32,412 nt of DNA. It comes from a virus. Made by a program: the position numbers and the translations under genes. Below are positions 1 through 32,412 of the stretch, piece after piece. The DNA lies in IMG/VR virus record IMGVR_UViG_3300008450_000243, positions 1-32,412 of that record. The stretch is one strand, 5' to 3'. A model generated the notes under the pieces. That model saw only the letters and a list, made by a program, of their open reading frames with translations, made no database searches and was not told the DNA's origin. Each line of letters opens with the position of its first letter. Within the stretch, counting starts at the first letter, position 1.

Positions 1-2
1 AC

Positions 3-32
3 TATAGTACTATAATTATATAATTATATAAT
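3..32. repeat. Two adjacent AT palindromes
   Basis: TATAGTACTATA (3-14) is a perfect 12-bp palindrome. ATTATATAATTATATAAT (15-32) is a perfect 18-bp palindrome directly next to it. Both are pure or nearly pure A/T. Such elements fit protein-binding or DNA-unwinding sites. Chance is a real alternative at this base composition, although the adjacency is striking. Confidence 0.6.
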
Positions 33-44
33 AATAATTAAACA

Positions 45-115
45 CCGAGCATGGTGAAGAATGAACCATGCGAGGGGTAGGCATAGTTTATAATTAAGAA
101 TCCTACCCCGAGCAT
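45..115. repeat. Double hairpin flanked by CCGAGCAT repeats
   Basis: GCATGGT (49-55) pairs with ACCATGC (65-71). GGGGTAGG (74-81) pairs with CCTACCCC (102-109). The octamer CCGAGCAT occurs at both edges, at 45-52 and 108-115. Two GC-rich stems in an AT-rich background suggest a folded RNA or a DNA recognition structure. There is no T-run after the second stem, so it is not a typical terminator. Confidence 0.55.
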
Positions 116-148
116 ACAGTTTAGTCGTTACACGATGTCAAGAGTCCG

Positions 149-178
149 ATCTCTAGAATTTCTATGAGATAATTTTTA
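149..178 (+). terminator. Weak hairpin followed by T-run
   Basis: ATCTCTAGA (149-157) pairs with TCTATGAGAT (161-170) around a 3-base loop with one bulged T. It is followed by AATTTTTAG. The shape is that of a rho-independent terminator, but the stem is AT-rich. It could end a short leader RNA transcribed from further left. Confidence 0.35.
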
Positions 179-192
179 GTCTTAATGCAACC

Positions 193-242
193 TAAGAGCT
201 CTGATGGTAACCCCCTGGGTACCGTCTAAGACAACACTCTTA
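193..242. ncRNA. Candidate folded RNA element
   Basis: An outer stem TAAGAG (193-198) / CTCTTA (237-242) encloses an inner stem. In the inner stem, 203-213 pairs with GGGTACCGTC (217-226), with one bulged A and one G-T wobble around a CCT loop. The nested pairing over 50 bases is well above background here. It is not a tRNA: the arms and the T-loop consensus are missing. Function unknown. Confidence 0.45.
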
Positions 243-249
243 CTAACTA

Positions 250-284
250 ACAACAATAATTATCCCCCAGTAGAATATTGTTGT
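250..284. repeat. 9-bp perfect inverted repeat
   Basis: ACAACAATA (250-258) and TATTGTTGT (276-284) are perfect reverse complements around a 17-base loop containing a CCCCC run (264-268). It is the next hairpin in the series that fills this region. Confidence 0.5.
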
Positions 285-464
285 AATAAAACCAAGCAAT
301 ACTAACCACATCTAACTCATTGATATAAATCACATTACATATTTCAACCTTGTCAAACCCATTATCTTTTGTAACCCGCTCTCTATTCACCATCCTAAGA
401 CCGCTTACGCGGCCATGTTACCGCGCTCAATCGCCGCTAGGGCTCACACACTCAATTCATTTTA

Positions 465-533
465 TCACATGGTCAAGACCTTCCACTTCGTTCCAGCGAG
501 AAACGCTTCGCGTTTGTCTTGACTATCATGTGA
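465..533. ncRNA. Long compound hairpin upstream of first gene
   Basis: TCACATG (465-471) pairs with CATGTGA (527-533), and TCAAGAC (473-479) pairs with GTCTTGA (516-522), with a small internal loop of g versus ctat. Stacked directly against this stem is a tight hairpin, AAACGC (501-506), loop TTC, GCGTTT (510-515). The whole is a roughly 69-base compact fold about 60 bases before the first gene. It could be a structured leader, a processing site or a small RNA. Confidence 0.5.
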
Positions 534-544
534 ACAATAAATTT

Positions 545-563
545 CGAGTGTGTAAAACACTCG
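545..563 (+). repeat. Leader hairpin before first gene
   Basis: CGAGTGT (545-551) and ACACTCG (557-563) form a perfect 7-bp stem with loop GTAAA. It sits about 23 bases upstream of the AGGAGT ribosome binding site of the gene starting at 596. There is no T-run. It may stabilise the 5' end of the mRNA. Confidence 0.45.
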
Positions 564-595
564 TAGTAAACATTTTAATTTTACAGGAGTATATC

Positions 596-745
596 ATGAA
601 ATCTTATTCAATAGATCCAAAACAATTCTATCTATTCAATGAATGGAACTTCGACGATATGGAAGCTGATGATTACGAAGAAGCTTATTTCAGCTATCTT
701 CTTGACCATATTGAAGAAGCATATGACAATGATTACGAGTTCTAA
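596..745 (+). CDS. Small acidic early protein, unknown
   Basis: A 49-residue protein beginning MKSYSIDPKQ. The start is set by CAGGAGT at 585-590, a few bases before the ATG; the frame stays open further upstream but lacks a start signal there. It is strongly acidic and aromatic (clusters such as DDMEADDYEEAY), without cysteines, membrane segments or known motifs. It is followed at once by a strong terminator hairpin. Small acidic proteins encoded first in phage genomes often bind or inhibit host proteins, or mimic DNA, but nothing here proves that. Function unknown. Confidence 0.7.
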   Translation: MKSYSIDPKQFYLFNEWNFDDMEADDYEEAYFSYLLDHIEEAYDNDYEF

Positions 746-759
746 CGCTACAAAAAATA

Positions 760-789
760 GTCCCTTCTTTTGTGAAGGGACATATTTTT
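760..789 (+). terminator. Rho-independent terminator
   Basis: GTCCCTTC (760-767) and GAAGGGAC (774-781) form a perfect 8-bp stem with loop TTTTGT, followed by ATATTTTT. An A-run precedes the stem, so it may also work in reverse. It lies between two early genes on the same strand. Confidence 0.8.
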
Positions 790-825
790 CTTCGAAAATT
801 CTCAATTATATAAGGAAATTATATT

Positions 826-1161
826 ATGGCAACAACTAAAAAAGTTTATTCAGGTCCTAAATTTGATTTTGATTCATTCAACAATCTTACTAAAAACCAA
901 CCAGTTGGAACTCGTTTGTTCCTAGCTGAACAGCTCATTCGTGACATCAAGACAGCTTACGATGACAACGACAATCCTAACTTTGACGCAGCTCGTAAAT
1001 TATTACGCGATGTCAAAGAATTACGCATCGCACACAAAGCACAAGTTGCTCAGTATATGCAAGAGCGTGACGCTTATGCTGACAATCGTGGTCCTGCTGA
1101 GTTAGCTTACAAACAAGAAACATCATCAGCTGACTATGGTCGTAACGACGCAACAGCTTAA
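826..1161 (+). CDS. Conserved-looking early phage protein, unknown
   Basis: A 111-residue hydrophilic protein starting MATTKKVYSG, with AAGGAAATT before the ATG. The middle (about residues 30-85) is predicted helical and charged, with heptad-like stretches such as RKLLRDVKELRIAHKAQVAQ. There is no membrane segment and no cysteine. Base composition is more GC-rich and codon choice more host-like (many CGT, GCT and AAC codons) than in its neighbours, suggesting high expression. It is flanked by terminator hairpins on both sides. I do not recognise the family. Confidence 0.8.
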   Translation: MATTKKVYSGPKFDFDSFNNLTKNQPVGTRLFLAEQLIRDIKTAYDDNDNPNFDAARKLLRDVKELRIAHKAQVAQYMQERDAYADNRGPAELAYKQETSSADYGRNDATA

Positions 1162-1172
1162 CTTTATCAATC

Positions 1173-1201
1173 GGCAGGGCTTCGGCTCTGCCTTTCTTTT
1201 T
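1173..1201 (+). terminator. Rho-independent terminator with TTCG loop
   Basis: GGCAGGGC (1173-1180) pairs with GCTCTGCC (1185-1192), with one G-T wobble, around a TTCG tetraloop. It is followed by TTTCTTTTT. This is a textbook intrinsic terminator directly after the 826-1161 gene. Confidence 0.9.
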
Positions 1202-1212
1202 AGGAGTCTCAA

Positions 1213-1386
1213 ATGTATTATAAATTGTATAATCCATCTACTAATGCTACAATGTTTTATCCTGAATTATCTGATTGGTTATTCTACAAAGGTTGGCGTA
1301 TTGAGCGTGAAGCTAAAGCTTCCGAAGTTGACCCATTCGAGATTGATGCTGTCGAATATGACATGATGCAAGAGTTATTCGAATAA
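1213..1386 (+). CDS. Small acidic protein, unknown
   Basis: A 57-residue protein starting MYYKLYNPST, with TAGGAGT (1201-1207) as the ribosome binding site. That site lies partly within the T-run of the preceding terminator. The protein is rich in aromatic and acidic residues and ends in an acidic stretch (EYDMMQELFE). It has no recognisable domain. A TTCG hairpin follows the stop codon. Confidence 0.7.
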   Translation: MYYKLYNPSTNATMFYPELSDWLFYKGWRIEREAKASEVDPFEIDAVEYDMMQELFE

Positions 1387-1392
1387 CTATTT

Positions 1393-1406
1393 CGCCCTTC
1401 GGGGCG
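1393..1406 (+). terminator. TTCG hairpin, no clear T-tail
   Basis: CGCCC (1393-1397), loop TTCG, GGGCG (1402-1406): a very stable small hairpin directly after a stop codon. No uridine run follows, so it may be an mRNA 3'-end stabiliser or a processing site rather than a true terminator. Confidence 0.5.
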
Positions 1407-1465
1407 GTCGGTCATAATCAGCTAAGATATCTGCAAACTTTTTAACTATGTGAACGGAGTGAACT

Positions 1466-1636
1466 ATGTGTGATAATCGTTGTGAATTTGAACAACAAGT
1501 AAATGAAGAAGCTCATTATTATCATGTCTTAAATGATTTTGAAGAGCTTCTTACAAGATACGGTGCCCGTAAAGTATTCGGTGATCTTGGCACCGAATTT
1601 ATTCTAAAAATTACCAGGGAATTATCAAATGAATAA
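1466..1636 (+). CDS. Small protein, unknown
   Basis: A 56-residue protein starting MCDNRCEFEQ, with CGGAGTG ahead of the ATG. The N-terminus has a Cys-x3-Cys pair, too short by itself for a zinc site. The rest is helical and acidic (NDFEELLTRYGARKVFGDLG). It overlaps the next small gene by 8 bases, suggesting translational coupling. Function unknown. Confidence 0.65.
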   Translation: MCDNRCEFEQQVNEEAHYYHVLNDFEELLTRYGARKVFGDLGTEFILKITRELSNE

Positions 1637-1733
1637 TAAAAATTATTGGGTTAATTATTATCTTTACAAAGCACATTGTCAGATGTTACAATATGCTTTA
1701 TCGTTAAGAAGAGAAGGTCGTTATGAAACTTGA
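1629..1733 (+). CDS. Very small protein, unknown
   Basis: A 34-residue frame starting MNNKNYWVNYYLYK. AGGGA lies about 9 bases before the ATG. It overlaps the upstream gene by 8 bases and the downstream gene by 11, the usual pattern of coupled phage genes. It is rich in Tyr and Asn at the start and basic at the end (SLRRE). Length alone does not prove it; the ribosome binding site and the tiling between neighbours are the support. Confidence 0.5.
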   Translation: MNNKNYWVNYYLYKAHCQMLQYALSLRREGRYET

Positions 1734-1947
1734 AGATATTATTTATGCTCATAATACATCTGTAAAAGAATTTATGGATGGTGGTGAACTTGAATGGGAT
1801 TTATATACTGACTTGTATGATTACTATACAAGTAAAAATCAATTGTCTTATGCTGCTCATAAAGCAATTGATGTAGATCCAATTCAAGAAGTTAGCAGTC
1901 TTTTCGCAGAAGATTGCAGAAGTTTAGGTATTTCATACTGTGAATAA
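1723..1947 (+). CDS. Small acidic protein, unknown
   Basis: A 74-residue protein starting MKLEDIIYAH, with AAGAGAAGG before the ATG. It is predicted mostly helical and acidic, with aromatic residues spread through it (WDLYTDLYDYYTSK at about 26-39), and ends in CRSLGISYCE. There is no membrane segment. It lies in a run of coupled small genes and has no recognisable family. Confidence 0.75.
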   Translation: MKLEDIIYAHNTSVKEFMDGGELEWDLYTDLYDYYTSKNQLSYAAHKAIDVDPIQEVSSLFAEDCRSLGISYCE

Positions 1948-1961
1948 CAAGGAGAAGAGAT

Positions 1962-2120
1962 ATGCCAGAAATTGATCATGATTGGGATAAAATCCAAAAG
2001 TATAGACCTAAATATGACTTCTTTGACAAAATTGTCATGGGAATTATACTTATCACTTTAGGTTTTTGTAGTGCAGCTTTACTATTAGCTGTAATAAATA
2101 ATCCTAGATTTTGTATATGA
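1962..2120 (+). CDS. Small single-pass membrane protein
   Basis: A 52-residue protein starting MPEIDHDWDK, with AAGGAGA 6 bases before the ATG. A charged N-terminal half (1-24) is followed by one hydrophobic segment at about 25-45 (VMGIILITLGFCSAALLLAV) and a short tail. This is a single transmembrane helix without a signal cleavage site. It could be an inner-membrane effector or a holin-like protein, but its place among early genes argues against lysis. Function unknown. Confidence 0.65.
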   Translation: MPEIDHDWDKIQKYRPKYDFFDKIVMGIILITLGFCSAALLLAVINNPRFCI

Positions 2121-2121
2121 C

Positions 2122-2163
2122 GCCATACGATTGCAACACTAGTGTGTGTTTGCAATCTATGGC
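2122..2163. repeat. 14-bp stem hairpin after small membrane gene
   Basis: GCCATA (2122-2127) plus GATTGCAA (2129-2136) pairs with TTGCAATC (2150-2157) plus TATGGC (2158-2163), with one bulged C. The loop contains the palindrome ACACTAGTGT. No T-run follows. It is a candidate mRNA processing, termination or binding element. Confidence 0.6.
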
Positions 2164-2177
2164 TTGCAAAACATTCT

Positions 2178-2205
2178 TATAGTATATTCAAACGAGTATA
2201 CTATA
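2178..2205. promoter_or_regulatory. Inverted repeat TATAGTATA-N10-TATACTATA
   Basis: TATAGTATA (2178-2186) and TATACTATA (2197-2205) are perfect 9-bp inverted repeats spaced by 10 bases. They sit just upstream of the operon that begins at 2237. The spacing suits binding of a dimeric regulator. The same 9-mer occurs in the pqqA promoter (6544-6552). Regulatory function is inference. Confidence 0.45.
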
Positions 2206-2236
2206 TGGGTAATTTTGCCCGTAATCAAGGAGTCAA

Positions 2237-2419
2237 ATGATGTTAGCATTCAGATACATCTCACGCAATTTCTTTGATGTCTTTTGGGGAGATGGTTGGG
2301 ATAACTGTGCAAGAGTCAAACGAACTCGTGATAATGAGTTTGTTATTGTTCGTGCATACAAGAAACCACCAAAAGATTTTGTTAAACTTTTAAAGGAATC
2401 AAAACATGAAGCCATATAG
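2237..2419 (+). CDS. Small basic protein, unknown
   Basis: A 60-residue protein starting MMLAFRYISR, with CAAGGAGT before the ATG. It is basic and aromatic (FFDVFWGDGWDN, then RVKRTRDNEFVIVRAYKKPPKDFVK), looks like a compact beta/alpha fold and has no membrane helix. It overlaps the amidoligase gene by 14 bases, so it is the first gene of that operon and is probably co-translated with it. I do not recognise the family. An antiparallel frame of similar length lacks a ribosome binding site. Confidence 0.7.
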   Translation: MMLAFRYISRNFFDVFWGDGWDNCARVKRTRDNEFVIVRAYKKPPKDFVKLLKESKHEAI

Positions 2420-3968
2420 TTTTGCTGAATTTAATAAACGCTTTAATATGTTTGGATGGTTACATCCTGACATTCGTCAAACATATTGGACCAAAGAAGA
2501 TACTGATTGGGATTACGAAACGCAATCAACAATTCGTAAAACCTATACGCTATCTACAATTTGGTACAATGATGTGCGTTTAATACAGTTTTATACCAAT
2601 GACGATGGTAATGGTCATAGAAAACTAACTTGTTATAATGTTTATCGTGAACATGCGAAACAAGTAGGTCTTACAACCCATCAAAGTTATAGATGTAATG
2701 CATCTACAATTATGGATGCGTTGTATTATCGTGTTAATGCACCTAATTACTATAACAAAAATGGTACACTCAAGAAAGGTTTTTGGAGTGCTTTAGTAAG
2801 ACGACTAAGATCTAATGCTTTACGATCCAGTTGGGTTACACAACACATGTTGCATGAAGGTATTAGGATTGCTGAAGCTAACTATCCTGGTGCTAATTAT
2901 GAAACTATAGAAAACTATCTTGAATCTAAAAATGTACCATCATGGTCTTATTACAAAGACTTCTTAACTCGTGAGTTTCACATTGATGGTGAACAAAGAC
3001 GAGTAAGACTTGGTACTAATGGTTGGGTACAAGTTCATAAAACTACTGATCCAAGATCTTATGGGTATACTTACAATGAACGCAATGATATTTGGTTAAC
3101 ATCTATTCAATTCTATCATGATGGTCATGTATATAATCGTGATGAAGTAGACATTGTAGAATGTAGAACATGTGGTACTGAAACAGTATCTGAACTTTGT
3201 ATTGATGGTGTATGTCATCACTGTCTTGATGCTAGTTACAAAATACATAACTATTCTACTCGTGTAGAAAGTATGCTTAAGTTCAAAGCTACACGCGTTA
3301 GACCTAACACTGTGTATCTTGGTTGTGAACTTGAGTATGAAACAACCAATCGTAACAAAGCACAACTTGGTGTTGGTAAGTTACTACATGGTCATGCTCT
3401 TATGAAATCAGATGGTTCAATTCGTAATGGTTTTGAGATTGTAACATGTCCTGCTACATTGGACATTCATTTACAAGTATTCAAATCATTCTTTGATAAC
3501 TTACCACCTGATCTTAAAGTAGAAAAGAATGTAGGTATGCATGTTCATATCAGTCGGAAACCCTTGAGCCAGTTGACTCTTGGTAAGTTGACTGAGTTTC
3601 TTAATCGTCAAGATAATAAACAATTCATTGCACATATTGCAGGTCGCATAGATAATAGCTATGCTCGTATGAGTAATGAACGCACAGTTACATTTCCCTG
3701 GCGTAACAAACATGGTGGTGATAGATACAATGCACTCAATCTAAACAATCAGAATACTGTAGAAGTTAGGTTGTTTGCAACACCAATGAACTACAAGGAA
3801 TTTGCAAGTCGTATTCAGTTTGTTCAAGCACTTGTAGATTACTGTAGTCCTGCTCAATCTAGTGAGTCGTTAAAGAAACAAACTCACTATGAAGCATTTA
3901 TGCATTGGTTATCTCAACGAAGAAGGATGTTCCCAGAACTTAGTTATCATTTGAAGGAGTTTGTATAA
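2406..3968 (+). CDS. Amidoligase-family enzyme with zinc ribbon
   Basis: The 520-residue protein has three parts. Residues 1-250 are an uncharacterised N-terminal region. A four-cysteine zinc ribbon follows (C253, C256, C270, C273). The C-terminal domain, about 300-500, carries the COOH-NH2 ligase (amidoligase) signatures: GCELEYE (306-312), KSDGSI (334-339), GFEIVTCP (342-349), MHVHIS (378-383), YNALNL (441-446) and VEVRLF (452-457). Amidoligases share the glutamine synthetase fold and use ATP to form amide bonds. The GATase II and ATP-grasp genes follow directly (stop/start overlap TAATG), so the three probably act in one pathway. Substrate unknown. The start has AAAGGAA upstream. Confidence 0.85.
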   Translation: MKPYSFAEFNKRFNMFGWLHPDIRQTYWTKEDTDWDYETQSTIRKTYTLSTIWYNDVRLIQFYTNDDGNGHRKLTCYNVYREHAKQVGLTTHQSYRCNASTIMDALYYRVNAPNYYNKNGTLKKGFWSALVRRLRSNALRSSWVTQHMLHEGIRIAEANYPGANYETIENYLESKNVPSWSYYKDFLTREFHIDGEQRRVRLGTNGWVQVHKTTDPRSYGYTYNERNDIWLTSIQFYHDGHVYNRDEVDIVECRTCGTETVSELCIDGVCHHCLDASYKIHNYSTRVESMLKFKATRVRPNTVYLGCELEYETTNRNKAQLGVGKLLHGHALMKSDGSIRNGFEIVTCPATLDIHLQVFKSFFDNLPPDLKVEKNVGMHVHISRKPLSQLTLGKLTEFLNRQDNKQFIAHIAGRIDNSYARMSNERTVTFPWRNKHGGDRYNALNLNNQNTVEVRLFATPMNYKEFASRIQFVQALVDYCSPAQSSESLKKQTHYEAFMHWLSQRRRMFPELSYHLKEFV

Positions 3969-4906
3969 TGTGTATCGCAATCTATAAACCAGAAGGTAAA
4001 GTAATATCACTAGCAACACTTAAAGAATGTTATACATCTAATCCAGATGGTGCTGGATTTATGTATGCAGAAAACAAGAAACTACATATTGAAAAAGGTT
4101 TCTTCAGCTTTCAATCTTTCTATGATGCATTTAAGAAACATGAAAGCAAACAAACAGTAATTCATTTTAGGATTAAAACACATGGTAAAATTGATACAGC
4201 AAATTGTCATCCCTTTGCAGTTAATAATGCAATTGGCTTTGTCCACAATGGCGTTATTAGTGGGCTTGGTGACGCTGACTTCAGTGATACTGTTAGGTTC
4301 AATGAAACAATTCTTCGTCCTCTTGTTAATAAGTGGGGTAATCTTGCTCTCTTTCAAGATCCTATTGTAAACTTACTAGAGTCTAGAATTGGTTATAGTA
4401 AGCTTGTCTTCCTTGATAGACATGGTAATCATAAGATTATGAATGAAGGTAAGGGTGTGTGGGATGATGGTGTATGGTTCTCTAACACAAGCTACAAACC
4501 TTATGTTGCACCAGCAACTACAAGTGTTAGTGGTTGGGATGATCTTGAATATGATTGGCGTAAGTCTAAATCATATACACCGTATTGGTATACTAAAAAT
4601 GTAGCACCAATTAAAAAGAAATCAACAATCGAAATGGGTGATGTTGTAGAATTACTCGAAGATATTGCTGATCCTGGTACACAAAAAGTTCATGAGACTG
4701 GTACAATCTTTGAAGTTGTTGGTGTTAACCAAGACTTTACTTGTGATCTCATGACTGAATCTGATATTGAAGGTGACAATGATGAGTATGATTTTCTTTA
4801 CAATGTACCATTTCATTCTCTTGAACTTCTTGAAGATGAAGATCCTGTAGGTAAACCAGCATATCATAACTATGCATCACCTTATTTATTGAAAGGATCT
4901 AAATGA
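3968..4906 (+). CDS. Class II glutamine amidotransferase-like protein
   Basis: A 312-residue protein with the N-terminal nucleophile hydrolase pattern of class II glutamine amidotransferases: Cys2 directly after the initiator Met, NPDGAG (25-30), R68 with THG (71-73), NCHPF (79-83) and HNG (93-95). Such domains release ammonia from glutamine or act on related amides. The domain ends near residue 170. The C-terminal part is acidic with no recognised fold and may bind partners. The context between amidoligase and ATP-grasp genes suggests it supplies ammonia or trims gamma-glutamyl-type bonds in the same pathway. It overlaps both neighbours by 1-4 bases. Confidence 0.85.
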   Translation: MCIAIYKPEGKVISLATLKECYTSNPDGAGFMYAENKKLHIEKGFFSFQSFYDAFKKHESKQTVIHFRIKTHGKIDTANCHPFAVNNAIGFVHNGVISGLGDADFSDTVRFNETILRPLVNKWGNLALFQDPIVNLLESRIGYSKLVFLDRHGNHKIMNEGKGVWDDGVWFSNTSYKPYVAPATTSVSGWDDLEYDWRKSKSYTPYWYTKNVAPIKKKSTIEMGDVVELLEDIADPGTQKVHETGTIFEVVGVNQDFTCDLMTESDIEGDNDEYDFLYNVPFHSLELLEDEDPVGKPAYHNYASPYLLKGSK

Positions 4907-5658
4907 GTCTTAAGTTATTTCCTTACAAAGCTGGAAGTATATCAGCTAAAAGATTGGCTAGATCCCTTGGTATTCTAAGGGTTCGGCCAACCTACAATGC
5001 TAGACGCAAAGATGTGATAATTAATTGGGGTAATAGTCATCCACCAAACTTTAGATGGATGGAACAAGACTTAAATAAACCTCATGCAATTGTAAAAGCT
5101 TGTGATAAACTTGAAACATTTAGAATATTACAAGAAGATAATGACTTTAAACATTGTCCTAAATGGACTTATGATAAAAATAAAGCTGCTAATTGGATTA
5201 ATGAAGGTGAAATAATTTATTGTAGGTCTACTACTACTGGTCATAGTGGTCGTGGTATCGTTATTGCTAGTTCAATTGATGAGCTAATTGATGCACCTTT
5301 ATATACTGTTAAGACTAAACATCGTGACGAATATCGTGTTCATATTTTTAAAGGAGAAGTGTTAGATGTACAAAAGAAAAAGAAAAGACTTGGATTTAAT
5401 GGAACTTCTTCAGGTATTCGTAATCATTCTAGTGGGTGGGTATATGCTAGAAGTGATGTTGCAATTCCTGATATGCTATGCACCATTGCTATGGAAGCTG
5501 TTCTTCTTTTAGGTTTAGACTTTGGTGCAGTAGATATAGGTCACAAAGTTAATGAAAATAAATTCTTTGTGTTCGAAGTTAACACTGCACCAGGTCTTGA
5601 AGGATCTACTCTTGACAAATATTCAAAAGCAATATACAATTACTATAGGAGTCTATAA
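4903..5658 (+). CDS. ATP-grasp ligase
   Basis: A 251-residue ATP-grasp protein. Visible elements are the glycine-rich loop TGHSGRGIVIA (112-122), the EYRVHIF strand (143-149), basic residues KKKKR (158-162), D211 in FGAVDIG, and the metal-binding FEVNTAPG (224-231) with E225 and N227. ATP-grasp enzymes join a carboxylate to an amine or thiol through an acylphosphate; those with this C-terminal E-x-N-T-x-P-G motif resemble RimK/D-Ala ligase types. It overlaps the GATase gene by ATGA and has AAAGGAT upstream. With the amidoligase it forms a likely peptide- or amide-making cassette. Product unknown. Confidence 0.85.
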   Translation: MSLKLFPYKAGSISAKRLARSLGILRVRPTYNARRKDVIINWGNSHPPNFRWMEQDLNKPHAIVKACDKLETFRILQEDNDFKHCPKWTYDKNKAANWINEGEIIYCRSTTTGHSGRGIVIASSIDELIDAPLYTVKTKHRDEYRVHIFKGEVLDVQKKKKRLGFNGTSSGIRNHSSGWVYARSDVAIPDMLCTIAMEAVLLLGLDFGAVDIGHKVNENKFFVFEVNTAPGLEGSTLDKYSKAIYNYYRSL

Positions 5659-5660
5659 TT

Positions 5661-6008
5661 ATGTCTTATGATGTTGGAAGTTTTGTATCGTTTTTTAGTA
5701 TTGATGAAAGCTTTGAAAATATTAATTTAAATCTTATAGAAGATTACATTGATGATCTTTCTTGGTATGAAATAGTATCAGTAAATAATCCTAATGATGA
5801 CTTTATTACTGTTAGATCTTTAAGTCAAGGTGAAGATATTGTTGTACTTAAAGATGAATATCAAATTCATACTAAAGAATCTTTAAGAAATTATTTAAAT
5901 GAGTTATTAAAATATAAAGAAGTTAATAAAAAGTATTATGATATATGTAAAAAAATCAATCAACTATACCGTAAACAAGAGTTTAAATTTCAAGGAGTAT
6001 ATTCTTAA
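5661..6008 (+). CDS. Protein of unknown function
   Basis: A 115-residue acidic protein starting MSYDVGSFVS, two bases after the ATP-grasp stop codon. TAGGAGTC lies inside the end of that gene. The first 75 residues look like a small beta-rich fold (WYEIVSVNNPNDDFITVRSL), and the rest is one long helix ending in a basic stretch. It has no recognised motif. Its position makes it the fifth gene of the amidoligase operon, and it overlaps the next start by 1 base. Confidence 0.75.
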   Translation: MSYDVGSFVSFFSIDESFENINLNLIEDYIDDLSWYEIVSVNNPNDDFITVRSLSQGEDIVVLKDEYQIHTKESLRNYLNELLKYKEVNKKYYDICKKINQLYRKQEFKFQGVYS

Positions 6009-6163
6009 TGACTAAGATACATGTTATATTTATTGTGGTAATGAGTGCCCTAGCTATATGGGGAACAGAAAAAGCGTTTAGTCAAATTACTACGATACTA
6101 GCACCAGATGGTTCAGTAGTAGTATGTCAAACAATGCCTAACGGTACTGTGGTTTGTGCGTAA
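6008..6163 (+). CDS. Small exported or membrane-anchored protein
   Basis: A 51-residue protein starting MTKIHVIFIV. The N-terminal 24 residues form a signal-like hydrophobic segment (VIFIVVMSALAIWGTEKAFS) with a possible AFS cleavage site. The mature part would be about 27 residues with two cysteines (VVVCQTM and TVVCA) that could form a disulfide in the periplasm. CAAGGAG lies upstream, inside the previous gene. Short secreted peptides of this type occur in marine phages; function unknown. Confidence 0.65.
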   Translation: MTKIHVIFIVVMSALAIWGTEKAFSQITTILAPDGSVVVCQTMPNGTVVCA

Positions 6164-6173
6164 AGGAATATAG

Positions 6174-6380
6174 ATGAGATGTTTAGCTTGTAATAGAAAC
6201 TTAAATGACTTTGAGTCTACTAGGAAATCTGCTATAACAGGTGAATATGTAGACTTATGTAACCATTGTTTTCATGAAGTAGAACAAGAAATCCCTACTA
6301 AAGAACGCGATGATCTGCGTTCTGAAGAAGAGATTTTTGATGACAATGTAAATCCTAATGACTTTGAAGCACCACTATGA
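6174..6380 (+). CDS. Small zinc-ribbon protein
   Basis: A 68-residue protein starting MRCLACNRNL. C3-x2-C6 and a second C-x2-C (LCNHC, about 29-33) form a treble-clef or zinc-ribbon type site. The C-terminal half is very acidic (SEEEIFDDNVNPNDFEAPL). AAAGGAATA precedes the ATG. It is the last gene before the strand switch at pqqA. Such proteins often bind nucleic acid or RNA polymerase, but the acidic tail favours protein contact. Function unknown. Confidence 0.75.
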   Translation: MRCLACNRNLNDFESTRKSAITGEYVDLCNHCFHEVEQEIPTKERDDLRSEEEIFDDNVNPNDFEAPL

Positions 6381-6413
6381 TTGTCCGCAAACGCTTGGCG
6401 TGTGTCGGCAATC
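6379..6413. terminator. Convergent hairpin between zinc-ribbon gene and pqqA
   Basis: GATTG (6379-6383) and CCG (6385-6387) pair with CGG (6406-6408) and CAATC (6409-6413). Inside them is ACGC (6391-6394), loop TTG, GCGT (6398-6401). The stem begins on the last bases of the + gene and lies just beyond the - strand pqqA stop. The position suits a two-way terminator, but neither side has a clear T-run. Confidence 0.45.
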
Positions 6414-6421
6414 TAGGGGTG

Positions 6422-6493
6422 TTACTTGTTCATTACATACATTGTAACTTCAAAGCCAAAGCGCATTTCAGTAGCTGCTGGTTTAGTCCACAT
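6422..6493 (-). CDS. pqqA: PQQ precursor peptide PqqA
   Basis: A 23-residue peptide starting MWTKP and containing GFEVTMY at 13-19. PqqA is the ribosomal precursor of pyrroloquinoline quinone. In known PqqA the Glu and Tyr of the E-V-T-x-Y core are cross-linked by PqqE and become the cofactor; here they are E15 and Y19. Length, the MW(T/K)KP start and the core all match short PqqA of Gammaproteobacteria and methylotrophs. The ribosome binding site is ideal (AAAGGAG, 6-7 bases before the ATG). The gene has its own promoter (6542-6570) and stands alone against the + strand genes, like a moron. No pqqB-F is present, so host enzymes would have to mature it. Confidence 0.9.
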   Translation of the reverse strand: MWTKPAATEMRFGFEVTMYVMNK

Positions 6494-6503
6494 GTTAAAT
6501 CTC

Positions 6504-6555
6504 CTTTATAGTTTATGATAGAATTTTCATTCTATACTACTATTATACTATAAAG
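6504..6555. repeat. Nested inverted repeats over pqqA promoter
   Basis: CTTTATAGT (6504-6512) and ACTATAAAG (6547-6555) are perfect 9-bp inverted repeats. Between them ATAGAAT (6518-6524) pairs with ATTCTAT (6529-6535) around TTTC. The outer right arm overlaps the -10 box and the left arm overlaps the ribosome binding site region. The inner hairpin lies at the predicted 5' end of the transcript. It could be an operator or an RNA switch on pqqA. Confidence 0.5.
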
Positions 6556-6570
6556 AATGAAAACTGTCTT
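6542..6570 (-). promoter_or_regulatory. Sigma70-like promoter of pqqA
   Basis: On the - strand: AAGACA (-35, complement of 6565-6570), 17-bp spacer, TATAAT (-10, complement of 6542-6547). The -10 is perfect consensus, the -35 matches 4 of 6, and the spacer is optimal. Transcription would start near 6535, leaving a leader of about 42 bases before the pqqA start codon. Confidence 0.75.
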
Positions 6571-6603
6571 GTGGATAAGTGTGAACAATTACTAAGGAAT
6601 ATC

Positions 6604-6780
6604 ATGAATAACTTTACGCATGCTATTGTAGATGATGGTGAGATCATCAGAAAATTTAGATGGTCTCGACGAGAAGTTAAATGGTATAAAGATACCCATC
6701 CTGGAGTAGAAGTACTAGAACTACCTAAGCAATCTGAAAAAGTTTTTAACTTTGATGACTATGAAGAGGCACCTTATTGA
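6604..6780 (+). CDS. Small phage protein, unknown
   Basis: A 58-residue protein starting MNNFTHAIVD. I prefer the ATG at 6604 because AAGGA lies 5 bases upstream. An in-frame GTG at 6571 would add 11 residues but sits on the pqqA promoter and has no ribosome binding site. The protein has a basic, aromatic middle (RKFRWSRREVKWYKD) and an acidic end (FDDYEEAPY). It ends within the primase start (TTGA overlap), so it is coupled to the replication operon. Function unknown. Confidence 0.7.
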   Translation: MNNFTHAIVDDGEIIRKFRWSRREVKWYKDTHPGVEVLELPKQSEKVFNFDDYEEAPY

Positions 6781-7469
6781 GTAAGTTTATTAGACATACA
6801 TCATGCCCTAAGTGTGGATCTAGGGATAATCTTGCTGAGTATGATGACCATGTATGGTGTTTTGGTTGTAAGTATTACAAGACCAAGGATGATATACATA
6901 CTCTACGAAGCAGATTGCAGAGTCAGCAGACGATGCTATCTGATGAGATTAATTTAGATCTTACTGACGATATACCATTGTCAGCTAAGCAATGGTTGCT
7001 TAAGTATGGCATTACTAACGAAGAGATCCGCCAAAATAAAATTGCGTGGGATGCAAATAACCAGGTATTGATTTTGCATTATACGCAAAATTACTGGCAG
7101 GGTAGATGCTTTGGTAATCAGCATCAAAAGTATTTGTCTAAGGGTAATAAGCCATTGACTATTTACGGTAATGGTGATACAATTGTATGTGTGGAAGATA
7201 TCTTATCAGCTATAAAGATTGCTAGGTTATCACCTACATATTGTGCAACACCGCTACTTGGCAGTAGTATGCCCCTAGAAACTACACAATCGCTCTCAGA
7301 ACAATTTTCTAATATCATAGTATGGTTGGATAGGGACAAGGCTAAAGATGCGATTAAGATGGCAAGAAATCTGAAACAAAGGGGTATTAATAGTGAGGTA
7401 GTAATCTCACCTAAAGATCCTAAAGAATATGACAAAGGAGAATTACTTACTTGGTTGAAGAACAGATAA
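6777..7469 (+). CDS. T7-type DNA primase (zinc finger plus Toprim)
   Basis: A 230-residue protein starting at a TTG that overlaps the previous stop. C10, C13, C28 and C31 form the zinc-binding domain that reads the priming site. Residues about 85-225 are the RNA polymerase/Toprim core, with E140 in CVEDILSA and the acidic pair in WLDRDKA (D185, D187) for metal binding. It makes RNA primers for lagging-strand synthesis. In T7 primase and helicase are fused in gp4; here they are separate, adjacent genes overlapping by 19 bases. It is shorter than most stand-alone primases, as expected for a T7-type module. Confidence 0.9.
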   Translation: MSKFIRHTSCPKCGSRDNLAEYDDHVWCFGCKYYKTKDDIHTLRSRLQSQQTMLSDEINLDLTDDIPLSAKQWLLKYGITNEEIRQNKIAWDANNQVLILHYTQNYWQGRCFGNQHQKYLSKGNKPLTIYGNGDTIVCVEDILSAIKIARLSPTYCATPLLGSSMPLETTQSLSEQFSNIIVWLDRDKAKDAIKMARNLKQRGINSEVVISPKDPKEYDKGELLTWLKNR

Positions 7470-8689
7470 TAAATTTATTCTGTAAAGATAGAAATTACTT
7501 TACAAAGTATTACAAGTATGTTAATATTAATTATATTAAAATAAACTATAGTAATATATTTAAGCTATTTATAGTAATAGACTATTACTATAACAAATAT
7601 AATAATAATAATATAACTAAAGAAGAATTAGAGTTAGCTTATAACTCTAACTATTTACTTAAGGACTCTGAAAGAAAAGAACTATCCGATCTTTTAGATC
7701 GTGTCTTATCAGCTGAATTACCTAACCCTGATGCAGTCGTCACTCTGCTTGAAGAGCATCGTAGACGCTGCCTAGCTGGAGACTTAGCTAGACTAGCTTT
7801 AGATGTTGAAGATGGTAAGAGTGATGTTAAAGAACTTATGGATAAGTTTACTGAGTTTGAGCATCAAGAGGTTACATCTGATGAACCTACAGCTATTGAG
7901 CTTAACTTAAGTAATCTACATACATCTCAAGTAGCTACACCTGGTCTAAGATGGAGACTAAACTTTCTTAACCAGTCACTAGGTTCGCTACGCAAAGGTG
8001 ACTTTGGATTTGTATTTGCTAGGCCTGAGACAGGTAAGACTACCTTCTTAGCTAGTGAAATATCCAAGATGATTGAACAAACTGATGGTGATATCATTTG
8101 GTTTAACAACGAAGAGCAAGGTAACAAAGTCGCTATTCGGTGTTACCAAGCTGTACTTGGGGTAACAGCCGAACAGCTCTTTAAAGATATTGAAAGAAAT
8201 CAAGCTTTGTTTGAAAGTAAAACAGGTAGTAGGTTAAAGATATATGACTTTGAAGATTCATCTAGGGCTTCACGCATAGATGCTATACTCAAAGAATCTA
8301 ATCCTGCATTAATTATCTTTGACCAGATAGACAAGATCAAAGGGTTCAAGCATGATCGTAATGATCTAGAACTCAAACAGATTTACCAATGGGCTCGAGA
8401 GATAGCTAAAACATATGCACCAGTCATAGCAATCTGTCAGGCTAGTGGTGAAGCAGAAGGAAAACTATGGCTAACTATGGACATGGTTGACAGCAGTAAA
8501 ACTGCTAAACAAGGAGAAGCTGACTGGATACTAGGTATAGGTAAAGAACAAGATAACTCTAGTCGTTATAGATATTTAAATATCACTAAGAATAAACTAC
8601 TAGGTGACTCTGATACATTACCCGAACTACGACATGGTTCAGCTCAAGTTATGATGAAAGCGGAGATAGCAAGATATGAAGATTTGTGA
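7451..8689 (+). CDS. DnaB-family replicative helicase
   Basis: A 412-residue RecA-fold helicase. Walker A is ARPETGKT (190-197), an acidic NNEE follows (219-222), Walker B is LIIFDQID (287-294), and ICQASGEAEGK lies near 330. The usual first Gly of the P-loop is Ala. The hexameric enzyme unwinds the fork with the adjacent primase. The best start is a TTG at 7451, 11 bases after AAAGGAG; no in-frame ATG occurs before the helical linker. Residues 15-55 are unusually rich in Tyr, Asn and Ile, encoded by an extremely AT-rich stretch with iterated motifs, unlike the rest of the gene. Confidence 0.9.
   Translation: MVEEQIINLFCKDRNYFTKYYKYVNINYIKINYSNIFKLFIVIDYYYNKYNNNNITKEELELAYNSNYLLKDSERKELSDLLDRVLSAELPNPDAVVTLLEEHRRRCLAGDLARLALDVEDGKSDVKELMDKFTEFEHQEVTSDEPTAIELNLSNLHTSQVATPGLRWRLNFLNQSLGSLRKGDFGFVFARPETGKTTFLASEISKMIEQTDGDIIWFNNEEQGNKVAIRCYQAVLGVTAEQLFKDIERNQALFESKTGSRLKIYDFEDSSRASRIDAILKESNPALIIFDQIDKIKGFKHDRNDLELKQIYQWAREIAKTYAPVIAICQASGEAEGKLWLTMDMVDSSKTAKQGEADWILGIGKEQDNSSRYRYLNITKNKLLGDSDTLPELRHGSAQVMMKAEIARYEDL
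7547..7592. repeat. Three TATAGTAATA iterons inside helicase gene
   Basis: TATAGTAATA occurs at 7547-7556 and 7570-7579 and, inverted, at 7583-7592. The last two form an 11-bp perfect inverted repeat (7569-7579 and 7583-7593) with a 3-base spacer. The surrounding roughly 130 bases are almost pure A/T. The features resemble an origin (iterons plus an unwinding element) or an operator, although the stretch is translated. Confidence 0.5.
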
Positions 8690-8837
8690 TGCAACAGTAC
8701 AAGATATTTTAGATTTTGATCATAGTATTTCAGTAGAAGATGCGGAAGACCTATTGCTTTTTTCTTCACAAGATGATACAATAGAAGAAGCTATTGATAA
8801 ATTTTATGGAGAACCGCGAGGAGAATGCGCCCTTTAA
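8676..8837 (+). CDS. Small acidic protein between helicase and polymerase
   Basis: A 53-residue protein starting MKICDATVQD. It overlaps the helicase end by 14 bases and the polymerase start by 13. It is strongly acidic and helical (VEDAEDLLLFSSQDDTIEEAIDKFYGE), with no metal-binding or membrane features. The upstream signal is weak (GGAGATAGCAAGAT). Being tiled between two replication genes suggests a replisome accessory or a DNA mimic, but that is a guess. Confidence 0.6.
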   Translation: MKICDATVQDILDFDHSISVEDAEDLLLFSSQDDTIEEAIDKFYGEPRGECAL

Positions 8838-9979
8838 TCATTGATGTTGAAACAACAATATCTAACAAAGGTAATCCCTTTGATAGAACTAATAAACTTT
8901 GTTATGTAGGAACTAATCATGGACTCTATCCGATTGAATATTCTAATAATCCGTATAAAAGTAATCTTGATAAGATTCAAGATCAGATTGATGCTGCTGA
9001 AGTTATCGTTGGTTTCAATATTAAATTCGATTTACATTGGCTTAAAAACTATAAGATAAACTTCGAAGGTAAAAGAATATGGGACTGTCAGTTGGTACAT
9101 TATATCTTAACTAACCAGACTGAGATGTTCCCTAGTCTTAACCATGTGTGTAAGTACTATAACTTTGAAACTAAGATAGATGTTGTATCAGAAGAGTATT
9201 GGAAAAATAAAATAGATACTACTAACATTCCTGAAGACATTCTTAGAGAGTACTTAGCACAAGATATTAAACTAACACAACAAGTTTATGACATACAAGT
9301 TAAACAACTTGAAGCTTTACCGCATCTTAAGAGACTTGTTAGCTTACACAATCAAGACTTAGTAGTCTTACAAGATATGGAGTACAGCGGTCTTTTATAT
9401 GACGTGGTAAAAAGTAAACTTAAAGGAGATGAATTAGAAGATGAACTTATTAAGATTGATGAATGGTTGTTTCAGTTTCATCAGTGCCCTGATTTCAATC
9501 CCAATAGTACTGATCACCTTAGTGCTTTCCTCTATGGTGGGGATATTGGCCTTAAACGGAGAGTGGTTGTTGGGACTTTTAAGACAGGCACTAGGGCAGG
9601 TCAACCTAAAGAACGTTGGGAAGACTACACTGTAACATTTAAACGATTAGTTAATCCACTGAAAGGATCTGAGTTAATGAAAGAAGGGTTATACTCTACA
9701 GATGAGAATACTCTTAGGTCTTTACGTGGAACTAAAGAAGCTAAAGAGATCATAGAAACTTTACTATTCCGATCTACGATTGAGAAAAGATTATCCACAT
9801 ACTATCGTGGTTTAGTCAAATTGATTGAGGATCATAACTGGGATACAGGAACTATCTTTGGTCAACTGCATCAGAGTGCTACAAGAACAGGTCGACTATC
9901 ATCTAGTAAACCTAACTTACAAAACTTTGATGGAGAAATAAAAGAACTATTTGGATCTAGGTATGCTACTACAAGCTGA
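8825..9979 (+). CDS. Family A DNA polymerase, N-terminal part (exonuclease, thumb)
   Basis: 384 residues. The DnaQ-type 3'-5' proofreading exonuclease has D7 and E9 (IDVET), N65 to D69 (FNIKFD) and Y143-x3-D147 (YLAQD). The rest is the polymerase thumb and the start of the palm, ending with TRTGRLSSSKPNLQN (353-367) that leads towards motif A. The frame then stops shortly after GSRY, and the continuation lies in the +1 frame from about 9951. GAGGAG lies just before the ATG. In T7 one 704-residue chain carries all of this, so this gene is split by a frame change, a programmed shift or a sequencing error. Confidence 0.85.
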   Translation: MRPLIIDVETTISNKGNPFDRTNKLCYVGTNHGLYPIEYSNNPYKSNLDKIQDQIDAAEVIVGFNIKFDLHWLKNYKINFEGKRIWDCQLVHYILTNQTEMFPSLNHVCKYYNFETKIDVVSEEYWKNKIDTTNIPEDILREYLAQDIKLTQQVYDIQVKQLEALPHLKRLVSLHNQDLVVLQDMEYSGLLYDVVKSKLKGDELEDELIKIDEWLFQFHQCPDFNPNSTDHLSAFLYGGDIGLKRRVVVGTFKTGTRAGQPKERWEDYTVTFKRLVNPLKGSELMKEGLYSTDENTLRSLRGTKEAKEIIETLLFRSTIEKRLSTYYRGLVKLIEDHNWDTGTIFGQLHQSATRTGRLSSSKPNLQNFDGEIKELFGSRYATTS

Positions 9980-10688
9980 CGCAAAACAATTAGAGTGGGT
10001 TGGTGCTACGTACTTATCTCAAGATCAAGTAGCTTTACAGGAGATATGGGATAGTGTTGATCAACATTCTGACAATCAAAAAAGGTTTGGGTTACCAAGT
10101 AGACTTGTCGCTAAAACATTTGTTTTCAGACTTATCTACGGAGGATCTGCGTACTCTTATGCAAACGATCCAAACTTTAAAGACATTGGAAATGAAAAGT
10201 TCTGGCAAGGAGTCATAGATCAATTCTATGATAAATACAAAGGTCTTCGAGACTGGCACAAAAAGATTGTAGATGATGTTAAACGAGATGGGTATCTACG
10301 GATGCCTACAGGTAGAACATACCATTACAAACCTGACCTTAAGTATAATAGAGCCGAGTGGCCACGCACCAAGATCCTTAACTATCCAGTGCAAGGACTT
10401 GGCGCTGACCTAATGGCTATAGCTAGGGTTAGTTTACGAAATAGATTAAAAGAAAAGGAAGGAGTAACACTTGTTAATACAGTGCATGATTCAATAATAC
10501 TTGACTTTAATCCTAATATATGGGATAATATAAGTATAGTCAATTTAGTTGACAAATGTTTTAATGATATACCAGCAAACTTTAAGAAGTTGTTTGGTAA
10601 AGACTTCAACTTACCAATGAGAGTTGAATGTCAAATTGGCCCCACTTGGGGAAATATGGAGGTAGTACATGCAAGTAACCGTGATTGA
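9951..10688 (+). CDS. Family A DNA polymerase, C-terminal part (palm, fingers)
   Basis: The frame holds the catalytic core. Counting from 9951, motif A is LLQADAKQLEW with D10; motif B is RLVAKTFVFRLIYGG with R51, K55 and F59; motif C is VHDS with D180. Phe at the F762/Tyr526 position predicts discrimination against dideoxynucleotides. Motif C has HDS instead of the usual HDE, known in some phage enzymes. No good independent start exists: the ATG at 9963 has no proper ribosome binding site. It is therefore probably made by frameshifting, or the break is an error. The SSB gene overlaps its end by 20 bases. Confidence 0.85.
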   Translation: MDLGMLLQADAKQLEWVGATYLSQDQVALQEIWDSVDQHSDNQKRFGLPSRLVAKTFVFRLIYGGSAYSYANDPNFKDIGNEKFWQGVIDQFYDKYKGLRDWHKKIVDDVKRDGYLRMPTGRTYHYKPDLKYNRAEWPRTKILNYPVQGLGADLMAIARVSLRNRLKEKEGVTLVNTVHDSIILDFNPNIWDNISIVNLVDKCFNDIPANFKKLFGKDFNLPMRVECQIGPTWGNMEVVHASNRD

Positions 10689-11160
10689 TGTAGCACAAGA
10701 AACTCTATCAGCTAAGAATGGTAGAACATTTCAACAATTAGTTGTATCTTACAAGAACGATAAAGGTATGGCTCAAGCTAAAAAGCTAGTGTCATTTGCA
10801 AACCCTGATCTATTCAAAGCAGCTAAGTCTTGGACTAAAGATCAGATTATCAATGTCAAAACAGTTAAGAATGACAAGACTGGTTATTGGGATTGGGTAG
10901 GACTAGAAGGAGAAACTGTGGCAGAATCTAAACCAACAGCATCAGCAACAAGAGTAACTGGATCTAACTATGAAACTAAAGAAGAACGTGCAGCTAGACA
11001 GGTATACATTATCCGTCAATCTTCACTAGCTACAGCTGTAGACTTATTAGGTCAAGGTGCTTCAACCGATACAGTTATTGAAACAGCTAAAGTATTTGAA
11101 ACTTATGTATTGGGTAACACAGGTTCATTTGACGATTTACCTGATGATATTCCTGAATAG
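10669..11160 (+). CDS. Single-stranded DNA-binding protein
   Basis: A 163-residue protein with a beta-rich N-terminal region (1-80, OB-fold-like, VTVIDVAQETLSAKNGRTFQQLVVSY), a polar linker, a helical segment and a strongly acidic tail DDLPDDIPE. The tail is typical of phage SSBs that recruit polymerase and helicase. It protects single strands at the fork. It starts inside the polymerase gene with ATGGAGG upstream, so the two are coupled. Identification rests on overall pattern, the tail and context rather than on catalytic residues. Confidence 0.75.
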   Translation: MQVTVIDVAQETLSAKNGRTFQQLVVSYKNDKGMAQAKKLVSFANPDLFKAAKSWTKDQIINVKTVKNDKTGYWDWVGLEGETVAESKPTASATRVTGSNYETKEERAARQVYIIRQSSLATAVDLLGQGASTDTVIETAKVFETYVLGNTGSFDDLPDDIPE

Positions 11161-11168
11161 GAGTTAGT

Positions 11169-11543
11169 ATGAAAAAGTGGGAAGTCTGGATTATAAGGGC
11201 ATTGCTAGCCTCTGGAATTATATTATGTTTACTTTCATGGTCAATGTTCTTTACCAGACTTGACGCTAAAGAATTAAAATATCTGCACTATCACTATAAT
11301 GATAATGTAGTTATTACTTTATCAAATGTAGATTGTATGATTCCTGAGATAAAAGATTTATATCCATGGGCTGCAATAGCTACACGAGTAGATGGTAATA
11401 GATTAATTGCATGTTACAAAGGCGAGGGAGACATGATTGAAATCCAATGGTATAAAGGAGATAAGTCTGTTTTCCCTGCTAATGTATTTTTAGTAGATCC
11501 AAATCAAGATAAAACTTATAAGAAAGTGATACCTAACAGTTAA
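11169..11543 (+). CDS. Single-pass membrane protein, unknown
   Basis: A 124-residue protein starting MKKWEVWIIR, with TAGGAGT upstream. One transmembrane helix spans about residues 9-28 (IRALLASGIILCLLSWSMFF), with a basic N-terminus inside. About 95 periplasmic residues follow, including two cysteines (VDCMIPE and IACYKGE) that could form a disulfide. It lies within the replication operon and overlaps the exonuclease start by 1 base. It might anchor the replisome to the membrane or act in exclusion; no evidence decides. Confidence 0.75.
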   Translation: MKKWEVWIIRALLASGIILCLLSWSMFFTRLDAKELKYLHYHYNDNVVITLSNVDCMIPEIKDLYPWAAIATRVDGNRLIACYKGEGDMIEIQWYKGDKSVFPANVFLVDPNQDKTYKKVIPNS

Positions 11544-12241
11544 TGATAGCCCTTATTGATCAAGATTTATTATGCTATAGATGTGCTGCTAGTGCCGAGA
11601 ATGATGACCTCGGCATTGCTATATATAGGATAGACGAACTACTAGATAACATTCTTAATAAGACTGAGGCTACTAGTTACAGAGCATTCTTAACTAGCTC
11701 ATCTAATTTTAGAAAACAAATTTATCCTGAGTATAAAGCTAATCGTACTCAACCTAAACCTAAACATCTAAGAGATCTGCAAGTATACAGCTTAGAGAAA
11801 CTTAATGCTGAATATGCACCTGATGGATTAGAAGCTGACGATGCTCTAGCAATTAATCAAATAGAAGATACTATCATATGTTCTCTTGATAAAGACTTAT
11901 TACAAGTACCTGGTCACCACTTTTCTTGGGAGATTAATGGTAAAGGTTGGTCTAGACCTGATACATTTATAGAACAATCAGAACTAGAAGGTTTAAGATT
12001 ATTCTATAAACAATGTCTTAAAGGAGATACATCAGATAATGTTAAAGGTATAGAAGGATTAGGCGAAAAGAAAGCAGCTAAAATACTTGCTGATTGTACA
12101 TCTCAACAAGAAATGTTTAACATTGTAAGAGATCTGTACGGAAACGATGAAGAGTTTATCATGAATGCAAGTGTGCTATGGATTCTTAGATCATTAGATG
12201 ACAACTGGAAGGATAGGTTTGATGCCCTCATTCAAGAGTAA
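11543..12241 (+). CDS. 5'-3' exonuclease (FEN / T7 gp6-like)
   Basis: A 232-residue protein with the metal-dependent flap/5'-nuclease pattern: D6 (LIDQD), KANR (65-68), GLEADDALA (95-103), SLDKDLLQV (114-122), and the helix-three-turn-helix region GDTSDNVKGIEGLGEKKA (161-178). It removes RNA primers and degrades host DNA for nucleotides during phage replication. It starts with a TAATG overlap with the membrane protein, and its end overlaps the endonuclease I gene by 20 bases. The full set of acidic ligands appears to be present. Confidence 0.9.
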   Translation: MIALIDQDLLCYRCAASAENDDLGIAIYRIDELLDNILNKTEATSYRAFLTSSSNFRKQIYPEYKANRTQPKPKHLRDLQVYSLEKLNAEYAPDGLEADDALAINQIEDTIICSLDKDLLQVPGHHFSWEINGKGWSRPDTFIEQSELEGLRLFYKQCLKGDTSDNVKGIEGLGEKKAAKILADCTSQQEMFNIVRDLYGNDEEFIMNASVLWILRSLDDNWKDRFDALIQE

Positions 12242-12605
12242 GTTAGAAGAAAAAGTATGGGCAACACTTAAACGTGAGTATCCTTCAGTAAAGTATGAAC
12301 CTAACAAGTTTAAGTTTATACAACCTGAAATAGAAAGAACTTATATACCTGATTTCAAGACAGGTCGTAGTAATATATTCCTCGAAGCCAAGGGTAAGTT
12401 AGACTTAGAAACAAGAAAGAAGATGATCTGGTTTAGGGATTCTAATCCTAATATCAGAATTATATTCTTATTTCAGAACCCTGATAATAAGATTACTAAA
12501 CGAAGTAAAACAACCTATGCTATGTGGGCTACTGATAATGGCTTTGAATGGCTAGACTTTAGAAAGGATTGGCTTAATGCTTATAAGCAATTGTGTAAAA
12601 AATGA
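12222..12605 (+). CDS. Endonuclease I / Holliday junction resolvase (T7 gp3-like)
   Basis: 127 residues from the ATG at 12222, chosen because GGAAGGA lies about 9 bases upstream; a frame extension to 12198 has no such site. The PD-(D/E)xK core is E9/E10 (SKLEEKV), D44 (TYIPDF) and E55-x-K57 (FLEAKG), followed by RIIFLFQN and the TTYAMWATDNGFEWLD C-terminus, as in T7 endonuclease I. It cuts branched DNA and helps degrade host DNA and resolve replication intermediates. It overlaps the exonuclease gene by 20 bases. Confidence 0.88.
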   Translation: MPSFKSKLEEKVWATLKREYPSVKYEPNKFKFIQPEIERTYIPDFKTGRSNIFLEAKGKLDLETRKKMIWFRDSNPNIRIIFLFQNPDNKITKRSKTTYAMWATDNGFEWLDFRKDWLNAYKQLCKK

Positions 12606-12771
12606 TGATGGTAGTTATGACTTTGATTTCCATGTGGACCCTAATGAAGCTGCATTTCTTATGGATCACGCTATTAAAGATTTAATCCACCACGGAATTA
12701 TTCAAGTTAATTTAGACGAAGCAGAACAAGAGTTTGAGATTCATAAAGAACAAGGAGGAAGTGTACAATGA
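12577..12771 (+). CDS. Small acidic phage protein, unknown
   Basis: A 64-residue protein starting MLISNCVKND, with AAAGGA 9 bases before the ATG, inside the end of the endonuclease gene. It is acidic, with a helix at about 23-42 (NEAAFLMDHAIKDLIHHGII). Similar short proteins occur next to nucleases in marine podoviruses, as far as I recall, without known function. The end contains the AAGGAGGAA that serves the next gene. Confidence 0.7.
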   Translation: MLISNCVKNDDGSYDFDFHVDPNEAAFLMDHAIKDLIHHGIIQVNLDEAEQEFEIHKEQGGSVQ

Positions 12772-12881
12772 TTCAACTAAGATATCTGAAAGAAGGCAAT
12801 AGCCCTTTACTCTTACAATATAGACATAACTTTATATTGTTTGCAACTAGATGGAAAGCAGTTACTACAAAGGTACAATAA
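12768..12881 (+). CDS. Very small basic protein, unknown
   Basis: 37 residues starting MIQLRYLKEG, with a near-perfect ribosome binding site (AAGGAGGAA) 7 bases before the ATG and a 4-base overlap with the gene before it. It is basic and hydrophobic (LLLQYRHNFILFATRWKAVTTK). The strong start signal is the main support. It ends one base before the next ATG, so it is coupled. Function unknown. Confidence 0.6.
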   Translation: MIQLRYLKEGNSPLLLQYRHNFILFATRWKAVTTKVQ

Positions 12882-12882
12882 T

Positions 12883-13629
12883 ATGAGTAAGATTCTTTTA
12901 TTAGATATAGAGATGGCCCCTAACGTAGCTCACGTATGGGGTATATGGGATCAGAACATTGGTATCAATCAATTACAAGAGTCCTCTTATGTCATGTGCT
13001 ATGCAGCTAAATGGCTAGGGGATAAAAAGATGGTGTTTGATTCTGTTAAGAAGTCTGGTGAGAAAAAGATGTTAGAAGGTATCCATAAACTTCTTGATGA
13101 GGCAGATGCAGTTATACACTACAATGGTAAGAGATTTGATATTCCATCTCTTAATAAAGAATTCTTACTACATGGAATGTTTCCTCCTGCACCATTTAAA
13201 GAGATTGACTTACTTACTGTAGCTAAAGGTAGGTTTAGATTTGTATCTAACAAGCTAGACTATGTAGCTCAACAACTAGGTTTAGGTAAGAAGACTGAAC
13301 ATAGTGGCCATGAGTTATGGGTACAATGTATGGCAGGTATCCCTAAAGCTTGGAAGATTATGGAAGAATACAATCGTAATGATGTTATACTTCTTGAGAA
13401 AGTATATAACAAGTTTAAACCTTGGATTAAGAATCACCTTAATCGTAATCTAATAGAAGGTACAGACTTATGTTGTCCTACTTGCTCATCTAAAAATTTC
13501 CAGCGAAGAGGGTATAACATGACTTCGGCAGGCAAATATCAACGATATCAATGCCGTAGCTGTGGTAATTGGTTCAGAGATAACAAAAACTTAAAAGAAA
13601 AAGGTCAACTAAAGGTGGTAAATATATGA
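12883..13629 (+). CDS. DnaQ/RNase H-like 3'-5' exonuclease with C-terminal zinc ribbon
   Basis: 248 residues from the ATG at 12883 (AAAGG upstream; an in-frame TTG at 12841 would run through the 37-codon gene). The exonuclease motifs are D8 and E10 (LLDIEM), N81 to D86 (YNGKRFD) and Y163-x3-D167 (EYNRNDV). Residues 197-227 form a zinc ribbon (C198, C201, C224, C227) like those found before transposase or RNA polymerase-binding modules. It probably degrades or trims nucleic acid, with the ribbon directing binding. It is a second proofreading-type nuclease besides that of the polymerase. Confidence 0.85.
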   Translation: MSKILLLDIEMAPNVAHVWGIWDQNIGINQLQESSYVMCYAAKWLGDKKMVFDSVKKSGEKKMLEGIHKLLDEADAVIHYNGKRFDIPSLNKEFLLHGMFPPAPFKEIDLLTVAKGRFRFVSNKLDYVAQQLGLGKKTEHSGHELWVQCMAGIPKAWKIMEEYNRNDVILLEKVYNKFKPWIKNHLNRNLIEGTDLCCPTCSSKNFQRRGYNMTSAGKYQRYQCRSCGNWFRDNKNLKEKGQLKVVNI

Positions 13630-13847
13630 AACCAATAGCCTGGTTAGTTAAAGAGTATGATAGTAAAGGAACTTTAGTTTGGCAAGGTTTACTAATGAGT
13701 GAGCCTACTGAATTATCTTGGATGAAAGATTTAAAAAGTAAACAACATAACCTTGAAATTATACCATTAATACCTGATGAAAAGAATATTAAAAGGATTA
13801 CAAATGTTAAGAAATATGATTCTAGTAGGTTTGTTATTGGCTTGTAG
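13626..13847 (+). CDS. Small protein, unknown
   Basis: A 73-residue protein starting MKPIAWLVKE, with AAAGGTGG upstream and a 4-base ATGA overlap with the exonuclease gene. The start (AWLVKEYDSKGTLVWQGLLMSEP) looks like a short beta hairpin; the second half is basic. It has no known motif. Its last 44 bases overlap the lipoprotein gene in another frame. Confidence 0.7.
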   Translation: MKPIAWLVKEYDSKGTLVWQGLLMSEPTELSWMKDLKSKQHNLEIIPLIPDEKNIKRITNVKKYDSSRFVIGL

Positions 13848-13980
13848 TGGGTGTACACAATTTGCTGCATCTGTCTCAGGGACTTTTGTAGGAAACATAG
13901 CATCAGATAGAATGCTTAAAGAACTAGACAAGGATAAAAAAGATGATACTAAACAAAAGATTCCTAAGAAAACTTTATGA
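13804..13980 (+). CDS. Small lipoprotein
   Basis: 58 residues from the ATG at 13804, which has AAAAGGA 6 bases upstream. A short n-region is followed by a hydrophobic stretch and a lipobox-like VGLLLACSGC, predicting lipidation of the first cysteine and a periplasmic mature part of about 45 residues with a basic, charged tail (DKDKKDDTKQKIPKK). It resembles the o-spanin type in size and placement within another gene, but the upstream partner has no membrane helix. It could be a superinfection-exclusion lipoprotein. Function unknown. Confidence 0.65.
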   Translation: MLRNMILVGLLLACSGCTQFAASVSGTFVGNIASDRMLKELDKDKKDDTKQKIPKKTL

Positions 13981-14281
13981 TTGTTATAAAGAACTACCAC
14001 CATTCTGTAGTCTTAGGATGCCTCCTGCTCGCAAGGTAACTTTTGAAGTCATTGACGAAACTGATTACATGGGTATGTTTATTCCTTACCCTATGCGAAT
14101 TCAAATCTCTACTTCTAATGAGACATTCTATCAGATATCTGAAACAATACTTCATGAAATGATACATCTTTATTTGTTTTATAATAATCATACTGACTAT
14201 AATCAGCATGAACAAAAGTTCAATGAGATTGCTGATAAAGTTTGTGAATATTTATTACTAAGTCGTGAACATTTTGGTTGA
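13943..14281 (+). CDS. SprT-like zinc metalloprotease fold
   Basis: A 112-residue protein with the zinc motif H71-E72-x2-H75 (LHEMIH) and a likely third ligand H89 in QHEQKF, the arrangement of SprT/Spartan and related small metallopeptidases. Spartan-type enzymes cleave DNA-protein crosslinks; phage homologues are common but untested. It overlaps the lipoprotein gene by 38 bases. The upstream signal is AAGGAT. A perfect promoter for the next unit overlaps its last codons. Confidence 0.8.
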   Translation: MILNKRFLRKLYDCYKELPPFCSLRMPPARKVTFEVIDETDYMGMFIPYPMRIQISTSNETFYQISETILHEMIHLYLFYNNHTDYNQHEQKFNEIADKVCEYLLLSREHFG

Positions 14282-14306
14282 CAAGTATATAATAAATTGT
14301 TATAAT
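14278..14306 (+). promoter_or_regulatory. Perfect-consensus sigma70 promoter
   Basis: TTGACA (14278-14283), a 17-bp spacer and TATAAT (14301-14306): both hexamers are exact and the spacer is optimal. Transcription would start near 14313, just ahead of the AAGGAGA and ATG of the next gene. It overlaps the SprT-like stop codon. Host RNA polymerase should read it strongly, giving a separate middle unit ending at 17278. Confidence 0.92.
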
Positions 14307-14325
14307 ATTAGGTAAGGAGATAACT

Positions 14326-14694
14326 ATGAGTGCATTAGATAAACAAGTAGCAGGAAAGCATTATAAAGAATTAAAAATCCAACCTATTCAATATATTACA
14401 GCTAACAATTTACCCTATATCGAGGGTAATGTAGTTAAATATATTACTAGATGGAGACATAAAGGTGGTATAGAAGACTTGAATAAAGTTATTCATTACG
14501 TTGAACTATTAAAGGAGTTAGAAGTTGGCAAGTCAGAACGATCACACAGGAGCGAGACTAGTCTCAAAGACATTATCAAAAGAGGGCCAAGAAAATTGGG
14601 ATCTTATATTTGGAAAGCGTATGAAAGAACAAAAGCTTTCTTCCGAAGATCTAAACAATCTAAACCAGGATACCCAGGCAGCTACATATTCTAA
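14326..14694 (+). CDS. DUF3310 phage protein (nucleotide-kinase-annotated family)
   Basis: A 122-residue frame. Residues 1-65 carry the DUF3310 pattern: QVAGKHYKELKIQPIQYI (7-24), GNVVKYITRWRHKGGIEDL and the IHYVELLKEL helix. The family is common beside phage replication genes and is sometimes labelled a nucleotide kinase without proof. Family members usually end just after the last helix. Here the frame runs on for about 55 very basic residues that overlap, out of frame, a second recognisable gene, so the tail is probably overprinted or unimportant. AAGGAGA precedes the ATG. Confidence 0.8.
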   Translation: MSALDKQVAGKHYKELKIQPIQYITANNLPYIEGNVVKYITRWRHKGGIEDLNKVIHYVELLKELEVGKSERSHRSETSLKDIIKRGPRKLGSYIWKAYERTKAFFRRSKQSKPGYPGSYIF

Positions 14695-14716
14695 TGGTCG
14701 GTCATCAGAAAGTTAA
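14525..14716 (+). CDS. Small NDHTG-type phage protein, TTG start
   Basis: A 63-residue protein from a TTG at 14525, with AAAGGAG 7 bases upstream. The start (ASQNDHTGARLVSKT) and NWDLIFGKR (29-37) match a small conserved phage protein often found beside DUF3310 genes, whose typical pattern is N-D-x-T-G-x-x-L followed by W-D-x-I-F-G. It lies in the +1 frame relative to DUF3310 and overlaps it by 170 bases. The end is polar and probably disordered. Function unknown, but the family resemblance makes the frame real. Confidence 0.7.
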   Translation: MASQNDHTGARLVSKTLSKEGQENWDLIFGKRMKEQKLSSEDLNNLNQDTQAATYSNGRSSES

Positions 14717-14718
14717 TT

Positions 14719-14904
14719 ATGCAACGTACTTTTCAAGAATTATGCGAAGATCTTAAGAAATTTGACGAGACAACGCTCTTAGAGCTTCTTGATATTTCTT
14801 CTGAAGAACTTGTCGATAAGTTTCAAGACAAGATAGAAGAGAATCTAGATAGATTACTAAAAGAAACAGATAACGAACTAGAGGAATATGATACTTATGA
14901 GTAG
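14719..14904 (+). CDS. Small acidic helical protein, unknown
   Basis: A 61-residue protein starting MQRTFQELCE, with a weak AGAAAG signal. It is almost entirely predicted helix and strongly acidic (LLDISSEELVDKFQDKIEENLDRLLKE), with possible coiled-coil character. Similar short proteins lie upstream of ribonucleotide reductase or DUF3310 genes in related phages (from memory). It overlaps the reductase start by 17 bases. Confidence 0.7.
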   Translation: MQRTFQELCEDLKKFDETTLLELLDISSEELVDKFQDKIEENLDRLLKETDNELEEYDTYE

Positions 14905-16771
14905 TTTACCAAGTGTTTACCAAGAAGTAATAGCAATGAGCAGATATGCTCGTTTTATACCTGAAAAGAATCGCAGAGAAACTTGGAAAGAAACAGTTAC
15001 ACGTCTTACTAATTACCTTAAAACTAAAGTTAATTTAATTGACGATGAGTGGACAGAATTACATAATGCAGTTCTAAACTTAGAAGTTATGCCTTCTATG
15101 CGTTTACTAATGACTGCAGGGGAGGCTTGTGAAAGAGATAATATCGCTGCTTATAACTGTAGCTATCTTGCTGTTAATAATAAACGTGCTTTTAGTGAAG
15201 CTTTATATATACTCATGAACGGTACAGGAGTTGGATTCTCTTGTGAACGTCAAGAGATTTCTAAACTTCCAGAGATTCCAGCTGAATTAAAGTATGTAGA
15301 TGACATTATATCTGTAGAAGACAGTAAGCTAGGTTGGGCTAAAGCCTTTAAGAAACTCTTATCTTCCTTATGGGAAGGTGATATCCCTACGTTTGACTTT
15401 AGTAAAGTACGTCCAGCTGGTGCTAGACTTAAAGTATTTGGTGGTCGTGCTAGTGGCCCTGAACCATTAAAAAAACTATTTGACTTTGTAGTTGAAACGT
15501 TTAAACAAGCTAAAGGTCGTAAGCTTACATCTATAGAAGTACACGATATTATGTGTATGATTGGTGAGATTGTAGTAGTTGGTGGTGTTAGAAGATCAGC
15601 ACTTATTTCTCTATCTAACTTGACTGATCGCAGAATGCGTGAAGCTAAAATGGGAGCATGGTATAATGATTATCCACACAGAGGCCTTGCCAATAACTCT
15701 GTCGCCTACACAGAAAAACCCGACAGTGAAACTTTCATGGAAGAATGGCTCAGCTTGGTTAAGTCCAAGTCAGGTGAACGAGGAATCTTTAATCGTATTG
15801 CTGCTCAAAATCAAGCAAACAAGTGGGGAAGACGAGATCCATCTCTCAGCTACGGAACCAATCCATGCTCAGAAATTATCCTCCGTGATAAACAATTCTG
15901 CAATCTTACGGAAGTGGTTGTACGGGAAGGTGATACCAGAGCTACCCTTATTCATAAGGTCAGACTTGCGACAATTCTCGGAACTATCCAGTCAACCTTA
16001 ACTAACTTCCAATTCTTATCATCTGAATGGAAGAAGAATACTGAAGAAGAACGCTTACTTGGTGTCAGCTTAACTGGTATTATGGATGCTAAGATTACAA
16101 GTAATCCTGATCCTAAATTATTAGAGGAACTAAGAGATGTCGCTAGAAAAACAAATGAGATCTATGCTAAACAATTTGATATACCATGTTCTACTTCTAT
16201 CACTTGTGTTAAGCCTTCAGGGACTGTATCGCAGTTGGTTGATTCCGCTAGTGGTATCCATGCTCGTCACAACGACTTTTATATCCGACGCATACGCATG
16301 GATAAAAAGGACCCGATCTACAATTACCTCAAAAACGCAGGTGTCTCAGTAGAAGACGAAGCTTTCCGTCCTGATAGTACAGCTGTATTTAGTTTCCCTA
16401 TGAAAGCTCCTAAAGGTGCTATTCTTAGAAATGATAAGACAGCTATAGAACAATTAGAAAACTGGTTAATCTATCAACGACACTGGTGTGAACATAAACC
16501 TTCAGTAACTATCTCTGTTAAGGATGAAGATTGGCCTGAAGTGGGTGCTTGGGTATGGAAACACTTTGATGAGATTAGTGGTGTATCATTCTTACCACAC
16601 TCTAATCATACATATCAACAAGCTCCTTATGAAGATTGTACTGAAGAACAATACAATGAACTTCTAGCTAAAACCCCTAGTGTAATTGACTGGGAAGCTT
16701 TTATTGAAGTTGAAGATAACACCACAGGTCAACAAACATTGGCTTGCACCGCAGGAGGTTGTGAGATATGA
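14888..16771 (+). CDS. nrdJ: Class II (adenosylcobalamin-dependent) ribonucleotide reductase
   Basis: A 627-residue monomeric-type reductase that converts ribonucleotides to deoxyribonucleotides with B12. Key residues match the Lactobacillus leichmannii type: C91 in YNCSYL, and NPCSEI with C327 and E329 followed by C338 (QFCNL), with the same 2- and 11-residue spacing. The C-terminal pair is in ACTAGGCEI. VKPSGTVSQL is present near residue 440. No small subunit is encoded, and no oxygen is needed. It enlarges the dNTP pool for phage replication. The start may be the ATG at 14888 or at 14897; GAGGA fits the second better. It depends on host or environmental cobalamin. Confidence 0.93.
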   Translation: MILMSSLPSVYQEVIAMSRYARFIPEKNRRETWKETVTRLTNYLKTKVNLIDDEWTELHNAVLNLEVMPSMRLLMTAGEACERDNIAAYNCSYLAVNNKRAFSEALYILMNGTGVGFSCERQEISKLPEIPAELKYVDDIISVEDSKLGWAKAFKKLLSSLWEGDIPTFDFSKVRPAGARLKVFGGRASGPEPLKKLFDFVVETFKQAKGRKLTSIEVHDIMCMIGEIVVVGGVRRSALISLSNLTDRRMREAKMGAWYNDYPHRGLANNSVAYTEKPDSETFMEEWLSLVKSKSGERGIFNRIAAQNQANKWGRRDPSLSYGTNPCSEIILRDKQFCNLTEVVVREGDTRATLIHKVRLATILGTIQSTLTNFQFLSSEWKKNTEEERLLGVSLTGIMDAKITSNPDPKLLEELRDVARKTNEIYAKQFDIPCSTSITCVKPSGTVSQLVDSASGIHARHNDFYIRRIRMDKKDPIYNYLKNAGVSVEDEAFRPDSTAVFSFPMKAPKGAILRNDKTAIEQLENWLIYQRHWCEHKPSVTISVKDEDWPEVGAWVWKHFDEISGVSFLPHSNHTYQQAPYEDCTEEQYNELLAKTPSVIDWEAFIEVEDNTTGQQTLACTAGGCEI

Positions 16772-16899
16772 TGATTAACTTTGAAATAATTGGTGGTTTA
16801 AGTCTAGGATTTGAGTTTATAGCTGACGAGTATTTCAACTATTTACTCATAGACTTACTCTTAGTTAGAATACAATTTTCAGCAGAAAGAACAGAGTGA
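16768..16899 (+). CDS. Very small protein, unknown
   Basis: A 43-residue protein starting MMINFEIIGG, with a strong CAGGAGG ahead of the ATG and an ATGA overlap with the reductase stop. It is hydrophobic in the first half (IIGGLSLGFEFIA) and amphipathic thereafter (YLLIDLLLVRIQF), with an acidic end. It may be membrane-associated. It ends within the next start codon region (GTGA overlap), so all three are coupled. Confidence 0.6.
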   Translation: MMINFEIIGGLSLGFEFIADEYFNYLLIDLLLVRIQFSAERTE

Positions 16900-17267
16900 A
16901 GATCTGTATTTTAGGTAGTCGTAGTATTGATAAAGCTGAGGTAGTCTTCCCTGTTATAGAGAAGTTTATTGAAGATCATACTACTGGTAAAGTTGTTATA
17001 TTATCTGGTGGTGCTAAAGGAGTTGATCAGCTGTCTAAGAAGTATGCTGAAGCTCACGGAATTGACTTTATTGAGTTCCTACCTTATCACTTACTAGATA
17101 ATATACCATTCAGTAGTAAGTACTTCTTCATCCGTAATAAACAAATGATAGATAATGCTGATAAAGTTTTAGTGTTTTGGGATGGAAAGAGTAAGGGTAC
17201 AGAATATGGTATCAAGTATACTCAGAAAAAGACCAAACCAATAATGGTAATAAAGGTCCCTATTTAG
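16896..17267 (+). CDS. SLOG-fold (YspA/DUF2493-like) protein
   Basis: A 123-residue protein from a GTG start. A Rossmann-like core shows GSRSIDKAE (8-16), VVILSGGAKGVDQLSKKYAE (about 32-51) and NADKVLVFWDGKSKGTEYGI (87-106). These are the phosphate- and nucleotide-binding elements of the SLOG superfamily, which includes DprA, LOG and YspA. SLOG proteins bind nucleotide-derived ligands, and some act in nucleotide second-messenger defence or counter-defence. It follows the reductase, so nucleotide handling is also possible. Its stop codon lies in the loop of the convergent terminator. Confidence 0.8.
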   Translation: MKICILGSRSIDKAEVVFPVIEKFIEDHTTGKVVILSGGAKGVDQLSKKYAEAHGIDFIEFLPYHLLDNIPFSSKYFFIRNKQMIDNADKVLVFWDGKSKGTEYGIKYTQKKTKPIMVIKVPI

Positions 17268-17278
17268 TAATAGGGGCC
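17255..17278. terminator. Bidirectional terminator between converging operons
   Basis: GGTCCCTATT (17255-17264), loop TAGT, AATAGGGGCC (17269-17278): a 10-bp stem with one G-T wobble. The stop codon of the + gene forms part of the loop, and the - gene's stop starts at the stem edge. On the - strand it is followed by TTTATTA; on the + strand by TGTATTAT. It serves both operons with almost no extra sequence. Confidence 0.85.
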
Positions 17279-17680
17279 TGTATTATCTTTAATTGTTTTA
17301 GCTTTACCTGTATCAATAGCTTCTTTTGCCATTTCTACAATTTCTTCTTTAGACTTAGCTTTCTTAGCTATTTCTCTTCCTATAGCATCGTTAGCATAAT
17401 CCATATCTTTTTCAGCTTGACTCTGATTATAAGTGATATTCTCATTAAGAACTGATATAGTTTTAGCTACTGGTTCAGAATATTGTTGAGAAGCAAGGGC
17501 TGAGAATGTAATATGACGCATTGCATCAGCCTTACCCCCAAGCTGTGATTCTTTACCATAAGTCTCTACACTAATATCTTCAGCAAATTCTTTATTAGGA
17601 GCCATACCTGTTACCTCAGCTCCTATAGCTTTTACAGCTCTAAAAATTTTACTTAAAGATTCGTCAAACTCAAAGTTCAT
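17264..17680 (-). CDS. DUF6973-like protein at end of late operon
   Basis: A 138-residue protein with a pattern I associate with DUF6973: GGKADAMRHITFSAL (48-62, with D52, R55 and H56), LNE (78-80) and MDYANDAIGREIA (93-105). The conserved D-x2-RH and MD-x2-N-x3-GR residues look like an active or binding site, but the family function is not established to my knowledge. It is the last gene of the virion operon, coupled by ATGA to the transglycosylase protein, so it may be packaged, injected or used at lysis. Mostly helical, with no membrane segment. Confidence 0.65.
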   Translation of the reverse strand: MNFEFDESLSKIFRAVKAIGAEVTGMAPNKEFAEDISVETYGKESQLGGKADAMRHITFSALASQQYSEPVAKTISVLNENITYNQSQAEKDMDYANDAIGREIAKKAKSKEEIVEMAKEAIDTGKAKTIKDNTGPYY

Positions 17681-20292
17681 AGTATAGATGCTACGTAGTC
17701 TTTAGTTTCTGTAGGTAGTTTGGTAAACCAAGCTTCCCCATGTTTTTTAACAGTAGACTTAACTTTATCAGGTCCCCAATTATAAGCAGCTAATGCTTTT
17801 GCTGCATCACCATTAAACTCTCTTAACATAGCTACAAAGTAGTCACGGCCAAATCGTTTATACTCAGCCTCTGAATTATTTTGTAATGGTCTTACTCCAT
17901 AACCAGGATCTACACCAGTAGCTGGCATTACTTGAGTAATACCTTTAGCCCCTTTAGGTGACTCTACTAATTGACGAGTAGTTGGATTAGTATGTAATCC
18001 TTTAGACTCTTTATCAATTAATCTAGTAACTATTTGATCAACCTCTCCAGCGTTTGCTGTTGAAATAATCTTAGGAACAAAAGCAGTATTAATTAAATCT
18101 GCTTTTTTATTTGCACCACCTCCTGGGGTGGATGCGAAATTGTTAAGAGTATTCCCAGGAGAATACATTTTATCTTGTTCATTGTGAAGTTGTTTAGCAA
18201 ATGTTGTTGCCTCCTCTGCAGTTCTAAACTTACCTAGATGCTTACCTGTATCTAAGTATCGTTTAATTGCTTCGTTTTCAGTCAAAATCTTACCATCATC
18301 AGAAACGGTAGGTACAAGAATTTCTGTATTTCCCATTCTGAATGACATACTTCTGACTGTGCTTATAGTACCATCAGCGTTTTTCACTACTGGTCTATTC
18401 TTAAGGTCAATATTACCTTCTTCAACTGGTTTCACTTTCATTGATAATTCACTTACATTCTTAGTAAAGATGTCTTGATAATATCTTGTATAGAATTCAT
18501 TAGACACTTCATTAGGGCTCTTACCTTGCAATGTGGAGTATGCTTTTAAAGCTGTGTTTATACGACCAACATAGTTAGTATTAAACTCTTCTGATCCTCC
18601 TGTAGCAATGAGTGTTCCGTCCCAGTTCTGACTGATACGAACCTTCTCATTAGGGTTCTCAGCTCTATACTTCATAAAGTTATTATATATGACTCTGTTG
18701 TATTCGTCAACACCTTTTAGTAATTGAGATGCTTGATACTGATCAATATACTTAGCTGCCTCTTTAAACTTAGGATCACCTATTTGTTTAAACATTTCTT
18801 CCATCGCACTAAACTGTTTCTTTTGTTGGATAGTTCTATCTTTAGTAGATAGGAAATCAGAGTCAAAGTTGATGTAACCAATGTAGTTATCTAAAGCTTG
18901 CTTAAATACAGGAACAACAGTAGCATCCCCCTTGCTAATGCTTGTACTAGCAGAGTTTAGATAACCACCATTGATTGACAACTTCTCACCATTTTGTAGA
19001 ACAATAGAACCTTTTTGGAACACATTCTCTATATTTGCTTGTTCTTTTGGATTAGCTTGACCTTTTTTCATCTTTTCTATAATGCCAGTAACTGCTAAAT
19101 TACCATAATTAATTAAAGAATCTTCTAATTTATTATTTAAAGCAAACTTGTTAAGATATGGAGCTAGATCACTTAATGTCTTAGTATAGACAGGATCAAT
19201 ACCCATGTTACGTAGCTCTAATTCAGATAACTTAGTGTTAATCTTAGAATTAGTTTCAAGGATCTCAGCATAGTTCTTACCTGTAGAATCATTCTTAAGA
19301 GCTGTAACTACACCATCTAGTTGTTTATTAAAAAAGTCAGCTGCTTCTTTAATCTCAGGTTTATTATAGAACTTACCAAACTTAGTATTAAAGTCTAGTT
19401 TCATTTGGTTAGCTAACAAGTCTAATGTAGTAATCTTTTTATCTAAAGGAACATTAGGATCTTTCATTAAAGTATTGAATTGAGATAATCCAGATCTATA
19501 AGAATCATTAACTACAGACCACTGAACATTATTGTTTACAATTTCTTGTAATTCAATTTCATTAACATTTTTCTTGGTAGTAGCTAAACGTTCTATATTT
19601 TTAGATATACGCTCATCTTCCATAGCTTTAGTTACTTCTCTATCTAAAGCACCATAATCAAGATATTCTTGACCATCTTCACCTCTAATCTTAGGAGCTC
19701 TAAGTAAATACTTTTCACCTAGTTCTCTTAGGTTACGACGTTCTTCCTCTACAGTTTTTCTTTGTGCTTCATATAAAGCAGAGTCTAACTTAATAGTTTG
19801 TTGAATGTTATTTAGATCTAAAGTTTGTTGAGCTTTAGATAAAATCTCTCTACTAAATCCAGGATTCTTTGCTAGAGCTTCACGAGTAAGCTGATTAATT
19901 CTAGATGTAAACTCATATTCATTAATCTTACGTTGATCTTTAGCTGTTTGTAAGAAGTTTACTTTATCATTAATAGTTTTAACGATACCAGGAATTTCAG
20001 ATTCTTTTAGGGAAGGATCATTTAATCTATCTTGCATAGTTTTAATATCAAGATTAGTTTGTGCAAGATAAGTAGGACTTTGTTTTTGATAGTCCTCAAT
20101 ATCCTTTTTAATAGATTGTTCTATATCACTAGTAGCACTATACTTCATAACTTCCCCTGCTACTTCTGAAACAAATCCTAAAGTCCCAGCTAATTGAGAT
20201 ACATCATTAGCTATTAATCCAGCCTTATCTGATACAGGATTAGCTGCATAGCTAGGTAGATTCATTGTTTGTGAAAAGCGTTCTCTTGCCAT
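17677..20292 (-). CDS. Internal virion / ejection protein with lytic transglycosylase domain
   Basis: An 871-residue, mostly helical protein. Residues about 631-711 form a domain with the pattern NRPVVKNADGTIS, EILVPTVSDDGKIL and KHLGKFRTAEEA, seen in other phage ejection proteins. Residues about 750-870 are an SLT-type lytic transglycosylase: the likely catalytic Glu in LIDKESKG (about 761), then GAKGITQVMPATG and ALAAYNWGPDKV. It would cut peptidoglycan locally so DNA can cross the cell wall. In T7 this activity is at the N-terminus of gp16; here it is at the C-terminus of the shorter ejection protein. It is coupled by TAATG to the gene before it. Confidence 0.87.
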   Translation of the reverse strand: MARERFSQTMNLPSYAANPVSDKAGLIANDVSQLAGTLGFVSEVAGEVMKYSATSDIEQSIKKDIEDYQKQSPTYLAQTNLDIKTMQDRLNDPSLKESEIPGIVKTINDKVNFLQTAKDQRKINEYEFTSRINQLTREALAKNPGFSREILSKAQQTLDLNNIQQTIKLDSALYEAQRKTVEEERRNLRELGEKYLLRAPKIRGEDGQEYLDYGALDREVTKAMEDERISKNIERLATTKKNVNEIELQEIVNNNVQWSVVNDSYRSGLSQFNTLMKDPNVPLDKKITTLDLLANQMKLDFNTKFGKFYNKPEIKEAADFFNKQLDGVVTALKNDSTGKNYAEILETNSKINTKLSELELRNMGIDPVYTKTLSDLAPYLNKFALNNKLEDSLINYGNLAVTGIIEKMKKGQANPKEQANIENVFQKGSIVLQNGEKLSINGGYLNSASTSISKGDATVVPVFKQALDNYIGYINFDSDFLSTKDRTIQQKKQFSAMEEMFKQIGDPKFKEAAKYIDQYQASQLLKGVDEYNRVIYNNFMKYRAENPNEKVRISQNWDGTLIATGGSEEFNTNYVGRINTALKAYSTLQGKSPNEVSNEFYTRYYQDIFTKNVSELSMKVKPVEEGNIDLKNRPVVKNADGTISTVRSMSFRMGNTEILVPTVSDDGKILTENEAIKRYLDTGKHLGKFRTAEEATTFAKQLHNEQDKMYSPGNTLNNFASTPGGGANKKADLINTAFVPKIISTANAGEVDQIVTRLIDKESKGLHTNPTTRQLVESPKGAKGITQVMPATGVDPGYGVRPLQNNSEAEYKRFGRDYFVAMLREFNGDAAKALAAYNWGPDKVKSTVKKHGEAWFTKLPTETKDYVASIL

Positions 20293-23200
20293 TATGGATT
20301 TTCCCTTCCGTGTATCAAATTAAGTAAATTGAATGTTGACTCATTCTCTTTATCTTTTAATAAGTTTTCTAATTTTTGATTATTTTTATCGTACTCACCA
20401 TTCATTTTAGTCCAAGTATATTCAATTAGACTACGTTTAAGAGTTTTTCTAGTCTCTTTATCTAGTTCTAAAACTTGATCTCCAATTTCTTTAAGTGTTG
20501 TTTTATTCCATTTTACACTATCTTTGTCATGTAACACTGATAAGAAGCTATTCATTAATTGGCGTTTCTTAGATTCAAGTTCAGGATCATTTTTAAGTTC
20601 AGGATCAGAGATAATCTTAATGATTTCTCTGTGAATATTAGACGCCATGTCTTTTATCTCAGTAGTTCTATCTTTCTTAACCTTACCAGCTGCCCAGATA
20701 TCTTCTTCTTTAGTAGTTGTAAAGCCAATAATTTGAGCAAAGGCTTCAGCACGAGTAGCATTTAGACCTAAAGGTTTACCTTGTTTAGTAATTTTATCTT
20801 CAATAGATAGCATTAATTGAGCTTTAGCCCAGTTATCCATACCTGAAGCAAAACGTGAAGCTTCTAGTACTGTTTTACTAAAGTTTTGTTCAGATATATC
20901 TTTAGTTACAAACCAAGAATTAAGAGTATTAATAGTATCAGGAATACGACCAATAGCTGATAAAGCTGGGAATCTAAATCCACTAGTATCACCATTTAAC
21001 ATTTTAACCATCTCTACCATTAAGTCAATATATGGAATACCTAAACCAGACTCACCATATGGATTAAGGTCTTTAGAGAAGTTAATCTTAGGATCTATAT
21101 CATCACCAGCCAAGGCTTTGAATAAAATATTCATAACTCTATCATAAACACCTTTTCTGATCTCTTCTCTAAACTTAATAATGTCAGGATCTTGTGAGGA
21201 AGCTAAAGAATCTATTAACATCTTAGTACCCCAAACACCATAAGCACCCCATAAGAAACCTCTACCAGCAAAAGCTTTAAGCCTATCAGTTCTAGAAAGA
21301 ATACTACCACCTTCTTGGAAACCAAGTAAGAATTGTTTTTGTGTGATTGCAGCAAACTGCATCAAGAATGATAAAGCACCACGTTGATATGGGAATGCTT
21401 GTGCTTTTGTCATACCTCCAGATAATCTACTACCTTCGTATGATATTACTTCAAGAGCTTCGGGAGTATTCCAGTTTTTACCTGGATTTTGTTTTTGCCA
21501 AAAATCTTTTGCTTGAAACCACATAAATATTCGGTTTGACAGTTCAGCTGCATCAAAACCCACTGCTCTAGCTAGTTTAACTCCAGCAGCAGGAACAGCT
21601 GTAATAGCAGCCGTACCTTTTTCTAAAGGTGTTTCAACTAAAGGTCTAGTAGAATCTATTAAGATCTGATTAACTAATAAGTTTTGATCAATTGATTGTA
21701 ATAATCCAGATTCTTTAATAGCTTTAATTGAAGCTTCAAAATCAGCTTTATTTATAAAGTTACTTACAGAAGCGTAAGCAAATTTATTTATAGCTTTTTT
21801 ATAAGGTTTAAGCATTTTAGCCTCATCAAGTAAAGCTAAACGACTAGCAAGCATCAAAGCTAGGTTTTTAGAGCCTTGTATAGGAAAGCTAACAACATGC
21901 TCAGCAATCTGAGAAGTTTGTACAAACCATTGTCTAGGAACGTTAAAAGTAATATAAAATAAAGAAGCTACACGTTGAGGTGCATTGATAATCATATTTT
22001 TATTACCAATTTCACGTAGTACATTACTAGGAATTTTATATTTCTCTAATACATCAGCAGCTACAACAAGAGCACTAGGAATAGAATCAGACCAGTCAGC
22101 AAATGAAGTAACTGTGCTATAGTACTCAAACTCTGCTTTAGCCTTTTCAAACTTAGCTTTCTCAGCTGCAGACATAGCTCTTGGTAATGGTTCAATTAAC
22201 TCAATACGTGGTGGGAACTCACCTTCTCTAACTCTTGGTAAAAACTCTTTATAATTCTTAATAAAGTAAGTTTCAAATACATTCTTATAAGAACGTAAAG
22301 CATCCATACGAGCTAAACTTTGAGATGTCTTAATTAAAGCTGTAAGTGGATCTTCAATACGAGCCGGGCCTTGTAGTGATGGTAGTCTTTCACCACGGCG
22401 TAAAGCATTACGTACCACTTCACCATGAACTTCATATAGAGATACACGATCACCTAAGGATTCTTCACGAGCCTTACGTAGAGATACTGTATGATCTGGT
22501 AGTCTAGCTTCAAACTCTTTAAGTAAAGCATCAGCTTCATACTTAGTAGTAGCAGCTGCAACAGATCTAGAGTAGTTCTCTAGTTTAGTCTTGTCCATGA
22601 TCTGATACCCATTAACATTAAGTTCTTTAGGTACAGCATCAATAAAGAAATGTTCTCTGTAAAGCACTGGAGAATATCCAGGAATTCTTCTAATAAGTTT
22701 TTGTGGAAGGATATCAAGTTTTACTCTATCTCCAACTAAACCATATTCATAGATCTTACCAGTAGCTGTATCCGTAAAAGCTTTTTCTAGAACTACTAGC
22801 TGTTTACCACCAATGTTATATACTCCATCAGTTTTAGATCTATCTAATTCAAATTCCACAGGAAGATCTAATGTAAGATCCCATACTGATTTAGGAGGTA
22901 GGTTACCCTCACCAACGAATGCAAAGTCTTTTCTAGCAGCACCAATGTACTTACCATCTTTATATAGACCATCAACATAGCCTTTACCAATTAATTCATT
23001 TCGTCTAGCTCTATCTGTTAAAGCTAAATCAAAGTAATTAATTTGTCTCCAATAAACTTGTTTCTCAAATAAAGTATCAAGTTGTTCTGTAGATAGTTTA
23101 GGGAACTTTAATCTTAATTCTTCTTTTGTAAATAACTCTCTACCTGCTTCTTGAGCATCATAAACAACAGTAGCTAATTCATTTTTAAGTTTACCATCGC

Positions 23201-25118
23201 CTAGTTTCTGTTTAACTAAACTAAGAGTTTGAGCTGATAGGTAAGAAGCTTTTTCAGCTTGTCTAGCTAAACCTTGTTCAATCCAAGGAGCAAACTTACC
23301 AGTAGGAGTAATCCATTTACCAAAAGTAGTTTGTGCAATCTTAGAAATGTCAAATTTATAACCAAAGTCTAGAACTGTTTGTACAGATTGAGGTCCACTT
23401 AAAACATTAGATAGTAGATCATATTCTTTATTATATTCCCATTCAACTGCAAATTGTTTGTTATCCATAACATCTGCTGTAAATTTAGGATCAGCTCGTA
23501 ATGAATCAGGAGTATACTTTTGACCAGTAAGTCTATCAGTAATATAAACAGAACCTCTTTCTTCTTGTGGAAGACTGTCTAGTTGTTGTTTAAGATTGTC
23601 ATAGGCATTAATAACACTTTCTCTAGAGTTAAAGAAGTAGTTACTATCTCTACCAAAGACAGCTTTAACTTGGAATAGAGTATCAGCTACATTAACAAGA
23701 GAGTTAGCTTGCATGTATGTAGGAGATGTAGATTCATTAATAATCTTGGTAACAGCACTAATATCAGATCTACGTTGTTCTACATCAATAACGTTAGGAT
23801 CAAACTGTGTGTTCTCTAAAACGTTTTCTAGATCTTTATTAAGTTTAATAATCTCTTGATGCAAACTAGGATTGTTTCTAACATCTGGAGACTTCTCTGT
23901 AGTTTTAGGTAAGACATACTTATGAATTAATACACCAGGATCTTCCGCACCTAAAGATAAGGCAGTTTGTCCTGTTTGATCTTTAATACCTGCTTCTATA
24001 AGAGGAGCTGCAACAGCTGGATTAGCTTCTACGGTATTATCAAGAGGACTATCAGGACGAATGTCAATAGTTTCATCTCTCTTAGTAAACTTTTTAGTAA
24101 TAGCTTTACCACCTTTGAATAAAGGGCCTCCAAAGATTAGCACAGCATCAGTAAGAACTTGTACTTGTCCTGGTTTAGTCTTACCAGATTGAGCTGCTTT
24201 CTCATCTAGTTTTTGAATAACAGTACCAATACCACCAGTAATACTATTAATTACTGAACCTTCATATTCTTTTTTAATAGCTTCAAACTCAGACTCTAAA
24301 CCTAGTTTCTTAACAACAGTTTCTATTCTTAAATCAGACCAAGATGTAACAGGGCTAGTAGCTGCCCACTCTTCCCCTTTAGCAATAGCATTTTGCCAAT
24401 CAACATTCTCTTTATTAATAGCTTGCTTAGTTAGGTTAGTAAAAGCATGACCTCGAGATTCAAGGAAAAAAGGTAAAGAACTAAAGAAATTAGCAAGACC
24501 TAAGAGCTCACCACCTACATCTTTAGCAATCTGACTTGGAGCTAGGGTTTTACCCCAATCAATATTACCATTTGGTTTTCTAATGATAAGACCTGGAGTT
24601 AGTCCTTCATAGATTTTTGGCATATTGTCGAGAACGGTATCAAAGAAAGATTCTTTACTTAGATCCTCTTTACGTGAAGCTATATCAGTTTTTTTATTTT
24701 GTAAAAGATTTACATTAGTATCTTGGGATGCATCATCTAGGTGTGTATCTCCTATTGGTAAAGACGCAATACGCTGAACATACTTATCTTTAATATCAGA
24801 AGATATATACCCTGTAGTAGAGTATATAGATAACATCTTAGTCTTTTGTTCTTTAGGAACATTAGGATCATTAATAAGTCCTAGAACTGCTTCTTTATTA
24901 TTAGAGTCTTGTTCAGACATCCACATTTTTTTAGCATCTTCTAAAGATTGAGAATACCCTTGCTGTGTTAGTTCTCCATACATTTGAGTATAGTTATTAA
25001 CTGGATCTGTTCCATAAGAACCAGCTGCATAGAAAGCATCATCATTAGCCTGTACTTCGGGTACTGGCTTAGTTGTTACTTCTATTTCAGGTAATACAAA
25101 ATCTTCAGAGAATTCCAT
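20292..25118 (-). CDS. Very large internal virion / ejection protein
   Basis: 1608 residues, the largest protein in the window, beginning MEFSEDFVLPEIEVTT. It occupies the T7 gp15/gp16 position, between the gp14-like and transglycosylase proteins, and is largely helical. The amphipathic or hydrophobic patches at about 1053-1076 (YITFNVPRQWFVQTSQIAEH), 1240-1262 (QRGALSFLMQFAAITQKQF) and 1290-1310 (WGAYGVWGTKMLIDSL) fit a protein that inserts into the envelope during DNA ejection. No transglycosylase or protease motif is evident. The charged C-terminus has many Lys and Glu residues. Identification rests on size, order and composition. Confidence 0.75.
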   Translation of the reverse strand: MEFSEDFVLPEIEVTTKPVPEVQANDDAFYAAGSYGTDPVNNYTQMYGELTQQGYSQSLEDAKKMWMSEQDSNNKEAVLGLINDPNVPKEQKTKMLSIYSTTGYISSDIKDKYVQRIASLPIGDTHLDDASQDTNVNLLQNKKTDIASRKEDLSKESFFDTVLDNMPKIYEGLTPGLIIRKPNGNIDWGKTLAPSQIAKDVGGELLGLANFFSSLPFFLESRGHAFTNLTKQAINKENVDWQNAIAKGEEWAATSPVTSWSDLRIETVVKKLGLESEFEAIKKEYEGSVINSITGGIGTVIQKLDEKAAQSGKTKPGQVQVLTDAVLIFGGPLFKGGKAITKKFTKRDETIDIRPDSPLDNTVEANPAVAAPLIEAGIKDQTGQTALSLGAEDPGVLIHKYVLPKTTEKSPDVRNNPSLHQEIIKLNKDLENVLENTQFDPNVIDVEQRRSDISAVTKIINESTSPTYMQANSLVNVADTLFQVKAVFGRDSNYFFNSRESVINAYDNLKQQLDSLPQEERGSVYITDRLTGQKYTPDSLRADPKFTADVMDNKQFAVEWEYNKEYDLLSNVLSGPQSVQTVLDFGYKFDISKIAQTTFGKWITPTGKFAPWIEQGLARQAEKASYLSAQTLSLVKQKLGDGKLKNELATVVYDAQEAGRELFTKEELRLKFPKLSTEQLDTLFEKQVYWRQINYFDLALTDRARRNELIGKGYVDGLYKDGKYIGAARKDFAFVGEGNLPPKSVWDLTLDLPVEFELDRSKTDGVYNIGGKQLVVLEKAFTDTATGKIYEYGLVGDRVKLDILPQKLIRRIPGYSPVLYREHFFIDAVPKELNVNGYQIMDKTKLENYSRSVAAATTKYEADALLKEFEARLPDHTVSLRKAREESLGDRVSLYEVHGEVVRNALRRGERLPSLQGPARIEDPLTALIKTSQSLARMDALRSYKNVFETYFIKNYKEFLPRVREGEFPPRIELIEPLPRAMSAAEKAKFEKAKAEFEYYSTVTSFADWSDSIPSALVVAADVLEKYKIPSNVLREIGNKNMIINAPQRVASLFYITFNVPRQWFVQTSQIAEHVVSFPIQGSKNLALMLASRLALLDEAKMLKPYKKAINKFAYASVSNFINKADFEASIKAIKESGLLQSIDQNLLVNQILIDSTRPLVETPLEKGTAAITAVPAAGVKLARAVGFDAAELSNRIFMWFQAKDFWQKQNPGKNWNTPEALEVISYEGSRLSGGMTKAQAFPYQRGALSFLMQFAAITQKQFLLGFQEGGSILSRTDRLKAFAGRGFLWGAYGVWGTKMLIDSLASSQDPDIIKFREEIRKGVYDRVMNILFKALAGDDIDPKINFSKDLNPYGESGLGIPYIDLMVEMVKMLNGDTSGFRFPALSAIGRIPDTINTLNSWFVTKDISEQNFSKTVLEASRFASGMDNWAKAQLMLSIEDKITKQGKPLGLNATRAEAFAQIIGFTTTKEEDIWAAGKVKKDRTTEIKDMASNIHREIIKIISDPELKNDPELESKKRQLMNSFLSVLHDKDSVKWNKTTLKEIGDQVLELDKETRKTLKRSLIEYTWTKMNGEYDKNNQKLENLLKDKENESTFNLLNLIHGRENP

Positions 25119-25132
25119 TAGTTTATCCTAGA

Positions 25133-25681
25133 TTAACTAAAAATGTTTTCAAATGTTTGAAACCCACCTGTTTTTGTAAAGATATCGCCAGCTATACCAC
25201 CTATTTGATTCCAACCTTTAGCTTCACCCATAGCTGTATAAGCTTCTGTACCAGCTTCACCGATAGCTCTACCAAAGTCTCCTTGTTGTCTAACGTTACT
25301 AATATTACTAGCTTCTTGTGTTGTAACAGCTCCAATTGCTCCTACTGAAGAAGATGTACCACCAATACCTAATCCACCACCAGCAGTTTCAGTAAGGACT
25401 TGAGCACGTCTAATACGAGCTTCTCTTTGTTGTTGAATCATAGCACGTCTAGCATTAATATCATTAAGTCTAGTTTGTAATTGTGTTTGACGAGTAGTAG
25501 CTTCAGCTGCTTGACCTGTAGCTTTTCTTTGTTGCATAAAGCTAGCAACTCCTACTATAGGACTAACTACATTACCAATAGCAGATGCTACTTTTATAAT
25601 CGGACCTGCGGCTTTAACAACAGAACTAACTGCTGCTACTGCACCACCATATCCTACTTTTCTTGTATTTTTATGTTTCAT
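25133..25681 (-). CDS. gp14-like internal core protein
   Basis: A 182-residue Ala/Gly-rich protein. The N-terminus is hydrophobic (GAVAAVSSVVKAAGPIIKVASAIGNVV) followed by a long Gln/Arg-rich helix (about 50-95: QQRKATGQAAEATTRQTQLQ). Then comes a Gly/Ser-rich stretch and a helical end. This matches T7 gp14-type proteins, which leave the virion first and form a pore in the outer membrane. Its position upstream of the two large ejection proteins is the T7 order. CTGGAG lies before the ATG. Confidence 0.75.
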   Translation of the reverse strand: MKHKNTRKVGYGGAVAAVSSVVKAAGPIIKVASAIGNVVSPIVGVASFMQQRKATGQAAEATTRQTQLQTRLNDINARRAMIQQQREARIRRAQVLTETAGGGLGIGGTSSSVGAIGAVTTQEASNISNVRQQGDFGRAIGEAGTEAYTAMGEAKGWNQIGGIAGDIFTKTGGFQTFENIFS

Positions 25682-25682
25682 A

Positions 25683-25988
25683 TTATAACTCCAGTTTATA
25701 TAATAATTTAGTACCTTTATCAGTCTGAGCTAAATACCCAGTATCTTTAAATCCAAAAAACCTATTAAATTTTGCTTCTTTTTCTGAATCACAGAGACTA
25801 TATATTTCTGTGAATCCTTTATCCTTTAAACATTTAAGAATAACTTTCCAGATTTGTTTGTATCTTTTACACTCTTGAACACTCCACTTTTTAAACTCCA
25901 AGTGCATGATCGTTTTCTGTAAGAAGGGTTCATAACTTAAACCGACAAACCCATTGTCTTCTTCTTTATATATTACTTTTAAACTCAT
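25683..25988 (-). CDS. gp13-like / GNAT-type small protein
   Basis: A 101-residue protein with a GNAT-like ending: helix KYKQIWKVILKCLKDKG, strand FTEIYSLCDS, and then KFNRFFGFKDTGYLAQTDKG. This resembles T7 gp13 and related acyltransferase-like phage proteins needed for assembly of the internal core. Enzyme activity is not implied, since the acetyl-CoA loop is poorly conserved. It lies between tail tubular protein B and the gp14-like gene, as in T7. The start overlap suggests coupling. Confidence 0.6.
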   Translation of the reverse strand: MSLKVIYKEEDNGFVGLSYEPFLQKTIMHLEFKKWSVQECKRYKQIWKVILKCLKDKGFTEIYSLCDSEKEAKFNRFFGFKDTGYLAQTDKGTKLLYKLEL

Positions 25989-28237
25989 TACGGCTTACTT
26001 GTAGCTACTGCAGTTACTCCCCAACCTAGAATTTGCATATCTTTTCCAGCTTCAGATTGAATCTTTAAACTAACTGTTTTACCTGAGCCTCTGAGTTTAT
26101 TCTTTGTTACAATAACTGAATCACCATAGTCAAATGGATCAGCAGGACCACTTGGTATATAGTTTCTTAGTAGTCTATATGCTTGGAATTGATTACCCCA
26201 TTTACCACTGTTAGCAGAATTAGTCCAATTCCACTGAGCTTGCACTAAACAAGATGAAGGATTGTCAATTTCTAGATTAGCTCCAACTGTTGTAAAGCCA
26301 TCTTCAGTTCTGTTAAAATAAAAGAACACATAGGGTATTTGTTTATTTCGTAGGATATCACCAAATAACTCATAACCAGTTACAAGATAGCTAGAGTAAT
26401 TAGCTCCAGTACCACTACCAGCTGTTTCCCAATCTGTAAAACTTCTATTTACAAACTTAGAGATAGTGAAAGAGGTTCCAACCATTGTTAAGAAACTAAA
26501 TTGAGTACTTCTAGATGCAACTAATGGTTCAGTAATAATAACTTTATCAGTTGACGTTACTATAACTTCATCAGTACCTACAAGAACATCTGAGTCTGTA
26601 GTTGTTATAGAGTATCCTGGAATATCAACATAGTCAGCTATGTATGGTGAATTACTTGCAAGACTAGAAAACTCATTAACGTAAAAAGCTTCTAGCGTTA
26701 AATCTAAAATAAGTTCTTTATTATATTTATTAATATAGTTACTAGTACTATAAGTATCAGTGTCATTATAAAGCCAACGAACTCTATTTTCTTTCTCATC
26801 ATAGAATCCTTTACAGAAGTTTTTACCTACTGTTGGGATGTTTAAGAATAGAGTTTGAATTGTGGTTAATGAAATTGATTTAGCTGTAAATCTACCAGAT
26901 GATGGGTCTGGAGTTAGTAAATAAATACCAGCTTTAGACCAATATACAAAGTTACCATTAACATTAACAATAGATTTAGCGTTTTTAACACCATTGGTTG
27001 ATACTTTACTTGTTTGGAATGAAGTAGCTATAAAGCCACCAGTATCACCGTAGACTTCCCATACACCATTATCTGCAAATACTAATAAAGAAGATTGAGA
27101 TGAAACAATCTTTATGATTTGAGTAGCTTCTGGTAGTTGTATTGTACCACCATCAGTTGTAACTAAATCATTAATTTCAGGATCTGTAGGGTCAGCTTCT
27201 TGATAACAAACTCCTAGTTTATCATCTCCTGTAACAACAGAAGTAAAGAAAATATAACCACTATAATTAGGTGATCTAGAATCCCCACTTGTAATAGATG
27301 AGTTTACACCAGAATAAAAAATACGGCTAGCATAAGACGCTACAGTAGAGAAAGATCCATTCTCTTTATCTAAAGGTAATCCAGTTAATCCTGCATTAGC
27401 TTCTCGTTCTGCTCCTCTATTAAAGGCATCAATAATATAACTACCCTTAGCAACTTGGAAGTTAGACTGTGAATTGTTTTCCATAGTCTGACCATCATAT
27501 TTCTCATAGTCACCTGAGCTAGGGTTAGTAATCTTACCATTTATCCAAGAGTCTGCATTAGATGGATACTGTCCTATTTGAGTAAAAGTACGATCAATTG
27601 CGTCTGCTCCAGTACTTGTTTGGATTGTAGGAGCCCAACCTTGATTTCTTAAATTATACTTATGTTTATTAGTTAAAGATGTAGGACGTTGATTTACAAG
27701 TAAGCTGTCATCTACACCCCAAATATCACGAACTTCAACAGTAATGTTAGACTGAGTAACAGTATCTGTAGTTGAGTTATAAGAAAGAAGAATAGGATAG
27801 GTTAAATCTTCAGAAACAATAATTAATTTATTATTAATTGTAGCTGTTTCAATATCAGCTGTATTCAGACCAGCTAAAGTAATTGCAGAACCACCATTAA
27901 GAAAGTTAGCACTAGGAGCATTCGTAAGTAAATCAATAAACCAAAGTTTATCAAGAATACGAATAACACCAATAGCTACTGTGGTATCACCACCAGGAAC
28001 ATCCCATTTATGAAATGATTGTTTACCTGTTTGAAGAGCAGCTGAAGAGAATCCTGTAGCTTTGAGAGAGTAACCACCTTCGTAATCTAATCCTAGACGT
28101 CTAGATCTAGAACCATTACGGTTAAGGACAAAGTTACGTTCATCTATGGAAGCATTTTCAGGGAATGTAAGAGGACTTGCCTCTGTAATTAAACCCTTTG
28201 TAAATGATCTATAGATCTTCTCATTACCTACAGCCAT
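25988..28237 (-). CDS. Tail tubular protein B (T7 gp12-like nozzle)
   Basis: A 749-residue beta-rich protein starting MAVGNEKIYRSFTKGLITEASPL, the usual start of nozzle proteins, followed by the DERNFVLNRNGSRSRRLGLD region. Later parts carry propeller-like repeats (SSLLVFADNGVWEVYG, VNGNFVYWSKAGIYLL, YDEKENRVRWLYND). The hexameric nozzle closes the tail and binds tail fibres. Late-operon position and order (gp11, small genes, gp12, gp13, gp14) agree. AGGAGT lies 6 bases before the ATG. Confidence 0.87.
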   Translation of the reverse strand: MAVGNEKIYRSFTKGLITEASPLTFPENASIDERNFVLNRNGSRSRRLGLDYEGGYSLKATGFSSAALQTGKQSFHKWDVPGGDTTVAIGVIRILDKLWFIDLLTNAPSANFLNGGSAITLAGLNTADIETATINNKLIIVSEDLTYPILLSYNSTTDTVTQSNITVEVRDIWGVDDSLLVNQRPTSLTNKHKYNLRNQGWAPTIQTSTGADAIDRTFTQIGQYPSNADSWINGKITNPSSGDYEKYDGQTMENNSQSNFQVAKGSYIIDAFNRGAEREANAGLTGLPLDKENGSFSTVASYASRIFYSGVNSSITSGDSRSPNYSGYIFFTSVVTGDDKLGVCYQEADPTDPEINDLVTTDGGTIQLPEATQIIKIVSSQSSLLVFADNGVWEVYGDTGGFIATSFQTSKVSTNGVKNAKSIVNVNGNFVYWSKAGIYLLTPDPSSGRFTAKSISLTTIQTLFLNIPTVGKNFCKGFYDEKENRVRWLYNDTDTYSTSNYINKYNKELILDLTLEAFYVNEFSSLASNSPYIADYVDIPGYSITTTDSDVLVGTDEVIVTSTDKVIITEPLVASRSTQFSFLTMVGTSFTISKFVNRSFTDWETAGSGTGANYSSYLVTGYELFGDILRNKQIPYVFFYFNRTEDGFTTVGANLEIDNPSSCLVQAQWNWTNSANSGKWGNQFQAYRLLRNYIPSGPADPFDYGDSVIVTKNKLRGSGKTVSLKIQSEAGKDMQILGWGVTAVATSKP

Positions 28238-28239
28238 TA

Positions 28240-28449
28240 CTACTCCTTAGCTTCTAGTTTAGCTTTTTTAGTTTCTTGTTTCTCTAAATATTTATTGATA
28301 GCTGTTTCAGCAAAGAGTTCATTGGTAAAGATACCAGTAAGTTCTTCTGGTAACTCTCCACCTGAACCAAATTGAATCTTGTATTGAGCTGAAACTTTAT
28401 CTCTATATACTTGTATTTCTTTTCCGTTAGGAGTTGTATAAGTCTTCAT
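28240..28449 (-). CDS. Small late protein, unknown
   Basis: A 69-residue protein starting MKTYTTPNGK. The first part looks like a short beta-rich fold (GKEIQVYRDKVSAQYKIQF); the last 25 residues are a charged helix with KKAKLEAKE at the end. It overlaps the previous stop codon by 1 base and ends 2 bases before the nozzle start. It could be a virion component or chaperone; unknown. Confidence 0.7.
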   Translation of the reverse strand: MKTYTTPNGKEIQVYRDKVSAQYKIQFGSGGELPEELTGIFTNELFAETAINKYLEKQETKKAKLEAKE

Positions 28450-28631
28450 TATTTCTTTTTACTCATTTTCTTTAAAGTTTGTGCTAGTCGTGCACGTTGA
28501 CCCATTTTACCTGGTTTCTTAGCTGCTTTAGCTAACATACCAGCAGGAATTGTTTTACCTTCTTTTACCCCTAGGGCTTTTCTTAAGGCTCCTGGTTTTT
28601 TTATTGCTTTTTGTATCCACTTTTCTGCCAT
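28449..28631 (-). CDS. Small basic late protein
   Basis: A 60-residue very basic protein starting MAEKWIQKAI, with KKPGALRKALGVKEG (12-26) and a repeat-like second KKPGKMGQRARLAQTL (38-53). Proteins of this pattern are common in phage structural regions, sometimes as DNA-binding or core-associated proteins; function unproven. AAAGGA lies before the ATG. Its first 77 bases overlap, out of frame, the end of the 28555-28701 gene. Confidence 0.75.
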   Translation of the reverse strand: MAEKWIQKAIKKPGALRKALGVKEGKTIPAGMLAKAAKKPGKMGQRARLAQTLKKMSKKK

Positions 28632-28701
28632 TCTTTTTTCCTTTCTTTCCGTATTGTTCTGCGTTAATAAATGCTGGGGTATTACTTGTGAGCATTGACA
28701 T
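28555..28701 (-). CDS. 48-residue protein with capsid-like N-terminus
   Basis: Starts MSMLTSNTPAFINAEQY, which is 13 of 17 identical to the start of the major capsid protein (MSQLTSNTTAFIEAQQY). After that it diverges to a Lys/Arg-rich tail (KSNKKTRSLKKSPRGKRR). The start is well supported: GGGAGGG about 7 bases before the ATG, and a TGATG stop/start overlap with tail tubular protein A. It may be a small virion or assembly factor using a shared docking sequence, or a remnant of a duplicated capsid gene. It overlaps the next gene by 77 bases. Confidence 0.65.
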   Translation of the reverse strand: MSMLTSNTPAFINAEQYGKKGKKNGRKVDTKSNKKTRSLKKSPRGKRR

Positions 28702-29477
28702 CAATACCCTCCCATCCTAGTTGTTTTTCCTTTTCGTCCATAATTAGGGTATTTAATACCATTACTAATTTTCCAAGCTTCCTGACTCATCTTACGCTTT
28801 TGTGATACAGATATCTGTTCAGCTTTAGGATTAGGAAGTTGTTTTAAAGTTAAGAATGCAGCTGATTTAGCTTCATTAAGTAGATAAGTAAACATCTGAA
28901 CAGGTAGATCAGGAGTAAATGTATCTGATAGTGTAAAAGCTACAGATCGTTTACCATGACATTGTGTTTTACTATTTTGTAAAGAAGATTCTACAGCAGA
29001 ATTATAAGCATCAAATACCACATAGTCATCATCAAATGATGTAAAGTAAGCTGGAGCTCTATCATCATAGACATTAATCTTAATACCAGTAGAGTCTGTA
29101 ACAACTGTAACTTTAGAATCAGTACTTAAACGTTGATCTGTAATATCAAGAAACTCTTCTGGAGTTTTATAGATGATCTTAGTGAATCTGTTACGAGTTT
29201 CTCCAGGTTTCTTACAATCATACTTAATCCATTTAAGATCAATGATTGTTTCTGGTAATCTCATATGAGTAGGTCTAGCTACTGTACCACTTGTACCTAA
29301 TTGAAAAAGTTCATATAACCATGGATAGTCTTTACCATCTACGATATTATAGTAAGTTGATTTAACTAGTTGTGCTACTTGAAGAGACTCAACACTATCA
29401 TTAATAGAGTTGACTTCATCTGAATCCATATCAGACATAATATCTTGTACAATTTCAAGTAGTGTCATCTTAGCCAT
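28701..29477 (-). CDS. Tail tubular protein A (T7 gp11-like adaptor)
   Basis: A 258-residue protein with the adaptor pattern: an N-terminal helical part (MTLLEIVQDIMSDMDSDEVNSI), then STYYNIVDGKDYPWLYELFQL, the PTHMRLPETIIDLKWIKYD strand region, and a C-terminal helix (LLNEAKSAAFLTLKQLPN) with a basic tail. It forms the 12-fold ring between portal and nozzle. GGAATATATC precedes the ATG. Its stop overlaps the next gene's ATG as TGATG. Confidence 0.88.
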   Translation of the reverse strand: MAKMTLLEIVQDIMSDMDSDEVNSINDSVESLQVAQLVKSTYYNIVDGKDYPWLYELFQLGTSGTVARPTHMRLPETIIDLKWIKYDCKKPGETRNRFTKIIYKTPEEFLDITDQRLSTDSKVTVVTDSTGIKINVYDDRAPAYFTSFDDDYVVFDAYNSAVESSLQNSKTQCHGKRSVAFTLSDTFTPDLPVQMFTYLLNEAKSAAFLTLKQLPNPKAEQISVSQKRKMSQEAWKISNGIKYPNYGRKGKTTRMGGY

Positions 29478-29486
29478 GATATATTC

Positions 29487-30056
29487 CTATAGTTTAACAG
29501 CAGATAAACCTGCTTCAATAACTGTAATTGCTGTGGAAGATGATGTTGCATCCCCACCAACATACATTGATAATACTTGACCTGCAGTAGCAGTTACTAA
29601 ACCTGTAGCTGAAATATGTAGCTTATCAGAACCATTAGTTGTTTTAGAAACTGTAAGTGTTCTACCACTTGAAGTACCATCTAAATTGTATTTAAAATTA
29701 TAAAGAGTACCAGAAGCTAAAGAAGCTGTACTAAACTGGCACCAGAAGTTAATCATATAGTTACCTGCTTCAGCTAGCGTGATTGTTCCATTTGCAGCAG
29801 ATACTGTTAATACATTAGTTATACCAGCTGTCCATTCTGTACCTGGATTTAATTTTGCATATGCTGATGATCCTGAAAGAGTTTGTGCAGTTGCACCTGC
29901 ATCAATATAGATTTCAGCATGAGCTTTACCAGGAGGATATACCCAAGTTCCTGAACCTGATCCATTAGCTTGATATACTTTTCCTGATGCTGCAGAAGCT
30001 ACACCTTTTGGTTCATGTAAGTCTGCATCTGCAATTAGTTTGTGCTGAATTGTCAT
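29487..30056 (-). CDS. Beta-rich virion surface or fibre protein
   Basis: A 189-residue protein rich in Ser, Thr, Gly and Ala. It has a short N-terminal anchor (IADADLHEPKGVASAASGKVYQ), then a C1q/TNF-like jelly-roll pattern (AHAEIYIDAGATAQTL, NGTITLAEAGNYMINFWCQFS, YVGGDATSSSTAITVIEAGLSAVKL). This organisation occurs in small trimeric head-fibre or decoration proteins of marine podoviruses. Host-surface binding is plausible but not shown. AAGGAATTC precedes the ATG. A terminator hairpin lies between it and the gene upstream. Confidence 0.65.
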   Translation of the reverse strand: MTIQHKLIADADLHEPKGVASAASGKVYQANGSGSGTWVYPPGKAHAEIYIDAGATAQTLSGSSAYAKLNPGTEWTAGITNVLTVSAANGTITLAEAGNYMINFWCQFSTASLASGTLYNFKYNLDGTSSGRTLTVSKTTNGSDKLHISATGLVTATAGQVLSMYVGGDATSSSTAITVIEAGLSAVKL

Positions 30057-30074
30057 TTAGAATTCCTTAAGAGA

Positions 30075-30104
30075 AAGGGAGAGGCCCCTATCAATATAGA
30101 GGCC
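30075..30104 (-). terminator. Terminator-like hairpin between decoration-type genes
   Basis: Read on the - strand, GGCCTCTAT (30104-30096), loop ATTG, ATAGGGGCC (30091-30083), then TCTCCCTTTCTCTT. The stem is 9 bp with one G-T wobble. It would end or thin transcription after the capsid and decoration genes, keeping those products higher than the tail proteins. The stem shares GGCC-CTAT / ATAGGG-CC with the convergent terminator at 17255-17278. Confidence 0.65.
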
Positions 30105-30120
30105 ATACCCAGTTTGTTAC

Positions 30121-30606
30121 TTAGTCCTTGTTGTAAACATACTTAACAACTACGCGACCAGCGCCAGCTGTTAAATCTGCTACTGTAGGAGTTACAACTA
30201 ATTCACCTGCTGTTGCACCAATTGTTTTACCAACTAAAGCACCTGAACCAGTAACTACGTTACCAGCAGTACCAATAGCTGTTTGTGTTGCATTAGCTGC
30301 AGTGATTAAACCATCAGCATCAATAGCTGCTCCAGCTGCTGTGTATAGACCAATGTCTAAGTCAGTTGTAGTAGATGTTGATGTGAAAGCTACGTCCACG
30401 ATTAATTCAGCTGAAATAATTGTAGCATTAGCTGGAATAACGTGTTGTAAGTTGTTAGAACCGTAGTTTGGAAGATCGTTATAATCGAAATCCCATACAG
30501 CCCATTTGTAAAGATCATCGCAAGTTTCTGCTCCGAATTTACCATTTGTAGTTCTAACACCATAGTGTTGAGCTACACCTCTTTTTGCATCGATTTCAAA
30601 ACCCAT
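30121..30606 (-). CDS. Putative capsid decoration protein
   Basis: A 161-residue protein directly downstream of the capsid gene. It has an N-terminal segment (FEIDAKRGVAQHYGVRTTNG), then a beta-rich Ala/Thr/Val domain (IISAELIVDVAFTSTSTTTD, AGRVVVKYVYNKD). There are no catalytic motifs. The position and composition fit a head decoration or stabilising protein. AGGAGAAT lies before the ATG. Base composition is higher in GC than surrounding genes, consistent with high expression, as for the capsid gene. Confidence 0.65.
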   Translation of the reverse strand: MGFEIDAKRGVAQHYGVRTTNGKFGAETCDDLYKWAVWDFDYNDLPNYGSNNLQHVIPANATIISAELIVDVAFTSTSTTTDLDIGLYTAAGAAIDADGLITAANATQTAIGTAGNVVTGSGALVGKTIGATAGELVVTPTVADLTAGAGRVVVKYVYNKD

Positions 30607-30616
30607 GTTATTCTCC

Positions 30617-31600
30617 TTAGTATGTAGAACCGCTAGTTAAAATAACACCAAGTGTGTCAACACGTTGGGCACCGAAACCAAATCTAGAAGTAACTTGGTA
30701 TTTATCTGAGCGAGTTTCTTCGTCTCTCCAACCTTCAGTCTTAGGAGCACGTCTCCAAGCATGCATGATTGGTTTTGTTGAGTCGTCAGCTACACTCATA
30801 AATACGTTTGCTACGTCACCGATTTCTGCTGTATCGTTTGCTAAGCCATATGAAGAAGCGTTTAATGCCTCTGTAGCTGTCTTAACTGGTAAACGATTAG
30901 AAGTCCAGATGTCGAAACCAAAGATGTTTTTAACAAATTTGTGATCTTTAGCAAAACCTTCTGTAACAATACCTTCGAACATTGGGTTGTTAGATACTGA
31001 TACTAAGTTAGAAATGCTATTTAATGTTGCTTCAACGATAGGATCAACAATAGCGATACGACCAGCTGTAGGAACATTAGCTTTATCAAATGCTAATTTC
31101 ATAGCAATGAAGTCAGATAATGTCATAACGCGTGTAGATGCACCTGCGCCACCAGCTACCCAACGATGTGGACGGCCGTTAACTAGGTTTACGTTAGCGT
31201 TAGTTTGAGCTAAGTTAGCTACTGATAAGAAACGTGATTCATGGTTTTCACCAAGAGCACGTGTTGATTCCATTGCACGCATAGACATTAATGAGTCTAC
31301 TTGAGCACCATCTTCACGTAAGTCATCACTAACTTTCCAAGCGTCACCAACGTAGTCAGTGATAGCTAAAGTGATTGTACCTGTGTCGATAGGGTTAAAG
31401 TTTAATGGTGTATCTTCAGCTGCATCTTGAATAGACACTGTACCAACTGTTTTGATGTTTAAAGTAGTGCCAGAACCGAAGTCTGATACATCTCTCCACA
31501 TACCTTCAGGTAGTAAAAAGTCATGTAAGTTATCAAGAATAAACTGTGAATACTGTTGTGCCTCAATAAAGGCAGTTGTATTACTAGTTAATTGTGACAT
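30617..31600 (-). CDS. Major capsid protein
   Basis: A 327-residue protein starting MSQLTSNTTAFIEAQQYSQF. The pattern (FLLPEGMWRDVSDFGSG, TLNIKTVGTVSI, ITDYVGDAWKVSDDLREDG, then ALGENHESRFL) is that of T7-supergroup major capsid proteins of marine podoviruses, with the HK97 fold expected. Codon use is the most biased and GC-rich of the late genes. It follows scaffold directly, and AAGGAAA precedes the ATG. The first 17 residues recur in the gene at 28555-28701. Confidence 0.92.
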   Translation of the reverse strand: MSQLTSNTTAFIEAQQYSQFILDNLHDFLLPEGMWRDVSDFGSGTTLNIKTVGTVSIQDAAEDTPLNFNPIDTGTITLAITDYVGDAWKVSDDLREDGAQVDSLMSMRAMESTRALGENHESRFLSVANLAQTNANVNLVNGRPHRWVAGGAGASTRVMTLSDFIAMKLAFDKANVPTAGRIAIVDPIVEATLNSISNLVSVSNNPMFEGIVTEGFAKDHKFVKNIFGFDIWTSNRLPVKTATEALNASSYGLANDTAEIGDVANVFMSVADDSTKPIMHAWRRAPKTEGWRDEETRSDKYQVTSRFGFGAQRVDTLGVILTSGSTY

Positions 31601-31609
31601 GTTTTTTCC

Positions 31610-32317
31610 TTAGTTTGATAAATTTAATTTAACTTTTTCACCAGCTATTTTCCAAGCATTGACTAAATCTTTAGTAGTAGCTCCTTGTTTAACCCTAGCA
31701 GATAACTGATTAGGATCTTGTTTATTACCAAGGGTTTCTGTATTTACTGTGCTAGTAGGTTTACCTGCTATTGGAGCAGATGTTCCTTCTAGACCAGCTA
31801 GTTTTAGTACAATCTTAGGTGAACTGGCTGCCAAGCTATTTAGTTGTTGTACAGTTAATCCACTTTCTTTAGCAACAGTATTATAGACTTCTTCAGCTTT
31901 AGAACCAAACTTCTCAGTAAACTTATTAGCTACTGATTCAGCATTAGTCTTCGCTGCTCTTTGTCTTTCCTTATGCTCAAGAGTTTGATCAACGATTTGC
32001 ATTAATTTATCTTGATCAAATTCAGTTCCAGCAGGGGTAGCCTGTGGTTGAATTCCAGACTTAATTTCATCTAGAAGTTCTTCAGCTGTTCTACGTTTAG
32101 CTAGTTCTTCTCTAGCAGCAGCTAACTCAGACTCTAAAGTTTGAATATGCTTCTGTGCGTGAGGAACTGACTTTAACGCATCTTCTACTGATGAATACTT
32201 CTTACCATCACCTACTAATTCAGCAGCTTCTGTCGGAATCTGGAATACGGGTTGTTGGTTATCTTGGTTCTGAACTTCGTTGGTACTTGGTTCAGGTGTT
32301 TTATTGTCTTCAGACAT
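31610..32317 (-). CDS. Capsid assembly scaffold protein
   Basis: A 235-residue, highly charged, low-complexity protein. The N-terminus is disordered and acidic, rich in Gln, Asn and Pro (MSEDNKTPEPSTNEVQNQD). A coiled-coil-like helix lies at about 52-84 (HAQKHIQTLESELAAAREE), followed by further helices and a basic C-terminal helix (DLVNAWKIAGEKVKLNL) that would bind the capsid shell. Location directly before the capsid gene is the T7 gp9 place. AAAGGAGAAAG precedes the ATG, which overlaps the upstream gene's end. Confidence 0.85.
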   Translation of the reverse strand: MSEDNKTPEPSTNEVQNQDNQQPVFQIPTEAAELVGDGKKYSSVEDALKSVPHAQKHIQTLESELAAAREELAKRRTAEELLDEIKSGIQPQATPAGTEFDQDKLMQIVDQTLEHKERQRAAKTNAESVANKFTEKFGSKAEEVYNTVAKESGLTVQQLNSLAASSPKIVLKLAGLEGTSAPIAGKPTSTVNTETLGNKQDPNQLSARVKQGATTKDLVNAWKIAGEKVKLNLSN

Positions 32318-32412
32318 TACTTTCTCCTTTGTCAGGTAATAAAGACTGAAGTTTTAGAAATGCTTTTTGGAAGCCTAATTGATAAGCTTGATATTCAGCC
32401 CAAGAAGGAAGA
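32310..32412 (-). CDS. C-terminal end of upstream late gene (partial)
   Basis: An open frame enters from the right edge and ends at 32310, giving about 33 residues (SWAEYQAYQLGFQKAFLKLQ, then a charged end). It overlaps the scaffold start by 8 bases and supplies its ribosome binding site. The portal gene is expected here by T7 order, but the fragment is too short to tell portal from a small gene lying between portal and scaffold. Confidence 0.55.
   Translation of the reverse strand, partial: LPSWAEYQAYQLGFQKAFLKLQSLLPDKGESNV

Follow-up and report, generated by a model that had tools for sequence, protein, structure and literature searches.

The pqqA locus and its expression signals

The window, i.e. 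the whole 32,412-base stretch of DNA analysed here, is a virus record, possibly incomplete, with phage genes for a primase, helicase, polymerase, capsid and tail. On its minus strand, at positions 6493-6422, lies a pqqA gene of 23 codons plus a stop, whose translation is MWTKPAATEMRFGFEVTMYVMNK. The assignment as PQQ precursor peptide draws on this translation, on profile matches and on purifying selection (below). The peptide scored 42.4 bits against PF08042 (curated cut-off 21.1, E 6.4e-11) and 40.4 bits against TIGR02107 (cut-off 20), i.e. about twice the curated cut-offs, and TIGR02107 matched none of 14 control genomes. An earlier note on this DNA had described a 23-residue PqqA with an E15-V-T-M-Y19 core and suggested a profile search as well as a comparison with the PqqA of candidate hosts. 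The description holds, since both profiles were matched above their cut-offs, and the window peptide is letter for letter that of Methylophilus methylotrophus. The E-x-x-x-Y motif is present as E15-VTM-Y19, in which Glu15 and Tyr19 are the residues that PqqE cross-links and that become PQQ. A PHROGs search returned no family for the peptide.

The gene is set against flanking genes that lie on the plus strand, as had been claimed. These are a small ORF at 6174-6380 (+), identified by protein comparison as a homolog of MEP402 gp10, and a small ORF at 6571-6780 (+), without a match in a Pfam search, that separates the pqqA cassette from a DNA primase gene at 6777-7469 (+; phrog_47, E 6e-26). A gene for a DnaB-like helicase follows at 7451-8689 (+; phrog_19, E 2e-50). 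Window pqqA is thus embedded among the genes of a phage, as expected of an auxiliary metabolic gene (AMG).

The window has 23 proteins in common with, and in the same order as, MEP402 (Zobellviridae), a phage of OM43 bacteria; identities are 63% for the helicase, 80% for ribonucleotide reductase, 77% for the major capsid protein and 65% for a tail protein. The MEP401 and MEP402 records name Methylophilales bacterium FZCC0133 as host, which the available text of PMC10580990 describes as an OM43 strain. The MEP402 counterpart of the 6174-6380 ORF extends over the start of the primase gene and leaves no room there for pqqA, which stands about 6 kb upstream of the helicase gene, across the origin of the circular record. 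Since the MEP402 gene stands elsewhere than that of the window, the lineage has had pqqA at two or more positions. Two other regions of the window were noted. At 2406-5658 (+) lies an operon whose genes encode an amidoligase-like protein (PF12224), a protein resembling class-II glutamine amidotransferases (below the Pfam cut-off) and a relative of the ribosomal protein S6 glutaminyl transferase (phrog_2599), the first two of which have MEP402 relatives. At 8825-10688 (+), the DNA polymerase is apparently split over two ORFs and is annotated likewise in MEP402.

The earlier note had also credited pqqA with a ribosome binding site and a TATAAT promoter of its own; both were located, the promoter as a prediction. 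A Shine-Dalgarno sequence, AAAGGAGA, lies at 6507-6500 (-), and purine-rich sites resembling it precede the phage pqqA copies that were inspected by eye. The predicted promoter, AAGACA-17-TATAAT at 6570-6542 (-), consists of a -35 element AAGACA at 6570-6565, recognized by its consensus match and reading ATGACA in several close relatives, a spacer of 17 nt, and a -10 element TATAAT at 6547-6542, with 10 of 12 consensus matches overall. Promoter-like sites in this AT-rich DNA numbered 3 in a 1-kb region against 4.0 expected by chance, and the real evidence for the predicted promoter is the conservation of its -10 element in relatives, not the consensus match. In an alignment of 36 lineage sequences the -10 columns hardly vary, and TG frequently stands one base upstream of them; this alignment is the basis for the -10 assignment, and an automated -10 picker sometimes took a later hexamer than the aligned one.

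A leader stem-loop, ATAGAAT-GAAA-ATTCTAT at 6535-6518 (-), was absent from the earlier note. It begins 6 nt after the -10 element, near the inferred transcription start, and was recognized by stem counts against shuffled sequences and by compensated pairs, the fold in the window alone being only mildly better than shuffles (z -1.6). A perfect stem of at least 6 pairs (G-U allowed) starting 3 to 7 nt after the -10 element was found in 30 of the 36 lineage sequences, whereas the mean frequency in 100 sets of dinucleotide shuffles was 17% and the highest 36%. Among distinct leaders, 23 of 29 have the stem, in the form of 17 different stem-loops, and the fourth pair from the loop occurs as A-T, T-A, G-C, C-G or G-T. 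Stems were counted on ungapped sequences; the MAFFT alignment misplaces the 3' arm where loops differ. Since the pairing is kept while the sequence varies, an RNA stem close to the 5' end of the transcript is favoured over a fixed operator, although a protein-binding palindrome is possible. A stem at the 5' end is known to slow mRNA decay, as in the ompA leader. The motif of a -10 element plus stem, scored with a broader -10 definition, occurs in 34 of 41 lineage copies, in 39 of 117 viral copies from the pattern scan described below, in 2 of the 7 copies from isolates, in 15 of the 127 from hosts and in 60 of 820 randomly drawn segments of lineage DNA. The leader stem-loop is thus a trait of the window's lineage and not of phage pqqA at large.

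Downstream of pqqA, between the gene and the 6174-6380 ORF, folding places a hairpin at 6413-6379 (-) with an energy of -15.7 kcal/mol (z -5.2 on the minus strand); in 8 close relatives its outer arms are invariant and its inner arms vary. The earlier note was thus right about the presence of a downstream hairpin, but it cannot be read as a standard intrinsic terminator because it has no T-run and a terminator scan downstream of pqqA found nothing. Host pqqA copies differ in this respect, 15 of 20 inspected copies ending by eye in a hairpin with a T-run. A phage moron is a gene with its own promoter and terminator, and this label was rejected for the window gene, whose hairpin without a T-run does not provide an intrinsic terminator. 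An Rfam search at gathering thresholds over the window and seven loci detected no known RNA element at pqqA, the only hits being two tRNAs in Melnitz.

Conservation and selection in the window's lineage

The window helicase, which is independent of pqqA, was used as bait to collect relatives, and the best 80 of 220 were kept. Of these, the 48 loci in which 1,100 bases or more precede the helicase gene were scored, and the 32 with less were dropped. An antisense pqqA upstream of the helicase gene was present in 35 of the 48 helicase-selected contigs, a sample from the best 80 of 220 that includes near-duplicates (one contig, L313, has a helicase 100% identical to that of the window). Six of the 32 dropped loci also show pqqA, which brings the overall count to 41 of 80. 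All 35 carriers have the gene in antisense orientation, and in 30 of them it lies 755-794 bp from the helicase gene; the distance is 958 bp in L313. Where helicase identity is at least 75%, pqqA was found in 15 of 15 contigs, and below 75% in 20 of 33, the strand being conserved and the site mostly so down to 65% identity. In the remaining 13 of 48, pqqA was absent from the site; in two of them it lies at another position of the record, and the other 11 showed none in what is often a partial record. When records were instead picked by the tail gene (50 of 52 loci), pqqA occurred in only 3 of 50, many of the 50 being short fragments that possibly do not extend to the early region.

The ratio pN/pS was 0.12 over 31 distinct lineage genes (pS 0.51, pN 0.063; 41 of 42 copies used), 0.18 over 144 distinct viral genes (171 of 175 copies used, four having been dropped for ambiguous bases, a cut at the contig end or another length) and 0.26 for 118 distinct genes of hosts, for which all 129 copies were used. 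Most of the viral and host sets had been retrieved with patterns that fix part of the peptide. The pqqA gene of the window's lineage is under purifying selection. Every one of the 144 distinct viral genes retains Glu and Tyr, most of these genes having been found by a pattern demanding both. As expected of an AMG kept by selection, the lineage gene combines a pN/pS of 0.12 with a constant strand in 35 of 35 carriers and a constant place in 30 of 35.

pqqA in other phages and in methylotroph genomes

The earlier note had proposed looking for the same gene in related phages and metagenomic contigs, and it was found in both, in 10 phage records and at least 120 viral contigs. A tblastn search with the window peptide, run on 50,697 phage records, matched 12 of them, and a second search with a Methylococcales-type PqqA query matched the same 12. 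Ten of them, namely ctXG6705, Venkman, P19250A, MEP301, MEP401, MEP402 and four Melnitz variants, fall into five groups; MEP431-434 and phiMB624-A, which are present in the taxonomy, stand outside this tally. The other two, matches to Acinetobacter phage MD-2021a (L009 and L010), were dropped: the peptide is followed there by pqqB, pqqC, pqqD and a radical SAM gene, and the records have the appearance of bacterial chromosome contigs deposited under a phage name. One of them also holds a polyphosphate kinase gene. No PqqA match was found in MW202697, a 45-kb record with a tail protein 62% identical to that of the window.

None of the seven phage records that were opened, one Melnitz variant included, annotates pqqA. 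Its place is either empty or taken by a hypothetical ORF on the opposite strand, as in ctXG6705 (2067-2195) and Melnitz (2461-2556), where the annotated ORFs are probably spurious. AMG surveys that rely on length-limited gene callers can thus miss precursor peptides.

A scan of viral contigs with the pattern GFEVTMY gave at least 120 contigs, and in all 120 of those listed the PqqA gene starts with ATG and has the usual length. Compared with five sequenced phages, 69 of the 120 share at least two proteins, 90 share at least one and 30 share none; some of these 30 may be host DNA. Together with the window and seven isolate loci, the 120 contigs form 18 neighbourhood groups at a threshold of two shared proteins. 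Among the five phage genomes, a comparison that left out Melnitz, a T4-like phage, Venkman and ctXG6705 share 22 proteins and other pairs at most 6. Venkman and P19250A are placed in one genus-level cluster in the text of PMC8163748 that was available, whereas 4 shared proteins were counted here.

Eight of the viral contigs (L013, L022, L027, L033, L034, L037, L088 and L118) carry PqqA of other types than the one prevailing in Methylophilaceae, such as one with the start MKWET seen in Methylococcales, and phages of other bacteria may therefore carry pqqA too. A 72-kb IMG/VR record (L052/G088) holds a PQQ alcohol dehydrogenase gene (34049-35731), a formate dehydrogenase-like ORF and pqqA within about 8 kb, and represents a large methylophage or else host DNA wrongly entered as viral. 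It was not counted as support: the adjoining ORF, judged by reading its translation, resembles a formate dehydrogenase subunit, and no protein is shared with the isolates. The record remains among the 120.

On the host side, a scan of bacterial genomes with the pattern [MLV]RFGFEVTMY gave at least 119 stretches, and of those listed roughly four fifths belong, by eye and by title, to methylotrophs (Methylophilaceae, Methylophaga, Methylococcales). Twelve methylotroph genomes hand-picked from the 119 listed loci contain 1-7 pqqA matches each, with 3 in the complete 1.3-Mb genome of LSUCC0665 and 6 in M. methylotrophus. A pqqE gene scored above the cut-off in 11 of the 12, the twelfth being a 0.9-Mb assembly of an uncultured OM43 bacterium that is probably incomplete, and pqqC was found in the three genomes tested for it. 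A PQQ-making host, which the earlier note had predicted with a methylotroph as the example and Methylophilales among the candidates, fits these results: MEP401 and MEP402, the nearest cultured phages, have an OM43-type Methylophilales host, the window peptide is that of Methylophilus, and the host enzymes PqqE and PqqC, a lack of which would have spoken against the proposal, are encoded in 11 of 12 and 3 of 3, respectively, of the methylotroph genomes examined for them.

Methylophilaceae genomes are described in the accessible part of PMC4109929 as having 3-12 pqqA genes and usually a single complement of the remaining ones. The dispersed host copies resemble the phage gene in that the same peptide is encoded in several copies beside a single set of other pqq genes (PMC4109929, same text). 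Because several pqqA genes accompany one enzyme set, precursor dosage already looks selected in methylotrophs. In LSUCC0665, two tandem pqqA genes stand 199 bases apart (875052-875313), with a third copy besides, far from pqqE at 765 kb.

A proposed role for phage-borne pqqA

The PqqA peptide is a substrate and not an enzyme; its Glu15 and Tyr19 are cross-linked by PqqE with PqqD, and the product is then trimmed and finished by PqqB/PqqC, so that each PQQ costs one PqqA. The window was searched for pqqE, pqqC and PQQ alcohol dehydrogenase genes, and none was found in the 32-kb record. The same searches were applied to 50 pqqA-bearing viral records, a subset of the 120 listed contigs chosen mostly for length, with methylotroph genomes as positive controls for pqqE and pqqC. 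No record had pqqE above the cut-off (one weak match reached 27.7 bits), none had pqqC, and one, possibly host DNA, had a PQQ alcohol dehydrogenase gene. The proposal that the phage adds pqqA without pqqE and pqqC is thus borne out for the window by searches for these two genes.

On the evidence of sequence and its conservation, we consider it likely that the window gene is a working pqqA that serves as a stand-alone AMG of a phage of Methylophilaceae (OM43/LD28-like) and raises the PQQ supply of the host. The phage would supply the consumable part, and the host the enzymes PqqE, PqqD and PqqB/PqqC. A sigma-70-type promoter of its own, readable by host RNA polymerase, would drive the phage gene, and the leader stem-loop of the window's lineage probably keeps the short mRNA alive. 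If the phage shuts off or outcompetes host transcription, the supply of PqqA would be cut; a phage-borne pqqA with a host-type promoter could sustain it at a cost of less than 200 bases. The PQQ-dependent methanol dehydrogenase would then stay loaded, and energy from methanol would continue to be available while host gene expression declines. We infer that more PqqA would give more PQQ and hence sustained methanol oxidation; expression of the phage gene, processing of its product by host enzymes and an effect on PQQ and methanol oxidation are presumed in this scheme. According to PMC6520949, as far as its text could be consulted, disruption of pqqA in M. extorquens AM1 lowers PQQ without abolishing it. 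The precursor is therefore not always limiting, since PQQ is still made in that mutant.

Four other readings rank below this one. The first is that the antisense transcript, rather than the peptide, is what matters, running against the early operon and tuning the primase or its neighbours. All 35 lineage contigs have the gene antisense to that operon, and the conserved promoter and stem-loop would suit such a transcript. However, the coding sequence is under strong purifying selection, and among 113 records elsewhere in which both neighbours of pqqA were called, by our own ORF calls, the gene is codirectional with both in 43 and opposite to both in 41. We regard this reading as unlikely when taken alone, though antisense transcription could act in addition to the peptide.

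Slightly less probable is a decoy, i.e. a phage peptide that competes with host PqqA for the same enzymes, occupying PqqD/PqqE and lowering host PQQ, for instance to limit formaldehyde or for another function. Nothing would require a decoy to retain the cross-linked residues, whereas every distinct viral gene has Glu and Tyr in place, in a set whose detection was partly biased towards them. The window peptide, moreover, should be a normal substrate because it is identical to a host PqqA.

That the gene is a neutral passenger taken from the host by transduction would be consistent with its shortness and with the occurrence of identical host peptides, but we think it very improbable in view of the purifying selection, of a strand that is conserved, and a site mostly so, down to a helicase identity of 65%, and of a promoter and leader that differ from the ones in front of most host copies (the -10 plus stem motif occurs in 34 of 41 copies from the lineage against 15 of 127 from hosts). 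A chance ORF resembling PqqA, conceivable for 23 codons, was rejected as negligible given E 6e-11, scores about twice the curated cut-offs and the same place and strand of pqqA in 35 of 48 relatives.

Beyond the stand-alone AMG of the window, the records compared here incline us, by a small measure, to a broader view: that it is common for methylophages to carry pqqA but not the other pathway genes, a trait acquired repeatedly and, at fewer than 30 codons, overlooked, by which several lineages would raise PQQ through substrate dosage alone, and that at least one of these, the window's, may have a dedicated expression unit of sigma-70-type promoter, mRNA-protecting leader stem-loop and strong ribosome binding site.

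Viral pqqA is already in print. In PMC7678222, as seen in the text at hand, a T4-like methylophage population from Lake Baikal, VP_266, encodes PqqA and methanol dehydrogenase. Like the window, VP_266 is a predicted Methylophilaceae virus with PqqA, and its authors propose support of the PQQ-dependent methanol dehydrogenase; it differs in being a T4-like metagenomic population with methanol dehydrogenase, whereas the window is of the MEP401/402 (Zobellviridae) type and its 32-kb record has no PQQ alcohol dehydrogenase. Beyond VP_266, pqqA recurs here in cultured phages of several groups. A survey of reservoir sediment names pqqA, with pqqD and pqqE, among virus-encoded genes (PMC13188868); the portion of that source available treats viral pqqA as a phosphate-solubilisation gene and gives neither a locus nor a link to methylotrophs. 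In papers on OM43 phages, 'pqq' does not occur in the main texts of PMC8163748 (Venkman) and PMC10580990 (FZCC0133 phages), and in the main text of PMC9004378 (Melnitz) it occurs once, in a culture medium, with no mention of phage pqqA. Within the open-access literature, subscription journals lying mostly outside the search, we recognised no report of pqqA in cultured methylophages or of its wide spread, and found its spread and anatomy described nowhere in the texts as available.

Other phage AMGs include psbA. Melnitz carries mazG and phoH, as the accessible text of PMC9004378 states. All three resemble pqqA as host-type metabolic genes kept in phages. Unlike these, pqqA yields a consumable precursor peptide and not an enzyme, and would thus act through dosage.

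If the proposed role is correct, one of the smallest phage metabolic genes known would be a regular feature of methylophages, and its recurrence in viruses of methylotrophs suggests that the methanol-burning machinery of the host is kept supplied during infection. Infection may then sustain or accelerate the oxidation of methanol by OM43 and LD28 cells, through which algal methanol is connected with CO2 in coastal seas and in lakes. Cultured phages that already carry pqqA are Venkman and Melnitz (on H5P1), MEP301, MEP401/402 and P19250A, with which the effect of infection can be tested now.
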